Assembly (NCBI GenBank): GCA_020850355.1
Contig: JADZEX010000012.1
Coordinates: 1-64,000 of the forward strand
Direction of reading: 5' to 3'
Length of the DNA stretch: 64,000 bases
DNA from: Fimbriimonadaceae bacterium
Lineage (GTDB): Bacteria > Armatimonadota > UBA10988
The position numbers and the translations under genes are program-made. Within the stretch, counting starts at the first letter, position 1. The number at the start of each line of letters is the position of its first letter. The notes below the pieces were generated by a model. The model was not told the DNA's origin and did no database searches. It saw only the letters and a program-made list of their open reading frames with translations. Shown in pieces: positions 1 through 64,000 of this stretch.

Positions 1-1
1 A

Positions 2-164
2 GGGGTCAGACCCGATTTCGGTGGCATGAGGGCCGGGCTGTCGATTGTCGCGGTCGCGCGTCGGCTACCGCCAAGATCGCCGCTACAGGACGAGGTCCGA
101 GCATCGCCACCGAGCCCAGGGGTATGGTATTGGGGTCTGACCCCTTTTTTAAGGGGTCAGGACC
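2..164. repeat. Short palindromic GGGGTCAGACCCC-type repeats
   Basis: A near-complete GGGGTCAGACCC lies at 2-13. Its reverse complement, the 13-base GGGGTCTGACCCC, is at 132-144, followed by six T (145-150), then a diverged direct copy GGGGTCAGGACC at 153-164. The outer copies form an inverted pair around about 118 bp that shows no convincing gene. Such palindromes often occur as REP-like or transposase-associated repeats in environmental bacterial genomes, and palindrome plus T-tract could also act as a terminator. No transposase is visible, and the left side is cut by the window edge. Confidence 0.55.
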
Positions 165-185
165 ATTTGGTGGGCGGGGTGCGGG

Positions 186-1070
186 TTAGCGGACCAGGCC
201 GAGGCGGCGGAGGGCGGTTTGGACGAGGGCTTCGACGGGGTCGCTGGTGAGGGCTTGGACGTAGGCCATGCCGCGGCCGCGGCAGAACTGGCGGAGGCCG
301 TCGCACCAGGCGGCGGCGCTACGGCGGTAGCGGCGCAGCAGGCTGTCGCTGACGGTGATCTCGCGTGCCTCGCCGGTCTCGCTGTCGATCAGTTTGAGGT
401 CGCCGGTGACTTGCGGGTTGAGCTCGTCCGGTGCCAGCACCTGCAGCGCGACGACCTCGTAGCGCCGCGCCTGCAGGGCCCGCAGGCCGGCCTGGTAGCC
501 GGCGGGGTCAAGGAAGTCGCTGACCACGACGCACAGCCCCGGCTGCGGGTGCTCGTGACCGAAGCGCGTCAGGCTGGCCGCCAGGCCGGTTCCGCCGTCG
601 GGCTGCAGGGCGGTCAGGAAGTCGAACACGCGTCCGACGTTGCCCGCGCCGCGCAGCGGCGGCAGGCCGCCCTCCAGGCCGCTGCCGAAGCTCGCCACGG
701 TGACCCGGTCGAGGCCCACCAGGCCCAGCCAGGCGAGGGCTGCGGTGAGGCGCCGGGCGTAGTCGAACTTGCTCGGATCGCCGAAAGCCATCGAGCGGCT
801 GCGGTCCAACAGGAGGTAGACTCGCAGGTCCTCCTCCTCGACGAACAGCTTGATCAGCAGGCGGTCCAATCGCCCGTAGATGTTGTGGTCGAGGTAGCGC
901 AGATCGTCGCCCGGCACGTAGTCGCGGTAGTCCGCGAACTCGATGCTGACGCCTCGCCGGGTGCTCCGCCGTTCGCCCTTGAGCGCGCCGCTGACGGCCC
1001 GCTTGCTGACCAGCTTCAGCCGTTCCAGGGCCCGCAGGAACTCGGGATCGCGCAGGTTCAAGTCCGCCAT
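186..1070 (-). CDS. DUF58 domain protein (VWA-like, MoxR-associated type)
   Basis: A 294-residue protein of the DUF58 family, whose members usually pair with MoxR AAA+ ATPases and are thought to act in cofactor insertion or complex assembly. The N-terminal part has the family pattern (GERRSTRRG, then DYRDYVPGDDLRYLD) and the centre has a von Willebrand-like metal site DRSRS. I chose the ATG at 1070 (MADLNLRDPEFL) because the ORF upstream of it is low-complexity and unlike the family. No MoxR gene lies upstream of its start; a partner could lie beyond the left edge of the window. It is divergent from the small gene at 1163. Family assignment is firm; the role is inferred. Confidence 0.9.
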   Translation of the reverse strand: MADLNLRDPEFLRALERLKLVSKRAVSGALKGERRSTRRGVSIEFADYRDYVPGDDLRYLDHNIYGRLDRLLIKLFVEEEDLRVYLLLDRSRSMAFGDPSKFDYARRLTAALAWLGLVGLDRVTVASFGSGLEGGLPPLRGAGNVGRVFDFLTALQPDGGTGLAASLTRFGHEHPQPGLCVVVSDFLDPAGYQAGLRALQARRYEVVALQVLAPDELNPQVTGDLKLIDSETGEAREITVSDSLLRRYRRSAAAWCDGLRQFCRGRGMAYVQALTSDPVEALVQTALRRLGLVR

Positions 1071-1122
1071 GGCGCTCGTCTTTCGGCCGCGGCCAGCGAC
1101 TTCCTGTCGCCTGCCCGCCGGC

Positions 1123-1151
1123 TGGTCAGGCACTGGTCGCAGTGCTATGCT
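1123..1151 (+). promoter_or_regulatory. Possible sigma70-type promoter
   Basis: TGGTCA (1123-1128) and TATGCT (1146-1151) are separated by 17 bases, 12 bases before the small zinc-ribbon gene. The -10 box is good and the -35 box weak (4 of 6). Not tested. Confidence 0.35.
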
Positions 1152-1162
1152 GACCGCGGAGC

Positions 1163-1375
1163 ATGGCGATGACCGACCGCACCTGTCGCTGTTGTGGCAA
1201 GGCCTTCCAACACCCGGCCCCGGGCGCCCTGTCCACGAAGCGCAACTGCGGCGAGTGCTGCCAGCTCCCCGAGCCGCTGCGCGAGGTGCTAGAACGGCAC
1301 CAGACCGAACTGACCCGCCTGCGCCGCGAGGTCGACCGCCTGCGCGCCGCGCACCCGCCCGAGCCGGCGGCGTAG
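1163..1375 (+). CDS. Small zinc-ribbon / coiled-coil hypothetical protein
   Basis: A 70-residue protein with two closely spaced cysteine pairs (CRCC near residue 8 and CGECC near 30), which could hold one zinc ion. It is followed by a charged, leucine-rich helix (about residues 36-60) likely to form a short coiled coil. An alternative ATG lies two codons in. The cysteine pattern and helix argue that it is coded, unlike the overlapping frames. No specific function is recognised, and there is no operon partner: the DUF58 gene is divergent and the next gene starts 171 bp on. Confidence 0.55.
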   Translation: MAMTDRTCRCCGKAFQHPAPGALSTKRNCGECCQLPEPLREVLERHQTELTRLRREVDRLRAAHPPEPAA

Positions 1376-1546
1376 ACTCCGCGGCGCAGGCCGATCGGCC
1401 CCCCACGACCCGGCCCAGCCCTTCCGGCCACCACCCGCCGCGAGCGGCCGCGAGCGGCCCTGCGAAGCCAGCCGCCCGGCAGACGATGACTCCCGGTCGA
1501 ACTCCGATCGATCCGCGCGGCGGGGTGACGGCCGAGGGCGTACTGG

Positions 1547-2005
1547 ATGCGGACAGCCTCGATGCCGCGGCGACTCGCGTTCTGGAGCACCATCGCGGTG
1601 CTGGCCGCGATCGTCGTGGTCGCGACGGTCAGCGGCGGCTGGGCCTGGCAGGCCGCCAGGCGCGCGGCGGCCGTCAAGTCGGTGCAGCAGGCCACCAGCC
1701 TGGCGGGATTCCGTGGTGCCCTGGAGGAGTTGGCGGAAGTCTCCCGCGTCGCCGGCAGCGCCGCCGACGAGGCGGCATCGGCCGGCGAGCAGGTCGCCAG
1801 CCAAGCCGATGCACTGCTGGGGATGGTGGCCACGCTGCAATGGCTGGTGCATGGGCCAGCCGTGACCGCCTCATCCGACGCGCCACCCGCCGCCGGCGCC
1901 GACGCACCGCCCCGCCTGCCGCCGCAGCCGCGCGGGCGGGAGGCCGCGATGGCCGCGTCGCCGCCTCAACCGGCGGCCACCACCGTTGACTCCGCTGGCC
2001 GCTGA
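1547..2005 (+). CDS. Single-pass membrane hypothetical protein
   Basis: A 152-residue protein with one clear membrane helix near residues 10-35 (LAFWSTIAVLAAIVVVATV). An alanine-rich region follows with heptad-like spacing (about 40-95), then a proline/alanine-rich low-complexity tail. A GAGGG lies 8 bases before the ATG. It resembles small membrane-anchored helical proteins of unknown role. It precedes the SbcC-like gene, but a separate promoter lies between them, so they need not be co-transcribed. The disordered tail makes the gene call moderate. Confidence 0.5.
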   Translation: MRTASMPRRLAFWSTIAVLAAIVVVATVSGGWAWQAARRAAAVKSVQQATSLAGFRGALEELAEVSRVAGSAADEAASAGEQVASQADALLGMVATLQWLVHGPAVTASSDAPPAAGADAPPRLPPQPRGREAAMAASPPQPAATTVDSAGR

Positions 2006-2015
2006 GGGCTATGCT
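1986..2015 (+). promoter_or_regulatory. Sigma70-type promoter for the SbcC-like gene
   Basis: TTGACT (1986-1991) and TATGCT (2010-2015) with an 18-base spacer. The expected start of transcription is about 10 bases before the GTG at 2033, so the mRNA leader would be very short. Confidence 0.5.
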
Positions 2016-2032
2016 GCGGGCGAGGTCGCCGC

Positions 2033-5000
2033 GTGGTTCCCCTCCGGTTGCAGCTCCAGAACTTCCTCAGCTACGGCGAAGACGTGCCGCCGCTGGAGCT
2101 GGCTGGCCTCGGCACCGTCTGCCTCTCGGGTGCCAACGGCCATGGCAAATCGGCATTGCTGGAGGCCATCGGCTGGGCCCTGTGGGGTGAAGCCCGCAAA
2201 GGCCTGGGGCCGGGCCGGGGGCAGGCAGGCCTGGTCCGCCAGGGCCGCAGCGAGCTCTGGGTGGTGCTCGATTTCGAGCACGAGGGGCGCCGCTACCGGG
2301 TCCGGCGGGCCTGGCGAGCGGGCGCCCGGGGCGGCAAGCAGGAGCTCGACCTGCTGCTCTGGGACCCGGCGGCCGACGTCTATCGCAACCTGACCTGCCC
2401 GACCATCGCCGCCACCGAGCAGCGGATCCGCGACGAGATCCGGATGGACTGGGACACCTTCGTCAACAGCGCCTACCTGATGCAGGGCCGCGCCAACGAG
2501 TTCAGCATGCGGCGGCCGGCCGAGCGGAAGCAGATCCTGGGGGAGATTCTTGGCCTCAGCCGGTACGACCAACTGCGCGACCTGGCGCGCCGCAAGGCGT
2601 CGGAGGCGGACCAGGAAGTGACCGCCACCGAACGCCAGGCGGCGGCTCTGGAAGCCGATCTGGCCGGTGCCGAGGCGACCCGCACGGCCTGGCAGGAGGC
2701 GCAACAGCAGAGCCAACAGGCCAGCGACGCGGCGTCCGCCGCGGAGCAGGTGATCGCCGCGCTGCGGGAGCAGGTCGCGGCCGACGAGCAACAGCGGGTG
2801 CTGCTGCAGGCCTGGGAGCAGCAGCAGCGCCAGGCCGACGAAGCCCTGGCCGATTTGCACCGGGCGGTCCAGGAGGCCCAGGCGGCGGTCGCCGACGCGG
2901 GGCGCCTGGCCGACGACCGCGAGCGCGTGCGGCGCTGTTGCGAACGGCTGGCCGACCTCGAAGCGCGGAGCGCCGAACTGACCGCCCAAGGGGAGCAGCG
3001 CCGCCACTTGCAGGCGGAGCAACACCGCCTGCAGACCGATTTGCGGTCGCTCGAGCGCGACCACGACGGTGAGGTGCGACGGGGCACCGCGGACCTGGAG
3101 CGGCTGCTGGCGCAACGCGCCCAGACCGACGAGGTGCTCGGCCGGCGGGAGCGGATCCGGCAGCAGTTGGCGGCCCGCCAGACCGCCCGCGAGCGGCTGC
3201 GGCTGGCCGAGCAGCAAGAGGGCCGGTGGCGAGCGCTGCAAGAGCACCTGCAGGCCGTCGAGCGGCGGGTCGAGAAGGCCCGCACCGAGCTGGAGACCGA
3301 GCAACGCCAGGCCGCCGAGCGGGTGCGCGTGTTACGGCCTCAGGCGGCGGCCGAAGCGGACCTGCGGGCTCGCGCGGCGGCCTTGCAGGAGGCTCTCGCA
3401 GCGGCCGCCGCGGCGGGCGAGCAGGCGCTCCAACTCGAGGCCCGGCGGGTCGAGCTGACGGTCCGCTTCCAGCGCCTGAAGGCGATCGACGAGCAGCTCC
3501 AGGCCCGCCGCGACGAGCTGCGGGAGCACGCCGCCATCCTGGCCCGCGGCGGCGGCGTCTGCCCGGTCTGCGGGACGCAACTGACGCCGGGCCGACAGGC
3601 CGCGGTCAGTGGCGACTACGACGCCCGCGTCGGCGAGTTGCAGGACGAGGCGAACGCCAACCGCACCGCCGGGCGGGAGCTCAAGCGCGAGGTGGCTGGG
3701 CTCGAAGCGCAGCTTGCCGAGTTGCAGTCACAGGCCAGCGCAACCACCCGCCTGAGCCGCGAGGGCGGGGAGCTCGAGCGTCAGATCAGCGCTGCGCAGC
3801 AGGCGGCCGCTGAGGCGGCGCAGTGGGACGAGCGGAGTCGCGACCTGAAGTCCAAGCTGGCCGCCGGCGACTACGGCGGAGACGACTTGCAGACGTTGCG
3901 GCGCCTGCGCCGCGAGCTGGGCGAACTGGACTACCACCCGGACCAACTGGCCGAGCTGCGGCGGGCGGTCGACCGGGACCCCCAGATCGACCGCGACGGC
4001 CTGCGCTTGGAGCAGGCCGAGGAGGACCATCGGCGGCTCAGCGCCGAACTGCCGGCGCTCCGGTCGCGCCTCGCCGAACTCCACAGCACTCGCCGTGACG
4101 GCTTGCTGGGGGCGGCCGAGCGCGCTCTGTTGGCGCAGGTCGAGACCGCGCTGGAGAGTTTGCCGGACCAGACCGGCGAACTCGCCGCGTTGCAGCGCGA
4201 ACTCCGCGAGCTGCGCGGCGCGCCGGCGCTGCTGGAGCAGTGCGAGGCCGCGGCGGCGCGGCTGCCGAGCGAGCAACAGCGGCTCGCCGAGCTGCGCCAG
4301 AAGGTGGCCGAACGCGACCTGGCGCAGCGCGAGCTGACGGTGCAGATCGACCAGGGCCGCGGCCAACTGCTCGACCGCGAGGCGCTGCGGCGCGACCTCA
4401 GCGCCGCCGCGGCGGTCCTGGACGAGACCCGCGGCCGGGCGCACCGCTGGCTGGCCGAGACCGGCCGCCTGCAGGAAGCCGTGACCCGCCAGCAACGCCA
4501 GGCTAGCGAGTTGGCCGAGCTCACCGCCCGGCTGGGAGAGCTTCGCCAGCGGCGCGACATCCAACTGCACCTGGTGACCGCGTTTGGTCGCGACGGGATT
4601 CCCGCGCTGATCATCGAAAACGCCGTCCCCGAGATCGAGGCGGCGGCCAACGAGGTGCTGGCGCTGCTCTCGGGCGGTCGCCTGTTCCTGCAGATCCGCC
4701 TCCAGAAGCCACTCGTTGCGGGCGGCGAGCGGGAAACGCTGGAGATCGACATCAGCGACGAGTTGGGCACCCGCAGCTACGAGAACTACAGCGGCGGCGA
4801 GGCCTTCCGGGTCGACTTCGCGCTCCGGCTGGCGCTCAGTCGTCTGCTGGTCGGCCGGGCCGGCGCACGTCTCCGCACACTGATCATCGACGAGGGCTTC
4901 GGGACGCAGGATGAAGACGGCATCGAGCAACTCGTCGAAGCCATCCAGGCCATCTCGGGCACCTTTGACCTGGTCCTCGTGGTGACCCACCTGGCAGCCC

Positions 5001-5086
5001 TCAAGGACCGCTTCCCGACCCGTATCGAGGTCTTCAAAGAGGCCGAGCGTGGCTCAACCTTCAGCATCGTGCGCGAAGCCGGCTGA
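2033..5086 (+). CDS. sbcC: SbcC/Rad50-like AAA ATPase
   Basis: A 1017-residue SMC-like ATPase of the SbcC/Rad50 family, which with the nuclease SbcD trims DNA hairpins and ends. Visible parts: N-terminal Walker A GANGHGKS (about residue 34); long glutamine/glutamate-rich coiled coil; zinc hook CPVC (about 510) at the coil midpoint; second coil; ABC signature YSGGEAFR (about 918) and Walker B LIIDEGFGTQD (about 949). Domain order and length match the family. The start is a GTG with GAGG upstream. No sbcD gene is adjacent on either side, which is unusual because the two are normally an operon. The M20 peptidase gene follows directly and may share the transcript. Confidence 0.92.
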   Translation: MVPLRLQLQNFLSYGEDVPPLELAGLGTVCLSGANGHGKSALLEAIGWALWGEARKGLGPGRGQAGLVRQGRSELWVVLDFEHEGRRYRVRRAWRAGARGGKQELDLLLWDPAADVYRNLTCPTIAATEQRIRDEIRMDWDTFVNSAYLMQGRANEFSMRRPAERKQILGEILGLSRYDQLRDLARRKASEADQEVTATERQAAALEADLAGAEATRTAWQEAQQQSQQASDAASAAEQVIAALREQVAADEQQRVLLQAWEQQQRQADEALADLHRAVQEAQAAVADAGRLADDRERVRRCCERLADLEARSAELTAQGEQRRHLQAEQHRLQTDLRSLERDHDGEVRRGTADLERLLAQRAQTDEVLGRRERIRQQLAARQTARERLRLAEQQEGRWRALQEHLQAVERRVEKARTELETEQRQAAERVRVLRPQAAAEADLRARAAALQEALAAAAAAGEQALQLEARRVELTVRFQRLKAIDEQLQARRDELREHAAILARGGGVCPVCGTQLTPGRQAAVSGDYDARVGELQDEANANRTAGRELKREVAGLEAQLAELQSQASATTRLSREGGELERQISAAQQAAAEAAQWDERSRDLKSKLAAGDYGGDDLQTLRRLRRELGELDYHPDQLAELRRAVDRDPQIDRDGLRLEQAEEDHRRLSAELPALRSRLAELHSTRRDGLLGAAERALLAQVETALESLPDQTGELAALQRELRELRGAPALLEQCEAAAARLPSEQQRLAELRQKVAERDLAQRELTVQIDQGRGQLLDREALRRDLSAAAAVLDETRGRAHRWLAETGRLQEAVTRQQRQASELAELTARLGELRQRRDIQLHLVTAFGRDGIPALIIENAVPEIEAAANEVLALLSGGRLFLQIRLQKPLVAGGERETLEIDISDELGTRSYENYSGGEAFRVDFALRLALSRLLVGRAGARLRTLIIDEGFGTQDEDGIEQLVEAIQAISGTFDLVLVVTHLAALKDRFPTRIEVFKEAERGSTFSIVREAG

Positions 5087-5132
5087 AGGACTCGCGCGGC
5101 GGGGGGCCAAGCGACGCAGTGGGAGCAACGCC

Positions 5133-6305
5133 TTGCAGTGGCTGACCCCGGCCCGTCATCAGGCCGCCGTGGAGTTGTTGGCCGACCTGGTCCGGATCCC
5201 TAGCATTTCGGTCAGTGCCGAGGCGCTGCCACGCGCCGAAGAGGCGGTCGCCGCCTACCTCGTCCCCCGCTTGACCGCGCTCGGCATGACGCTGCAGCGC
5301 CACCCCGTCGCCCCGGGTCGCGACAACCTGCTGGCCCGCTGGGACGGCCCTCCCGGCCACCGGCCGCTGACCCTCGAAGCGCACATGGACACCGTCGGGA
5401 CCGCCGAGATGAGCATCCCGCCACACGGCGCCGAGGTCCGCGACGGCGCGCTCTGGGGGCGCGGGGCCTGCGACACCAAGGGCAGCCTGGCGGCCTTCCT
5501 GGCGGCCCTCGAGATCGCCCGGGCCGAAGGCTGGCGGTTCGACCGGCCGGTCCAGTTCGTCGCCGCGATGGGTGAGGAGAGCGGCTGCCAGGGCGCCTAC
5601 GCGCTGGCGGCGGCGGGCGTCGAGTTAGGCTGGGTGGTGGTCGGCGAGCCGACCGGATGCGAAGTGGTCGTCGGCCACAAGGGCTGCGTCTGGCTGGAGG
5701 TCACCGCCACCGGCTACAGCGCCCACGGCTCGACGCCCGAGGCCGGCGACAACGCCGTCTACCGCATCGGCCGCGTGCTGGCCTGGATGCAGCAGCACTG
5801 GATCCCCGGTCTGCGCGCGCGGCAAGACCCGCTGCTGAGCCATCCGACCGCCAACGTCGGCGTGATTCAGGGCGGCGAGATCGTCAATGCCGTACCGGCG
5901 CGCTGTCGGATCGAGGTCGACCACCGCTTCCTGCCGCAGGATCCCATCGAGCAGGTCGTCGGCAGCTTCGAAGACGCACTCCACGCCGCCCTGCCCGACG
6001 ACGCGCCGAAGCTGACCGTCGCCGTCCGCGGCGGGCCTTACCCTGGCTTCGCCTCGTCCCCCGACGGTGAGTTCGCCAGCCGGCTGCGCACGGCGGTGCA
6101 GTCCGCCGGCGGCGTCGGCAGTGCGACGGGGGTCAGCTACTTCACCGACGCCGGCCCGTACCACGCTGCTGGGCAGGAAGCGCTGGTCTTCGGTCCCGGC
6201 GACATCCGCCTGGCCCACGGTCCGGCCGAGCACCTGCCACTGACTGAGTTGTACCGCGCCACCGCCAGCATCGTGGCCTTGCTGGCCGGGCTGCGCGTCG
6301 CCTGA
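5133..6305 (+). CDS. M20-family metallopeptidase (ArgE/DapE/ACY1 type)
   Basis: A dinuclear zinc amidohydrolase of the M20 family, which removes acyl groups or splits small peptides (acetylornithine deacetylase and DapE are relatives). Metal and catalytic motifs are all present: [17 protein letters not shown], the GEES pair, GEPTG, and a late HGPAEHLP histidine. The dimerisation lid lies between. I placed the start at the TTG at 5133, which has GGGAG 7 bases upstream and begins just before the family's usual N-terminus. A longer GTG start at 5049 would overlap sbcC by 38 bases and add 28 atypical residues. The substrate cannot be decided from sequence alone. The next gene, gdhA, starts 16 bases on, suggesting an operon in amino-acid metabolism. 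Confidence 0.88.
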
Positions 6306-6321
6306 AGAGCAGAGGTGGACG

Positions 6322-7593
6322 ATGAGCGACACGTCCCCGTCGCAGGGGTTGTTCGACGATGCAATCTCCCGGCTCGACCTGGCCTTTCCCTATGCCGACA
6401 TTGGTGAAGAGGCGCTGGCCAAACTGAAGAAGCCGAAGGAGATCCTGGAAGTGGCCATCCCGGTGCGCCACGATGATGGTCGGCTGGAGGTCTACACCGG
6501 CTATCGCGTGCGGCACGATGATACCCGTGGACCGACCAAGGGTGGCATCCGGTTTCATCCCAGTGTCTGCCTCGATGAGGTCAAGGCGCTGGCCTTCTGG
6601 ATGACCTGCAAGTGTGCCTGTGTCGACCTGCCCTTCGGCGGCGGCAAGGGTGGGGTGGTGGTCGATCCGACACAGCTCAGTCTGTTTGAGATCGAGCGCC
6701 TCAGTCGGGGCTATATCGACGCCATCGCCGACTTCATCGGTCCCGACCGCGACATTCCCGCGCCGGACGTCTACACCAACGCCACCATCATGGGCTGGAT
6801 GGCCGACCAGTATGCCATCATCAAGCGCGTCAAGGCGCCGGCGGTGATCACCGGCAAGCCGCTGGCGCTCGGCGGGAGCCTCGGCCGCGAGGACGCCACG
6901 GCGCGGGGCGGGGTCTACATTCTGCAGGAAGTCGCCAAGGACATGGTCTGGGACTACGGCGAGGTCACGGTGGCGGTGCAGGGCTTCGGCAATGTCGGCT
7001 CCCACGCGGCGCGGCTGCTGGCAGCCGAGGGCTTCCGGGTGGTCGCCGTCAGCGACGTCTCGGGCGGCTGCTACAACCCGCAGGGCGTCGATGTCGCCGC
7101 CGCGTTGGAGCATGTCAAAGCCAGCGGCAGCTTGCGCGGCCTGCCAAACTCCGAGCCGATCAGCAACGCCGACCTGCTGGAACTGCCCGTCACGGTGCTC
7201 GTGCCGGCCGCCCTGGAGCGCGTGATCACCCACGCCAACGTCGACCGGATCCGCGCCAAGGTGGTCTGCGAACTGGCCAACGGTCCCATTTCGGCCCATG
7301 CCGACGAAGGGTTGCGGCAGCGCGGCACGATGGTGATCCCCGACATTCTGGCCAATGCCGGCGGCGTCACCGTGAGCTACTACGAGTGGGTCCAGAACAA
7401 GGCCGGCCTGTACTGGCCGCTGGGCGAAGTCCACGGCCGGCTGCGCCGTACGATGACCGAGGAGTACCGCCGCATCCGGCAGCTCAGCACCGACCACCGG
7501 ATCGGCATGCGCATCGCCGCCTACGCTCACGCCCTCCGCCGCATGGGCCGCGCGGTCGAGGCCGGCGGGACCAGGGCGATGTATACGGGATGA
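6322..7593 (+). CDS. gdhA: Glu/Leu/Phe/Val dehydrogenase (glutamate dehydrogenase)
   Basis: A 423-residue cytoplasmic NAD(P)-dependent amino-acid dehydrogenase. It most likely interconverts glutamate with 2-oxoglutarate and ammonia. It has the substrate-domain motif [12 protein letters not shown], the catalytic lysine in [18 protein letters not shown], and the Rossmann motif VQGFGNVGS. Length is normal for hexameric enzymes. The start ATG follows AGAGGTGG. It probably forms an operon with the M20 peptidase upstream. Its TGA overlaps the ATG of the following giant exported protein (ATGA), so translation may be coupled although the functions look unrelated. Cofactor choice cannot be told by eye. 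Confidence 0.95.
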
Positions 7594-10500
7594 GGGGGGC
7601 ACTGGGGCTGCTGGTGCTGGTCGCCGTGGCGCTGGCCGGTCCGGCTGCCGGGGCAGTCGTCTGGAGTGACGAGCCGCTGCCGGCGAGTTGGGTGCTGCGG
7701 GCGACCGTCGCGGCTGGTCAGCGCCTGCTGTTGGAGGCCACCGACCAAGGCACTGGACTGGTCCTGCAGTTCGGCAGCCACGGTCTGGTCGCCAGTCGCC
7801 GGGCGGCCGGCCGTGAGACCCGTCTCGCCGCCGCCGCGGCACGCTTGCCTGGGCCGGGCCCGGTGCTGCTGAGTCGCAGCGCATCCCACCTCGCCGTGTC
7901 GGTCGGCGGCGCAACGGTTCTGCGCCTGCGTCCGCCGCCGGCGGCGGGAGCGCGCTGGGGCTGGCTCGACCCGCCGGCCGGACGGGCTCCGGAGGCGCTG
8001 CTGCAGCCGACCGAAGCTGTCTGGTTCAGCGACGACTTCATGCGCCAGTCCGAGCAGCGCTCGGTCTGGCAGACTGTGGCGGGCGACTGGACCGTCTCGC
8101 AGTTGGCCGGCGCCCGGTACAGCGCCAACGCGTTTCGGCTGGTCGGCCGGGCACCGTCCGACCGGCCCGCACTCACGGCTGCCGGCGAGTGGTTCTGGGA
8201 TGACCTCACCATCGAGGCGAGCGTGCAGTGCGGCGGCAGCGGCGGTGGGGTAGCCCTGGGCTGTCGGTCCGGAGGCGCGCCAGCAGTCCTGGAGTATCAG
8301 GCCCCGCCGGCCGGCCCGCGACTGCGCCTGCTGCGATTCCGCGCCGGACGGGCCGAGGTGCTGGCCAGCCGGGCGTGGTACGCCAAGCCGGGCGACTGGC
8401 ACCGCTTCGCGCTGAGCGGCGTCGCCGGCCGGCTGGTGGCGGCAGTCGACGGCTGTGAGTTGCTGCAGGCCGCGAGCCCGGAGCTGGCGCCTGGGTCGAT
8501 CGGGCTCTGGGTGCCGCCACGTGGCGTGGCGTCCTTCGACGATGTGCTGGTCTACAGCGGCGACCGACTGCCGCGGCGGCCAGTGACGCTGGGCTCGACG
8601 GCCGGCGAGGCCCCGGCGGAGTCCTTCGCCAGCGACCAGTACATGCGCGAGTGGGCCGATGAACGTGACCAGTGGCTGCCGCACGGTGGCGGGGTGTGGC
8701 ACGCGGGGCGCTTCTGGGGCGACGTGGCGGTGCACTGGCTGGCCCCCGCCGCCGGGCTCCAGGAACCCGCCGAGCTGCACTTGCAGGCCGCGCCCGGCCC
8801 TGCTGCTGCGACCTCTGGCCGCGGCCAGCACCTCGCCCTGCTCCCACAGGCCGGTGGGGCGGTGCGAGTCGAGCTGCGCGACGGCAACCGCCTCGCGGCG
8901 GCCAAGGCCGTGCCGCCCGGGTCGGGCCGCCAGCGCTGGGAACTGCGTCGCCGGGGGGCCCTGGTCAGCGTGCTCTGCGACGACCAGGAGTTGCTCCAAG
9001 CGTCGACCACCCAGGCGGCCGAGGGGCAGATCGGCTTGACGGCCGCCAGCGCGACCGCCCAGACCGGCGCGCTGACCATCGTGGCCCAGCAGGTCCTCGA
9101 CGAGACCTTCGCCGCGGCGCCGGCCGACTGGACCATCGGCTCGGGGCACTGGGGAGTCAGCAACCGCTGGGCCTGTACGCCGCGCTGGTCCTGGCTCCAG
9201 GGACGTTCCCGTGGGCTGGCGTCCATCTGGACCCGCCGCCAGTTCGGCGGGGACCTGGTCGCCGAGTGCTATGTGGGCATTCCGATGGACCAGCCCTGGG
9301 CCCCGTTCTACCAGCACCCCGGCAACCTGGCCCTGACCATCGCCAGCGCCAAGGGTGCCCCCGACAGCGGTTACACCTTCGTCTTCGCCGGCTGGGGCAA
9401 CACCGCCAGCGGGCTGTTCCGTAACGGCGAGTTGGTGCAGCGCGTCGCCGGAGCCGGGGTGCCCGACATCCTCGACGCCCTGGGCGGCGACCTGGGCCGG
9501 GCCGAGGCGCACAAGCTGCACAACGAGTGGTGGCACCTGCGGGCGGAGCGCCAAGGGACGATCGTCCGCCTGACCGTCGACGGCCGGCCCGTCCTGCAGT
9601 ACGACGACCCGCAGCCGCTACCAGGTGGATGCCTCGGCATCTGGACCATCGACCAGGCGATCACCGTCGCGCGCACCCGCGTCTACTACCAGGCAGCCAG
9701 CCAGCCGGTGCCGTCGCTCGACCGGCCGCCAGCGGCCGCGCTGCCGCCGCCGCTGCCGTTCCGGGCAAGCGGGCCGCCGCGCTGGGTCAGCAGCTTCGAA
9801 AGCGGGTTGGACGGCTGGCAGGCGGGCGGACCGGATGGCGGCCGTCTGAGCGTCGTCGCGCGCCCGGCGCCGGTCGGCGGGACCTGCCTCGCAGTCAGCC
9901 GTTGCGCGCCCGGCGACGCCTTTGAGGTGCGCCGGTCCGGCCTGCGAGTGCCGGTTGGTGCGCTGGCCTTCGACTACTGCCTGCCGCCCGCGGCGCGCCT
10001 GGATCTGTTCGTCGAGATTGCCGGCCGCGGCGGTCGGGTGCGCCTGACCGGGCCGCCCGAGCCACCACCAGGTTGCCTCGATCTCGGGTCGGTCACCGAC
10101 TTGCGGGCCGATGGGGCCTGGCACACCGCGGTGCTGGATCTGCTGGGTCGGTGGCGCGCTGCCCAGCCTGAGGCGCCGGTCGGCCAGGTCGAACAGCTCT
10201 GCTTCAGCAGCGCAGCGGTGGCCGCATACGAGCGCTACGGGCTGGGGGGTAACCCGCTCGGGCTGACCTGGCAGCTCGACAACCTGGCGCTCGGGCCGGC
10301 CACCGACCGGGCAGTGACTTACACGGTGACGCCGGCCGGCCGGGTGGTCGCTCCCGGAGCCACCGTGCGCCGCGCGTCCGCCGGCCTGGTGGTCCAGCCG
10401 CAGCGCAGTGGACCGCTGGTGGTGCGGTTGACGGCCGGCCACGCCACGGCCCAGGATGTGCTGCTGGCCGACCTGGCACCGCCAGCGCTGCGGCTCTTGA

Positions 10501-12629
10501 CGGATGCCACGCCCGCTACTCCGGGCCTGCTCCGGTTCGCCGTCGCCGACGGCGGCCCGGCCGGCCTCAACGAGCAGACGCTGCGCCTGCGCTGGGACCG
10601 CAGCGATTACCGCCTGGGCCACCCGGCCCTCTGCTGGGATGCGCTGCGCCAGGTGCTGACCGTGGACCGCCGGCGGCTGCCTTGGCCGGCGGACGCCGCC
10701 AGCGTCAGCGTCGAGCTGTGTGCCGCCGACCGGCTGGGCCATCCGGCGGCGCCGCTGCGGTGCAGCCAGCCGCGCCCACCAACCGGCCAGCCACGGCCGC
10801 TGCCGCCCATTCTGGCTGGTTTGCCCGACCCGTTGGTGATCGACTCGGGAGCCGACGCCAGCGGTGCGCTGCAGCCTTGGGGCCTCTCTGCGGCCGCCGT
10901 CTGCCGCCAGGTGCCGCGCGCCCCGGGCGATCCTTGCCGCGAGATCAGCATCACGCAGTTGGGCGGCCTGGGCGGGCTGGCGCTGCGGGCGGTGCCGTTT
11001 GAGGCGACCCGCTACCCATGGCTGTCGTTCGACTACCGCATCACCGCCGAGCTGCGGCTCGACCTGATCCTGACCGTCAACGGCCGGCGCGTGGTGATCA
11101 AGTTCTGCGACAACGACCAGAGCTGGCCGGTGGTCGGCAATCTCGGGGCCAGCGCCGACGGCGCCTGGCACCACGCCAGGATCGATCTCGCGACGGCGCT
11201 GGGCGGGGCTGGCCCGCTGGTGGTCAGCGAGCTGGCCTTCGGCTCGTCGGGCTGGCCCGGCAACCGGGCCGGCACCCGCTGGTGGCTCGACAACCTGCGG
11301 CTCGACGCGGTGGTGGCGGCGCCTCGCGGCACGGCCGCGTTGCGGTTGTCACCGGATCCGCAGACCGCCCGGGCCACCTGCCGTTGGGCGCTGACCCCAT
11401 CCGCCAGCGCGCCGGCCGAGAGCGACTGGCAGTCCGGCGACCTCGCCGCCGCGCTCGCCGGGCAAGTCGGCCAGACCTGCTGGCTGCACGCCCTCGGCGT
11501 TGGTCCTGCTGGCGAGGTGTCGGAACCACTGTGCCAGCCGCTGCGAGTGGTCGGCGTCCCGACCGGTGAGCCCCTGGCGATCGGCGAGCCCGACCCCGCG
11601 CCGGGCAGCAGCGTCTGCCCGGACCGGCTGACGATCCCGCTCAGCAGCGGTGTCGCGCTCAGCCCGGCCGATGTCAGGCTGTCGGTGGCCGGCCGCGACT
11701 GGAGCCTCGCCGACGCTGCGCTGCGCTGGGATGCCGACGCCAGCACGCTGCGCTGGGAGTTGCCACCCGGCCAGTCCTGGGGACCACCCGGCAGCTCGCT
11801 CGGCTGCCGCCTCGACCTCGCCGACCTCGCCGGCCGACGCAGCAGCCGCGCCTGGCGGTACCGGGTCGACCCCACCCAACCACACGCGCCACCGGACGCC
11901 CCGCAGCTCTGCCCCCGCCCGGCCAGCGTCGCGGAGGCCAACGACTTCGAGCGCGACACCGGCGGCTGGGGCTGCTTCCTGGCCAGCCAGGTGCTGCGGA
12001 TCGCCGAACCGGAGCGACCGGTCAATCACTGCCTGGAGCTGCGCTACCTCCGCGTCCCTGCCCAGGGTAGCGGCTTCGTGCTGGCCTCTGACTTCGGCGA
12101 GGAGTGGCGCGAGCACCCCTGGCTGCGCTTCCGTTACCGCGCCGTCGACGCCCCGGGCGCCAGCCTCCAGGTCTACGGCACCACCTTCGACGGGCAGCGC
12201 GAGCAGTGGACCTTGTTGGCGACCTGTCCGGCAGCCGGCGTTGACTGGCAGACCGCCGACCTGGACCTCGCAGCAGCCCTGCAGCCCCACGGGCCGACCT
12301 TGGAGCTGCACCGCATCTTCCTGGCGGTCGGACTGCCCCCCGACGGCGTGCTGCTGATCGACGACTATGCCCGTTACTCGCCGGCCGCCACCACGGCCGC
12401 TTGGACCTGGCCCGAGCCCAGCTCGGCCAGCGGCATCGCCGGGTACTCCTGGGTGATCGACCAACACGTCACCACCACGCCGCCCGCGCAGCTCCGCTCG
12501 ACCACCCGCCGAGCCCAGGCCACCGGCCTCCGCCCCGGCCGCTACACCTGCCACGTCCGCGCCGTCGACCGCGCGGGGCAGTGGAGCCAGACGAGCCACC
12601 AACAGGTCGTACTGACGGCGGCGCGGTAG
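7590..12629 (+). CDS. Giant exported beta-sandwich protein, paralog 1
   Basis: A 1679-residue exported protein. I placed the start at the ATG at 7590: it begins a signal peptide ([22 protein letters not shown]) and the ORF upstream of it is non-protein-like. No enzyme motif is recognised. Modules by eye: a DDFMR-type jelly roll from about residue 144; a related DQYMREW module from about 350; an 'AP-DW ... NR-C-P-WSW' module at about 502-703 ending in [10 protein letters not shown]; several FDYR...DGAWH...DN modules that look like carbohydrate-binding jelly rolls; and a C-terminal fibronectin-like domain ([10 protein letters not shown]). The same modules recur at 26303-29281 and 53476-59337. 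It probably acts at the cell surface or outside, perhaps binding polysaccharide. No anchor is seen. Confidence 0.85.
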
Positions 12630-12653
12630 GAGGCAGCGGGCGGGCAGCGAACC

Positions 12654-12683
12654 GCCCCAGTTAGTCCGCCAGGCGGCTGGGGC
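12654..12683. terminator. Possible hairpin after giant protein 1
   Basis: GCCCCAG (12654-12660) pairs with CTGGGGC (12677-12683), with a smaller inner CCGCC/GGCGG pairing. There is no T-tract. It lies between the stop at 12629 and the next ATG at 12710, so it could separate the two transcripts. Confidence 0.35.
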
Positions 12684-12709
12684 CACCGATCGGCTACAGG
12701 AGTGCGGGG

Positions 12710-15700
12710 ATGGGTGACGGGACAGATCGGATCGCAGCGTTAATTGACGACTCGCGCGACGGGCGGCTTGGCGCCTATGAGAGGGTACCCGACGATCTCT
12801 CCGAGCACCACGGGATTGAGGAGACGGTGCTCGCTGGTGGGTACGGCTACCGGCAGGTCCTGGAGCTGATCCAGAACGCCGCCGACGCCATTTTGGAAGC
12901 GAGCGTCGACGAGCGGAGCGAAGCTTCCGAGCACCGTATTGAGGTCGTACTGGATGGTGACTGGCTGTACGCCGCAAACACGGGTGAGCCGTTTAGCCCA
13001 GATGGCGTCCGGGCACTCTTGTCTTCGCACAGCTCACGCAAGCGAGACATTCAGATTGGGCGCTTCGGACAGGGCTTCAAGTCCCTCCTTAGGCTGGGCG
13101 GCCGGATCGATGTCGTCAGCAACACGGCTGCGTTCGGCTTCGATCCAGTGCGCTGCCGCCGCGAACTCCAGGAGCGTTTCAGGGTCGACCGGGCGCCGGC
13201 GTTGCGGCTGGCCTGGAACCTGGAATCACGATGCGTCGCCCGACTGCGCGAGCGCTTCGAATGGGCCACCACAGTGGTTGCCGCGCAAGTGGTCGGCGAT
13301 GACATCCGGAGCGGCCTGAACCAGGAACTGGAGGGTCTCGCCGCCGAGTTTCTGCTGTTTCTACCGGTCGGTCATCTCACCCTCCTGCTCCAACCCGACG
13401 ACGGCGGACGGAGGGAGATCACGAGGGTGCGGGAGGGTGCCGACCATCTGCTCATCGACGGCGACAAGACCGACCGATGGCGCGTCCACGAGCGGATGAT
13501 CCGCGTCACGGACCAGGCTGCTCTGGACGACGCCACCAGCCTCCATGGCCGGGACGAGGTGCCCGTCTGCTGGGCCGTGCCGATCGAGGCTGGTCGTGAG
13601 GGGGCCGGTCGGTTCTGGGCTGTCTTCCCGACGCAGACCGCGACCCGCCTGCCCGGCATCCTCAATGCGCCCTGGAAGCTGAACAGTGATCGCAGCGCAG
13701 TGATCCCTGGCGAGTGGAATCGCGTTTTGATGTTGGCGGCGGCGGATCTGGTGGTAGAGAGTCTGCCCGCGTGGACATGCGGAGACGATCCAGGCCGCAT
13801 CCTGGATGCGTTTCCCCGCCAACTGGAGCGTGCCGACGAGCCCGCCGCTCCATTGATTGAGGCCGTCTGGCGGCGGTTGGCGGAGGAGCGCGTGGTACCC
13901 GCGGCCACCGGCGAGCTGGCGGCTGGCGCCCACCTGCAGCGGCCGCCCGAGGAGGTGGAGTTGCGCGAACCCGCCCAGCACTGGCAACGCCTCGCCGCGC
14001 CAAGCGAGTTGCAGAAGGTCGTCCATGACTCCTGCTTGACCCGTGACCGCTCCAGCCGCCTGGACGAGCTGGCCAAGCGGCTACCGGGCGAGGCTGCACT
14101 GGTCCCGATGACGGTGGTCGAGTGGTTCCAGATGGTTGCCCACCCAGGAACGGACCGTAGCCGCGAGCTGCTGCGGCTGGCCGACGCTGTTGACGGCAAG
14201 ACCAAAGGGTGTGGGTGGCGGAGCGCCAAGCCGCAGCTCCGGATCATCGCATCAGCCGACGGATCGCTGGTGTGTGCATCCGAGGCGGTCTTCGCGCCGG
14301 CCGAAGCGCCCCTGCCGGACGGTCGCCATGCGGTCGCGCCCGAGTTAGCTGCGGACGACGAGGCCAGGCGAATCCTGCAGGATGTACTGGAGGTACGCGA
14401 TCTCGACTCGCAACAGTGGGTTGACGCGATTGCAGCGAAGCATCCGCAGCGGTGGGCGCAACCAAAGGCGTGGTTGGCGTTCTGGGAACTACTCCGCAGT
14501 GCCCCGCGAGAGGCTGCCCGCGAGGCAGTCCGGCGGCTTGGTGATCCTATCCGGGTCAAGCGACGCGACGGGCAATGGGAACCGGCAACGGAGGTGCTCC
14601 TGCCGGGACGCCTGATCGCGGCCGACGACCAGGAGGGCAATGCCGGGCTCCTGGTCTGCGAGTCCACGCATGGGGCCGATGGCGAGTTGTTGCGTGATTT
14701 GGGCCTTTCCGATGCGCTGGACGGTGTCGTAGCGTGCTCTGGTGGCGAGGCGCCTGGTGGCTGGCTCGACCACCAGCGCACGCTCTACCGCCAGAATGTC
14801 GACAACCGCGCCAGCCGTTTGTACCTGGAACCGGAGGATTGTTCGATGCCTCGCGGCTGGCCTCTGCTGGCGCAACTCAAAGGGCGAGCAGCGGCGGAGG
14901 TTTCAAGGCAGTTCGCCACACTGGTGGATACGGACCATTGCCCTCCGACCGTGCGGTTCAAACACCATACCGAGCCCAAATACCATAAGGTCGACGTGCC
15001 ACATCCTCTCCCTTGGTTGCTGATGCGGCACGGCCAGATGTTGGTAGGCTCCCACACTGTACGCTTGGCGGCCATCCTGGACTGCAGCGACGAACTGCTA
15101 AGCCAGCTCCCGGCTGGTGATTGGGTCCGACCGCTCCGTGTGAGGCTGATCGGCGCCGAGCCGCCGGTGGAGATCTCCGACCAAGACCGCGACCATCTAT
15201 GGACAGCACTGACGGCCTATCTGGCCGCGCCGGAAGCCGTCGCGCAGGACCAACTCCAGGCGCTCTGGGAAGAGGCCGCCACGCACGGTTGGGTGCCACC
15301 AGCGCTGGCGACACCGGGTGGCCCGCAGCCGCTCGACAGGATCTGCGTGACGACTTCGGCCGACCTGGCCCGGCGCGCCTGGCAGCGCGGGGTGCCGGCG
15401 GTCAGCGTTGGCGCACCGACCGAGCAGCTCTGGCTGCAAAACGGTGCCCGTAGGCTGGCCGACCTGCTCCAGCCAAGGTGGGAGGACGACGAGCCGGTCT
15501 GCCGTCTGCTGGAAGTGCTGCCCGAGCTGAGTGCCGTGATCTCGGATGAAATGGCCGACACCGCCCTCTGCCAGGTAGTCAGCGGACTGCAACTAGCCAT
15601 CGATGGACATGTGGATCCGGAGCCCTGCCTCTACCAAGACGACCGGCTGTTGGTCGACCTGGGTCACCTCGAGAAGCTCCCGCGGGCGCAGCGGTCGCGC

Positions 15701-17383
15701 TGCCTGGTGCAGACACTCGCCGGTGCCCGGTGGCTGTCCGGCAGCGAGGATCAAGCGCTTCGCCACCTGGGTGACGAGCAGGTGGAGCGACTTCGGACCG
15801 AGGTGGCGGCGGCGCCGACACTGGAAGAGAAGCTTCTCTGCGCTGCCGGAGGCCGCAGTGAACCACTGCTCGATGCGCTCGGTGAGCTGGGGCAGCGGGC
15901 TGACCTTGCGCGCTGCACGCCCGTTGAGTTGGCCAGGCTGGTGCTGAACCACCATGGGCCGGCGACCCTCCAGGCGATGCGGTCGGCGCTCGACGAGGCT
16001 GGGCTGCGGCCCCCAGATCGTTGGGGTCGCTCAGCGGTCGGCTTCGTGACTGGGCTCGGCTTCCCAGCCGTGTTCGCCGCTTCAGCAAGCAGCCGAAGGG
16101 AGCCGGACGAATGGATTAGTGGGCCAATCGACTTACCACCGCTGCATGACTATCAGGAGGATGTGTACGCCGGTATCGAAGACCTGCTCGCGGCATCCGG
16201 CTGTGCCAGGGCAGTCGTGAGTCTACCGACCGGAGGCGGCAAGACGCGGGTCGTGGTTGAAGCAGCGGTGAAGCTCGTCCTGGCACCAGAGGGGCAACGA
16301 CGACGGGTCCTGTGGATCGCCCAGACCGACGAGCTCTGCGAGCAAGCCGTCGAGGCGTTTCGCCAGGTATGGGTCAACCATGGCGCACAGCGCACCAAGC
16401 TAAGGGTGTACCGGCTGTGGGGCGGGCAGCCCAATCCTGTTTTTGTAGAGCCACAGCAACCGGTAGTCGTTGTGGCTTCGATTCAGACAGTCGACCGACG
16501 CGCCGAGAGCTTGGCTGAGGATCTTCTGTCGGAGGTTGGGTTGCTGGTAGTCGACGAATGTCACCATGCTATCACGGCGAGCTACAGCCGCCTGCTACAC
16601 CGGATCGACAACCATAGTGACTTCGCAGACGGCCCTCCGGTGATCGGCTTGAGTGCGACTCCTTTCCGCGTTGACGAGGATGAGAGCAGGCGGTTGGCGT
16701 CGCGATTCGATAACTGCTGGCTGCCGGCGGACCAGGTTGGGCTATACGCCCGACTACGGGGGCAACGGGTCCTCGCCGAGGCCGTTTACGAGCCCCTGCA
16801 GTCAGAAACGTCTGTGCCCGCAGAGCATCTGACTCGGCTGGCCGAACTACTGGATCAGCCTGAAGGCTTCGAACTCAGACAATTGTTGGAAACTATCAAC
16901 CGTCATTTGGCCGACGATGAGGACCGCAATGAACTGCTCCTGGCTCAGCTCCGTGCAGCGCCTGAGCAGTCAATCCTGTTCTTCGCCAACTCGGTTGGAC
17001 ACGCCGAGGAGATCGCACTGCGCCTGAACTGCGCGGGCACACCGGCGGCGGCGGTCAGTGGCGAGACGCCCGGCCCCTCTCGGCGGTACTTCCTGGAGCG
17101 GTTCGCCCAGCAGGAGATCCGAGTGTTGTGCAACCACACGGTGCTAAGTACCGGTTTCGACTCGCCGAAGACCGATCTTGTGCTCATCGCCCGGCAGGTG
17201 TTCAGCCCAGTGCGGTACATGCAGATGGTGGGCCGCGGGCTCCGCGGCGAGAAGAACGGCGGCACAGCGCGTTGCCGCATCGTGACCGTCCTGGACAACC
17301 TCGGCCGATTCGCCGATCGGCACCCTTACCACTACTGCCAACACTACTTTGCAGACCCGCTGGCGCCTGGGCAACGACGCTGA
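12710..17383 (+). CDS. Sacsin-type GHKL ATPase fused to SF2 DEAD/DEAH helicase
   Basis: A 1557-residue cytoplasmic protein. Residues about 20-200 form an Hsp90-like (GHKL/sacsin) ATPase: N-box ELIQNAADAI, then ANTGEPFSPDGV, then GRFGQGFKS. About 900 residues follow that I cannot assign. From about 1140 there is an SF2 helicase: Walker A LPTGGGKT (about 1175), VVDECHH (about 1278), LSATPF (about 1313), and motif VI MVGRGLRG (about 1505). AGGAG precedes the ATG. It stands alone between two exported-protein genes, with no methylase or nuclease beside it. Its base composition and codon use look visibly less GC-rich than its neighbours, suggesting transfer. GHKL ATPases and SF2 helicases both occur in restriction-like phage-defence systems, so a one-gene defence role is a reasonable inference. 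Repair or chaperone roles are not excluded. Confidence 0.85.
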   Translation: MGDGTDRIAALIDDSRDGRLGAYERVPDDLSEHHGIEETVLAGGYGYRQVLELIQNAADAILEASVDERSEASEHRIEVVLDGDWLYAANTGEPFSPDGVRALLSSHSSRKRDIQIGRFGQGFKSLLRLGGRIDVVSNTAAFGFDPVRCRRELQERFRVDRAPALRLAWNLESRCVARLRERFEWATTVVAAQVVGDDIRSGLNQELEGLAAEFLLFLPVGHLTLLLQPDDGGRREITRVREGADHLLIDGDKTDRWRVHERMIRVTDQAALDDATSLHGRDEVPVCWAVPIEAGREGAGRFWAVFPTQTATRLPGILNAPWKLNSDRSAVIPGEWNRVLMLAAADLVVESLPAWTCGDDPGRILDAFPRQLERADEPAAPLIEAVWRRLAEERVVPAATGELAAGAHLQRPPEEVELREPAQHWQRLAAPSELQKVVHDSCLTRDRSSRLDELAKRLPGEAALVPMTVVEWFQMVAHPGTDRSRELLRLADAVDGKTKGCGWRSAKPQLRIIASADGSLVCASEAVFAPAEAPLPDGRHAVAPELAADDEARRILQDVLEVRDLDSQQWVDAIAAKHPQRWAQPKAWLAFWELLRSAPREAAREAVRRLGDPIRVKRRDGQWEPATEVLLPGRLIAADDQEGNAGLLVCESTHGADGELLRDLGLSDALDGVVACSGGEAPGGWLDHQRTLYRQNVDNRASRLYLEPEDCSMPRGWPLLAQLKGRAAAEVSRQFATLVDTDHCPPTVRFKHHTEPKYHKVDVPHPLPWLLMRHGQMLVGSHTVRLAAILDCSDELLSQLPAGDWVRPLRVRLIGAEPPVEISDQDRDHLWTALTAYLAAPEAVAQDQLQALWEEAATHGWVPPALATPGGPQPLDRICVTTSADLARRAWQRGVPAVSVGAPTEQLWLQNGARRLADLLQPRWEDDEPVCRLLEVLPELSAVISDEMADTALCQVVSGLQLAIDGHVDPEPCLYQDDRLLVDLGHLEKLPRAQRSRCLVQTLAGARWLSGSEDQALRHLGDEQVERLRTEVAAAPTLEEKLLCAAGGRSEPLLDALGELGQRADLARCTPVELARLVLNHHGPATLQAMRSALDEAGLRPPDRWGRSAVGFVTGLGFPAVFAASASSRREPDEWISGPIDLPPLHDYQEDVYAGIEDLLAASGCARAVVSLPTGGGKTRVVVEAAVKLVLAPEGQRRRVLWIAQTDELCEQAVEAFRQVWVNHGAQRTKLRVYRLWGGQPNPVFVEPQQPVVVVASIQTVDRRAESLAEDLLSEVGLLVVDECHHAITASYSRLLHRIDNHSDFADGPPVIGLSATPFRVDEDESRRLASRFDNCWLPADQVGLYARLRGQRVLAEAVYEPLQSETSVPAEHLTRLAELLDQPEGFELRQLLETINRHLADDEDRNELLLAQLRAAPEQSILFFANSVGHAEEIALRLNCAGTPAAAVSGETPGPSRRYFLERFAQQEIRVLCNHTVLSTGFDSPKTDLVLIARQVFSPVRYMQMVGRGLRGEKNGGTARCRIVTVLDNLGRFADRHPYHYCQHYFADPLAPGQRR

Positions 17384-17481
17384 GCACACGCCGTCCGCGA
17401 CACCCCGGTGACAGCGGGCAGGACTCCCACCCGGCGCGCCGAACTGCCCTACCGCGTCGGGGCGCGGCGGCGGAGATCGAG

Positions 17482-20400
17482 ATGCGTGGTCTAGTCCGGT
17501 TAGCGGTGCTCCTGGGGCTGGTGGCCTGTAGCCGGGCGCAGGTGGCGCCGCCGCAGCCGGCGGCAGGGGAGGGGTGGCGGTTGGCGCAGCCGGCGCCGCT
17601 CGAGGCCTACGGCTGGGCCCAGCCACAGGCCAAGGTCTTGCCAACCGGCGACTTGGAATGGCAGCCCGAGCCGTACCGCTTCACGGCGGTGGGGGAGACC
17701 CGTTACATCGACTACGCGGCTGGCAACGACGCCGCTGCCGGGACCCGCGCGGCGCCCTGGCAGCATCATCCCTGGGACCCCGCCGCCAGTGGCCAGGCGC
17801 GGGCCGCCAGCGGCATCACAACCTACGTCTTCCGGTGCGGGGTGGTCTACCGCGGTGAGCTGCGGCCGACCGCCGGCGGCAGCGCGGAGCGGCCGGTGCG
17901 GCTGACCAGTGATCCGACCTGGGGCACCGGCGAGGCCGTCCTGGCGGGCTCCGAGCGGGTCACCGGCTGGCAGCGCGGGGCCGACCTGGCGACCTTGCCA
18001 GACCGCGAGCAGGTCTGGTGGGTCGATCTGCCGTGGCTGCCGCGTAACGCCTGGCTGGTGGCGCCCGACGGCGCGGTCACGCGGCTCAACCTGGCCCGCA
18101 CACCGAACTGGCGCGTCAGCAACTACGACGATGTCAAGAGTGAGTGGTGGACCTGGGACAATCCCGGCAAGCCCTTCGACAACTACATCAACGATGCCAA
18201 GGGCACCAAGCTCAATCTGGGCATCGACACCCAGCATCTCACGCAGCCGGCGGAGTACTATCAGGACGCCATCGTCTGGACCGAGTTTGGCTGGGTCATG
18301 GGTAGTCCCTATCCAACCCGTGTCGAGGTGGTCGATCCGGCACAGAAGGGGCTCGGGTTTGGTGGTAAGTGGGGCGGTGCAGGCGACTACAAGATTGTCC
18401 GCCACATGCGCTACTGCCTGGAGGACAAGCCGCAGTACCTCGACGAGCCGGGCGAGTTCTGGTGCGCACAGCGCGGTCAGGGCGGCCGGCTCTACCTGCG
18501 GCTGCCGGGCGACGCCGACCCGAACCAGGCCCAGGTCGAGGTAGCCCGCCGCCTGACCATGATCGACGCCAGGGCGCTCGACCACGTGGTGGTCAGCGGT
18601 CTCACGTTCCGCTTCACGAACGTCGTCTGGGACCTCACCGCCGGCCCCTGGGGCGGGCCCGATGTCGAACCGGGGTGCCTTCGGCTGAACGGCTCGGGGA
18701 GCGACCTGCAGGTCGACCATTGCACCTTCGAGCACGTCCACAAGGCCGTGCGGCTGAAGGCGGCCGGCGGTCCGACCGCGGCCATCGACGACGTGCGGAT
18801 CACCGACAACATCGTCCGCGAGACCGATCACGGCGCGTTTGACGTGGCCGATGGCGGAGAGTGGGGCGTCACCACGGAGGTGGCGCGGGTCCGGCGGGTC
18901 AGCATCCTGCGCAACAGGATCGACCACATTGGCCGCCGCCCGCAGCGCTATGGGCACGGCCACGCCATCAGCGTGCAGTACGCCGAGGATCTCGAAGTCG
19001 CCGGCAACCTGGGCGACAAACTGTGGGGATCGGGGATCTTTGTCTTTGGAGGCAAGCCGAGTGGCTCGCTGACCGACCGGCCGTTCAGTCGGATCTTGAT
19101 CCACCACAACAAGATCACCGACCCGTTGCTGAACACCAACGATTGGGGTGGCATCGAAACGTGGCAAGGTGGACCGGCCTATGTCTACAACAACATCTCG
19201 GGCAATCCCGGCGGCTACTGGAACTATGGCCACCGCCTGAATCCAACCAAGCCGGCCAATGCCCGCTTCGGCCATGCCTATTACCTCGACGGTGCCTTCA
19301 AGAACTATCACTTCAACAACATCGCCTGGGGCAAGTCGAGCGATCCGCTCAGTCCGCTCGGCAACACGGCAGCGTTTCAGGAGATTCATAGCTACCAGAA
19401 CACCTTCTTCAACAACACGGTCTACCGCTTTGTGATCGGCTCGCGGCGGCAGGCACCGGCGGCGGGACGGAACAAGTTCCTGGGCAATGTCTGGCAGGAC
19501 ATCGGTCAGATGGTGTTCCGCCACGCCGACCCGCGCACCGCCCCCCGCGAGGGCAATGCCGCCGACGCCGGTGCCGCGAAGGAGGTCTTCGACTACGGCA
19601 GCAACGCCTACGCCAACAACCTCTTCCAACAGGTCGCCGAGTATGGTCTGTTTGAAGCGGCGGGCAACTCACAGCCGACCTTCGCGGCCTTCGCCGCCGC
19701 ACTCGCGGCGCGCGGCAGTCTCGGGCCGTGGCTCGGTCGCGAGCTGCCAATGGCGCCGCTGCCGCGGGCGGCCGAGTTGGACTTCCGCCCGGCGCCCGGC
19801 GGACCGACCCGCGACGCTGGCGTGCGCACCTTCGTGCCGTGGAGCCTGGCGGCAACCGTCGGCGAGTGGCACTTCTTGGTGCCCGGTGACGGCGGCCGCA
19901 GCGTGCTGGATGAGCACTGGTACCTGACGCCCTACCACATCGGCCGGGACGACTACTACCAGCGCCCCAGCTACCCGCTCGATGCGGTCGGCGGCGAGTT
20001 TGTGGCCGGGCCGCTGGAGAGCTGGACGAAGGGCGCCCTGGCGCTCGACGGGCGGCAGTACGCGGTGGCCCGGCACGCCGCGCTGAGCAAACCCTACGGC
20101 GTGCCGACGATGATCACCACGGGGCAGTGGGCCGAGGTGACCGCGCCGCAGAACCTCGCGGTGGGCCGGCCGGCGACGCTTGAGGTGAAGCTGCTGCAGC
20201 CGTTCGAAGGGCAGCGGCTGCATGTCGATCTGCACTTCAGCAAGGCCGGCGGCGGGTTTGGCGGGGTCAACGTGTGGGGTGGCACGGGGCAGCCGGTCCG
20301 CGGGGCCGGGCCCTATCGGTTCAACATCACACCGGTCGACAAGCCAGGTCTCGAGAACTTCGTGGTGACGGTTTTCGTCAGCCGCGAGGGCACCTGGGAG

Positions 20401-21048
20401 AGCCGCACGCAGACCGGCCAGGTCACCGTGCCGCGCGGCGCGGTGACGGCCAACCGCACGACCGGCCTCGGTGGGCAGCCCACCCGCGGCACGCGCGACA
20501 TCAGCGGCGAGGAGCTGCAGAGCCCGCAGATCCACAACTCCAGTCTGCTGCTGGAGGTCTGCTTCCGCGCGGAGCCCGGCGGTGGGGAGGCCGTGCTGGT
20601 CGCGAAGCTGGGCGGCCGCGGCTACAGCCTGACGCTGAACGCCGCGGGGCAGGCGGTCTGGTCGGTGCAGGGCGGGCCGACCTGGGCGGTCACCGGCCGG
20701 ACCAACCTGGCCGATGGCGCCTGGCACCAGGTCCTGGCCGAGTGCGACCGCGCCGCGCGGCGGCTAACGCTTTACGTGGACGGGCAGGCGGACGGCCAGG
20801 CGGCCGGCCCGGCGGCCGACGTCAGCTTGGCCGGTGACGGCGACCTGCACCTCGGCGGCAGTCCCAGCGGCCGCGGCCTGCGCGGCGCACTGGAGTTCGC
20901 GCGGATCGCCCGGAGCAGTCTGGCGACGTCGCAGACGACCGCGGCGGAGCTCTACGCCTGGGAGTTCAACGGCCCGATGTACCGCGACTTCACCGGCGCC
21001 GCCGCCCGTGGTGCCGGTCGTGATGCCGGGGCTCTGGAGGGCGACTGA
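17482..21048 (+). CDS. Exported right-handed beta-helix protein with C-terminal LamG-like domain
   Basis: A 1188-residue secreted protein. I placed the start at the ATG at 17482, which opens a hydrophobic signal ending LVAC, a plausible lipobox. An early segment YIDYAAGNDAAAGT matches the entry of pectate-lyase-like beta-helix proteins. Residues about 300-620 contain repeated short strands (for example DHCTF, ITDNIV, ILRNRI, IHHNKIT) typical of parallel beta-helix repeats. Then comes a long stretch with an FNITPVDKPG sandwich, and a C-terminal concanavalin-like domain (about 1010-1160, with LADGAWHQV). Such proteins usually bind or cleave polysaccharides; no catalytic residues can be assigned. 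It is followed by a strong hairpin. Confidence 0.85.
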   Translation: MRGLVRLAVLLGLVACSRAQVAPPQPAAGEGWRLAQPAPLEAYGWAQPQAKVLPTGDLEWQPEPYRFTAVGETRYIDYAAGNDAAAGTRAAPWQHHPWDPAASGQARAASGITTYVFRCGVVYRGELRPTAGGSAERPVRLTSDPTWGTGEAVLAGSERVTGWQRGADLATLPDREQVWWVDLPWLPRNAWLVAPDGAVTRLNLARTPNWRVSNYDDVKSEWWTWDNPGKPFDNYINDAKGTKLNLGIDTQHLTQPAEYYQDAIVWTEFGWVMGSPYPTRVEVVDPAQKGLGFGGKWGGAGDYKIVRHMRYCLEDKPQYLDEPGEFWCAQRGQGGRLYLRLPGDADPNQAQVEVARRLTMIDARALDHVVVSGLTFRFTNVVWDLTAGPWGGPDVEPGCLRLNGSGSDLQVDHCTFEHVHKAVRLKAAGGPTAAIDDVRITDNIVRETDHGAFDVADGGEWGVTTEVARVRRVSILRNRIDHIGRRPQRYGHGHAISVQYAEDLEVAGNLGDKLWGSGIFVFGGKPSGSLTDRPFSRILIHHNKITDPLLNTNDWGGIETWQGGPAYVYNNISGNPGGYWNYGHRLNPTKPANARFGHAYYLDGAFKNYHFNNIAWGKSSDPLSPLGNTAAFQEIHSYQNTFFNNTVYRFVIGSRRQAPAAGRNKFLGNVWQDIGQMVFRHADPRTAPREGNAADAGAAKEVFDYGSNAYANNLFQQVAEYGLFEAAGNSQPTFAAFAAALAARGSLGPWLGRELPMAPLPRAAELDFRPAPGGPTRDAGVRTFVPWSLAATVGEWHFLVPGDGGRSVLDEHWYLTPYHIGRDDYYQRPSYPLDAVGGEFVAGPLESWTKGALALDGRQYAVARHAALSKPYGVPTMITTGQWAEVTAPQNLAVGRPATLEVKLLQPFEGQRLHVDLHFSKAGGGFGGVNVWGGTGQPVRGAGPYRFNITPVDKPGLENFVVTVFVSREGTWESRTQTGQVTVPRGAVTANRTTGLGGQPTRGTRDISGEELQSPQIHNSSLLLEVCFRAEPGGGEAVLVAKLGGRGYSLTLNAAGQAVWSVQGGPTWAVTGRTNLADGAWHQVLAECDRAARRLTLYVDGQADGQAAGPAADVSLAGDGDLHLGGSPSGRGLRGALEFARIARSSLATSQTTAAELYAWEFNGPMYRDFTGAAARGAGRDAGALEGD

Positions 21049-21072
21049 GCAGCGGTCCCAGGCTGGCCAGAC

Positions 21073-21105
21073 GCGGCCCCCGGCGAGCGAGCCGCCGGGG
21101 GCCGC
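21073..21105. terminator. Bidirectional terminator-like hairpin
   Basis: A perfect 13-bp stem: GCGGCCCCCGGCG (21073-21085) pairs with CGCCGGGGGCCGC (21093-21105), with a 7-base loop. It lies between the convergent beta-helix and isomerase genes. There is no T-tract. Confidence 0.6.
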
Positions 21106-21123
21106 GGGGACTGCTGGTGAGGC

Positions 21124-22125
21124 TCAGCTACCCTTCTTGAGTTGGTCGTAGACGGTCAGGTCGTAGCCGATGCCGACCGCGTCGAGGACGCGGCAGAGCG
21201 CCCGGAGGGCGACTCCGAAGCCGTCGGGGCCGCTGTAGCCGCCAAACTGCCCGCCGCCCTTGAGGTGCGGCTCGAGGTCCAGGAAGACCCCCGGGATGCC
21301 CCGCGCCTGGTGCCGGGCGATCAGTTCGGGCAGGCGTTGCTTGAAGTCGGTGAAGACCCCGTAGTAGCCCGAGCTGCCGCGGTCGCAGGGCACGAAGCGC
21401 AGCATCATCTCCTCGTCGACGTAGTCCTTGAAGCCCTCGTCGTCGCGGCGCTGGTAGTCTTTGACGTGCATCCAGCCGATGCCCTCGCGCATCGCCTCGT
21501 ACTGCGCATAGACGGCCTCGGTGGCGTAGCCCTGGCAGGCGATGTTGGCGCCGTCGAAGATCAGCATCAGGGCCGGGTGGTCGACGGCCTGGCAGAGCGC
21601 CATTTCGAGCTCGCCGTTGCGGCCGACCAGGTTGGCCTCCACTTCCAGCCCGAAGATCAGCCCCGCGGCGTCGCAGCGTTCGGCGATCGCTCGCAGGTAC
21701 TGCGCGGCCAGCTCAACATGCTGCCACGGGTCGGCGGTCTTCGGCGGGTAGAAGCTGAACCCGCGCACCAGCTTGGCGCCGAGCACGCCGGCCACCTTGA
21801 TCATGTGGGCGACATCGGTTTCGAGATAGGTCTCGAACGGGACGTAGCGGTTGTGCGTGCCGTCGTCGACATCCAACAGCTTGACCTTGCCGATCGGCGA
21901 GCCGATGCTGCTGACCTGCATCTCGTAGGAGTCCTGCAGGGCCCGCAGCGTGGCCAGCTCGGCGTCGGTCAGCAGCATCAGGTTCTTGACGCCGGAGCCG
22001 CAGTCGACGAAGCGGGGGCTGTAGTAGCGCAGGCCGAGCGCGCGGCACATCGCCAGTTGCGCCTCGGCTTGCTTGCTGGGCGGGCCCTCGTCGGCGAACC
22101 CGGTCAGAATCACCTTCGGATCCAT
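21124..22125 (-). CDS. Sugar phosphate isomerase/epimerase-like TIM barrel
   Basis: A 333-residue protein of the AP-endonuclease-family-2-like TIM barrel group (sugar isomerases/epimerases). Barrel strands ending in likely metal ligands can be seen: FGLEVEANLVG, LMLIFDGANIA, IGWMHVKDYQ, and GVFLDLEPH near the C-terminus. I chose the ATG at 22125 (MDPKVILTGFADEG) because GGAG lies 8 bases before it; a GTG three codons upstream has no good ribosome site. Members handle inositols, tagatose, xylose and unusual sugars; the substrate is not resolvable. It follows the aminotransferase gene on the same strand by 54 bases, so the two may be co-expressed. Confidence 0.85.
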   Translation of the reverse strand: MDPKVILTGFADEGPPSKQAEAQLAMCRALGLRYYSPRFVDCGSGVKNLMLLTDAELATLRALQDSYEMQVSSIGSPIGKVKLLDVDDGTHNRYVPFETYLETDVAHMIKVAGVLGAKLVRGFSFYPPKTADPWQHVELAAQYLRAIAERCDAAGLIFGLEVEANLVGRNGELEMALCQAVDHPALMLIFDGANIACQGYATEAVYAQYEAMREGIGWMHVKDYQRRDDEGFKDYVDEEMMLRFVPCDRGSSGYYGVFTDFKQRLPELIARHQARGIPGVFLDLEPHLKGGGQFGGYSGPDGFGVALRALCRVLDAVGIGYDLTVYDQLKKGS

Positions 22126-22179
22126 GCTCTGCACTCCGGGGCATGGTTGCGGTGCCCCACCGCCTCGTAGACCGTCCAG

Positions 22180-23547
22180 TCAGCGGATCAGCACCTCGTC
22201 GGTGACCGCCTGCAGCACGTCGCAGCCCTCCTCAATGGCCGCCGCGTCGATGCACAACGGCGGGCTGATCTTGACGCAGGCCCCGCCCACGCCGACCGGC
22301 GCAAAGAACAGCAGGCCGCGCTGGAAGCAGCCTTCGACGATGGCGTGCGCGGCGTCGGCGTCGGGCTCGGTGGTCCCCGGGACGACCATCTGCAGGCCGG
22401 CCACCAGGCCGACGGCATGGGCGGCGCCGATCCGCGTCGGGTGCTTCGCCTGCAGCGCGCTCAGCCGCGCACGCAGCAGGTCGCCCTGGACGCGGGCGTT
22501 CTCGATCAGGCCGTCCTCGATCGCCTGGATGCTGGCGATGGCGGCGGCGCAACAGACCGGGTTGCCGCTATGGGTGCTGGTCATCGAGCCCGGCGGGTAG
22601 AGGTCGAGCAGCTCCGGCCGGCCGATCACCGCGCCGAGCGGCAGGGAGCTGCTGATGCCCTTGCCGCAGCAGATCAGGTCGGGCGTGACGCCATAGTGCT
22701 CAAAGCCCCAGCGCGTGCCGCAGCGGCCGAAGCCGGCCTGCACTTCGTCGAAGGTCAGCACGGCCTGCTGTTCGTCACACCAGGCCCGCAGGCGTTGGGC
22801 GTACTCGACCGGCAGAAAGTCGGGTCCGACGCCCTGGTAAGTCTCGCTGATCACCCCGGCCACCTGCTCACCGCTGACTCCGGCCGCCGCCAAGGCTTCC
22901 AAGAAGCCTTCGAAGCGGGTGTCAGTGTGGCGGAAGCCGTCGGGGAAGGGGACCTGCACCAGCCCGGGATCGAGGTGGACGATCCAGTCCTTCAGCGCGG
23001 GCATGCCGCCCATCTGCTGCGCCCCCAGGGTGCGACCGTGGAAGGCAGCGCCGAACGACACCACGACGTTCTTGCGCGGCCCGCCGACGGTCAGGCCGTG
23101 GGTCCGCATCAGCTTCAGCGCACACTCGGTGGTCTCGCTGCCGGTGGTCACCAGGAAGACCTTGTTCAGGCCGGGCGGCGCGATGCTGGCGAGCAGCTCG
23201 CAGAGCTCCATCCGTTCGGCGCTGGGGAAAACGTAGTTGTGGAGCAGCCCCTGGTCGGCCTGGTCGCGGATGGCCTGTTTGACGGCCGGGTGGCCATGCC
23301 CGGCGTTGGTCACCAGCACGCCCGAGGACCAGTCCAGCCAGACGTTGCCGTACGCGTCGTAGACGTTGACGCCCTCGGCGCGGTGCCAGATCAGCGGCGG
23401 CTGCCCCTGCATCGAGATCGGTTCGGCTGCCTGCAGGCGGAGCAGCAACGGCACGCTCTCGGGATGCGGCAACGGCGTGAGGATCCGCCGGTAGTTGGTG
23501 TCGACTCGCGGGACCGTGACCGGCGTCAGGCTGAACGGCTTGCCCAT
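22180..23547 (-). CDS. Class III aminotransferase (PLP-dependent)
   Basis: A 455-residue class III (omega-type) aminotransferase, related to 4-aminobutyrate and ornithine aminotransferases. Motifs: the N-terminal DAYGNVWLDWSSGVLVTNAGH; TTGSETTECALK for PLP phosphate binding; AFHGRTLG; LTFDEVQAGFGRCG holding the PLP-contacting Asp; and the PLP lysine in CCGKGISSSLPLGAV. The family THSGNPV motif follows. The start ATG at 23547 (MGKPFSLTP) was chosen because the ORF upstream is not protein-like. The gene lies upstream of the sugar isomerase-like gene on the same strand. The amino donor is not determinable; 4-aminobutyrate or a similar omega-amine is the family default. Confidence 0.92.
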   Translation of the reverse strand: MGKPFSLTPVTVPRVDTNYRRILTPLPHPESVPLLLRLQAAEPISMQGQPPLIWHRAEGVNVYDAYGNVWLDWSSGVLVTNAGHGHPAVKQAIRDQADQGLLHNYVFPSAERMELCELLASIAPPGLNKVFLVTTGSETTECALKLMRTHGLTVGGPRKNVVVSFGAAFHGRTLGAQQMGGMPALKDWIVHLDPGLVQVPFPDGFRHTDTRFEGFLEALAAAGVSGEQVAGVISETYQGVGPDFLPVEYAQRLRAWCDEQQAVLTFDEVQAGFGRCGTRWGFEHYGVTPDLICCGKGISSSLPLGAVIGRPELLDLYPPGSMTSTHSGNPVCCAAAIASIQAIEDGLIENARVQGDLLRARLSALQAKHPTRIGAAHAVGLVAGLQMVVPGTTEPDADAAHAIVEGCFQRGLLFFAPVGVGGACVKISPPLCIDAAAIEEGCDVLQAVTDEVLIR

Positions 23548-23697
23548 GACAACTCCTGCGCCGCGATTAAAGCACAGTCCGGCGAGCAGGCCAAGGGTGG
23601 GGAGCCAGGTCGCCTCTTGGCGGCAGCCCGCGGCCCGCGCGCGTTGACGGCCCCGCTGCGCTGTGGTAGGAATGCCGCAGTCGCCCGAGGTGGTGCG

Positions 23698-23940
23698 ATG
23701 CCCACCGTGTTGCGCTTCGGGCCGTACCGCTGGTTCTGCTACTCCAGCGACAACACCGAACCTCGTCCCGGCCACGTCGAGCGCGACGGCGTCCTGGCGA
23801 AGTTCTGGATCGAGCCGGTTGAGTTGGCGCGAAGCAGCGGCTTCAGTCGGCTGGACCTGCGCGACCGGCTGCGGGAGGCGGAGGCGCACCAGGCTGAGTT
23901 CCGGAGAGCATGGGATGAGTACTTCGGCCCTCGCGACTGA
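23698..23940 (+). CDS. DUF4160 domain protein (toxin-antitoxin-like partner)
   Basis: An 80-residue protein with the full DUF4160 pattern: MPTVLRFGPYRWFCYSSD, then HVERDGVLAKFWIEP, a serine-glycine-phenylalanine-serine step, and a C-terminal helix ending AWDEYFG. DUF4160 genes are very often paired with DUF2442, as here, where the next gene overlaps by 26 bases. The pair has been proposed as a toxin-antitoxin-like module, but which partner does what is unsettled. It stands in a small cluster of such modules. Confidence 0.88.
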   Translation: MPTVLRFGPYRWFCYSSDNTEPRPGHVERDGVLAKFWIEPVELARSSGFSRLDLRDRLREAEAHQAEFRRAWDEYFGPRD

Positions 23941-24217
23941 AGTTGCCAAGGCGATGCAGGTCGTGGTGACGGCAGACACCTTGCAGGTGGACCTCTGCGA
24001 TGGCCGGAGCATCGCAGTGCCGCTGGCGTGGTATCCGCGGCTGGCCGCCGGGACGCCGGCTGAGCTGGCCGAGTGGCGGCTGGTCGGCGCTGGTCAGGGC
24101 GTGCACTGGCCGCAACTCGATGCGGACATCGAGGTCAGCGCGTTGCTGCAGGGCTGCCGATCCGCCGAGTCGCCGGCGTCGCTGCAACGGTGGTTGGCGG
24201 CTCGCTCGGCGGCCTAA
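23915..24217 (+). CDS. DUF2442 domain protein
   Basis: A 100-residue protein of the DUF2442 family, recognised by LQVDLCDGRSIAVPLAWYPRL and the later GVHWPQLDADIEVSALLQG. It starts inside the DUF4160 gene (ATG at 23915) and is therefore translationally coupled to it. Its TAA (24215-24217) is immediately followed by the first copy of a 104-bp direct repeat. The role is presumed to be the partner protein of DUF4160 in a stress or toxin-antitoxin-like pair. Confidence 0.88.
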   Translation: MSTSALATEVAKAMQVVVTADTLQVDLCDGRSIAVPLAWYPRLAAGTPAELAEWRLVGAGQGVHWPQLDADIEVSALLQGCRSAESPASLQRWLAARSAA

Positions 24218-24321
24218 CCTCCGCAATCCCCCTCATAGATCCGCTCGAAGACCTGCTCGGCGTAGGGGTCGATGATGGTGATGCCGTCGGGGCCGAAGCC
24301 GGCGGTGACACACGGCGGGCG
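24218..24321. repeat. 104-bp direct repeat, copy A
   Basis: Identical base for base to 24965-25068, with a 747-bp offset. It is a copy of the 3' end of the Gfo/Idh/MocA gene. Read on the minus strand it would give the same last 34 or so residues, ending in GDCGG and a TAG at 24216-24214. The HepT stop lies 4 bases beyond it. Confidence 0.9.
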
Positions 24322-24324
24322 CCG

Positions 24325-24678
24325 TCAAGGCCACCCTTCCAGGTCCGCCAGCAAGCACCGGACTGCTGCCTCCAACAGGGGCAAGTCACGCTGCACCGTC
24401 AACAGCACGATGGCCGCATCGACCTGCCAGTACGCATGGACGACCAGGTTCCGCATGGCGCGGATCTGCTGCCACGGAATCTGCGGTTGCTGGGCCAGCA
24501 GCGCTGCGGGCAGCGCGGTCACCGCTTCGCCGATGGTGATCAGGTTGCGCAGGATGGCATCGCAACGCATTGGGTCGGTGGCCAGGTCGGCGGCGGTGCA
24601 GGCGGCGGCGTAGCTGCGGGCCCGCTCGGACGCAGCCAGCATGTCCCGCAAGTAGAAGTCCTGCTCTCTACGCCGCAA
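24325..24678 (-). CDS. hepT: HepT-like HEPN ribonuclease toxin
   Basis: A 117-residue all-helical HEPN protein (DUF86). The RNase motif R-x4-H-x-Y is intact as RNLVVHAY near the centre-right of the chain. This family cuts RNA and is silenced by an MNT-type nucleotidyltransferase that adds AMP to the motif tyrosine. I placed the start at a TTG (24678) that follows GGAGG at 6 bases; no ATG fits the domain start. It overlaps the end of mntA by 11 bases, so the two are coupled. The gene ends 4 bases short of repeat copy A. Confidence 0.85.
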   Translation of the reverse strand: MRRREQDFYLRDMLAASERARSYAAACTAADLATDPMRCDAILRNLITIGEAVTALPAALLAQQPQIPWQQIRAMRNLVVHAYWQVDAAIVLLTVQRDLPLLEAAVRCLLADLEGWP

Positions 24679-24958
24679 GCACCGCCTCCGCCAAAGCTGT
24701 TGGCCGCACCTCCGGGCGCAGACCGGACTCCGTGACCAGGTCCACCGGCACCCCCAGCCAGTCTTCCAGATCCGCCTGCAGACCGGCGTACGCGAACAAC
24801 CCGATCGGCTCGGAGAACTCCACGAGCAGGTCGACGTCGCTCGCTTCGGATGCCTCGCCGCGTGCCACCGAGCCAAAGACCCGCAATGACCGCACGCCCC
24901 GTTGCCGGAGCTCAGCGCGGCGCGGTGCGAGCTGCTGCCGCAGTTGGTCCACCGTCAC
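24668..24958 (-). CDS. mntA: MntA-like minimal nucleotidyltransferase antitoxin
   Basis: A 96-residue minimal nucleotidyltransferase with the signature G-S-x10-D-x-D (GSVARGEASEASDVD) and the later PVDLVTESGLRPEV that carries the third acidic residue. In MntA/HepT pairs it adenylylates the toxin. The GTG start at 24958 overlaps the oxidoreductase stop as GTGA. The ribosome site GGAGG is contributed by the edge of repeat copy B, so the cassette has tied its translation to the host gene. A TTG at 24973 is an alternative, less likely start. Confidence 0.87.
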   Translation of the reverse strand: MTVDQLRQQLAPRRAELRQRGVRSLRVFGSVARGEASEASDVDLLVEFSEPIGLFAYAGLQADLEDWLGVPVDLVTESGLRPEVRPTALAEAVLAA

Positions 24959-26235
24959 TCCGCGCCTCCGCAATCCCCCTCATAGATCCGCTCGAAGACC
25001 TGCTCGGCGTAGGGGTCGATGATGGTGATGCCGTCGGGGCCGAAGCCGGCGGTGACACACGGCGGGCGGCCGGCCTGGACGTGCGCCCAGTTGCGGTCGC
25101 GGACGACCTGCGCGGCGTGGACGATGGCCACGGTGTGGCGCCCCTCGCGGGCGGTTGGGTAGGTGCCGTCGACGTCGGCCAGGCTGGCGCCCAGGAACTT
25201 CATGCGGCAGGCCGCCAGCAGGCCGACATGGATGCTGTCGGTGCCGTACCCGATGTAGGCCTGCGAGCCGTCCGGCCGGCGGATGTCGCGGGTGAAGTGG
25301 TTGTTCGAGGTGCGCGAGCCGCCGCCGTGCCACCAGAACCGGAACCCGCGGTACTGCTGGTCCGACTCGACCTTCCCGTCGGCGCCGACGATCTCGTGCT
25401 CCTGGTTGACCGGCCCCTCGAAGTCGGCCGGCGTGATCCAGTTGTTCTGATAGGTGATGCTCATGCCGTTGCGGTAATCGACGCGCACCTGCACGGCGTC
25501 GAAGGCCTGGATGCCGTCGCGCACCAGCCGTTTCTGCTGCCCCACGGCGGTCAGCCCGAGCGGCTCGCTATGGTAGTAGCTGTAGATCAGATCGACCCAG
25601 TGCGGCCCGACATAGCTGAACGGATCGGACTGTTCGACCCACTTGAAGGTGCTCGTCGAGACCTCCAGCGGCTCCTCCAAGATGGCCCGACCGTAGATCG
25701 GGGCCCCGATGCGGTGCTGGATGTCGTGCCGAATGCGGACGTGGTCGGGGTCGTAGCGCTTGTGCATATCGACACAGACGATCCGCTGGGCGGCTTCGCT
25801 GGCGGCGATGATCTGGTCGGCCTCTTGGGTGAACAGACACATCGGCTTTTCGACGATCACGTGCGCGCCGGCCTGCAGCGCGCAGAGCGTCACCGGGGTG
25901 TGCAGGTTGTCGGGCGTGGCGATCGCCATCACGTCGAGGTCGGGGTGGGCGCGGACGATGTCCTCCCAGGGCGTCTCGCCGCAGAACTCGGCCGGCCGGC
26001 TGCCGGTCAGCTCGGCGTAGGCCGCCGCCGCGCGGGCCGCCGAAGCGGCGGAGCGGGTGGCGACCGCCACCAGCTCAAACTCGACCTCGGCCAGCGGGCG
26101 GGCGAAGGCGTCCATCCCGACGCGAGCCAGCAGGCCCGACAGGCCAAAGCGTTGGACATCGGCGTAGGCGCGCAAATGAACATCGCCGCCGAACATGCCG
26201 GCGCCGACCAGGGCGAGTTTGATCTTGCGGTTCAT
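24955..26235 (-). CDS. Gfo/Idh/MocA-family oxidoreductase
   Basis: A 426-residue NAD(P)-dependent sugar or inositol oxidoreductase. N-terminal Rossmann fold: LALVGAGMFG, ATPDNLHTP, and the signature VIVEKPM. The C-terminal domain has the HKRYDPDH region and a VGPHWVDLIYSYY helix supplying the substrate-binding histidine. The start ATG at 26235 (MNRKIKLALVGAG) fits the family. Its last 34 or so codons lie in repeat copy B. Compared with copy A the end has changed from CGG-stop to CGGAE-stop, and the new TGA overlaps the mntA start. The substrate is unknown; such enzymes are numerous in polysaccharide-degrading bacteria. Confidence 0.9.
   Translation of the reverse strand: MNRKIKLALVGAGMFGGDVHLRAYADVQRFGLSGLLARVGMDAFARPLAEVEFELVAVATRSAASAARAAAAYAELTGSRPAEFCGETPWEDIVRAHPDLDVMAIATPDNLHTPVTLCALQAGAHVIVEKPMCLFTQEADQIIAASEAAQRIVCVDMHKRYDPDHVRIRHDIQHRIGAPIYGRAILEEPLEVSTSTFKWVEQSDPFSYVGPHWVDLIYSYYHSEPLGLTAVGQQKRLVRDGIQAFDAVQVRVDYRNGMSITYQNNWITPADFEGPVNQEHEIVGADGKVESDQQYRGFRFWWHGGGSRTSNNHFTRDIRRPDGSQAYIGYGTDSIHVGLLAACRMKFLGASLADVDGTYPTAREGRHTVAIVHAAQVVRDRNWAHVQAGRPPCVTAGFGPDGITIIDPYAEQVFERIYEGDCGGAE
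24965..25068. repeat. 104-bp direct repeat, copy B
   Basis: Perfect copy of 24218-24321. It lies inside the 3' end of the Gfo/Idh/MocA gene. Its left edge is 6 bases from the mntA GTG, so the two copies tightly bracket the mntA-hepT cassette. Confidence 0.9.
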
Positions 26236-26302
26236 GCGATAGGCTTCCCAACTGCCGCCAGCTTGGCCGCCCGTCGCGTGGCTCCTCCCGGCGCCGACGG
26301 CG

Positions 26303-29281
26303 TTACGGCGGCGCGGCGGCCGGTGGCAGCGACAAGACGCGGGCGGTGCGCTGCTGATAGGCGACGGTGACCCGCGGCACCAGGATGCCGTTGCCACGGG
26401 TCCAGACGGCGGCGTAGCCGCTGGGCAGCGGCTGCGGGTCGCGGTAGGTGAGCACCTCCTGGCCATCCACCCAGAGCGTGATCTGACCACCGCGTCGCGC
26501 GACGCGGAGGTTGGCCCAACGGTTGTGGCCCTGGCTGAACAGCCGGAAGTCGTCGTTGCGAGCCACCGCGACGCCGTTCCGCAGCAACCGGGCATCGGCC
26601 CCGCTGATCCGGCCGTGGGTGCTGACGATCTCGCGCGGTGAGCCGCTGGGGCCGACCAGCCAGGTGTATCCCGACTCGACGTTGCGGCCATCGCCGCAGA
26701 TGGTCAGGTTGAAGTCGCCCGTCCGTTCCTGCGCCGGACCGCGGTAGCCGGGCACCTTGTTGTCCAGCATCTTGGCGCCGACATAGGCGTCCAGCACCAG
26801 GTCGCCGGCAAACTCGGGCTTCAGCCAGGCCGCCGCGACCTGCTCGCTGTAGCCGCCAAACCAGGACCACTCGGGCACGCAGCTCCAGCGGTTGGTGAGG
26901 TCCCAGGTTCCGCTGGTCACCCACCAATCGGTGGGCGCGGCGTCGAAGGTGAGGTCGGCGAGTTGTCGCGACCAGACCGTCAGCGCGGAGATCTGCGGCC
27001 GGAAGCCGCGGGTCGCGAAGCCCAGCCGCAGCGCCATTGGCAGGGCCGGGGTGGCGGTGGCGAGCACCGGCTGACCGCCGACCAGCGCCGTGAGCTGTGG
27101 CCCCCGGCGCTGCAGGGCGAGATGCACCCCGGTGGGCAGTGGCACGGTCCGACTGCCGAGCAACTTCCCAGCCTGCGAAAGAACCAACTCGCCGGCTGGG
27201 CCGAGGCGACGGAGGCGCAGGCTGTAGCGGTCGGCTGGTGCGGCGGTCTCGGCCCGCAGTCGCAGTTCCACCTCGCCGCCATCGGGGATGGCGGCCCAGC
27301 GGAAGTCCAGGTCGGTATCGCCGAAGAAGACCTCGCGCCGCCAGAACTGGCCGGCAGCCGCCGGATCCGGCTCCCAGCCGGTCGCCGGGCTGGCCCAGGA
27401 GTCGACGTCGATCAGGCCGGCATGGTGGGGCGGCCGGCCTGCCAGCACGGCTCCCTGCGGTGCGGGCCAGACGCTGGCGGTGGCGTGCACGTCGTCGAAG
27501 CGGGCCTCGGCCCGGCCAACCTGCAGCGCGATCGCCCCGCGCGAGAAAGTCGCGTCGACCGCGGTGAGCAGCGGCACGCCGTCGACCTCCACGGACAGCC
27601 GGGGGCCGCTGCTGCTGACCCGCAGGGCGTACCACTGGCCGCGCTGCACGCCGCCCGGGCAGGCGGCCAAACGGTGCGCGCGACCGTCCTGCAGGCGAAC
27701 GAGCTGCCAGCCGTCGGGCGCCGTCTGCCCGGCGGCGGTGAGATTCGCTTGCAGCAGGTACATGTTGCGCTCGTCCTGGGCATACCAGCCCAGGCCCACG
27801 GTGCCACCCGCCGCGCTGGTCGGCCGCACCGCGCAGGTCACCCGGTACTCGTCCCACGTTTCGTCGCCGGCCAGGGCTGTCGCGGTGCCGTCGCCCGCGC
27901 GGCACTTCAGCGCGAACGGGTTGGCGCCCATCTCAGCATTCTGGTCGGGCGCGGTCGACCAGTCTCCGCCAGACCAGCGCCACGGCCCCGTCGCGGCGTC
28001 GGTGCGCATGAAGTCATCGCTGAAGTAGACCGACTCCGCGGGCCGGTACTCGGCCGCCGCGAGAGAGCCCTGAACCGCCAGCACGCCGGGCGGCAAGGTC
28101 GTCAGGTCGGCGACCAGCGCGATCTGACCCGCCTGTGCCAGCAGCCGGTCGCAGCGCTCCTTGAGCGTCAGCGGGGAGCCGGGCTGCAACCGCACCGCGC
28201 GCTCCGCGACCACCTCCTCACGACCGTTCCGCCGCACGCTGAGGCGCAGGCCGGTCGGCCCCACCCGCAGGCGGGCGAAGCTCTCGCCGTTCCAGTAGCG
28301 CACCAGCATCGTGGTCGCTGCCGACGGCACGGTCATCACCAGGTCCCACTCGGCCGCCGGCTCGGGCTCGATCGGGCGCCAACCGCGGGGTAGCGGCGCC
28401 GCCACTCCGGGCGGTGCCGGGGGCTGGTCCTCGACGGCGGTCGGATCTTCCGCCGCCACGGCCACCTCGGCCACCACGCTGCCCACCGTGGCGGCGTAGC
28501 CAACGTGCGGCGTGTCGGGTCGCAGTTGCGGCTCGGCGCGACCGGATGTCACTTCCTTGAGCATCGCCAGGATCAGCGCCTCAAGGTCCAGGCCGGTGTG
28601 CTCAGTCTTGACCCCGACCTGCAACCCGCACAGAATCACTCGGCCGCGACCGAGCCGACCCGCGACAATAGCCGGCGCGGCGGGCCCGCCTTGCGCTTCG
28701 GCCGTGTTGCCGGCTGCCCTGACTGTGGCCGGGTAGCGCGCCAGGACCCGCACCTCGGTCAACGCGCCGGCGTCAGGCAGATAGCCCAGCGACTTGGGGT
28801 CGACCAGACCCGCCGCCAACGGGATACCCGCCAAGGGGCCACTGCTGGCCGCTGGTGACCAGGGCGCCACTGCCACGCCCGCTACCCCGAAGCCACCTGG
28901 GGCGGTGGACTTGCCGGCCATCCACGTCGCCAACTCGCCACGGTTCGGCAGGTTCGGCAGGTTGGCCGCGCTGCCGGAGTAGTCCACGATGGCGTGGCCG
29001 CCCTGGCGGAGGTACTCCTGCAGGCTGCGGTCGGTCGCCGGGTCGGCCAGGGAACCAGCCAGGATCACCAGATCGTAGCGCTGCAAGGTGGCCAGGTCGC
29101 GAAGCTGCGCATCGTACAGCACGTCACGCGGCAGCCCGTGCCGGGTTAGGCAGCCGACATAGCCCATCGGGAACAGCCCGCCGAGCGCGATGCGACCCGG
29201 CCCGGAGTCCGGCCCGCTGCCGCGGCTGGCGGCGCTGAGGCAGCACATGAGCGTCCAGACGACAACCCACCGGCGGGCCAT
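26303..29281 (-). CDS. Giant exported protein, paralog 2, with GATase1-like N-terminus
   Basis: A 992-residue exported protein; the ATG at 29281 opens a signal peptide (MARRWVVVWTLMCCLSAAS). Residues about 25-240 resemble a class I amidotransferase/ThuA-like fold (YDLVILAGSLADP, then LRQGGHAIVDYSG, then GRGRVILCGLQVG), possibly non-catalytic. Then come a DDFMR-type jelly roll from about 417 and the 'AP-DW ... NR-C-P-WSW' module at about 777-985, ending in YRDPQPLPSG. The last two modules are those of the giant proteins at 7590 and 53476, in the same order. No catalytic motif is recognised. A cell-surface carbohydrate-related role is inferred. The small secreted gene upstream is on the same strand. 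Confidence 0.82.
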   Translation of the reverse strand: MARRWVVVWTLMCCLSAASRGSGPDSGPGRIALGGLFPMGYVGCLTRHGLPRDVLYDAQLRDLATLQRYDLVILAGSLADPATDRSLQEYLRQGGHAIVDYSGSAANLPNLPNRGELATWMAGKSTAPGGFGVAGVAVAPWSPAASSGPLAGIPLAAGLVDPKSLGYLPDAGALTEVRVLARYPATVRAAGNTAEAQGGPAAPAIVAGRLGRGRVILCGLQVGVKTEHTGLDLEALILAMLKEVTSGRAEPQLRPDTPHVGYAATVGSVVAEVAVAAEDPTAVEDQPPAPPGVAAPLPRGWRPIEPEPAAEWDLVMTVPSAATTMLVRYWNGESFARLRVGPTGLRLSVRRNGREEVVAERAVRLQPGSPLTLKERCDRLLAQAGQIALVADLTTLPPGVLAVQGSLAAAEYRPAESVYFSDDFMRTDAATGPWRWSGGDWSTAPDQNAEMGANPFALKCRAGDGTATALAGDETWDEYRVTCAVRPTSAAGGTVGLGWYAQDERNMYLLQANLTAAGQTAPDGWQLVRLQDGRAHRLAACPGGVQRGQWYALRVSSSGPRLSVEVDGVPLLTAVDATFSRGAIALQVGRAEARFDDVHATASVWPAPQGAVLAGRPPHHAGLIDVDSWASPATGWEPDPAAAGQFWRREVFFGDTDLDFRWAAIPDGGEVELRLRAETAAPADRYSLRLRRLGPAGELVLSQAGKLLGSRTVPLPTGVHLALQRRGPQLTALVGGQPVLATATPALPMALRLGFATRGFRPQISALTVWSRQLADLTFDAAPTDWWVTSGTWDLTNRWSCVPEWSWFGGYSEQVAAAWLKPEFAGDLVLDAYVGAKMLDNKVPGYRGPAQERTGDFNLTICGDGRNVESGYTWLVGPSGSPREIVSTHGRISGADARLLRNGVAVARNDDFRLFSQGHNRWANLRVARRGGQITLWVDGQEVLTYRDPQPLPSGYAAVWTRGNGILVPRVTVAYQQRTARVLSLPPAAAPP

Positions 29282-29346
29282 CAAGCGGTCTCCCAAGCGT
29301 CACATGCCCGCCGCCAGCACCAACCAAACCAGGCTGGCTCCCGCCC

Positions 29347-29937
29347 TCACCGCAATCGCAGCTCGGCCTCGCGGTCGACCACGAACTCCCGCCCCGCCAG
29401 CCCCAGCCGGGGGCCGCCGCAGCCGTGGTAGAGGCGCACGCGGGCGCTGCTGGCCAGCGGCTGGCCGTCCAGGGAGCGCGCCGTGTAGAGCGCCGGGGTG
29501 GGGTACTGCAGCCCGCCGGCGGCCAGGGCGTGCACCGCGACGAAGGTCGGCGACCAGACCGCGAAGCCCCACGGGCCCAGCCGGACCTGTCCCAGCACCG
29601 GCCCCGCGGCGAGCTCGACTGGCCTCGCGCCGTAGTTCACCACGACGTGCAGGTCGCTGCCGAAGCGAGTCTCCTCGACCTCGCCGCGCACGGTGTGGGC
29701 TTCCAGCGGCACGCCGAAGCTGAGGCGGTTGACCCAGCTCAGGACCTCGTAGCTGTTCTTCAGGAAGCGGTCGGTGACGCCCTGGTTGCGGAACCAGGCG
29801 GCGACCTGCACCGCGTCGCCAGGCCGCACCACCCGTGGGGTGACCTCGGCCTTCACCAGAACGGGCTGGAACCCGACTTGCGCCAGGGTGCCGGCGGGCA
29901 GGAGCAGGGCAGACAGGAGCAGCAGGCGATGCGACAT
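29347..29937 (-). CDS. Secreted beta-sandwich hypothetical protein
   Basis: A 196-residue protein with a signal peptide (MSHRLLLLSALLLPAGTLAQ). The mature part begins VKAEVTPRVVRPGDAVQVAAWFRNQG, like CARDB/DUF11-type extracellular beta-sandwich domains. The start ATG at 29937 was preferred to an ORF start 15 codons upstream because it opens the signal peptide. It lies 65 bases before the giant paralog 2 gene on the same strand, so the two may be expressed together. Function unknown. Confidence 0.65.
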   Translation of the reverse strand: MSHRLLLLSALLLPAGTLAQVGFQPVLVKAEVTPRVVRPGDAVQVAAWFRNQGVTDRFLKNSYEVLSWVNRLSFGVPLEAHTVRGEVEETRFGSDLHVVVNYGARPVELAAGPVLGQVRLGPWGFAVWSPTFVAVHALAAGGLQYPTPALYTARSLDGQPLASSARVRLYHGCGGPRLGLAGREFVVDREAELRLR

Positions 29938-30083
29938 GGTCGTGGCTCCGCACTTGGCTTCGACAACCGGCCGGAGGATCATCTTGCCCTGCGAGGTTGC
30001 GTAGAAACACTCATGCGCGCCGCCCGGTGCGCGAGTAGCATCGCCGCACGGCTTGCCGCCCGTGCGGCGCCGGGGAGGCTAGA

Positions 30084-31208
30084 ATGCGAGCAAACCGAGG
30101 GATCCGACGAAGTGCGTGGCAGTGCCTCGCGCTGCTGCTGGCGGCTGCCGGCTGCGGTGCCGAGGACCGGGTCGCCGAGCACATCTGGGACCGCGTCAGC
30201 CGAGCACAGGCGGTCTTCGCCGATGGTGTCAAGTACGTTCAGTCGCGCATGTACCTGCGGGCAAGCTACGTCGTTGAGCCGGCAGGAGAGACGGCGCAAG
30301 GGCCATCGTGGCAGGTTGAGGTGACCGACCTGCGCCCGGCGAACTACCCGCGGGACCAGCTCCAGGGCGGCTACAACGTCCTCGTCTTCGGCTTCGACGC
30401 CGACGGGCAGTATCTGGGCTGCATTGCCAGCGAAGGCGCGCGGCTGCGTGACGATCCGCTCCGGTGGGTGGCCACGGAGCCACTGGTGTTCGGCCGAGGT
30501 GGCCAGGTTGCGCTGCCTGCCGGCCTGTCCGTCGAGGAGGCCCGGCAGCGCCTGGACCGCATCGTCGTCGCCAGCACGCCGTCCGGCTACATCCGGGCCT
30601 CCAGCAACCCATTCCAGATGCTCGGCAGCCGCTTCCTGAATGCGACGGCTGGCGGCCGCAGCGGGACCATTCGCTTCGTCGACGGCAGACCGGCAGCCTG
30701 GCCAGACGAGGGTGGCGACGAGGAAGCCGCTGCCGATACGGGTGGCGCACCGGAGATGCTCCGGAATCCAGGCTTCGAGCAAGGTCTGGATGGCTGGGAC
30801 CAGGACTCCTGGCGCCAGCGCGAGGACTTCGCGAGCGTCGTGCGTGGAGCTGCCCGACACGGCGAGCGCTGCCTGCTGATCCGGGCCAACGAACCGGACG
30901 ACAGCCGCGCCACGCAGCGTGTTGCGGTGCGGCCAAGGACCGCCTACCGCCTCAGCGGGTGGATCCGCACCAGCAACGTGCAGTCCTTCGAGCAGGGAGC
31001 AATCGGCGCCAACCTCTGTATCTGGGACACGGACGCGATCAGCGAGCCGGCCGTTCTGGGCAGCACCGACTGGCAGCGGGTGGTCTGCCGGTTCAACTCC
31101 GGGGACGCTACGGAGGTGATGGTCTGTGCCAGGCTCGGTCACTACGGCAACTCCGCCGTTGGGTCGGCGTGGTTTGACGGGCTCAGCCTGGAGGTCCTCG
31201 GCGACTGA
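30084..31208 (+). CDS. Lipoprotein with CenC-like carbohydrate-binding domain
   Basis: A 374-residue protein. The N-terminus has an arginine-rich start and a lipobox LAAAGC (cysteine near 24), so it is probably a lipoprotein. Residues about 50-200 form an unassigned beta-rich domain. From about 227, LRNPGFEQGLDGWDQD starts a CBM4/9-like (CenC) jelly roll with YRLSGWIRT and a closing FDGLSLEV, typical of carbohydrate-binding modules. The ATG follows GGAGG. It is divergent from the secreted gene at 29937. No enzyme domain is recognised; a surface glycan-binding role is inferred. Confidence 0.75.
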   Translation: MRANRGIRRSAWQCLALLLAAAGCGAEDRVAEHIWDRVSRAQAVFADGVKYVQSRMYLRASYVVEPAGETAQGPSWQVEVTDLRPANYPRDQLQGGYNVLVFGFDADGQYLGCIASEGARLRDDPLRWVATEPLVFGRGGQVALPAGLSVEEARQRLDRIVVASTPSGYIRASSNPFQMLGSRFLNATAGGRSGTIRFVDGRPAAWPDEGGDEEAAADTGGAPEMLRNPGFEQGLDGWDQDSWRQREDFASVVRGAARHGERCLLIRANEPDDSRATQRVAVRPRTAYRLSGWIRTSNVQSFEQGAIGANLCIWDTDAISEPAVLGSTDWQRVVCRFNSGDATEVMVCARLGHYGNSAVGSAWFDGLSLEVLGD

Positions 31209-31464
31209 TCCGCGGAGAGGACCCGGTCAAGGCTGCCGGCTCCGCGACCGCCTGCTCGACGCGCCCGCCAGTTCCGCGACGCCCCCACGGCACCGCAGCG
31301 GCGGCACGTCGAGCGGTCCGGTCAGCGGATCCGGCAGCATGCCCAGCGCTGTCAGCAGGTCGCCGCATCTGGTCCACGCGGGATACCGCGGGAATCGCCG
31401 GGTCCGCAGCCTGGACCCGGTGGACATCCACCTGGAGCCAGCCCGGTCCGCCGGTCGCTGGCCG
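31209..31464. other. Non-coding stretch before the ptuA-like gene
   Basis: This part of the 332-bp gap between the lipoprotein and the ATPase gene shows no convincing gene, RNA or repeat. The open frames through it have no protein-like composition. The end of the gap carries the promoter listed next. Confidence 0.5.
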
Positions 31465-31494
31465 TTGACGCCGCTCGCAGTCAGCGGGTATCCT
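31465..31494 (+). promoter_or_regulatory. Sigma70-type promoter for the ptuA-like gene
   Basis: TTGACG (31465-31470) and TATCCT (31489-31494) with an 18-base spacer. Transcription would start about 40 bases before the ATG at 31541. Confidence 0.5.
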
Positions 31495-31540
31495 CGGGGC
31501 GGCAGCGTGCTGTGCCACGCCCCACCCGGAACGGCAGACC

Positions 31541-32998
31541 ATGCGCATCGACACCCTCGATCTACGCAACTTCCGGCGCTTCGAGCACCTGTCGCTGCGG
31601 CTCGACCCCCACTTCACCCTGCTGATTGGCGACAATGGCCTCGGCAAGACGAGCGTCCTGGAGGCCCTCGCCGTGGCGGCCGGGATCTGGCTGGCCGACG
31701 TCCCGGACCCGTGGCTGGCCGGCAGCAAGCGTCCGATCTGGAAGCACGAGATCCGGCTGCAGCCCATCCGGCAGGCGGATCGCACACTGTTTGTGTCCCA
31801 CCGTCCGGTGGAGGTCAGATCCACTGGTTGCATTGGCGACGAGGAAGTCACCTGGGCGCGGCAGATCCGCGAGACTGGGGAGCGGACGACCAATCTCGAT
31901 GCCAGGGACGCTTTGGCCAAGATCCAGGAAGTCGCCAGACAGGTCAACGCCGGCCAGCCCGTGCTCCGGCCGGTGGTGGCTTACTACGGCGCAGGACGCT
32001 CAGCCTACCACTCCCGCGAACGCAACCAGCGTCTGGCAAACGAAGGCCCGGCGCGACTCTGGGGCGCGTTGTACGACTGCCTCACGGCCCGGATTCGCTT
32101 CCCCGACTTGACCGACTGGTTCCGGCGCGAGGCCGTGGAGCGGGGCAACCGGGCAGGAGCGTGGCGGCCCGGGTTCATGGCCGTCCGCAGGGCCGTGTTG
32201 AACTGCGTGCCGGATGCCGATGATCTGGCGTTCGATGGCGACATGAACCAGATCGTGTTGTCCATCCAGGGCAATGCCCAGCCGTTCGGCAACCTCAGCG
32301 ACGGGCAACGGATGATGGCGGCGATGGTCGCCGACATCGCGATCAAGGCGGTCACCCAGAACGCGCACCTGCTGCCGGCCGAGGCCCTGGATCCGGGTGA
32401 GGAGTTGCCGGCGGTGCTGCGCGAGACGCCGGGCCTGGTGCTGATCGACGAACTCGACGTGCATCTGCACCCGCGCTGGCAGCGCCGCGTGCCAGCCGAC
32501 CTGAAGCGGACGTTCCCCAGTCTGCAGTTCGTCTGCACCACGCACTCGCCCCAGGTGATCGGCGAGCTGCCGCGGGAGCAGGTGCTGGTGCTGAGTGAGC
32601 GCGGGGTGACGCATCCCAGGGTGGCACAAGGGGCGGACTCCAACTGGATCCTCGACTTCGAGATGGACGGCGCCGCGTCGCAGAGCCAGGAAGCGCGAGC
32701 ACTGGTTGAGGCGATCGAACAGGCGATGGGCGACGGCCGGCTGGCTCCGGCTCGCGCCGCCCTCAAGCGGCTGCGGCAAGTGCTGTCCGATGACACGGGC
32801 CAATACGTTCGCCTCGAGGCCAGTCTCGACACCCTGGACTTGCTGTGCGACGAGGACTGCCACGGGGCGGGTGACGATGCGAACAATTGCAAGCGGCCGG
32901 AACCGAGGCTGCTGACTGAGTGGCGAGCAAAGCGTAGCGGCACCGACGCGGTCGACGGATCTCCATTGTGTTACGGCGCCCTACGCAACAACAAGTAA
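31541..32998 (+). CDS. ptuA: PtuA-like AAA ATPase (Septu type), frame-fused to ptuB start
   Basis: A 485-residue ORF whose first 445 or so residues are an ABC/SMC-like ATPase of the PtuA type, the ATPase of the two-gene Septu anti-phage system. Walker A is GDNGLGKTS (about residue 30), the signature is NLSDGQRMM (about 250), Walker B is LVLIDELDVHLHPRWQ (about 300), and the H-loop region is CTTHSPQVIGEL. The last 37 or so residues (KRPEPRLLTEWRAKRS onward) do not belong to PtuA: they match the start of the HNH partner PtuB (TIGR02646-type). A one-base loss near 32889 would explain this. The native PtuA stop would then be the TGA at 32917-32919. The ATPase itself looks intact, but it has a foreign tail and no working partner. 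Confidence 0.8.
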   Translation: MRIDTLDLRNFRRFEHLSLRLDPHFTLLIGDNGLGKTSVLEALAVAAGIWLADVPDPWLAGSKRPIWKHEIRLQPIRQADRTLFVSHRPVEVRSTGCIGDEEVTWARQIRETGERTTNLDARDALAKIQEVARQVNAGQPVLRPVVAYYGAGRSAYHSRERNQRLANEGPARLWGALYDCLTARIRFPDLTDWFRREAVERGNRAGAWRPGFMAVRRAVLNCVPDADDLAFDGDMNQIVLSIQGNAQPFGNLSDGQRMMAAMVADIAIKAVTQNAHLLPAEALDPGEELPAVLRETPGLVLIDELDVHLHPRWQRRVPADLKRTFPSLQFVCTTHSPQVIGELPREQVLVLSERGVTHPRVAQGADSNWILDFEMDGAASQSQEARALVEAIEQAMGDGRLAPARAALKRLRQVLSDDTGQYVRLEASLDTLDLLCDEDCHGAGDDANNCKRPEPRLLTEWRAKRSGTDAVDGSPLCYGALRNNK

Positions 32999-33070
32999 AT
33001 CATCGCAGCCGTCAATGAGAGCCTGTTCCAGGAGCAAGGCGGCATCTGCGCTTGCACCGGTATCAGAATC
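32877..33070 (+). pseudogene. ptuB: Remnant of ptuB (HNH nuclease, TIGR02646-like)
   Basis: An ATG at 32877 reads MRTI, overlapping the end of the ATPase gene as PtuB starts normally do. After an apparent one-base deletion, frame +2 continues KRPEPRLLTEWRAKRS to ALRNNK. There an in-frame TAA (32996-32998) interrupts it, and the same frame resumes IIAAVNESLFQEQGG, then an ICACTGIRI cysteine region. This matches the N-terminal third of the PtuB/TIGR02646 family, where EQ-x-x-x-CAYTG leads to the HNH site. The HNH part is absent in all three forward frames downstream. So the nuclease is dead: frameshift, nonsense codon and 3' truncation. Family recognition is by eye. Confidence 0.65.
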
Positions 33071-33265
33071 CCCGCCCCCGCCACCACCTGTGCGGAGCAA
33101 GCCGGTGATCCGCCGCGCCGAAGGCATCGCCGCGAGCCAGCGAGCGCAAGCCTGATCGTCGCGGCGCCAGGGCCCGCCGGGCGGCCGGCCGTGGTGCCGC
33201 GGCAACCACCGGCGCAGCGGGTGTCCTCCGCGCCGGTGGTTCGGCAGGCGGGTGGGCCGGCCCTG

Positions 33266-34120
33266 CTATGGCACCACGATGTTCGGGGAGATCAGCACCA
33301 GCAGGCTGTCTCGGCGAGCGTCCTCGGGCCTGGTGCGGAAGAGCCGGCCGGTGACCGGGAGGTCGCCCAACAGGGGCCGCAGGTTGACCGTGCCGGCGGT
33401 CTGGCCGCCCAGGACCACACCGTTCTCGTCGGTGACTTCGACGATGGTCGGGCCACCATCGGCGCTGGTGGTTTCCACCTGAAGGTCGGCCCCCGGCGGG
33501 ATCGGCAAGGCGCGGTAGTAATCGACCACATCGCCGAAGACCGGACACAGCGCCCCTGGCGTTGGCAACTCGCCGAGCGGCGTGGCCGCGGCGGGTTGGT
33601 TGTTCGGCTCGAGGTCGGCGACAGAGCCCACCGGACGCTGCAACAGTGCCACCTCCAGCGCGACGGTCGTGTCGGCCCGCCCTGCCGGCAGCGCCAGCTC
33701 CAGGAACAGGCGCGGGCAGGTCTCGCGCGTGAAGTGCCCGAGAATCGTCTCCAGGGGGCCGGGCCCGAGGCGCAGTTCGACCTGGTCTTGGCCCCAGCCG
33801 AAGGCCTGCGCGACGGGCGTTGGCCCGGCTGCCGGGTCGTCGTACCACCAGCGTGCCAGCACCACGCCGGGGCCGCTGGTGCAGGTTAGTCGCAGGTCGA
33901 AGGCCGCCGCCTGGCCGACGTCGGGCGTCGGCATCGGGCCAAACAGCAGCGGCCGCTCCGCTGGCCGCAGGGTGCCCTGGCCATCACCGATTGCGCCCAG
34001 CAGCACCCGTTGCCAGGCCGCCCACAACACCGCCTGGCTGCCGCCGCAGGCGGTCGTCAACCAGACCGCGCCGACGCCGCTCGCCAGTAGTACGCCTCGC
34101 CCCCACCAGGTCCGTGGCAT
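33266..34120 (-). CDS. Secreted PPC-domain protein
   Basis: A 284-residue exported protein. The N-terminus has a hydrophobic signal (VLLASGVGAVWLTTAC), possibly a lipoprotein signal with the cysteine near residue 25. The middle shows the pre-peptidase C-terminal (PPC) domain entry DLEPNNQPAAATPLGEL, followed by DVVDYYRALPIPPGADLQVE. The start ATG at 34118-34120 follows GAGG. It ends with a run of beta-strand segments. The role is unknown; PPC domains usually accompany secreted hydrolases, but no catalytic domain is present. It converges on the decayed ptuB remnant. Confidence 0.7.
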   Translation of the reverse strand: MPRTWWGRGVLLASGVGAVWLTTACGGSQAVLWAAWQRVLLGAIGDGQGTLRPAERPLLFGPMPTPDVGQAAAFDLRLTCTSGPGVVLARWWYDDPAAGPTPVAQAFGWGQDQVELRLGPGPLETILGHFTRETCPRLFLELALPAGRADTTVALEVALLQRPVGSVADLEPNNQPAAATPLGELPTPGALCPVFGDVVDYYRALPIPPGADLQVETTSADGGPTIVEVTDENGVVLGGQTAGTVNLRPLLGDLPVTGRLFRTRPEDARRDSLLVLISPNIVVP

Positions 34121-34279
34121 GTCGTTCCTCCAGAGGTGTTGTCACCAGGACGGGCCGACCCACCTTCCAGAGCATTGTGGATAATCGGATGTCGAAAGTA
34201 AAGTTCGGCCATGGGATCTCCTCGCCGCGCCACCGGCTCCTCCCGACACGCCCCGCCTCGCCGGTCACTCTAACCCCTC

Positions 34280-35581
34280 GTGGAGCCGACCTTGCCCGAT
34301 CTTGTGTTGGAGCCGCCGGCCCGGCCGGTGACGCTGCCGGAGCATCCGACCACGCTGGCGACGCGGATCATCGCGCGCTTCGAGCTGCCGGCGCCGGTCG
34401 AGGTGTTCGACTTCGAGGCGAAGGGGAACATCAACCAGCACACCTTCCTGGTGCGGGCCGGGCGGCCGGCGCAGGAGTACCTGCTGCAGCGCATCAACCA
34501 GGAGGTCTTCGTCCGGCCGCGCAGCGTGATGGCCGCGATGAGCGCCTGCCTGGCGGCGCAGCGGCGGGGGCTGGCCGCAGGGCTGCTGCCGGCCGGGCGC
34601 GACTGGACGCCGATCAGTCTGGTGCCGACGCGCGACGGACAGGAGTACGCCTGGGTCGCCGACCGCCGCGGCGAGACCTGTTGGCGGTTGATGCACAAGA
34701 TCCCCGACGCCGAGACCTACAAGAGCCTCGGCGAGCTGGCCGACCCGCCGCGGCGGCTGGCGGTGGCGGCCGAGGCCGGGCGCGGGCTGGCGCTGTTTGG
34801 CGACCTGGTCAGCGACCTCGAGACCAGCGGGCTGGCGAATCCGCTGCCAGGCTACCGCGAGACGCGGGTCTACTACCAGCAACTGCACAGCGTGCTCGAG
34901 GGCGTCCGCACGCCAGACGCCGCCGAGCGCTGGCTGCCGGCCGACGAGATCGTCCGCAGCAGCACGGCGCGCCACTTCCAGGTGCATTGCAGCGAGGCGG
35001 AGTACTGGCGCCGGCTGCAAGACCCGGAGCTGCAACGCTATCTGGCGCTGGCGGTGGCCGAGGAGGAGTTTGCGCTGACCCTGCTGCGCGGTCTGGAGAG
35101 CGGCACCTTGCGGCGGGTGGCCATCCACGGCGACACCAAGCTGGACAACTTCCTGTTCGACCCCGTCAGCGGCCAGGTCAAGGCGCTGGTCGACCTGGAC
35201 ACCATCCTGCCGCATAGCTGGCTGGCCGACTGGGGCGACATGGTCCGCAGCCTGTGCAACGTGGCGGGGGAGAAGGAGACCGACCTGGAGCGCGTGCGGC
35301 CCGACTGGGAGGTCTACCAGGCGCTGGCCAGCGGGTTCCGCTCGACCGCGCGACGGGTGCTGCCGGCGGAGGTCGAGCTGATGCCAGAAGCCGTCGAGAT
35401 CCTGGCCCTCGAGCTGGGTGTGCGCTTCCTGACCGATTACCTCCGCGGCGACAGCTACTTCGCCCTCGGGCCGGCCGACCCGCCCGCCCTCAACAAGACT
35501 CGCGCGCTGGTGCAACTGACCCTCTTCGAGCGGTTGCGCGATGGGCGGGAGCAGGCGCGGCGCTACCTGGAGGTGGCCTGA
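34280..35581 (+). CDS. APH/choline-kinase-fold sugar kinase (NahK-like)
   Basis: A 433-residue kinase of the aminoglycoside-phosphotransferase fold. The N-lobe has the nucleotide loop EAKGNINQHTFLV and the lysine-region replacement EYLLQRIN. The C-lobe has the catalytic HGDTKLDNFLFD (about residue 286) and the metal site LVDLDTILP. Within this fold, N-acetylhexosamine 1-kinases share the length and these motifs. The two following genes are phosphohexomutases that act on sugar-1-phosphates, so an anomeric sugar kinase is the best reading. The start is a GTG at 34280. Its TGA overlaps the next ATG by one base (TGATG), marking the first gene of a four-gene operon. Confidence 0.8.
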   Translation: MEPTLPDLVLEPPARPVTLPEHPTTLATRIIARFELPAPVEVFDFEAKGNINQHTFLVRAGRPAQEYLLQRINQEVFVRPRSVMAAMSACLAAQRRGLAAGLLPAGRDWTPISLVPTRDGQEYAWVADRRGETCWRLMHKIPDAETYKSLGELADPPRRLAVAAEAGRGLALFGDLVSDLETSGLANPLPGYRETRVYYQQLHSVLEGVRTPDAAERWLPADEIVRSSTARHFQVHCSEAEYWRRLQDPELQRYLALAVAEEEFALTLLRGLESGTLRRVAIHGDTKLDNFLFDPVSGQVKALVDLDTILPHSWLADWGDMVRSLCNVAGEKETDLERVRPDWEVYQALASGFRSTARRVLPAEVELMPEAVEILALELGVRFLTDYLRGDSYFALGPADPPALNKTRALVQLTLFERLRDGREQARRYLEVA

Positions 35582-36948
35582 TGCGGGAGCTGAAGTTCGC
35601 CCCCAGCGGCGTGCGGGGCGTGGTCGGCGAGGCCTTCACGCCGGAGCTGGCGGTCGACCTGGCCGCCGCCTTCGCCAGCTTCGCCGATGGCGCGCCCGTC
35701 GTGATCGGGTGGGACAGCCGCCGCTCGTCGCAGATGTTGCGGGCCGCTGTGACGGCCGGTCTGCTGGCCGGTGGCTGCGAAGTGATCGACCTCGGCCTGG
35801 CGCCGACGCCGCTGGTCAGCTACGGCGTGCGAGAGTTGGGCGGCGGCGGGGGCATCAGCATCACCGGCAGTCACAACGACGCTCGCTGGAACGCCCTGAA
35901 GTTCTTCGACGCCGACGGCACGCTGCTCAACGCCGCCAAGGGCGAGGAGCTGCTTGACGTCTACCACGCCGCTGCCTGGCGTCACGCGCCGGACGCCGCG
36001 CTGCAGCCGGTCGCCGAAGCGCCCGAGTTGGTCGAGCGGTACCTCACCCACCTGCGCTGCGTGCTCGACGCCGAGCCGATCCGGCAGCGTGCGCTGCGGG
36101 TGGTGATCGACACCTGCAACGGCGCCTGCGGCGAGTTGGCCGACCGCTTCCTGCGTGATCTGGGCTGCCAGGTCTACCCGATCAACGCCGAGCCGACCGG
36201 CGAGTTTGCGCATCTGCCGGCACCGAGCGCGCGCAACATGGCGCAGTTGGCGACCATCACGCGGCACCTCGGCGCCGACCTGGGGGTGGCGCTGAATGTC
36301 GACGGCGACCGGGTCGGCTTCGTGACCGGCGCGGGCGCCGCGCTCAGTGAAGAGTACAGCCTGCCGCTGGCCGCGCTGCAACGCCTGGCGCGGCGGCCGG
36401 GGCTGGTGGTCACCAACGGTTCGACCTCGCAGATGATCGACCACGTGGCGGCGCGGTACGGGCAGCAGGTGCAGCGCACCGCGGTGGGCGAGGCCGACGT
36501 GATCGATGTCGGGCTGGCCGACGAGGCCGTGCTGGCCGGCGAAGGCAGCGGCGGCGTGGCGGTCCTGCCGGCGACCACCACCTTCGACGGCCTGCTGACG
36601 GTCGGCATGGTCCTGGAGGCCCTGGCGACCCGCGAGACGACGCTGGCGGCGCTGGTTGATGAGCTGCCCCGGCTGGTGATGCGGAAGGGCGAAATCCCCT
36701 GCCCGCCGCACGCCGTCTACCGGCTGCTCGACAGCCTCCGCGGGGCCCTCCGCGGCGACCGCGTCGACACCCGCGATGGCCTGCGGGTCGAGTGGTCGGA
36801 CGCCTGGCTGCATGTCCGTGCCTCCAACACCGAGCCGCTGTTGCGGCTGATTGTCGAGGCCGCCACGGCGGAGCGGGCGGAGCAGCTCTACCAGACCGCG
36901 GTGGCGCTTCCCGAACGGATGCTGGCCGGCTTTGTAGCGCGGCGATAG
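35581..36948 (+). CDS. Phosphohexomutase (GlmM/phosphomannomutase family)
   Basis: A 455-residue alpha-D-phosphohexomutase, moving phosphate between C1 and C6 of a hexose or GlcN/GlcNAc. N-terminal PSGVRGVVGE; catalytic serine in TGSHN (about residue 98); metal loop N-V-D-G-D-R (canonical D-x-D-G-D-R, so the first Asp is Asn); sugar loop GEGSGGV; and phosphate-binding RASNTEPLLR near the end. The serine and two metal Asp are kept, so it is probably active, though the Asn is unusual. The ATG overlaps the kinase stop. A second, degenerate copy follows 10 bases on. Confidence 0.88.
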   Translation: MRELKFAPSGVRGVVGEAFTPELAVDLAAAFASFADGAPVVIGWDSRRSSQMLRAAVTAGLLAGGCEVIDLGLAPTPLVSYGVRELGGGGGISITGSHNDARWNALKFFDADGTLLNAAKGEELLDVYHAAAWRHAPDAALQPVAEAPELVERYLTHLRCVLDAEPIRQRALRVVIDTCNGACGELADRFLRDLGCQVYPINAEPTGEFAHLPAPSARNMAQLATITRHLGADLGVALNVDGDRVGFVTGAGAALSEEYSLPLAALQRLARRPGLVVTNGSTSQMIDHVAARYGQQVQRTAVGEADVIDVGLADEAVLAGEGSGGVAVLPATTTFDGLLTVGMVLEALATRETTLAALVDELPRLVMRKGEIPCPPHAVYRLLDSLRGALRGDRVDTRDGLRVEWSDAWLHVRASNTEPLLRLIVEAATAERAEQLYQTAVALPERMLAGFVARR

Positions 36949-36958
36949 GGGGCCGACG

Positions 36959-38296
36959 ATGGCAACACCACTGCAACTGAAGATCGGTCTGTCGGGCGTC
37001 CGAGGCGTGGTTGGTGAGGCGCTCTCGCCGCAACTGGTTACCAAGTTCGCGGCGGCTTTTGGGACCTGGTGCTCCGGCGGCCCGATCGTCGTCGCGGGCG
37101 ACACCAGGGCCTCCAGCGAGATGATCCGCCAGGCTGCCCTGGCCGGCCTGCTGTCGGTCGGCTGCACCCCGCTCGACCTCGGCACGCAACCCACGCCGGT
37201 GGTGCAGCACGCCATCCGACGCTGGCGCGCCCGCGGCGGGCTGATCGCCACCGGTGGCTCGCAGCCCGAGGGCTGGAACTCGCTCCGCTTCCGCGGCGCC
37301 GACGGCGCGACCTTGCCGCCGGGGCAGGCCGCGGAGCTGATCGATCTCTACCACCAGGGCGTCTTCCCGCGGGTCGACGCCGCGGCGATTGCACCGGTGC
37401 AGACCCCGGGCGACGCCGTCGAGGCCTACCTCGACGCGCTGCTGGGCCAGGTCGACGCGGCGAGCATCTGGACCGCTGCCGTGCCGCTGGTGATCGACAC
37501 TTACGGCGGGGCCGGGCGCGAAGTCGCCGAGCGACTGTGCGCGGCCCTCGGCTGTCGGGCGACCTTCCTGGACAGCCCGCCGGGCGACGAAGACGCCGGA
37601 CCCGAGTTGCGCGAGCCGCTGGCAACGGCGGTGCGGGCTCACCAGGCCGCCCTGGGCGCGGGGCTGGCTGCTGGGGGCGACCGCCTGCTGCTGGTCGCCG
37701 CCGACGGCGGCATCTTGCCAGCAGACGCGACGCTGGCGCTGGTCGCGCGGGCCTGGCTCCGCCGGGGCCGCGGCCCGGTGGTGGTCAACGCGGCCGCCAG
37801 CCGGCTGGTCGACGACGTCGTCGGCGCGGCGGGCGGGGAGGTGCGCCGCTGTCAGGGCGGCGAGGCGCAGGTCTGTGAGGCGCTGCAGGCGCACGGCGGG
37901 GCGGTTGGCGGCGAGGGCAACGGCGGGGTGATTCTGCCGACCCTCAACCCCGGCCGTGACGGCTTCGCGGCGCTCGCCGTGCTGCTCGAGGCAGTCGCCC
38001 GCGGCGAGGCCCTCGACGCGCCGCTGCGCGGGCTGCCGCGCTACGCGATGGTGCGGCGCAGCCTGACTGTCGGCCCGCGCGAGGTGCCCGGCATCCTGCG
38101 CCGGGTGCGCCAGCGGTACCGCGACGTGCCTCACGATCTGACCGACGGCGTGCGCCTGGTTTGGCCCGACCGCTGGGTGCTGGCCCGCCCGAGCAACTCG
38201 CAGGCGCTCCTGCGGGTGGTCGCCGAGGCGCCCGACGAGCCAGCCGCGGCGGCGTTGGTGCGGGAACTGGCGGAGATTGTCCATCCCGGCGGTTGA
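36959..38296 (+). CDS. Degenerate phosphohexomutase paralog
   Basis: A 445-residue paralog of the preceding mutase, with the same start (GLSGVRGVVGEA) and overall layout. Aligned to the TGSHN site of its neighbour, this copy reads TGGSQ: the catalytic serine position is Gly and a serine sits one place later. The metal loop reads A-A-G-G-D-R, so two of three Asp ligands are gone. The sugar loop GEGNGGV and the C-terminal RPSNSQALLR are recognisable. It probably lacks normal mutase activity and could be a regulatory or structural partner of the upstream enzyme, or have a changed reaction. The reading frame is intact and the gene is spaced as an operon member. Confidence 0.82.
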   Translation: MATPLQLKIGLSGVRGVVGEALSPQLVTKFAAAFGTWCSGGPIVVAGDTRASSEMIRQAALAGLLSVGCTPLDLGTQPTPVVQHAIRRWRARGGLIATGGSQPEGWNSLRFRGADGATLPPGQAAELIDLYHQGVFPRVDAAAIAPVQTPGDAVEAYLDALLGQVDAASIWTAAVPLVIDTYGGAGREVAERLCAALGCRATFLDSPPGDEDAGPELREPLATAVRAHQAALGAGLAAGGDRLLLVAADGGILPADATLALVARAWLRRGRGPVVVNAAASRLVDDVVGAAGGEVRRCQGGEAQVCEALQAHGGAVGGEGNGGVILPTLNPGRDGFAALAVLLEAVARGEALDAPLRGLPRYAMVRRSLTVGPREVPGILRRVRQRYRDVPHDLTDGVRLVWPDRWVLARPSNSQALLRVVAEAPDEPAAAALVRELAEIVHPGG

Positions 38297-38314
38297 GCCG
38301 CCCCGGAGGAACCG

Positions 38315-39268
38315 ATGCCGTGGCTCTCACCGCTGCTCTCGCTGCACCTCGCCGCCGCGCCAGTGCGGCTGATCCTGGACACCGACATGTCGGGCGACGC
38401 CGACGACGCCGGGGCGCTGGCGCTGCTGCACGCCCTGGCCGACCGCGGTGAGGTCAGCCTGCTGGCGGTGGCGGTCAACCGGCGTGACCACACCAACGCC
38501 TCGGCCGCGGCGGTCGCGGCAATCAACACCTGGTACCGCCGCGGCGACCTGCCGCTGGGGACCGACAAGATCGGCCCGACCGACCTGCAGCGCACCAGCG
38601 CTTACACCCGGGCGCTGCGCGACGAGTTCCCCCACGCCTGCCTGCCCGACGACCGGTGCCCCGACGCGCTGGACCTCTACCGTCACACGCTGGCGGCCGA
38701 GGCCGATGGGGCGGTTACCATCTGCAGCATCGGCGCGCTCAGCAACCTCGCCGAGTTGTGGCGCCGTGAGCCGGAGTTGGTTCGCCGCAAGGTCGCCCGG
38801 CTGGTGATCATGGCCGGCCGGTTTCCCAATCACCCCGAGTGGGAGACCAACGTCCGGACCCACGTCGCGGCGGCGCAGACCGTGGCGCACGAGTGGCCCG
38901 GCGAACTCGTCTGGCAAGGCTTCGAGATTGGCGACCACCTGATCACCGGCGCCCGCTTGCGGGAAAGTCCCGCCGGCAACCCCGTCCGGCGGGCCTACGA
39001 GCTGCGCCCCTACGCGGGTCGGCCGGCGATCGATGGCGGCCAGCCGAGCTTCGACCAGGCGGCGGCCCTCTACGCGGTGCGCGGCGCGCAGCCGGAGTGG
39101 TGGTCCCTGGTCCGCGGCGGCCGCGCCAGGATCGACGCCGCCGGCGTGCTGCGCTGGCTGCCCGATCCCGCCAGCCGGCAGGCCTATGTGCAGTTGATCG
39201 GCGATCGTGGCGAGCTGGCGGCGTTGATCGAAGAGCTGATGGTGGCGCCGCCGGGGTGGCGCGGCTGA
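38315..39268 (+). CDS. Nucleoside hydrolase (IUNH family)
   Basis: A 317-residue protein of the inosine-uridine nucleoside hydrolase superfamily, which splits the N-glycosidic bond of nucleosides. The Asp cluster that binds calcium and ribose is at the N-terminus: LILDTDMSGDADDAGAL. Later motifs LVIMAGRFPN and the C-terminal FDQAAALYAV, with the family's Asp, are present. A short hydrophobic N-terminus (MPWLSPLLSLHLAAAP) may be a weak signal peptide. GGAGGAACCG precedes the ATG. It is the last gene of the operon begun at 34280, suggesting salvage of nucleosides and amino sugars. Confidence 0.88.
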   Translation: MPWLSPLLSLHLAAAPVRLILDTDMSGDADDAGALALLHALADRGEVSLLAVAVNRRDHTNASAAAVAAINTWYRRGDLPLGTDKIGPTDLQRTSAYTRALRDEFPHACLPDDRCPDALDLYRHTLAAEADGAVTICSIGALSNLAELWRREPELVRRKVARLVIMAGRFPNHPEWETNVRTHVAAAQTVAHEWPGELVWQGFEIGDHLITGARLRESPAGNPVRRAYELRPYAGRPAIDGGQPSFDQAAALYAVRGAQPEWWSLVRGGRARIDAAGVLRWLPDPASRQAYVQLIGDRGELAALIEELMVAPPGWRG

Positions 39269-39500
39269 GCGGCGGGCCAGCACGTGGTGGCTCGTCGACG
39301 TGCCACTGGCGAAGGTGCTACACTCCACGGCAGGCCGCAGCGCTCGGCGTTCGGCCGGTAGCTGGCGGCCTGGCCGGGGTGCGGCGGTCGGCGAGCGATG
39401 TTGGTGCGCTGGCCAGATCGGCTGCTCGGGTCCCAGCGGACGGAGCCCAGCACCCTGACAGCGAGCCGGATACCGTGGTGTGGTGGAACAGGAAATGGCG

Positions 39501-39719
39501 ATGACTCTGACAGCCGTCTTCCAGCAAGTACCGACGGGCTACATCGGCTGGGTTGAGGAACTGCCCGGAGCCAACACGCAGGGTCGCAGCCTGGCCGAAG
39601 CGCGGCGCAACCTGCGCGAGGCGGTGACGCTGATCTTGCAGACCAATCGCGATCTGGCGGACGAACGAGCCGGGGCCGGCGAGCTAATCCGCGAGCCACT
39701 GACGATCGCCACGACTTGA
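39501..39719 (+). CDS. hicB: HicB-like antitoxin
   Basis: A 72-residue HicB-family antitoxin: partial RNase-H-like fold with VPTGYIGWVEELPGANTQG, then the helix SLAEARRNLREAVTLIL. There is no DNA-binding C-terminal extension; this is the short HicB form. The start ATG at 39501 has AGGA 7 bases upstream, and earlier in-frame starts lack this spacing. Its TGA overlaps the hicA TTG. Confidence 0.88.
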   Translation: MTLTAVFQQVPTGYIGWVEELPGANTQGRSLAEARRNLREAVTLILQTNRDLADERAGAGELIREPLTIATT

Positions 39720-39901
39720 AGCGCGCCGATCTCGTCCGCCATCTCGAGCGGCACGGCTGCACCAAGCATCGCGAAGGTAGCCGCCATACAATCTACGTCG
39801 ACGGCAGTCGCACCCGGTCGACCGCGGTGCCGCGCCACCGCGAGATCGACGAGCATCTCGTGGCCCGGATCTGCCGAGACATCGCCGTGCCGCCGCCGTA
39901 A
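39716..39901 (+). CDS. hicA: HicA-like mRNA interferase toxin
   Basis: A 61-residue HicA toxin with the double-stranded-RNA-binding-like fold. MKRADLVRHLERHGC is the usual N-terminal helix, and EGSRHTIY carries the catalytic histidine. It ends with the VPRHREIDEHLVARICRDI helix. The start is TTG, overlapping hicB as TTGA. The order antitoxin-toxin is the less common one for HicAB. It probably forms an autoregulated pair that cleaves mRNA under stress. Confidence 0.87.
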   Translation: MKRADLVRHLERHGCTKHREGSRHTIYVDGSRTRSTAVPRHREIDEHLVARICRDIAVPPP

Positions 39902-39970
39902 CCCGGTCCGTGCTGCGCCGGCCCGCAGGACCCTGGTCAGCGGCCACGAATGGCCTGGCGGAGCCGAACG

Positions 39971-42340
39971 ATGCGCCTTGCCCTGCTGCTGGCGGTGACC
40001 GCCCCCGCGCTGTCGGCCGCTGAACCGACCTGGGCCGACCTGGCCCGCCCCGCGGTGCGGCCGCCGGGCTTCCCGGCTCCCTCGGCGGTCTGCTTTTCGA
40101 GCCGCTGGAAGCGCCCCATCAACGCGCAGGATCCGCACGACACCTTCCAGGCCGCGGCGGCCTTTCACGCCACTGGCTTCTGGTGGTGCAATGGCCCCAA
40201 CGGCGACTACTTCCGCGACATCGTCCGCCGCGGCTATTCCTGTCAGGGCTGGCTGGCCACGATTCTGCCCGACACGCTGTGGGGCAACACCCGCCAGCAG
40301 GGCCGCATCCTGGACGCCCAGGGCGAACTGGTGACCGGACCCTGGATGCGCTCGTTCAAAGGCTGGTGGGGCTGCGTCAACAGCCCCGAGTGGCGGCGGG
40401 TCTACCTGGACTACATCAAGGCCTACCTCGACGCTGGTTGTACCTCGCTGCAGATGGACGATCCCGGCCAGAACGCCGCTGCCGTCGCCTGGGGCGGCTG
40501 CTACTGCCCGCACTGCCGCGCGAAGGCTGCGCGGCTGGGGCAGCAGCCGCGTGAGATCCAGGAGCCGTCGACGCACGAGTTCTACCGCGAGATGCGCCGC
40601 GCAATGAACGAGTACGCCGGCCGCCATGTGCCCTGGTCGTGCAACGCCGCGCCGGGTGAACGGCCGTTCTACCCCGACATCTTCGACTTCGGGCTGCGCG
40701 AGCTGGCGGAGCACGAAGCTCGCCCCGCGCGGCTGCACGCCACCTTGAGCGCCGTCGAGCAGCTCGGCAAGGGGCTGCTGTTCACGTTGGTCAGCCGCGA
40801 CCGGAGGCTGACCCGCGGCGCCATTGCCACGGCCTACGCCCTCGGCACGCAGGTCGTGGTGCCGTGGGACGTCTACATTGCCACCGACGCGCCGCGGCAG
40901 TTCGGCGAGCCGGCCGACTACGCCGACCTCTACGGCCTGGCCCGCGGGGCGGCCGCTTACCTCGACGGCTACACCGAAGCCGCGCTGATCCGGCCGTTGC
41001 CCGGCCCGGCGCCCGACGCGGCGCTGCCGGTGACCGTGACCGGCGGCTCCGCCGACCTGGCCGTGTTCGTGCGGGCGCAGCGCGGCCAGGCCGACGCGCC
41101 GGTGGTAATCCACCTGGTCGACCCCAGCGAAGCGCCGCAGGCCTGCACCGTGCGGCTGCATCCGGCGCGCCTGTTCGGCCGCCGCGGGGCGCGGATCGAG
41201 CTGCTCCGCCCGGCGCCCTACGACGCCGCGGCGCATGCCCGGGCCGAGCAGACCAAGGACTTCGCACCGCTGGTGCAGCGGACCGTGCTGGCCAGTGGGT
41301 TCAACCCCACGCTGGACCTGCCGGCGCCGACGCCCTGGGCGATGCTGGTGATCAGCCCGCTGGAACAGCCCGGCCGCTGGCCGCCGTACATCGCTCCCAC
41401 CGTCGCCAGCCTGGCCGACCCGACCCTGCAGGTGACCTTGGCCGGCGCTGCCGACGACGAGGCGCTGCACTACACACTGGACGACTCGACGCCGACGGCG
41501 GCCTCGCCCCGGTACAGTGCTCCCTTGCGCCTGACGGCCGACACCACGGTGCGGGCCCTGGCGGTGGCGCCGGGTGGCGCCAGCGCCGTCTCGGCGGTGC
41601 GCTTCCGCAAGCGCGGCAACCCGCGGGAGGAGGCGGTTCCCGACAGCCTCAGCGACCTGCGGCTGTGGCTGCGCGCGGCTCAGCTCACGCCAGCGCTGGG
41701 CGAGGGAGCAGAGGTCCGGCAGTGGCCGGCACGGGTCGGGCCGGCCCTCGTCAGCGACGGCTTCCGGCTCTACGACCAGCGGCCCGCCACCCCGCCGCAA
41801 CTGCTGCAGCGCGGCATCGGCGGTCAGCCCACGGTGCGCTTCAGCCGGCCGACCGACCTGCTCTCGACGCCCGGCTTCGCCAACCGCTGGCTGCGCGGGG
41901 CGTTCACGATCTTCGTGGTCAGCGCCGCCGCCGACGATGTCTTCGGCCTCTGCGGCAACGGCGCCGCCGGCGGAGGCGGCATCCCGCGCCTGTACCTCAC
42001 CCGACAGGGCCTGACCTACCACGCCACGCGCCTGGAGCTCACCACCGAGCAGCCCGCCGGCAGCCTGCTGACCTACCTCCACGACGGCCAGCAGACGGTC
42101 GAAGTGCGCGACAACGGCGGCCCCCCGCAGCGCGCCAGCGGCCCCCAGTTCGCGCCGGGCGCGGAGTTCGGTAGCGGTGGCCACCTGGCGGTGCCGTTCT
42201 GGGCCGGCAACGTGCCGCACCTCGGTGACCTGTCCGAGGTCGTGGTCTACAGCCGCGCCCTGCCGCCCGCCGAACGCAGCGCGGTCGAACGCCACCTGCT
42301 GCGCCTCTACCGCCTGCGGACGGAGGCGGTCTGGGAGTAG
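39971..42340 (+). CDS. Exported glycosidase-like TIM barrel with chitobiase C-terminal and LamG-like domains
   Basis: A 789-residue secreted protein: signal peptide MRLALLLAVTAPALSA. Residues about 30-370 look like a glycoside-hydrolase-type TIM barrel (FHATGFWWCNGPNG, GWWGCVNSPEWRRVYLDYI, SLQMDDPGQN with candidate acidic residues, and VPWDVYIATD). About 475-540 match the chitobiase/hexosaminidase C-terminal domain (LHYTLDDSTPTAASPRYS). About 550-780 form a concanavalin-like lectin domain. The ATG at 39971 has GGAG 7 bases upstream. No GH family can be named by eye. It probably processes extracellular glycans. Confidence 0.82.
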   Translation: MRLALLLAVTAPALSAAEPTWADLARPAVRPPGFPAPSAVCFSSRWKRPINAQDPHDTFQAAAAFHATGFWWCNGPNGDYFRDIVRRGYSCQGWLATILPDTLWGNTRQQGRILDAQGELVTGPWMRSFKGWWGCVNSPEWRRVYLDYIKAYLDAGCTSLQMDDPGQNAAAVAWGGCYCPHCRAKAARLGQQPREIQEPSTHEFYREMRRAMNEYAGRHVPWSCNAAPGERPFYPDIFDFGLRELAEHEARPARLHATLSAVEQLGKGLLFTLVSRDRRLTRGAIATAYALGTQVVVPWDVYIATDAPRQFGEPADYADLYGLARGAAAYLDGYTEAALIRPLPGPAPDAALPVTVTGGSADLAVFVRAQRGQADAPVVIHLVDPSEAPQACTVRLHPARLFGRRGARIELLRPAPYDAAAHARAEQTKDFAPLVQRTVLASGFNPTLDLPAPTPWAMLVISPLEQPGRWPPYIAPTVASLADPTLQVTLAGAADDEALHYTLDDSTPTAASPRYSAPLRLTADTTVRALAVAPGGASAVSAVRFRKRGNPREEAVPDSLSDLRLWLRAAQLTPALGEGAEVRQWPARVGPALVSDGFRLYDQRPATPPQLLQRGIGGQPTVRFSRPTDLLSTPGFANRWLRGAFTIFVVSAAADDVFGLCGNGAAGGGGIPRLYLTRQGLTYHATRLELTTEQPAGSLLTYLHDGQQTVEVRDNGGPPQRASGPQFAPGAEFGSGGHLAVPFWAGNVPHLGDLSEVVVYSRALPPAERSAVERHLLRLYRLRTEAVWE

Positions 42341-42427
42341 GCAGGCGGCCTGTTCACCAGGCGCAGCCCGTGCTACCCTCTGCCACGACGCCGCCGGGAC
42401 GGGTCCCGGGGCGAATGGGGAAGCGGC

Positions 42428-43876
42428 ATGGCTGATGGGCTGCAGATTGGCTGGGCGCAGGTCGACCTGACACCGCCGGAGCCGGTGCTGGTGGCGGGGC
42501 AGTTTCCCTCGCGCGTCTCCGAAGGGGTGGCCGACCCGATCACCGCGACGGTGCTGGTGCTTGAGGGCGGGGGCGATCAGGCAGTCTTCGTGAGCTGCGA
42601 CATCGTCACCATTTCGCACGACCTGCGCGACGCGGTCCGCGGGCGGCTGGCCGCGGTGGCGGGGCTCGACCCGCTGAAGGTGATGGTCAGCGGCACGCAC
42701 ACCCACACCGGGCCGGACTGCCGGCTCGACTCCAGCGGCGCGGCGCACACCTCGCTGGACTGCGGGATCGACCTGCCGGTGATGCCGGTCGAGCAGTATA
42801 TCGAGTTCGCGGCCGAGCGGCTGGCCGGGGCGGTGCGGGCCGCCTGGGAGCAGCGCGCGCCGGGGGCCGTGGCCTACGGGCTGGGCTACGCCGTGGTCGG
42901 GCGGAACCGGCGCTGGACCTCCACCGCCGGCGTCAACACGATGTACGGCAACACCAACGTCGCCGAGTTCAGCCACATCGAGGGCTACGAGGACCATAGC
43001 GTCAACGTCCTGGCGACCTGGCTGCCCGACGGCAGCCTAAGCGGGCTGGTGGTCAACGTCGCCTGCCCCAGCCAGTGCAGCGAGCACGAGCACCTGCTGA
43101 GCGCCGACTACTGGTACGAGACCCGCCAGGTGCTCCGCGCGCGGTATGGTGAGGGGCTACCCATCCTGGCGCAGTGCAGCGCGGCTGGCGACCAGTCGCC
43201 GCACCTGATCTACGAGAAGCGCGCCAACCAGCGGATGTTGGAGCTGGCGGGCCGCACCCCGCGTCAGGAAATCGCCCAGCGGCTGGGGCGCGCGGTCGAT
43301 GAAGTGTTGGAGCAGATCGCCGCGACTCGCAGCGACCAGGTCGCCGTGGCGCATCGCGTGCTGCCGCTGGAAGTGCCGTTGGCGTGCCTGACGCTCGACG
43401 ATGTGGCCACCGCCGAAGCCGAGATCATCGCGCTGCGAGCGACCTACGAAGCCGAGCGGGCGAAGCTGGAGGCCGATCCCAGCCTGCGGGAGCGGCCGCG
43501 CTGGTACTACCCGATCACCGCCGCGCATCGCCGGATGCGCTGGTTCCAAGGCGTCGTCGACCGGTACCACCGGCAGCAGACGGCGCCGAACCTGCCGATC
43601 GAGGTGCATGTGATCCGCGTCGGCGACATCGCCTTCGCCACCAACCCGTTCGAGTACTACCTCGACTACGGCATTCACATCAAGGCCCGCAGCGCCGCGC
43701 TGCAGACGTTCTTGGTGCAGTTGACCGGCCCGGGGACCTACGTGCCCAGTTCGCGGGCCCAAGCCGGCGGTGGCTACGGCGCCGTGCCGGCCAGCAACCC
43801 GGTGGGGCCCGCCGGTGGGTGGCAGGTGGCGCAGACCACCGTCGCCGAGATTGCCGCGCTCTGGGCCACGGCATAA
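42428..43876 (+). CDS. Neutral/alkaline non-lysosomal ceramidase-like protein
   Basis: A 482-residue protein with the N-terminal domain of neutral/alkaline ceramidases, which split ceramide into sphingosine and fatty acid at a zinc centre. It has the family start IGWAQVDLTPPEP, FVSCDIVTI, the zinc-site SGTHTHTGPD, and a modified VVNVACPSQCSEHEH followed by SADYW. It is shorter than characterised ceramidases (about 650-700) and lacks a signal peptide and the C-terminal Ig-like domain. The real substrate may therefore differ, as for many such homologs in Planctomycetes-like bacteria. ATG at 42428 follows GGGGAAG. Confidence 0.8.
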   Translation: MADGLQIGWAQVDLTPPEPVLVAGQFPSRVSEGVADPITATVLVLEGGGDQAVFVSCDIVTISHDLRDAVRGRLAAVAGLDPLKVMVSGTHTHTGPDCRLDSSGAAHTSLDCGIDLPVMPVEQYIEFAAERLAGAVRAAWEQRAPGAVAYGLGYAVVGRNRRWTSTAGVNTMYGNTNVAEFSHIEGYEDHSVNVLATWLPDGSLSGLVVNVACPSQCSEHEHLLSADYWYETRQVLRARYGEGLPILAQCSAAGDQSPHLIYEKRANQRMLELAGRTPRQEIAQRLGRAVDEVLEQIAATRSDQVAVAHRVLPLEVPLACLTLDDVATAEAEIIALRATYEAERAKLEADPSLRERPRWYYPITAAHRRMRWFQGVVDRYHRQQTAPNLPIEVHVIRVGDIAFATNPFEYYLDYGIHIKARSAALQTFLVQLTGPGTYVPSSRAQAGGGYGAVPASNPVGPAGGWQVAQTTVAEIAALWATA

Positions 43877-43903
43877 GCCCACCGACTGGCGAGGAGGAGA
43901 GCT

Positions 43904-44209
43904 GTGAAGCCGCCCGAGGTGCAGCGTGAGGAAGTGATTGAGGAGTTCGGCCGCCGCCGGACACGACAACTGCTGGCCGTCCTGCCGGCGGTGCTGGCCG
44001 TGCTGCTCCTGGCCACCACCAATGAGCGCACCGGTCAGGCCAGCGGTGGCCTGCCGGCCAACGTGGTCGCCATCGGCTGCCTGGTGGTGGTGCTCGCCGT
44101 GGTGGGCTTCTCGCTGGTGAACTGGCGCTGCCCCGCCTGCCGGGCCTATCTCGGCAAGGGAATCAGCCCGCGATTCTGCCAGCGCTGCGGCGCGGCCTTG
44201 CAGCGGTAG
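43904..44209 (+). CDS. Two-helix membrane zinc-ribbon protein
   Basis: A 101-residue protein with two membrane helices (LLAVLPAVLAVLLLA and VVAIGCLVVVLAVVGFSLV). A C-terminal cytoplasmic or periplasmic zinc ribbon CPAC ... CQRCG follows. The GTG start at 43904 follows GAGGAGGAG. Function unknown. It starts 27 bases after the ceramidase-like gene and ends 3 bases before the first TupA-like gene, so it may belong to the same transcript. Confidence 0.72.
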   Translation: MKPPEVQREEVIEEFGRRRTRQLLAVLPAVLAVLLLATTNERTGQASGGLPANVVAIGCLVVVLAVVGFSLVNWRCPACRAYLGKGISPRFCQRCGAALQR

Positions 44210-44212
44210 CTG

Positions 44213-45148
44213 GTGGGCGACAGACGGTTGGAGCTGCCCGCCCCGCGCTGCTGGCAGCTCGACTTCTCCGCCAAGCTCTGGTGGCGCCTGCGGCACGACC
44301 GCCGCCCCTGGCTGGCGGCGCGGCTCGACAAGCTGGCGCTGCGGGAGTACGCCGCTCGCCACGGCGTGGCCACCGCCCCGCTGCTGGCGGTGGTCGACGA
44401 CCCCCGCCAGCTCGACTTCGCGGCGCCGCCTGACGACTGCTTCGTGCAGGCCACCAACGCCTCCGGCCGCAATCTGGTGCGGCTCGCGGGCCAGCTTTAC
44501 CAGTTTGGCAACGGCGAGGCCTGCGCCGGCGCGGCTGGCTACCAGGCGCTGGCCACCGCGCCGCTGAGCGAGCCGGCGGCCCGGCACCTGCTGGCACGTT
44601 GGCTGGCCCAACCCTATCACCTTGCGCCGTGGGCGCAGGCGCTGCTCCAGCCCCGCGTGATCGTCGAGCCGCTGCTGCAGCCGCGGGTGCCGCCCGTGCT
44701 GTACGACTATCGTTGCCTGACCTTCGACGGTCGCGTGCGGACCATCAGCGTCGCCTGCCCGCTCGACCGCCAGCGCGGCCAGGCGGTCTTCTTCGACCGG
44801 CACTGGCAGCCCTTCGGCCTGACCCGCTACCGCGAGGCGCTGCCCGACCCGCTGCCAGCGCGGCCAGCCAACTTGGAGGCGATGCTCGCGACGGCCGAGC
44901 TGCTGGCCGCCGGGCTGGACTTCGTGCAGGTTGATCGGTGGGACACCACCGCCGGATTGCTGCTCGGCGAGCTGACCATCTACCCGGACGCCGGGGCGCT
45001 GGAGGCGCCCAGCGGCTGTCGCGCGTTCAACTGCTGGCTGGCCGGCCACTGGCCGTTGCCACCCGCGGCTGCTGCCGAGACCTGGGTTCGGCAGCGCGCC
45101 TGGTGGGCCTGGCGCCGGCTCTGTGGCAGTCTACGGCGGTGGCGATGA
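44213..45148 (+). CDS. TupA-like ATP-grasp protein, degenerate copy
   Basis: A 311-residue protein of the TupA-like ATP-grasp group (ligases named after teichuronopeptide synthesis). Family features: LDKLALREYAARHGVATAPLL, later VPPVLYDYRCLTFDG, and DFVQVDRWDT with GELTIYPDAG. At the nucleotide site this copy reads CFVQATNASGRN, where the next gene has CFLKANHGCGYN. The ATP-contacting lysine is Gln and the N-H-G step is changed, so catalysis may be lost. The start is GTG at 44213. The ATG of the second copy overlaps its stop (ATGA). Confidence 0.78.
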   Translation: MGDRRLELPAPRCWQLDFSAKLWWRLRHDRRPWLAARLDKLALREYAARHGVATAPLLAVVDDPRQLDFAAPPDDCFVQATNASGRNLVRLAGQLYQFGNGEACAGAAGYQALATAPLSEPAARHLLARWLAQPYHLAPWAQALLQPRVIVEPLLQPRVPPVLYDYRCLTFDGRVRTISVACPLDRQRGQAVFFDRHWQPFGLTRYREALPDPLPARPANLEAMLATAELLAAGLDFVQVDRWDTTAGLLLGELTIYPDAGALEAPSGCRAFNCWLAGHWPLPPAAAAETWVRQRAWWAWRRLCGSLRRWR

Positions 45149-46092
45149 AGGTGCCGCCTGCTGGTCGCTGGACGCTCGACCTCAGCGCCAAGGTCGGCTG
45201 GCGGCTGCGCCACGACCACCGGCCGTGGCAGGTGACCTGCCAGGACAAACTCACCGTGCGGCAGTATGCCGCCGACCGTGGCGTGGCCACCGCACCGCTC
45301 CTGGCGGTCGCCGACCGCGCGGCTGACCTGGACCTCGCAGCGCTGCCGGCAGAGTGCTTCCTCAAAGCCAACCATGGGTGCGGCTACAACCTGCTGCGCT
45401 CCGCCGGTCGCTGCTACCCCTACCGGCACGGCGCCGACTTCGTCGCCGCTGACGGCAGTCTGGTCGTGCCACCCGGGGCAGCGGCTTTGACCGACCGGCA
45501 GGCGGCGGCCTTGCTGGACACCTGGCTGGCGCAGCGCTACCACCGCCAGGAGTGGGCCTATCAGCAGATCCGCCCCCGGCTGTTCGCCGAACCGGTGCTG
45601 CGGCCGCGGCAGCCGCCGGAGCTGCTCGACATCCGCTGCTACGTCTTCGCTGGGACGGTGGTCGCGCTCAGTCTCGGCAGCCCGCGCTACCGGCGGCACG
45701 GTTGGAATGCGTTCCTCACGCCGGATTGGGCCCCCATCCCGCTGAGCCGACAGCGCGAGCCGCTGCCCGACCCGCTGCCGGCGCGCCCGGCGACCTTACC
45801 GACGCTGCTGGCGCAGGCCGCCCGGCTCGGACAGGGCCTCGACTTCGCGCGGATCGACCTCTACGACACCACCACCGGCCCGCTGCTGGGCGAGATCACA
45901 GTCTACCCGGAAGCCGGCAGCCTGCAGGCCCCGACCGCCTGCCACGCCTTCAACTGCTGGCTGGCCAGCCATTGGCCGCTCAGCGGGCGCCAGCGGCTGG
46001 CGGCCTGGTGCGGGCAGCAGTCCCGCTGGACCGCCTGGCGACTGCGGCGGGCGGCCCGCTGGCTGTGCGGGTGGGCTGGAGGCCGCGGCTGA
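45145..46092 (+). CDS. TupA-like ATP-grasp protein
   Basis: A 315-residue paralog of the preceding gene with an intact-looking ATP-grasp site. It has CQDKLTVRQYAADRGVATAPLL, the lysine motif CFLKANHGCGYN, QPPELLDIRCYVFAG, and the metal-site region DFARIDLYDTTTGPLLGEITVYPEAG. Members join an amino acid or similar group to a carboxylate, often in cell-surface polymer synthesis; the partner substrate here is unknown. Start ATG at 45145 overlaps the upstream stop, so the two copies are made together and may form a heterodimer. It converges on the prepilin gene with an 18-bp gap. Confidence 0.82.
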   Translation: MKVPPAGRWTLDLSAKVGWRLRHDHRPWQVTCQDKLTVRQYAADRGVATAPLLAVADRAADLDLAALPAECFLKANHGCGYNLLRSAGRCYPYRHGADFVAADGSLVVPPGAAALTDRQAAALLDTWLAQRYHRQEWAYQQIRPRLFAEPVLRPRQPPELLDIRCYVFAGTVVALSLGSPRYRRHGWNAFLTPDWAPIPLSRQREPLPDPLPARPATLPTLLAQAARLGQGLDFARIDLYDTTTGPLLGEITVYPEAGSLQAPTACHAFNCWLASHWPLSGRQRLAAWCGQQSRWTAWRLRRAARWLCGWAGGRG

Positions 46093-46110
46093 GGCCGGTG
46101 TCGCCGCCGG

Positions 46111-46749
46111 TCAGGGCTTGTCCGGCTTCCAGGTCCAGCAGTCGTTGGTGTGGGTGTTCTGCCGCTGCGTCCACTTGGCGTGGCCGTCGAGGTAGTTCCA
46201 GTTGGCCCCTTCGCTGTGCCGATAGACGACCGTCCCGGGCGCTGCCCAGCTCGAGGTGCAGGCGCCGACCTCGGGCTCGACGACCCAGTCGCCGTCGCCG
46301 TTTTCACCGAGGTAGAACGTGTTGGCTGGCTCTTCGAAGGCGGTCAGGGCGGTGATCCCGCTCTCGGCCCAGAAGGCGCTGGCGCCGTAAGTTCCCAGCC
46401 GTTCGAGCACCGAACCCGCGGCGCAGGTCGTGCCGGCGTTCGGCTCGGAGGGGCAGACGTAGATCTGCTGGTTCTTGATGTACGCCATTTGAAGCTGTCG
46501 CCAACTGCCGTCGGCGGTACACCAGCTCGGTCCGCGGTAGCCGGTGGGGAGCTTCTCGTCGTAGTCCTGGGTGTACTGCATGCCGGCCAGGCCAAGCTGC
46601 TTCAGGTTGCTCATACAGCTCGATTGGCGGGCCTTCTCGCGGGCTTTGGCGAACACTGGGAACAGAATCGCGGCCAGAATCGCGATGATGGCGATCACCA
46701 CCAGGAGCTCGATCAGCGTGAACGCACGGCGGCGCATCGTCCCTGCCAT
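46111..46749 (-). CDS. DUF1559 prepilin-like protein 1
   Basis: A 212-residue type IV-pilin-like protein. It has a short basic leader and then the class III signal helix [19 protein letters not shown]. Next come [13 protein letters not shown] and [19 protein letters not shown], and a C-terminal H-x9-DG motif ([12 protein letters not shown]) that defines DUF1559. Prepilin peptidase would cut before the Phe. The start at 46749 follows AGGAGGAAG. No pilus assembly genes are near. Such proteins are massively expanded in Planctomycetota and Armatimonadota and are thought to be pseudopilins or surface proteins. Confidence 0.92.
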
Positions 46750-46894
46750 GGCTTCCTCCTCGGTCCCTGCCGCGCCTGGTTGGCAAGGGTAGACTCCGCC
46801 CGCCGCGCCTGTCAACTCGGTGCGCGACAGCGGGACCAGACCCGCCGCAGCGGCCAGGCTGCAGCGGGTCTGGCGGGTCGAGCAGGGCCGGCTG

Positions 46895-47542
46895 CTACCA
46901 GCTCAGCGAGTGCGTGTTGCCATTGTCGCGGTCATTGGGGGTCAAGGCGAACTTGCCGGCGGTGTGCTCGGTCTCCTTCAGCCACTTGACGTGGCCGTCG
47001 TAGTAGTTGAGGTTGCCGCCTTCGTTGTGAATGGCGCCGTAGCGACCGGCCGAGATGAAGCCGCCCCAGGTGTTGGCGGTGCTGGTCGTGTAGTTCGGCC
47101 GGCGGTAGGTGGCGTCGCGCCCTTCCATGAACTCCCACAGGACGCCGATCTCGGCTGGCCGGCCGACCTGCGCATCGGCCACCGGGAAGGCGAAAATCGG
47201 GCCGTTCAGGAAGTACGTCGCGGTGATCCCATTGTTGATGCTGACCTGCGCCGCGGACGGACAGCGCCAGATCTGGCCGTTCTTGATGTACGGCGTCAGC
47301 CGGAACACCAGGCTGCGGACATCGTTGTGGTAGACCGCATCGGCGGCGTAGGGCGCCATTTCGTCGTAGTCGGACTTGTACTGCAAGAAGGACAGCCCGA
47401 GCTGCTTGAGGTTGGACTGACAGCTCGATTGCCGCGCCTTCTCGCGGGCCTTGGCGAAGACCGGGAACAGAATCGCGGCCAGGATGGCGATGATCGCGAT
47501 CACCACCAGCAACTCGATCAGTGTGAATCCCCGTCGTTTCAT
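46895..47542 (-). CDS. DUF1559 prepilin-like protein 2
   Basis: A 215-residue paralog of the preceding gene. The start ATG at 47542 gives [14 protein letters not shown], followed by the same [15 protein letters not shown] step, [19 protein letters not shown], and H-x9-DG ([12 protein letters not shown]). The first 47 or so codons of the two genes are nearly identical at DNA level; the C-terminal domains differ. It probably shares a processing and export route with its neighbour, which lies 145 bp downstream on the same strand. It is divergent from the broken glutamate-synthase-like gene. Confidence 0.92.
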
Positions 47543-47907
47543 GGCACTTTCCCCTTTGGCCTGCGGAGGCCCCCAGACCCGCAGATGACCGGCGGCCCGC
47601 AGGTCGCTAGCGGCGTCGAACCACGGCTGCGTGCGTCCCCTGTCACGCGGCACTGCAAGGGAGCTGCCAGCACCCCTGGGGGCGTTTGGGCCGGCGGTTG
47701 TCGCGAACTCCGACAGGGCCGCCGGGCCGGTGTCGAACGGTCGGACGGCACCCGCGGTCACGCCGCAGTCTTGCCAGCGGCGGGGAGGTGTGTTACAGAA
47801 ACGTCACGGGTGGATTTCATAGATGCGACGCGACGGTGGGAGGCGGCCGGGCCGCGCGACTGGTGGGACCTGCCAAACTGCTGCGAACCACGAAAGCGAG
47901 TAGCCGG
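47543..47907. other. 365-bp intergenic region between divergent genes
   Basis: Separates the divergent prepilin gene 2 and the broken glutamate-synthase-like gene, so it should hold two promoters. I see no consensus pair I would trust, no RNA gene and no repeat. Frames open through it look non-coding. Confidence 0.4.
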
Positions 47908-49495
47908 ATGAACCTGCGACAACCCAACGCGAATGTGGCGACGGGGTCCGCCAACCGCTCCAAGAGCGTCGTGCCATACTCGGGCTTGTGTACAACCTGT
48001 TACGACGGCTGCAAGGGTGGGTGTGAGGTCTTCCTGTCGTCTTTCCGGGGTGCCGAGGTGCTGTATCCAGGGCCCTTCGGACGGACCACGGCCGGTGCCG
48101 ACAAGCAGTACCCGGTGGACTACTCGCACCTCAACATCCAAGGCTACGCGGTGGGGGCCCATGGCTTGCCTGAGGGCGTCGCGCCGGGGCCCGACACGGC
48201 GCTCTTCCCGTGTGTCGACACGGCTACCCGCTACGGCTGGGAGCAGCAGGTCGAGCTGGCCCTGCCGGTCTTCACCGGCGCCCTCGGTTCGACCGAGGTG
48301 GCGCGCCGCAACTGGGAGCACCTCGCGGTCGGCGCGGCGATTTCGGGGATCACGCTGGTCTGTGGCGAGAACGTCTGCGGGGTCGACCCGCTGCTCGAAC
48401 TCGATGCCACCGGGCGGGTCGTGAATTCGCCCGAGATGGACCGCCGGATCCGGATCTAACGCCGCTACCACGGTCGTGGCGGGGAGATCCTGGTGCAGAT
48501 GAACGTTGAGGACACCCGCCTGGGGGTGGCCGAGTACTGCCTCGACAAGCACGAGCTGAACACGATCGAGCTGAAGTGGGGGCAGGGCGCCAAGTGCATC
48601 GGCGGCGAGATCAAGGTCGACGATGTGGCGCGCCGTCGAACTGAAGCGGCGGGGTTACGTGGTGCTGCCCGACCCGACGCTGCCCGCCACGGTCGAGGCC
48701 TGGCGGGCCGGCGCCATCAAGCAGTTCGAGCGCCACTCGCGGCTGGGCTTCCTGGACCGCGACGACTTCCTGGCGGAAGTGGGCCGCCTGCGGCGGCTGG
48801 GCTACGAGCGGATCACCCTGAAGACCGGTGCCTACTCCGCGGTCGAGTTGGCGATGGCCTTGCGCTGGAGCGCCGAGGCGCAGATCGATCTGCTGACCAT
48901 CGACGGCGCGGGCGGCGGCACGGGGATGAGCCCCTGGCCGATGATGAACGAGTGGGGCATCCCGACCTTCTACCTGTTGGCCCTGGCCTACGACTTCGCC
49001 GAGCAGCTCACCGGCCGTGGGCTGCGGGTGCCGGACCTGGCGATCGCCGGGGGCTTCTCGTCCGAGGACGGCATCTTCAAGGCCCTGGCAATGGGCGCGC
49101 CCTACTTCAAGGCCGTCTGCATGGGCCGCGCGCTGACCATCCCGGCCTTCGTCGGCAAGAACATCGGGCTCTGGCTGGAAGAGGGCAACCTCCCGCGCAG
49201 CGTTGCCGAGCATGGCAACCGGGTCGAGGAGGTCTTCACGGTCTACGAGGAGCTGCGCGACCTTTTCGGCAGCGAGGTGATGGATCTGCCGCTCGGCGCC
49301 ATCGGCCTCTACAGCTTCTGCAAGAAGCTGCGCACCGGGCTGCAACAGCTGATGGCCGGCAGTCGCAACTTCCGGCTGAGCACCATCTCGCGGCGCGATG
49401 TGCTGGCGCTGACCGAAGAGGCCGCCCAGGTCGCGGGCATCCCTTACGTGATGCAGGCCTACCGCAGCGAGGCCGAGGCGGTGCTGGCGAGCTGA
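47908..49495 (+). pseudogene. Broken FMN-binding glutamate-synthase-like gene (GltB domain 2 family)
   Basis: Three pieces of one protein. Piece 1 (47908-48459) begins MNLRQPNANVATG, then a cysteine cluster C-x2-C-x3-C-x3-C (GLCTTCYDGCKGGC, likely 4Fe-4S), and runs to MDRRIRI, where a TAA (48457-48459) stops it. The same frame continues RRYHGRGGEILVQMNVED to IELKWGQGAKCIGGEIKVDDV. The frame then shifts near 48620, and AVELKRRGYVVLPDP, IDGAGGGTG and AIAGGFSSEDG complete the TIM barrel to 49495. Homologs have a Tyr where the TAA is. Intact members are FMN/Fe-S oxidoreductases related to the synthase domain of glutamate synthase. Either a genuine pseudogene or two sequencing errors. Confidence 0.8.
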
Positions 49496-49506
49496 GCGGC
49501 GCTGCC

Positions 49507-49538
49507 GGGCCGGGGCCCCCGTCCGCGGGGTCCGGCCC
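49507..49538. terminator. GC-rich hairpin between convergent genes
   Basis: GGGCCGGGGCCCC (from 49507) pairs with GGGGTCCGGCCC (49527-49538) with one bulged G and one G-T pair. It sits between the convergent glutamate-synthase-like remnant and the phosphatase gene. There is no T-tract. Confidence 0.5.
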
Positions 49539-49543
49539 GACCG

Positions 49544-50854
49544 TCAGCGGGCCGTGCGGCGCACCGCCAGCACCGTCAGGTCGTCGCGCTTGGCGCCGAC
49601 CTCGTGCTCCTCGACCCCGCTGAAGATCAGGTTGGCGAGGTCTTGGGCCGACTCCGGGGTGGCGTCGTTGACAATCTGAGTCAGGCCGACCACCTCCAGC
49701 TCGTGCCCGCGGCGGTCTTTGGCTTCGATCACGCCGTCGGTGTAGAGCACCAGGTAGTCATCGGGCTGCAGCGGTACCGTCAGCGGCTGGTAGCGCAGGT
49801 CGGGTTCCATGCCCAGCACGACGCCCTGCAGGTCGAGCGTGCGCACCGCGCCGCTACCGGCGGTCAGGTGCAGCGGCGGCCAGCTATTCCCGGCCAAGGT
49901 GGCGACCCCTTCGCGTGGGTCGAGCAGCACGTAGACCAGGCTGACGAACATCTCGGGGGGCAGCTCGTCGTAGAGCAGCCGGTTGAGGGCCTCCACGACG
50001 GCCTGCGGCTCGCGGAGCTGCGCCGCCACGACGCGGAAGGCGTACTTCACCAGCGGCAGCCGCAACTGCCCGGGAATGCTCTTGCCGGAGACGTCGGCGA
50101 CGCACAGCCCGAGCGTGCCGTCCTCGAAGGCCAGCGCATCGTAGTAGTCGCCGCCCACCACGAGGTCGGCCTGGCGGGTCCGGACGCCGACCTCCAGCCC
50201 GGCCGCGGGCGGCAGCTTGGCTGGCAGAATCAGGGTCTGTAGCTCCTGGGCCCAGGAGATCTGCTTGCGGAACTGCGCCATGACCTGCTCTTGCTGCTCC
50301 GCCCGGCGCTGCTCGGCGTGCCAGGCTTCGGCCAGATAGGCGCACAGGACCGCCGTCAGGAAGAGCTGCAAGACCTGCGGCGAGAGGTGGTGGTAGAGCT
50401 GCGCGTAGACCTGATCGGGCGGCACCGTCAGGAGCGTGCCGAAGATGGAGCCGAGGGTTACCAGCGCCGCGGCGGCGACGGCGCCGGGCAGGCTGAACCA
50501 CATCGCGCCGATTACGACGGTCAGGTAGAACAGCGGCCAGAGCCCGCCGCGGAGGCCGTCGCGGTGGTAGATCAGCACGGTCAGGCAGGCGATGTCGAGC
50601 AGCAGCATCAGGTGCCGCCGCCAGCGCCAACGGCTGCGCATGCCCTGGCGGAGCAGCAGCACCGTCACCAGGCAGTAGAGCCCGGCGCAGGTCACGGCCA
50701 GGTAGAAACGGTTGCCGGCTTCCTCGGCCACCACCACGGGCGCGACCAGCACCACGCCGAGGATCAGCGTGCGGAACATCGCGACGACGAGTTCGGACTC
50801 GCCGAGCGTATCGTGCAACGAACGACGCGGGTTGTCGGCCGCGTTACGGGTCAT
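49544..50854 (-). CDS. Membrane PP2C/SpoIIE-type serine phosphatase
   Basis: A 436-residue regulator. The N-terminal half has about five or six membrane helices (for example TLILGVVLVAPVVV, FYLTVVIGAMWFSL). A short coiled linker (EQRRAEQQEQVMAQF) joins it to a SpoIIE-type PP2C domain with metal sites GGDYYDALAF, VADVSGKSIPG, VLYTDGVIEA and a final KRDDLTVLAV. Such proteins dephosphorylate anti-sigma-factor antagonists in partner-switching stress pathways; no such partner is in this window. ATG at 50854 was chosen because the ORF upstream is shadow sequence. It follows the LolA-like gene by 50 bp on the same strand. Confidence 0.87.
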   Translation of the reverse strand: MTRNAADNPRRSLHDTLGESELVVAMFRTLILGVVLVAPVVVAEEAGNRFYLAVTCAGLYCLVTVLLLRQGMRSRWRWRRHLMLLLDIACLTVLIYHRDGLRGGLWPLFYLTVVIGAMWFSLPGAVAAAALVTLGSIFGTLLTVPPDQVYAQLYHHLSPQVLQLFLTAVLCAYLAEAWHAEQRRAEQQEQVMAQFRKQISWAQELQTLILPAKLPPAAGLEVGVRTRQADLVVGGDYYDALAFEDGTLGLCVADVSGKSIPGQLRLPLVKYAFRVVAAQLREPQAVVEALNRLLYDELPPEMFVSLVYVLLDPREGVATLAGNSWPPLHLTAGSGAVRTLDLQGVVLGMEPDLRYQPLTVPLQPDDYLVLYTDGVIEAKDRRGHELEVVGLTQIVNDATPESAQDLANLIFSGVEEHEVGAKRDDLTVLAVRRTAR

Positions 50855-50904
50855 GCCCACCGTTTCGCGCGACGTCGCCGCTCTCCTGCCCGGCCGGGGC
50901 TCGA

Positions 50905-51561
50905 TCAGTCTTTGAAGATGCTGTCGCTGAGACCGACGTTGACTTTGTACTGATCGAACCGCAACCGCACCGCGACCGGCGTTTCGCTGACCGCGCCGTC
51001 TTTGGCCTTGCGCTTCTGGACCGCGTCGATGGCAGCCGTCTGCGGCAGCCAGGCCTGCCCTTGCCGGAGGTAGGTCAGGTTCATCGTGGCCGGCTTCTCC
51101 TGCCGCGGGTAGCTCACCAGCCGGCTGACGGTGTACTGCTCCTGATCGACGTAGACCAGATGGTAGCTGATCACCTGGTCTTCCTCCTGCGGCGTCAGCT
51201 TGAGCACCCAGGTCAGCCGGTCGCGGACGGTCTCCTCGCGCAGGATGCGGGCCGTGTGGTCTTTCAGCATCCGCTCGAGGATGTTGCCGATGGCCAGGTT
51301 GTAGGTCTTCGGCAGCACCGCGAAGTCGCCGTCGATCGCTTCGGGCTTGAACTTGTCGGGCTTCTTGAAGTAGATCTTGAGCCGTGACTCGGGCACCCGC
51401 AGGTCGCTGGCGCGGACGGTGAAGGTCATCCGACAGGTGAAGTCGTTGACGCCCGTCATAGTCTGCCGGCTGCGGCTGGTCAGCTCGTCGAGCCTGATCG
51501 ACCGAGCCCCGGCCGGCAGGGTGAGCAGCAGCAGGGCCAACGCCAGCTCGCAGCGGTGCAT
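50905..51561 (-). CDS. LolA-like outer-membrane lipoprotein-sorting protein
   Basis: A 218-residue exported protein with signal MHRCELALALLLLTLPAGA. A half-barrel follows of the LolA/LolB-like sorting family: FTCRMTFTVRASD, ESRLKIYFKKPDKFKPEA, LTWVLKLTPQEED, VYVDQEQYTVSRLVSY. These carry lipoproteins or lipids across the periplasm, which points to a cell with an outer membrane. ATG at 51561 opens the signal peptide. Divergent from the tRNA-Gln promoter. Exact cargo unknown. Confidence 0.82.
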   Translation of the reverse strand: MHRCELALALLLLTLPAGARSIRLDELTSRSRQTMTGVNDFTCRMTFTVRASDLRVPESRLKIYFKKPDKFKPEAIDGDFAVLPKTYNLAIGNILERMLKDHTARILREETVRDRLTWVLKLTPQEEDQVISYHLVYVDQEQYTVSRLVSYPRQEKPATMNLTYLRQGQAWLPQTAAIDAVQKRKAKDGAVSETPVAVRLRFDQYKVNVGLSDSIFKD

Positions 51562-51639
51562 CGCAGACTCCCGCTGGCATTGTAGCGCAAGCTGCCGCCC
51601 CGTGGGAGGTGGCAGCAACCTTCGCGAGCGCCGCGTCCG

Positions 51640-51668
51640 TTGACCCCTGGCCCGCCCGCCGGTATACT
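51640..51668 (+). promoter_or_regulatory. Sigma70-type promoter for tRNA-Gln
   Basis: TTGACC (51640-51645), a 17-base spacer and TATACT (51663-51668): the clearest consensus promoter in the window. Transcription should start a few bases before the tRNA at 51681, and it may also serve the glmU-like operon. Confidence 0.7.
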
Positions 51669-51680
51669 GACACGGTTCCT

Positions 51681-51751
51681 TGGGGCGTGGCCAAGCGGCA
51701 AGGCAGGGGACTTTGGATCCTCCATCCCAGGTTCGAATCCTGGCGCCCCAG
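51681..51751 (+). tRNA. tRNA-Gln (anticodon TTG)
   Basis: Folds by eye as a complete cloverleaf. Acceptor TGGGGCG pairs with CGCCCCA, with discriminator G at 51751. The D-stem is GCC/GGC. The anticodon stem GGGGA/TCCTC has one G-T pair, with loop CTTTGGA giving anticodon TTG. The T-arm is CCAGG/CCTGG around TTCGAAT. CCA is not encoded. It lies 23 bases before the glmU-like start. Confidence 0.93.
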
Positions 51752-51774
51752 ATGCCACGTCGGACGGCGGTACG

Positions 51775-52518
51775 GTGAAACAGGCAGCGGTGATCCTGGC
51801 AGCGGGCAAGGGCACTCGGATGAACTCCGAGCTGCCGAAGGTGCTGCATCGCGCCGCCGGCCGGCCGCTCGTCGAGTGGGTGGTGCAGGCCTGCCGGGGC
51901 GCCGGGATCGACGACGTCGTGCTGATCGTCGGCTACCAGGAGCACCTGGTCCGCGAGGCGCTCGCCGCGCAGGGCGTGCGTTTCGCGCGGCAGGCCGAGC
52001 AGCAGGGCACCGGCCACGCCGCGGCGCAGGCCCGCGAGGCCGTCGGCGAGGAGCCGGGGCTGGTCTTCGTGCTGAACGGGGACAGCCCGCTGATCGACGC
52101 CGCGGTGCTGACGGCGATGCGCGAGACACATTTGCGGCGACAGGCTGACGCCACGCTGCTCTACGTCGTGCCGCCGCAGCCGCTGGAGTATGGCCGGCTG
52201 ATCCGCAAGCCCGACGGCGATTTGAGCGACGTGATTGAGGAGCGCGACTGCACGCCGGAGCAGCGCGCCATTCGGGAGTTGAACGCTGGGTTCTACCTGT
52301 TCAACGCCCCGCAGATCTGGCAGGTCTTGGGTGAACTGAAGAACGACAACAAGGCCGGGGAGTATTACATCACCGACGTGCCGCGCCACCTGGCGCGACA
52401 TGGCGGGGTGGTGGTGCCGCAAGAGGCCCCCGCCGCGATGGCCCTCGGGGTGAACACGCCGGCGCAACTGGCCGAGGTCGAGACGATCTTGCAGCGCCGC
52501 GGTCTGGGAGCGAAGTGA
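51775..52518 (+). CDS. GlmU-like nucleotidyltransferase (pyrophosphorylase domain only)
   Basis: A 247-residue sugar-1-phosphate nucleotidyltransferase matching the N-terminal half of GlmU, which makes UDP-GlcNAc for the cell wall. Motifs: LAAGKGTRMNSELPKVLH, the dinucleotide/sugar sites EQQGTGHA and VLNGDSPLI, and KNDNKAGEYYITDVP. The C-terminal left-handed beta-helix acetyltransferase of full GlmU is missing, so acetylation must be done by another protein. The GTG start has only a weak ribosome site. It leads a compact operon with rplY and pth. Confidence 0.9.
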   Translation: MKQAAVILAAGKGTRMNSELPKVLHRAAGRPLVEWVVQACRGAGIDDVVLIVGYQEHLVREALAAQGVRFARQAEQQGTGHAAAQAREAVGEEPGLVFVLNGDSPLIDAAVLTAMRETHLRRQADATLLYVVPPQPLEYGRLIRKPDGDLSDVIEERDCTPEQRAIRELNAGFYLFNAPQIWQVLGELKNDNKAGEYYITDVPRHLARHGGVVVPQEAPAAMALGVNTPAQLAEVETILQRRGLGAK

Positions 52519-52521
52519 GTC

Positions 52522-52827
52522 ATGGAAGCGTTTGAGTTGGCGGCAACCGTGCGTGAGGGTGCTGGGCGGAGCGTCTGCAATGCGCTGCACCGCGCGGGGC
52601 AGGTCCCGGCCGTGGTCTACGGCGGCGGCAGCGCGGCGACCGGGCTGGCGATTGAGCTGCGCGAGTTCGAGCGGCTGCTGCGCCAGATCGGTGGCGTTGG
52701 CGCGCTGGTGCAGTTGAACATCGCCGGCAGCGCGCCGGTCTTGGCGAAGGTCAAGGAGATCCAGCGGCGGCCGGCGACCCGAGCCGTGCTGCACGTCGAC
52801 TTCCAGACCCTCGCCGCGAGCGCCTGA
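52522..52827 (+). CDS. rplY: Ribosomal protein bL25, short form
   Basis: A 101-residue 5S-rRNA-binding ribosomal protein of the L25/TL5/Ctc family. It shows VREGAGRSVCNALHRAGQVPAVVYGGG and a C-terminal VKEIQRRPATRAVLHVDF. It has the length of the short E. coli-type L25 and lacks the C-terminal Ctc extension. It lies 3 bases after the glmU-like stop and 3 bases before pth. The order glmU - (prs) - ctc/rplY - pth is conserved in many bacteria; prs is absent here. Confidence 0.92.
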   Translation: MEAFELAATVREGAGRSVCNALHRAGQVPAVVYGGGSAATGLAIELREFERLLRQIGGVGALVQLNIAGSAPVLAKVKEIQRRPATRAVLHVDFQTLAASA

Positions 52828-52830
52828 CTG

Positions 52831-53439
52831 GTGGCGGGCCTGCTCGGTCGCCTCTGGCCAGCAGGCGCCGCTGGCGGTCGTCAGGTGATCGTCGGACTGG
52901 GCAACCCAGGTGCCGAGTACCAGCAGACTCGGCACAACATTGGATTCATGGTGGTCGATGCCCTCCTGGCCGCCTGGCCGCCCAGCCACTCGCGGAACAA
53001 ATTCGACGCGGATCTCTTCGAAATACGGCGGGAGACTGGGGATCCGCTGTTGCTCGTCAAGCCGCGCACATTCATGAACCTCTCGGGCAAGACCGTCAGC
53101 GCGCTGCTGCGCTGGTATGACTTGCCGTTGGACGCCCTGATGGTCGTCTGCGACGACTTCCACCTGCCGCTCGGCCGGTTGCGGTTCCGCCGCAACGGCA
53201 GCGCGGGCGGACAGAACGGCTTGTCCGACATCATCGCCAAGCTCGGCACCAACGAGTTTGCGCGGCTCCGGATCGGGATCGCGGCGCCGACCGGCGACGC
53301 CATTGGGCACGTCCTCGGCAAGTTCGCGCCCGCTGAGAAGGACACCGTCAACCAGGCCATCGCGCGCTCGCGCGAGGCGTTGGGGGTGTGGGTCTCCCAG
53401 GGTATCGACGAGGTGATGAACCGCTACAACGCTGGCTAG
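52831..53439 (+). CDS. pth: Peptidyl-tRNA hydrolase
   Basis: A 202-residue Pth, which frees tRNA from stalled peptidyl-tRNA. It has VGLGNPGAEYQQTRHNIGF with the catalytic histidine (about residue 35), KPRTFMNLSG, VVCDDFHLPLGRLR with the active-site Asp, and SAGGQNGLSDI. A GTG start at 52831 gives a slightly long N-terminus. It is the third gene of the glmU-like/rplY operon and needed for translation recycling. Confidence 0.95.
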   Translation: MAGLLGRLWPAGAAGGRQVIVGLGNPGAEYQQTRHNIGFMVVDALLAAWPPSHSRNKFDADLFEIRRETGDPLLLVKPRTFMNLSGKTVSALLRWYDLPLDALMVVCDDFHLPLGRLRFRRNGSAGGQNGLSDIIAKLGTNEFARLRIGIAAPTGDAIGHVLGKFAPAEKDTVNQAIARSREALGVWVSQGIDEVMNRYNAG

Positions 53440-53475
53440 CCGCGGGCCGCACCGCCGGGCCAGAGGGTGGATCGC

Positions 53476-56400
53476 ATGATGCGCTGGTTGCTCCTCCTGC
53501 TGACCGTGGCTCCGCTGAGCGCTGCCCCGGCCGACGAGCTGGCGGCCCCGAAGGGCCTGCGCGCCGTCACGGCCACCCCCGACACGCAGTACGATCTGCG
53601 GCTCGAAGTGACCGCGCCTTGGCCTACCACGCTGCTCCTGGCGGCCGACGGCGCCAACCAGGGCTACCGGCTCCGCGCCGGGGCGGAGAACCTGGTCCTG
53701 GAGCGGCTTGGTGAGCCGGCGGTGGAGTTGGCGCGCTGCCCCCGGCCGAGCGGCAAGGGTCCGTTCCAACTGCTGCTGCGGCGCCGTGAGTCGAACCTGC
53801 AGGTGGCCATCGATGGACGGTTGCAGGCCGACCTGCTGGATGGCAGCGCGGCCGCCGGGCAGGTCTGGGTCGCCGCGGCCGACAGCGCCCGGGTGAAGCT
53901 GGCCGAGGGCGGCTACCAGCCGGTCGAGGACATCTACTTCACCGACGATTTCATGCGCACCAAGGAGCAGCAGCAGCTTGGCGTCTGGCAGCATGTCTCG
54001 GGCAAGTGGCGCTTCTATTCGGTGCTGGAGACCAATCAGAAGGCCGATCTGAAGCTCTCGGTGAACCCCTTCAGCCTGGGGCTGGACGCCGAGGGCGAGG
54101 CCCCGGCGGCGGTGATCACCGGTCACCCGTTCTGGGCCGATTACGTCTACCAGACCTCGCTCCGCAGCCGTGGCGGCGCCTGGGCGGGGATCACCTTCGG
54201 CTGGCGGTCGCCCGAGGACCACTTCCTGCTGCGCGCCGACCTGCGTGAGCTGACGCAACGGCCGCGCCGCATCGAGCTGGTCCGGGTGAAGGGCAAGACC
54301 GAGACGGTGCTGACCGGCGGCAGCGCGCTGCTGGCGGCCGAGCAGTGGTTCCGGCTGGGCGTCCGGCTGCGCGGCCCGCGGGTGCAGTGTCTGCTCGATG
54401 GCGACCCGATCTTCGACCGCCTCGAGCCCGACTGCCTGGGCGGCCCGGTCGGTCTCTGGTCACGCGGGGCGGGCTCCGAGACCTTGTTCGACGACGTGCG
54501 TGTCGAGACCAACTACACCTGGCCGCTGGACCGCGGACACGACCTGCTGGCCGGGGCTGAAAAGCAGGGCGAGTGGCGGCTGGAGCCCTCCAGCGGGAAG
54601 ATCGACGGCGATCCGGGGCCGCGGCGGCTGGTCACCAGCGGTGAGGGCGGTGGGCACTACGTGCTGGGTGACCCGGCGGCCAGCAGCTACCGGCTCGACG
54701 CCACCGTGTTGCCGCGCCGCGGCGGCCGGGTGGCGCTCTACTTCGGCTGGCGCGATGCGCGCAACCACCTGGTGGCCGAGTGGGACGCCGGCAGCGGACG
54801 GCTGGGCGTCGTCCGCGTCGACGACGGCAAGGCCCGGCCACTCGGCCTGGTGCGCGACCGGCTGGAGCCGGGGCGCCCGCACGAGGTGGCGCTCGACCTG
54901 TTGACCGCCGGCCGCGTGCAGGTCCGTCGCGACGGCATGTTGCGGATGCGGGCGGCGGTGGCCGACCTGCCGGCCGGGCGCTGCGGCGTCGGCGCCAGCG
55001 ACACCGCAGCAGTCTTCGACGATCTGCTGGTGCGGCAGGTCGTGCCGGTCGACACCGAGGTGGAGGTCGACAACGCCAACTTCAGCGGCGACCCGTTCAT
55101 GCTGCACTGGGCCTCGTCCCTGGCCGACTGGTTCCCGAAGGGCGACCCGCAGCCGGTGCAGGTGCTCGGCGACCTGACGCCGGTTGGCGGGGTGGCCCCG
55201 CAGCCGGTCTACTGGCACAAGGGCGACTTCTACCGCGCCTACCGCATCACCTTGCCGGCCAAGGCCAGTTGCGCTCTGCTGCTGAACGCCGCGGTGGAGC
55301 ACTGGCTGCCGCCGGCCGACAACCTGGTGACGGCGCCCGGTGTCACCAAGATCAGCACGGTCGAGAACAAGGTCGACTGTGGCGACGGCTACGCGCTGCA
55401 TGTCGTGGTCGGCCCGCCCGGTCGTCTGGTGCTGCTGCGGCAGGGGGTGGTGGTGCAGGAGGCGGCCCTGCCGGAGGGCACCGAGAGCCTCACTGTCGCG
55501 CACGACGGCGGCGTGACCTGGGTCCAGGGCGGCGACGACGACCTGCTGGTCTACCACGACCCGCAGCCGCTGACGGGGCCACGGGTGGCGCTCCGCGTCG
55601 CCGGCAACGATGTGCTCTATCAGGTCAAGTGCCGCCGCGAGGGGATCATCGACGAAGTCTTCGAGCGGGCGCCGGCCGACTGGGTGCAGCAGGGCAACTG
55701 GGAGATCACCAACCGCTTCAGTTGCACCCCAACCTGGTCGCACATGGCCGCGCTCGAGCGCAAGGGGCTTGGCGCGTTGTGGCACAAGGCGGCCTTTCCG
55801 GGCAACGTCACCATCGAGTACTACGCCGGCATGCGGATGCAGAGCGACTACGCGATGATCTACCCGCGGCCGGGCGACTTCAACACCAGCTTCGGCTGCC
55901 GGCCGTTCAGCTTCGAGAGCGGCATCAGCCTGCTGCCGGGGGCCTGGGACGCCGACTGGTCGAGCGTCTGGACGCGCTACGTGCAGGGCGGGCAGACCCT
56001 GCTGCAGACCGACCGGCCGCTGGTGCCGCGGACACGCGAGGACAGCGGACAGCGCTACATTCCGGTGCCCTACATCTCGGCCGGGCGCGATGTCCATGGA
56101 GCCTGGTACTACGTCAAGAGCCGCTACCTGGACGGCCACCTGGAAGGCTATTTCGACAACGTCAAGGTCCTGGAGGGCGACGGCCCGGCGGTGCCGGGCG
56201 ACCGGGTGGCGATCTGGACGCAGGACAACCAGGTCGTGGTGGCGCGGATCCGGATCACCTACCTCGACAAGCAGATCCCCAAACGGCTGGTCGACGAAGA
56301 GGCCGTCGAGCCCGAGAGCGGCGGCGCGCCGGCCCTGCTGGCCAGTGCGGCGGCGCCCGCGCTCAGTTGCACCTTCGACAGCGGCACCGACGGCTGGCAG

Positions 56401-59337
56401 ACCCGCGACAAATGGCGCGGGGTGCTGTTGCAGCAGGGCAGTGCCGGCGGGCGGCAGTACCTGGTGGCCCGCAACACCCTGCCCGGCGATGGTTTCGAGG
56501 CCCTCGCGCCGCTGCCCGAGGCTGGGGTCGACCTCTCGCGCGCCGGGCTGTTGCGGTTCGACTACCGGCTACCGGCCGAGACCAAGATCAACCTCTACCT
56601 GAAGCTGAAGTCCGGCAAGCGCTTGGTCGTGCCGCTGACCGGCGAAGTCGCCAACAGCCCGGTGGTGCCGGTGCTGGCCCGGCCGAAGATCGTCGCCGAC
56701 GGGGCCTGGCACACCGCGGTCGTCCACCTCGGCGTGGCCCTGCGCCAGGAGCTGGCCGGTGGCGACTGGCCGGCCCTGTTGGTGACCGCGGCGCCTGCGC
56801 CGGCCGAGAAGCGACCGCTGTTGACCGAACTGGCCTTCGGCAACCAGCATGAGGGCTACCTGCTGGCCGGTTTCGGGGGCAACCCGCGCGGCGCCTGGTA
56901 CGCCATCGACAACCTCACGCTGGCCTCCGAGGTGGTTCCGGGGACACCCGTGGCGGCGACCTTCACCGCGCCGCCGAAGGCCGGGGCGCCGTCCTTGAAG
57001 GCGGTTCGGATGGCCTTCGACCGCAGCGGCGAGGCGGCTCCGACGACGGTCTTGCCGGATGCTGAGGTGAAGGCCCCCAGCACGCCGGGGCTGTGGTTCC
57101 TGACGGCCCAGGGCGAGTGGGCCGACGGCAGCCGCACGCCGCTGACGCGGTTGCCGCTGCTCGTCCTGGCGGCCGCGCCGCAGCTTACGCCGGTCGACGT
57201 CGACCGGCCGTGGGACGGCGGCCGGCTGCGCGTGGCGCTGGGCGAGGGCACGCCCGGCGAGTGGGCCGTGACGGTGGCCGACAAGGTGATTCCCGCTGAC
57301 CAGGTGAGCTGGGACGCCGCGGCGCGGGAGCTGCTGGTCGATGCCCGCGTGCCGGGGCTGAGCTACACCGACGGCCAGGCCGTGCCGGTCAAGGTCACCG
57401 TCAAACAGGCCGGGGGCGCCGCCGGCGAGGCCAGTTTCCAGCGCACCTTCAAGCTGGCTGCCGACACCACCCCGCCGTTGCCGCCAAGCATCAGCGGGCC
57501 AGGGGTGTTGGCGTCCAGCGCCAGCGGCAAGGCGCCGTTCACGGCCGCCAACCCGGCCGCCACCGCGGTCGTGCTGGACCCCGCCGACGGTCCCGAGCCG
57601 GGTGCCGGGTCGGTGCGGATCGTCAACCTGGTGCCCTCGGGCAGTTACGACACCTACCTCTTGCAGGGCGACTACGACGCCGGCCGAGCGCCGCTGCTGC
57701 TGTTCGATTACAAGACCCACGCGCCGCTGCGGACCGACTTCGCCGTCTACACGCCGGGCGAGTACCACAGCATTCTGTTCACCGACCAGGCGGCGGCCTA
57801 TCCGACGCTCGGGGCGGTGCCCGAAGCGACGCGCGACGGGCAGTGGCACCGCGGGCAGTTCAAGTTGCAGGAAGGTCTGCTGGGCGCCTCGCCCTTCGCC
57901 CCCAACCTCTACTCGTTGCGCTACCTGGTGGCCGCCGACTACGGCTACAGCGGCGGCGCGCCTGGGGCCAGCTACCAGATCGACAACGTGCGGCTGGTGG
58001 GGGTCGGCAATGGCCAGACCGGCGTGACCCTGCGCTGGGCGGCCAACGATCCGGCCGGCATCGCCGGCTGGCGCTGGGGCTTTGGCCAGGACGAAACGGC
58101 CGCGCCAACCACCGAAGTCGCCGCCGAGGTCACCAGCCAGCTCCTGACGGCGCCCGCGGAGGGGCTCTACTGGTTCAGCGTCCAGGCCCGCGACGGGGCC
58201 GGCAACTGGAGCCGCGTGGCGCGCTGGCCGCTGCTGCTCGACAACGCCCCGCTCAGCTTCGGCACGGCGGTGCCGGCGCCGGGTGGGCTGGGCACCTGGG
58301 ACATCACCGTGCCGCTGGCCAACGTCGGCCCGGCCGGGCTCGACCCGGCGGCACTGCGGCTGACCGCCGGTGGCAAAGCCGTCGCGGCGGTCGAGGGTGA
58401 CGTCTACTACAACCAGGCCAACCACACCCTCAACTGGATCTGGGCCTGGGCGACGAAGCAGTTCGGTGGACCGGTCGCCGATGGCACGCCGATCCAGTTG
58501 GCGGTCGCCGGGAAGGACCTGGCGGGCGAGACGGTCAAGCCGGCGACCTACGCCTACACCGTCAGCTACGCCGCTGACAAGCAGCCCCCCCTGTCGCCGG
58601 ACGTGACGGTCGCCGGACAGACCGCGCAGCGGGTGAGCACCTGCACCCAGGGGCTCGGGCAGTTTGGCAACATCTCGGCCGGTTACCGCTCGCCGCGGCA
58701 GCGGATGTTGGACGACCTGCGCAACGACTACGTCTGCGAGGTGACCTCGGCCGGCTCCGGCCTGCCTTTGGCTTACGGCGGCTACGACCTCAAGGCGAAC
58801 CCCTACTTCAGCGTCGACTACCGCTTGTCGGGCAGCCTGGGCCTGCATCTGATGGCCTACATCAACGGCGCCTACTACAGCATCGCGCTGACGCAGAAGT
58901 CGCCGTCGTACAAGCAGATCGGCAGCGCGCCAGTGGTCGCCGATAACAAGTGGCACACGCTCTTCATCGATCTGCTGAGCCTCTACGAGCAGGGCGTCGG
59001 GAAGGCCGAGAAGATCACCTGCACCTACATCTTCCTGAATGAATACGGCAGCGCCGGCGGCGTCAAGTACTCGCTCGACAACGCCGCCTGCTACGGACCG
59101 GTGCCGCTCGGCGAGGTGGCCGCCAACTGGGTCTGCTACGACGCCACGGGGATCCAGGGCGCCGCGGTCAGCCTGACACCTGGTCTCGACGCGGCCGAGC
59201 CGCCGACCCTGACGCCGCAGGCCAGCAGCGCCAAGCTGCCGGCAGCTCAAGCGGGGATCTACCTGCTGCAGGTCCGTGCGCGCGATGGCGCCGGCAACTG
59301 GGGCGGTACCGCCCGGCGGGTGGTGGTCGCCAGGTAG
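53476..59337 (+). CDS. Giant exported beta-sandwich protein, paralog 3
   Basis: A 1953-residue exported protein, the largest in the window. ATG at 53476 (or the next codon) opens a signal MMRWLLLLLTVAPLSA; a GTG at 53467 is an alternative. Modules by eye: DDFMRTKEQ jelly roll from about 153; a middle module with FMLHWASSLADWFPKG near 540; the 'AP-DW ... NR-C-P-WS' module at about 728-931; several FDYR ... DGAWH ... DN jelly rolls; and Ig/fibronectin-like domains with ARDGAGNWS and a final RDGAGNWGG. The first modules are shared with the giant proteins at 7590 and 26303. No enzymatic motif, anchor or repeat of known adhesin type is recognised. A surface or extracellular binding role is inferred. 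Confidence 0.85.
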   Translation: MMRWLLLLLTVAPLSAAPADELAAPKGLRAVTATPDTQYDLRLEVTAPWPTTLLLAADGANQGYRLRAGAENLVLERLGEPAVELARCPRPSGKGPFQLLLRRRESNLQVAIDGRLQADLLDGSAAAGQVWVAAADSARVKLAEGGYQPVEDIYFTDDFMRTKEQQQLGVWQHVSGKWRFYSVLETNQKADLKLSVNPFSLGLDAEGEAPAAVITGHPFWADYVYQTSLRSRGGAWAGITFGWRSPEDHFLLRADLRELTQRPRRIELVRVKGKTETVLTGGSALLAAEQWFRLGVRLRGPRVQCLLDGDPIFDRLEPDCLGGPVGLWSRGAGSETLFDDVRVETNYTWPLDRGHDLLAGAEKQGEWRLEPSSGKIDGDPGPRRLVTSGEGGGHYVLGDPAASSYRLDATVLPRRGGRVALYFGWRDARNHLVAEWDAGSGRLGVVRVDDGKARPLGLVRDRLEPGRPHEVALDLLTAGRVQVRRDGMLRMRAAVADLPAGRCGVGASDTAAVFDDLLVRQVVPVDTEVEVDNANFSGDPFMLHWASSLADWFPKGDPQPVQVLGDLTPVGGVAPQPVYWHKGDFYRAYRITLPAKASCALLLNAAVEHWLPPADNLVTAPGVTKISTVENKVDCGDGYALHVVVGPPGRLVLLRQGVVVQEAALPEGTESLTVAHDGGVTWVQGGDDDLLVYHDPQPLTGPRVALRVAGNDVLYQVKCRREGIIDEVFERAPADWVQQGNWEITNRFSCTPTWSHMAALERKGLGALWHKAAFPGNVTIEYYAGMRMQSDYAMIYPRPGDFNTSFGCRPFSFESGISLLPGAWDADWSSVWTRYVQGGQTLLQTDRPLVPRTREDSGQRYIPVPYISAGRDVHGAWYYVKSRYLDGHLEGYFDNVKVLEGDGPAVPGDRVAIWTQDNQVVVARIRITYLDKQIPKRLVDEEAVEPESGGAPALLASAAAPALSCTFDSGTDGWQTRDKWRGVLLQQGSAGGRQYLVARNTLPGDGFEALAPLPEAGVDLSRAGLLRFDYRLPAETKINLYLKLKSGKRLVVPLTGEVANSPVVPVLARPKIVADGAWHTAVVHLGVALRQELAGGDWPALLVTAAPAPAEKRPLLTELAFGNQHEGYLLAGFGGNPRGAWYAIDNLTLASEVVPGTPVAATFTAPPKAGAPSLKAVRMAFDRSGEAAPTTVLPDAEVKAPSTPGLWFLTAQGEWADGSRTPLTRLPLLVLAAAPQLTPVDVDRPWDGGRLRVALGEGTPGEWAVTVADKVIPADQVSWDAAARELLVDARVPGLSYTDGQAVPVKVTVKQAGGAAGEASFQRTFKLAADTTPPLPPSISGPGVLASSASGKAPFTAANPAATAVVLDPADGPEPGAGSVRIVNLVPSGSYDTYLLQGDYDAGRAPLLLFDYKTHAPLRTDFAVYTPGEYHSILFTDQAAAYPTLGAVPEATRDGQWHRGQFKLQEGLLGASPFAPNLYSLRYLVAADYGYSGGAPGASYQIDNVRLVGVGNGQTGVTLRWAANDPAGIAGWRWGFGQDETAAPTTEVAAEVTSQLLTAPAEGLYWFSVQARDGAGNWSRVARWPLLLDNAPLSFGTAVPAPGGLGTWDITVPLANVGPAGLDPAALRLTAGGKAVAAVEGDVYYNQANHTLNWIWAWATKQFGGPVADGTPIQLAVAGKDLAGETVKPATYAYTVSYAADKQPPLSPDVTVAGQTAQRVSTCTQGLGQFGNISAGYRSPRQRMLDDLRNDYVCEVTSAGSGLPLAYGGYDLKANPYFSVDYRLSGSLGLHLMAYINGAYYSIALTQKSPSYKQIGSAPVVADNKWHTLFIDLLSLYEQGVGKAEKITCTYIFLNEYGSAGGVKYSLDNAACYGPVPLGEVAANWVCYDATGIQGAAVSLTPGLDAAEPPTLTPQASSAKLPAAQAGIYLLQVRARDGAGNWGGTARRVVVAR

Positions 59338-59346
59338 GAGGCCGCG

Positions 59347-60180
59347 ATGTCTCTGATCGACCGCGACTTCTTCGACACCTTCGGCTACGTGGTGGTCCCC
59401 GACGCCGTGCCCGCCGATCACCTGACGGCGGTGGTGCAGGCGGTCTGGGACTTCCTGGGGATGGATCCCGGCAATCCCGACACCTGGTACCAGCCGCCGC
59501 ACCGCTACGGTGGGATGGTTGAGATGTACCACCACCCGGCGATGTGGGCCGTGCGGCAGCACCCGCGGGTCCACCAGGCGTTCAGCGAGCTGTTCGGCAC
59601 CGCGCGGCTGTGGGTCAGCCTCGACCGGGTCAACATGAAACCGCCGGCGCGGGCCGATAAGCCGGAGTGGGACCACCGCGGCTTCACGCACTGGGACTGG
59701 GACAGCCGCCAACGGCCGATCCCGTTCCGGGTGCAGGGCGTGCTCTACCTCACCGACACGACCGCCGACATGGGCGGCTTCCAATGCATTCGCGGGTTCC
59801 ACCGCCGACTGGACGAGTGGGCCGCGACCCAACCCGCCGACCGCGACCCGCGGGTGCCCGACCTGACCGGGCTGACCGTCGAGCCGATCCCCGGCCGGGC
59901 CGGCGACTTGCTGATCTGGCATGTCGCGCTGCCGCACGGCAATGGCCACAACACCTCGGGGCGGCCGCGGCTGGCGCAGTACGTCTCGATGTACCCCGCC
60001 CCGGAAGTCCTGGACGCTCACGCCGCGGAGCGGGTCCGACAGTGGCGCGAGCTGGCGCCGCCTAACGGAACGCCCTTCCCGGGCGACGCCCGCGGCTGGG
60101 AGCGGCAGCACTATGGGCCGCCGGCGCTGACTGAGTTGGGCGAGCGGCTGCTCGGCCTGCGTTCCTGGGCCGACGCGTGA
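59347..60180 (+). CDS. Phytanoyl-CoA dioxygenase (PhyH) family protein
   Basis: A 277-residue Fe(II)/2-oxoglutarate-dependent oxygenase. The N-terminus DFFDTFGYVVVPDAVP is typical of PhyH. Iron ligands are suggested by HWDWD (H-x-D) and a later histidine in WHVALPHGNGHN, with the 2-oxoglutarate Arg in SGRPRLAQYV. GTAGGAGG precedes the ATG. Bacterial members hydroxylate many small molecules; substrate unknown. Its TGA overlaps the next gene's GTG as GTGA. Confidence 0.87.
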   Translation: MSLIDRDFFDTFGYVVVPDAVPADHLTAVVQAVWDFLGMDPGNPDTWYQPPHRYGGMVEMYHHPAMWAVRQHPRVHQAFSELFGTARLWVSLDRVNMKPPARADKPEWDHRGFTHWDWDSRQRPIPFRVQGVLYLTDTTADMGGFQCIRGFHRRLDEWAATQPADRDPRVPDLTGLTVEPIPGRAGDLLIWHVALPHGNGHNTSGRPRLAQYVSMYPAPEVLDAHAAERVRQWRELAPPNGTPFPGDARGWERQHYGPPALTELGERLLGLRSWADA

Positions 60181-61757
60181 GCCCGCCGCGCCGGACGCTC
60201 GGCTGGGTCTTCCTGGCCGCCGCCGGGTTCTACCTGTTGACCGCCTCTTATGTCGCCACCGACGGCGATGCGCAGGGCGAGGTGGACGAGCTGGCGGTCA
60301 GCGGGCTCAACTTGCGGCCGAACCACCTGCTGCAAACGGTGCTAAACCGGGCCGTGCTGGCCACCTGGCAAGCGGTGGGGTTCACTGGCCTGCCGTTCAT
60401 CCCGTTGCAGACCCTCAACGCGCTGCTCGGCGGCCTGACCGTGGTGCAGGTGCTGCTGCTGCTGTCGCGCTGCAGCGGCTCGCTGCGCCTGGCTGGCTGG
60501 GGCGCGGCCATCTTCGCGCTCTCCTGGGCGCCCTGGTTCCACTCTCGGGTGGCCGAGACCGGCATCACTCCGATGCCGCTGCTGCTGGCCGCCGTGCTGC
60601 TGCTGCTGCGGCCGGCCGCCGAGCGGCCGCGCTACACCGCGGGGTGGGCCGGCGCTTGTCTGGCGATGGCGGCGCTGCTGTCGTTCAACCTGGTCCTGCT
60701 GGCTCCCTGGCTGCTGCTCCAAGTGGCGCTCAGTGAGCCGCGCGAACGGCGTCTGCCGGCCGTCGCCGGCGGGCTGCTGAGCCTGACCCTGCTGTTGGGT
60801 GGTCCGTACCTCGTGGCGGGCCAGGCGGCCGGGGCCAGCACGCCCGGTGAGTTCGTCGCCTGGCTGACGCACCACCCGGTGCAGACCGAGGTCAAGGTCG
60901 GCGGCGGCGGCCTGGTTGGCGTGGCCCGCGCCCTCGGCGGGCTGGGCCGGTTGTGGTTTCCGTACTCGCACGGCGAGACCGCGCTGAAAGCCGTCCTGAA
61001 GGGCCAGGAAGTGGCCACCGACCCGGCCGACTGGCTGACCTTCGGCCGCAACGCCCTGGCGACGCTGCTGTTCCTGGTCCTGGTGCCGCTGGGCATGTGG
61101 CGTTCACGCCGCCGGCCCGGCGCGGCGATGATGACTGGTGCGGCGCTGCTGACTGGCCTCTTCGCGACCCAGTGGCAGGGCAGCGACCCGCAGTTCTGGC
61201 TGCCGGTGTACCCTTTCCTGCTGCTCTTCGGCCTGCTGGCGGTGCGCCCCCTGGCGGCCTGCTGGCGGCGAGCGGTGGCACCGCTGGGCGGCCTGTTCCT
61301 GCTGCTGTTGCTGACCGCCAACCTGCCGTTGTGGGCGCCGACGCCGCTCTACCACCGTTGGGACGAGCGTTGGGAGCGGGTCTTTCGGGTGCGCGACCGG
61401 GTCGAACAGCGCGCCCTGGTGCTGGTGCCGGGGCAGTCGGCCTTCTTCGGCGTGCCGCGTTACCGGCCCGACGTCGAGGTCTTCGACTTCGTCCAGCGGC
61501 CGCCGGCCGACCTGCGTGGCAGCGCCTGGCTCGGCTGGCTGCACACGCAGATCGACCGCGCCCAGGCGGCGGGCCGGGCGGTCTACCTTGAAGGGCTCAC
61601 CGCGCCGCTGCGCGCGGAGCTGCTCTTGCCGTGGCAACTCGCGGCGGCCACCCGGCAGGTCGACCGGGCCGCCGCCGAGGCCGACCTCGCCGCACGGTAT
61701 CGGCTGACTCCCGCGCCCGACCTCTGGGACGGCGTCCTGCGGGTCGAGGCCCGTTGA
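60177..61757 (+). CDS. Polytopic membrane protein, GT-C/DUF2723-like
   Basis: A 526-residue membrane protein with about ten hydrophobic helices (residues 8-420) and a soluble C-terminal tail (about 400-526). The first loop has an acidic pair (DGDAQGEVDE) followed by LNLRPNHLLQTVLNR. That is the arrangement of GT-C glycosyltransferases and the DUF2723/TMEM260 group, which use lipid-linked sugars at the outer face. The GTG start overlaps the PhyH stop. A glycosyltransferase role is inferred and not certain; transport is possible. Confidence 0.65.
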   Translation: MSPPRRTLGWVFLAAAGFYLLTASYVATDGDAQGEVDELAVSGLNLRPNHLLQTVLNRAVLATWQAVGFTGLPFIPLQTLNALLGGLTVVQVLLLLSRCSGSLRLAGWGAAIFALSWAPWFHSRVAETGITPMPLLLAAVLLLLRPAAERPRYTAGWAGACLAMAALLSFNLVLLAPWLLLQVALSEPRERRLPAVAGGLLSLTLLLGGPYLVAGQAAGASTPGEFVAWLTHHPVQTEVKVGGGGLVGVARALGGLGRLWFPYSHGETALKAVLKGQEVATDPADWLTFGRNALATLLFLVLVPLGMWRSRRRPGAAMMTGAALLTGLFATQWQGSDPQFWLPVYPFLLLFGLLAVRPLAACWRRAVAPLGGLFLLLLLTANLPLWAPTPLYHRWDERWERVFRVRDRVEQRALVLVPGQSAFFGVPRYRPDVEVFDFVQRPPADLRGSAWLGWLHTQIDRAQAAGRAVYLEGLTAPLRAELLLPWQLAAATRQVDRAAAEADLAARYRLTPAPDLWDGVLRVEAR

Positions 61758-62150
61758 TCAGCCGGTGGTCGACTGGCCAACCAGCACCAGGTAGCCGTCA
61801 GGGTCGACCACACTGAACTCGCGCATCTCGTAGGGCTGCACCTCGATCGCGCTGCACTCCACGCCAGCGGCCAGCCAGGTCTCGCGGACCTGCTCCAACT
61901 GGCTGGTGTAGAAGTACAGAATCACCTCACGGTGACCGTGGCTGTGGTCCAGCGGAATGTCGGCCCCGGTCTCGTCGTGGTCGTGCCCCAGGCCGAGCAT
62001 CAGGCTGACCTCGCCGTGTTGCAGGAAGGCCCAGGTGACCTGCCCTTCGTGCTCCAAGTGGTTCTTCTTGACGAACCCCATCCGCTCATAGAAAGCGGCC
62101 GTCGCCAGCACATCCACGACGCTGACGATCGGCACCAGGCTGCGTAGCAT
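61758..62150 (-). CDS. VOC-family (glyoxalase/bleomycin-resistance-like) protein
   Basis: A 130-residue vicinal-oxygen-chelate protein with the paired beta-alpha-beta-beta-beta units. It shows MLRSLVPIVSVVDVLATAAFYERMGF, a histidine-rich loop GLGHDHDETG, and a C-terminal MREFSVVDPDGYLVLVGQ. This single-domain form usually dimerises and can be a lyase, dioxygenase or drug-binding protein. It ends adjacent to, and convergent with, the membrane protein gene. Function not resolved. Confidence 0.85.
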   Translation of the reverse strand: MLRSLVPIVSVVDVLATAAFYERMGFVKKNHLEHEGQVTWAFLQHGEVSLMLGLGHDHDETGADIPLDHSHGHREVILYFYTSQLEQVRETWLAAGVECSAIEVQPYEMREFSVVDPDGYLVLVGQSTTG

Positions 62151-62369
62151 CGGTGCGTTCTCCCATCCGCAGTCTGACGTCGGCGACGCGATCCGGTTCA
62201 GCGCCAGGTGACGGAGTTGTCGACCCACTTGACGACTTTTCAGTCGGCGCCGGGCTGCTGCTCTGCTCGCAACGGCGCCGGCCGGCTGGTGAGAGTGTTG
62301 CAGCGGCCGGCGGTGGAGGCCACCGGCCAGCCTGGCGGGGCCGTTCGAAGCCACCCGAGGAGGTCGCGG

Positions 62370-63614
62370 ATGCACAGTTCCTGGACCCGTTGGTTGCTCG
62401 CCGCGCTCCTGCTCAGCGGCGCGGCGAACCGCGTCGCAGCGCAGGCTTGCGCCGAGTGCCACAAGGCGGTGACGCCGGCGATTGTCAGCGACTGGAAGCT
62501 CAGCAAGCACGCCCAGAACGAAGTGACCTGCGCGGTCTGCCACGGCACCGAACACAACGGCCCGCAGAATGTCGAAAAAGCCGGCATCCCGACGCCGGAG
62601 GTCTGCAAGGACTGCCACGAAGAGCAGGTCACGCAGTTCTCGAAGGGCAAGCACGCGCTGGCCTGGGCGGCGATGGACGCGATGCCGACCATCCACTTTC
62701 AGCCGATGGCGATGACGCAGGGCAAGAAGGGCTGCGGCGGCTGCCACAAGATTGGCCTCAAGAGCGAGGATGAGATTGCCGACCTGAAGAAGGCCGGCGC
62801 TGGCTTTGGGGTCGCCTCGTGCGATTCCTGCCACACTCGTCACACCTTCAGCAAGCTCGAAGCGCAACAGCCGCAGGCCTGCATGACCTGCCACACGGGC
62901 TTCGATCACCCGCAGTGGGAGATGTACAGCGGCTCGAAGCACGGGGTGCGCTACCTGCTGAAGCAGAACAAGACCCTGCCGCCCGAGACCGCCGCACCGA
63001 CCTGCCAGACCTGCCACCTCGCCGAGGGCAACCACAACGTGCGAACCGCCTGGGGCTTTCTGGGCCTCCGCCTGCCGCTGGCCGAGGACAAGGAGTGGCA
63101 GGCCGACCAGGTCACCATCCTGCAGGCCCTCGGCGTGCTGACCCCCGACGGCAAGCCGACCGCGCGGCTGGACCTGGCCAAGGGTGCCGACCTGCTGCGC
63201 GGCAGTCAGGCCGAGTGGCAGCGCGAGCGGGACAAGATGCTGAGCACCTGCGGCAACTGTCACAGCAGCAACTTCGCCAAGGCCGAACTGCAGCAGGGCG
63301 ACGACATGATCCGCGCCGCTGACAAGCTGATGGCGCAGGGCATCAATCTGGTCGGCGACCTCTACAAGGAAGGCTTACTCAGCAAGCCGCAGAACTACGC
63401 CTACACCTTCCCCGACCTGCTGACCTTCCACGACGCCCCCAGCCGCATCGAGCAGCGCCTCTTCGTGATGTTCCTGGAACAGCGCAATCGCACGTTCCAG
63501 GGCACCTTCCACGCCAACCCGGACTACGCCCTGTGGTATGGCTGGAGCGCGATGCAGCAATCGCTGGGCGAGATCAAGGCTCTGGCCGAGGAACTCCGCG
63601 CCCGCAAGCGCTGA
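62370..63614 (+). CDS. HAO-like octaheme cytochrome c
   Basis: A 414-residue exported multiheme cytochrome with signal MHSSWTRWLLAALLLSGAANRVAAQ and eight C-x2-C-H sites (CAECH, CAVCH, CKDCH, CGGCH, CDSCH, CMTCH, CQTCH, CGNCH). The order and linking text (SCDSCHTRHTFSKLEAQQPQACMTC, then FDHPQWEMYSGSKHG, then AWGFLGLRL) match the hydroxylamine oxidoreductase-like octaheme family. This family oxidises hydroxylamine or hydrazine, or reduces nitrite in the reverse direction. No HaoB, c554 or quinol partner is next to it. The ATG follows CGAGGAGG. The direction of electron flow is not decidable here. Confidence 0.9.
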   Translation: MHSSWTRWLLAALLLSGAANRVAAQACAECHKAVTPAIVSDWKLSKHAQNEVTCAVCHGTEHNGPQNVEKAGIPTPEVCKDCHEEQVTQFSKGKHALAWAAMDAMPTIHFQPMAMTQGKKGCGGCHKIGLKSEDEIADLKKAGAGFGVASCDSCHTRHTFSKLEAQQPQACMTCHTGFDHPQWEMYSGSKHGVRYLLKQNKTLPPETAAPTCQTCHLAEGNHNVRTAWGFLGLRLPLAEDKEWQADQVTILQALGVLTPDGKPTARLDLAKGADLLRGSQAEWQRERDKMLSTCGNCHSSNFAKAELQQGDDMIRAADKLMAQGINLVGDLYKEGLLSKPQNYAYTFPDLLTFHDAPSRIEQRLFVMFLEQRNRTFQGTFHANPDYALWYGWSAMQQSLGEIKALAEELRARKR

Positions 63615-63638
63615 TTCCGCGATCGCGGGGAGCACCCA

Positions 63639-63670
63639 CCACGGGCGGCGCGCCGAGGCGCCGCCCGTGG
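63639..63670. terminator. Bidirectional terminator-like hairpin
   Basis: A perfect 13-bp stem CCACGGGCGGCGC (63639-63651) / GCGCCGCCCGTGG (63658-63670) with a 6-base loop. It lies between the convergent octaheme cytochrome and DUF4143 genes. Confidence 0.6.
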
Positions 63671-63680
63671 GCGTTGGGTG

Positions 63681-64000
63681 TCACTCGGCCCAGAGCAGGC
63701 TGATCGGCGCCGTGTAGAGACGGTCGCCGAAGCTGGTGGTGGTATCGCCGGTGCCGAGCAGGTAGCCCGCCACCAGACGGTCACCGAGGCGCTCCCGCAG
63801 GCCCTGGAGCGGGCCAAACTCGCGGGCGCCAAAGGTGGCCCCGGTCTTCACCGCGATGGCCAGCACCGTCCCGTCACGACGCTCCAGCAAGAAGTCCACC
63901 TCGCTGCCGTCGTGCGTCCGGTAATGGCAAAGGGCGGCGCTCTGCTCCGACCAGGCGAGGGCCTTCAGCAGCTCCAGGCCGACGAAGTTCTCGAGCAGTT
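63681..64000 (-). CDS. DUF4143-domain ATP-binding protein, C-terminal part only
   Basis: The gene runs off the right edge, so only the last 106 or so residues are visible. They read LLENFVGLELLKALAWSEQ, then CHYRTHDGSEVDFLLERRDG, then a VKTGATFGAREFGPLQGLR helix, and a final FGDRLYTAPISLLWAE. This is the restriction-endonuclease-like DUF4143 tail with the D ... E/V-x-K pattern found in AAA ATPases of this group. The N-terminal ATPase must lie beyond 64000. These proteins are common accessory genes of uncertain role. Confidence 0.85.
   Translation of the reverse strand, partial: LLENFVGLELLKALAWSEQSAALCHYRTHDGSEVDFLLERRDGTVLAIAVKTGATFGAREFGPLQGLRERLGDRLVAGYLLGTGDTTTSFGDRLYTAPISLLWAE

What the first reader, a model, noticed from the sequence alone, without database searches (positions are those of the whole stretch)
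12710..17383. Orphan sacsin/Hsp90-type ATPase fused to an SF2 helicase: a possible one-gene defence system
One 1557-residue protein joins an N-terminal GHKL ATPase (ELIQNAADAI, GRFGQGFKS) to a C-terminal SF2 helicase (LPTGGGKT, VVDECHH, LSATPF, MVGRGLRG), with about 900 unassigned residues between. Both ATP-driven domains look intact. The gene sits alone between unrelated exported-protein genes and by eye is less GC-rich than its surroundings. GHKL ATPases and SF2 helicases both recur in restriction-like defence loci, but I know no named system consisting of just this fusion.
Basis: partly seen in the sequence, partly recalled or inferred. Interest (0 to 1): 0.7.

Follow-up and report, generated by a model that had tools for sequence, protein, structure and literature searches.

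The report
Chaperone-like ATPase–helicase defence protein, solitary
This gene encodes one large protein that joins a chaperone-like ATP motor to a DNA-helicase motor; its relatives in many bacteria sit inside known anti-virus gene clusters, usually next to the two core DISARM genes, so it is very probably a horizontally acquired phage-defence gene, here without its usual partners.

Summary
In detail: one intact 1557-aa ORF joins a sacsin/Hsp90-type GHKL ATPase to a RadD-like SF2 helicase, with atypical composition (GC3 0.75 against 0.90±0.03 for other window genes) and no defence gene adjacent. It is not unique. A genome scan returned 79 related loci, nearly all readable ones encoding the same fusion, in Proteobacteria, Actinobacteria, Verrucomicrobia, Acidobacteria and Chloroflexi. 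In one clade, 32 of 40 loci with usable flanks show fixed synteny: fusion – UvrD-like helicase – DrmA – DrmB, often with a C5-methyltransferase. That is a DISARM-like operon; no DrmC, DrmD or DrmE was found among the operon genes scanned. In the window's own clade the partner varies: DrmA/DrmB operon, BREX, type I R-M (between hsdM and hsdS), type III R-M with LmuA, a RecD-like PDC-S68 gene, or none. Both ATPases are conserved family-wide. AlphaFold2 models match Hsp90 and RadD; no nuclease was found. PADLOC's Tiamat (TmtA) models cover only the first 400–630 residues, so it is not a full TmtA. Verdict: a defence ATPase–translocase, a new variant of the known GHKL + SF2 + modification theme. 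Its general role is well supported; its mechanism is inferred; the window copy may act alone, in trans, or be a remnant.

The parts
12698..12702 (+). AGGAG ribosome-binding site, 7 nt before the ATG
   Evidence: sequence read; consensus match only
12710..17383 (+). gene for the sacsin/Hsp90-type ATPase – SF2 helicase fusion, 1557 aa
   Evidence: intact ORF; same architecture in more than 55 complete homologous ORFs
12848..13150 (+). sacsin-type GHKL ATP-binding core, residues 47-147 (E52, N56, D59; N90/G92; G117-R-F-G-x-G122-x-K124)
   Evidence: P_loop_sacsin above cut-off; these residues are at least 90% conserved in 42-45 homologs; profile matches the sacsin and Hsp90 chains in PDB
12710..14089 (+). 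about residues 1-460: TmtA-like, Hsp90 N+middle-like module (approximate limit)
   Evidence: PADLOC TmtA residues 6-418; Foldseek of the 1-1140 model: the 50 listed hits are all Hsp90 family; pLDDT mostly above 90
14090..15739 (+). about residues 461-1010: mixed alpha/beta region with repeated short strand-strand-helix units, no recognised enzyme
   Evidence: AF2 pLDDT mostly 76-96; no Pfam/NCBIfam domain; few invariant polar residues in 45 homologs
15740..16084 (+). about residues 1011-1125: all-helical pre-helicase domain, also present in some stand-alone helicase relatives
   Evidence: AF2 models; tblastn matches that begin at residues 1024-1103
16142..17257 (+). SF2 helicase core, residues 1145-1516, RadD-like
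   Evidence: Pfam, NCBIfam RadD E 8e-33, below the equivalog cut-off; Foldseek best hits RadD 6jde/7r7j/8h5y
16226..16246 (+). helicase Walker A PTGGGKT (residues 1173-1179)
   Evidence: P1173, T1174, G1175, G1177, K1178, T1179 invariant in 42 homologs
16553..16567 (+). helicase Walker B DECHH (residues 1282-1286)
   Evidence: D1282, E1283, H1285 invariant
17222..17248 (+). helicase motif VI QMVGRGLRG (residues 1505-1513)
   Evidence: Q1505, G1508, R1509, G1510, R1512, G1513 invariant

Best explanation
A horizontally acquired anti-phage (anti-foreign-DNA) protein: a two-motor DNA sensor/remodeller without a nuclease of its own. Proposed working: the SF2 helicase loads on and translocates along incoming DNA, and the Hsp90/sacsin-type ATPase closes as an ATP-driven clamp or conformational switch that stabilises the complex and recruits or activates an effector. 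In most relatives the effector and self-marking partners come from the same operon: DrmA/DrmB, a UvrD-like helicase and a DNA C5-methyltransferase, or BREX or type I R-M subunits. In the window the gene is solitary, so it either blocks foreign DNA by translocation and protein remodelling alone or serves a modification system elsewhere in the genome. Shown: fusion architecture, conservation of both ATPase motifs, defence-operon context, signs of lateral transfer, no recognised nuclease. Inferred: DNA as substrate, clamp behaviour, activity of the solitary copy.
For: Same fusion across several phyla. Fixed gene order fusion–UvrD–DrmA–DrmB in the second clade (DrmA and DrmB in 32 of 40 loci with usable flanks; UvrD typically 6-50 bp after the fusion; DrmA near +1.8 kb; DrmB near +5.0 kb), with PADLOC DrmA E 3e-235 and DrmB E 7e-68. 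In the window's clade: BREX PglX/PglZ/BrxL in 3 loci, HsdM in 3, PDC-S68 in 7, DrmA/DrmB in 6, LmuA and type III R-M in 1. Coupled coding frames: L067 fusion stop overlaps the HsdS start, L063 HsdM–PDC-S68–fusion–HsdS nearly abut, L086 fusion overlaps PDC-S68. Invariant helicase motifs and at least 90% conserved GHKL motifs. Atypical codon use, patchy in its phylum, gene tree mixes phyla. Folds Hsp90-like and RadD-like.
Against: No activity has been measured. The window copy has no partner in its neighbourhood, and several tree neighbours with enough flank are likewise in ordinary surroundings (G181, L064, L065, L071). The locus sample came from conserved-peptide patterns with the best 80 kept, so the percentages are not population frequencies. 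DNA rather than RNA as substrate is inferred: RIG-I/MDA5/Dicer helicases also match the fold.
Confidence: 0.6

Rival explanations
1. Accessory subunit acting in trans: the solitary copy has no function alone and works with a modification-based system elsewhere in its genome, for example the class 1 DISARM on contig C69.
For: The same genome carries a DISARM with DrmD, DrmMI, DrmA, DrmB and DrmC matches on C69. Relatives lie inside DrmA/DrmB, BREX and R-M operons.
Against: The C69 locus belongs to class 1, which has its own DrmD helicase and no fusion in the class definition. Among 19 genomes with window-clade fusions, 15 show no DrmA match (some genomes are incomplete).
Confidence: 0.2
2. Remnant: the gene came with or from a multi-gene defence operon, lost its partners and is drifting.
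For: Most relatives have partners; the same-phylum ortholog in G181 is broken by a frameshift near residue 1237.
Against: The window ORF is intact over 1557 codons with all motifs kept; several other solitary members of the clade are also intact full-length ORFs (L064, L065, L071). The G181 break may be an assembly error.
Confidence: 0.15
3. A vertically inherited DNA-repair helicase (RadD type) with an added chaperone domain.
For: RadD is the best-scoring helicase family and the best fold match. An SbcC-like ATPase lies about 8 kb upstream.
Against: Far below the RadD equivalog cut-off (113 against 720 bits); present in 2 of 291 phylum genomes; homologs sit in defence operons; codon usage is atypical.
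Confidence: 0.04
4. A member of Tiamat (single-gene TmtA defence system).
For: TmtA is the best PADLOC family, E 6e-41.
Against: The best stretch ends at residues 124-632 of the protein in every member tested, against profiles of 1063-1782 positions; the C-terminal helicase is never matched by TmtA.
Confidence: 0.07

Closest known systems
DISARM (DrmA/DrmB core with DrmMI+DrmD or DrmMII+DrmE, and DrmC)
   Same: Clade II operons contain strong DrmA and DrmB matches, often a C5-methyltransferase, in one apparent transcription unit with the fusion.
   Different: The operon genes scanned gave no DrmC, DrmD or DrmE match; the fusion and a UvrD/GajB-like helicase take their place. The window copy has no DrmA/DrmB beside it.
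Tiamat (TmtA)
   Same: Shares the N-terminal sacsin/Hsp90-like module (residues 6 to about 418, up to 631).
   Different: TmtA profiles do not match the rest of the protein, in particular not the SF2 helicase.
GHKL (MORC/paraMORC) + SFII helicase restriction loci (Iyer, Abhiman and Aravind 2008, PMC2292703)
   Same: Same functional pairing of a GHKL ATPase with an SF2 helicase and DNA methylases, laterally mobile; the mechanistic ideas there (DNA looping, complex remodelling) apply.
   Different: Those families are mainly adjacent genes; here it is one polypeptide with a sacsin-type ATPase and a RadD-like helicase, often in a DrmA/DrmB operon. The text does not mention sacsin.
PbeA and related helicases of phosphorothioation (Dnd/DUF4007) loci
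   Same: Helicase domain matches PbeA (E 1e-15 to 2e-29); stand-alone relatives sit next to a separate GHKL-type ATPase and a PLD gene.
   Different: In those loci helicase and GHKL are separate genes and the GHKL is not the sacsin type; PbeA matches only the helicase core.
RadD (YejH) DNA repair helicase
   Same: Closest solved helicase by sequence and fold.
   Different: Scores 113 bits against an equivalog cut-off of 720; RadD lacks the 1100-residue N-terminal part.

Membership tests
DISARM type I (PADLOC definition: DrmA, DrmB, DrmC, DrmD, DrmMI; PMC9252829) | DrmA and DrmB near the gene in the window | tested here: not met
   Window neighbours are ordinary genes. A type I locus lies on another contig.
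DISARM type II (PADLOC definition: DrmA, DrmB, DrmC, DrmE, DrmMII) | DrmC and DrmE in the clade II operons | tested here: not met
   Representatives of fusion, UvrD, NERD-helicase, methyltransferase and four flanking families gave no DrmC or DrmE match among the families listed; the tables for the UvrD helicase and the methyltransferase show the best 25 only.
DISARM core | DrmA + DrmB + methyltransferase in one operon with the family | tested here: met
   Clade II: DrmA and DrmB in 32 of 44 loci; methyltransferase by one query in 18, by clustering in 30 of 41. Not met for the window copy.
Tiamat (TmtA) | match over the full TmtA profile | tested here: not met
   Best stretches end at profile position 720 or before, of 1063-1782.
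sacsin/Hsp90-type GHKL ATPase | ATP-binding motifs E..N..D, xNxG, GRFGxGFK intact | tested here: met
   P_loop_sacsin 61.6 bits against cut-off 50; motifs in the sequence and at least 90% conserved.
SF2 helicase | motifs I, II, III, VI intact | tested here: met
   PTGGGKT, DECHH, SATPF, QMVGRGLRG; invariant positions; Pfam above cut-off.
RadD (NF053632 equivalog) | whole-protein score of at least 720 bits | tested here: not met
   113.5 bits.
PbeA | full-length match and a Pbe/Dnd neighbourhood | tested here: not met
   Only the helicase core matches, profile 261-620 of 672; no Dnd/Pbe gene near.
One-gene defence system | protection by the gene alone | not testable with these tools
   Needs phage assays.
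Nuclease-bearing restriction enzyme | a nuclease domain in residues 150-1140 | tested here: not met
   No Pfam/NCBIfam nuclease; the 50 listed fold hits are all Hsp90 family; no cluster of invariant acidic or basic residues in 461-1010. An unknown nuclease fold cannot be excluded.

The most novel reading that the evidence does not exclude
The sacsin-ATPase–helicase fusion is the signature subunit of a third type of DISARM-like system (methyltransferase, fusion, UvrD-like helicase, DrmA, DrmB, sometimes a NERD helicase; no DrmC/D/E), and a sister clade, to which the window copy belongs, has become a portable add-on that plugs into BREX, type I and type III R-M operons or acts alone.
Probability: 0.45. 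Interest if true: 0.72.

Novelty: new variant of a known kind. Interest (0 to 1): 0.57.

Why it matters
If right, it adds a defining subunit to a widespread DISARM-like system that the PADLOC type I/II definitions would not name, and it shows one motor protein moving between DISARM-like, BREX and R-M operons. That would make a concrete, testable case that these modification-linked defences share an exchangeable ATP-driven DNA-handling module. It also ties the poorly understood sacsin/Hsp90-type ATPase of Tiamat to DNA-handling defence rather than to protein folding alone.

Tried and rejected
A single-sequence scan of genome contigs and viral contigs found nothing; an alignment-based scan of viral contigs also found nothing. 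Plasmid and phage tblastn gave no full-length homolog, mostly helicase-only matches. A trans-partnership test through DrmA presence in 19 genomes was uninformative: 4 positive, and the DrmA model also matches 7 of 14 control genomes. Synteny with same-family genomes failed because flanking genes are too diverged. No direct repeats or insertion-element marks beyond a weak 21-bp pair upstream. The literature held has no paper that joins DISARM with sacsin or GHKL; the DISARM discovery paper is not held. The Louvain cluster labelled UvrD also contains unrelated proteins in L052, L078 and L094; the tblastn counts are used instead.

Full report
What is there. Window 12710-17383 (+) is a single intact ORF of 1557 codons with an AGGAG seven bases upstream of its ATG. 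Residues 48-134 pass the NCBIfam cut-off for the sacsin-type ATP-binding domain and residues 1145-1516 are an SF2 helicase by Pfam. Composition is unusual: GC 0.657 and GC3 0.753, against means of 0.713 and 0.897 (sd 0.024 and 0.030) for the other larger window genes, and the largest codon-usage divergence of 23 genes. Neighbours on both sides are ordinary metabolic or exported proteins.

Homologs. In the same phylum only one other genome of 291 has a full-length relative (G181, 42% and 55% identity in two pieces), and there the frame breaks near residue 1237. An alignment-based scan of 84,980 species genomes found 588 pattern matches and at least 318 related stretches; the best 80 gave 79 loci. 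Gene calling and BLAST on these show that nearly all readable complete loci encode the same fusion, about 1500-1690 aa with both halves, in Proteobacteria, Verrucomicrobia, Actinobacteria, Acidobacteria and Chloroflexi. The exceptions are Arthrobacter-type proteins of about 1117 aa that lack the helicase and sit beside a methyltransferase, a GHKL-type ATPase, a PD-(D/E)XK protein and a Z1-domain protein.

Tree. The family falls into two main groups (quick tree with SH-aLRT support only, deepest forks weak). The window protein is in a supported group of 13 (SH-aLRT 99) with Beta-, Gamma-, Delta- and Alphaproteobacteria, Verrucomicrobia and G181. Phyla are mixed, and the window helicase half is 60-65% identical to several proteobacterial ones but 55% to the same-phylum one. 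With the composition, this is best read as lateral transfer.

Neighbourhoods. In clade II the order is fixed: fusion, then a UvrD/GajB-like helicase (typically 6-50 bp downstream), then DrmA (about +1.8 kb), then DrmB (about +5.0 kb); DrmA and DrmB are present in 32 of 44 loci (40 loci have more than 8 kb of flank in total). PADLOC gives DrmA E 3e-235 and DrmB E 7e-68 for representatives; the UvrD-like gene matches GajB (E 6e-27) and the methyltransferase matches type II and DrmMII models. PADLOC's DISARM types I and II need DrmC with DrmD or DrmE (PMC9252829); none of these appeared among the families listed for representatives of the operon genes. In clade I 19 of 32 loci have a recognised partner by tblastn, and one more (L091) only a weak methyltransferase match is among those 19: DrmA/DrmB in 6, PDC-S68 (a RecD-like candidate defence gene) in 7, BREX PglX/PglZ/BrxL in 3, HsdM in 3, NERD helicase in 7 (overlapping sets). 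Gene spacing suggests co-translation: in L067 the fusion's stop overlaps the HsdS start; in L063 HsdM, PDC-S68, fusion and HsdS nearly abut; in L086 fusion and PDC-S68 overlap. L066 adds LmuA and a type III R-M pair, L085 a PDC-M32A gene, L063 a PDC-S15 gene. A recent review gives DISARM as 3.5% of genomes (PMC12926258); finding DrmA beside half of these loci is therefore far beyond chance, although the sample was not taxonomically balanced and no formal control was run. Within the window's closest group, L063, L066, L067 and L085 are in defence operons; window, G181, L064, L065 and L071 are in ordinary surroundings; L062, L068 and L070 have too little flank.

Anatomy. Across 42 homologs the helicase motifs are invariant and the GHKL motifs at least 90% conserved, so both motors are under constraint family-wide. 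AlphaFold2 models built from 45 and 42 homologs have mean pLDDT 88.9 (residues 1-1140, pTM 0.58) and 85.7 (1030-1557, pTM 0.84). The 50 PDB fold hits listed for the first are all Hsp90 family; the best for the second are RadD, followed by RIG-I-like helicases and the restriction enzyme SauUSI. Between about 461 and 1010 there is no known domain, and few invariant polar residues, so a conserved nuclease site there is unlikely. A helical domain at about 1011-1125 precedes the helicase and is shared with some stand-alone relatives.

How it probably works (inference). A helicase that loads on and moves along foreign DNA, joined to an ATP-driven Hsp90-like clamp that changes the complex and recruits effectors; DrmA/DrmB, methyltransferases and R-M or BREX subunits provide marking and damage. 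This follows the reasoning published for MORC/paraMORC + SFII-helicase restriction loci (PMC2292703) and fits the DISARM core, whose ATPase-driven DrmAB binds DNA with 5' overhangs (PMC9142583). The recurrence of the pairing as separate genes supports a functional tie: in Dnd/DUF4007 loci a related helicase is followed by a GHKL-type gene and a PLD gene, and in locus L053 a 580-aa helicase 40% identical to the fusion's C-terminal part sits with DrmA, DrmB, DrmMII and a 734-aa protein with GHKL-type N-terminal sequence.

What it is called. It is not a full TmtA (Tiamat): TmtA models stop at residue 632 or before. It is not RadD (113 against 720 bits). It is not itself DISARM in the window. It is best filed as a new variant within the known theme of GHKL ATPase + SF2 helicase + DNA-modification defence, with a probable third DISARM-like operon type as its main home.

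Limits. No function was measured. Percentages describe a scan that kept the best 80 matches. Same-genome partnership could not be settled: the genome has a class 1 DISARM on contig C69, but DrmA presence across related genomes was uninformative. Whether the solitary window copy is active alone, active in trans or a remnant remains open.

Noticed in passing
own genome G000:C69:6000-34423 (loci L149, L151): A class 1 DISARM on another contig: matches to DrmD (E 0), DrmMI (E 0), DrmA (8e-263), DrmB (by BLAST to DrmB-family proteins) and DrmC (8e-63), plus an HD-domain-like gene by eye.
   Followed up: partly
window 31541-32998 (+): AAA ATPase related to PtuA of Septu/retron Ec78 (NCBIfam E 4e-55, below cut-off); no HNH partner gene fits in the 268 bp before the next called gene, so it looks like an orphan.
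   Followed up: partly
L063, L076, L078, L086, L090, L094, L095: PDC-S68, a RecD-like candidate single-gene defence protein, is a recurrent immediate neighbour of the fusion in clade I (7 loci), in several orientations; the two may form a two-gene system.
   Followed up: partly
L052:8220 to about 12890 (G181): The same-phylum ortholog is split by a frameshift near residue 1237; assembly error or real decay not decided.
   Followed up: no
L047, L103, L113, L117, L128: Arthrobacter-type unfused N-terminal protein in an operon DNMT – sacsin protein – GHKL-type ATPase – PD-(D/E)XK – Z1; on the tree it nests with fusion proteins, suggesting helicase loss and a new partner set.
   Followed up: partly
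L053 (G092:C48): DrmA, DrmB, DrmMII with a separate helicase 40% identical to the fusion's C-terminal part and a separate GHKL-type protein: an unfused equivalent.
   Followed up: partly
L054, L055, L056, L050, L051: Stand-alone relatives of the helicase in Dnd-like loci (DUF4007, PAPS reductase, ATPase), followed by a GHKL-type gene and, in several, a PLD gene.
   Followed up: partly
L111, L118, L121, L123-L127, L131: Several actinobacterial loci carry PDC-M33A/C-like genes (HTH + unknown) upstream of the fusion.
   Followed up: no
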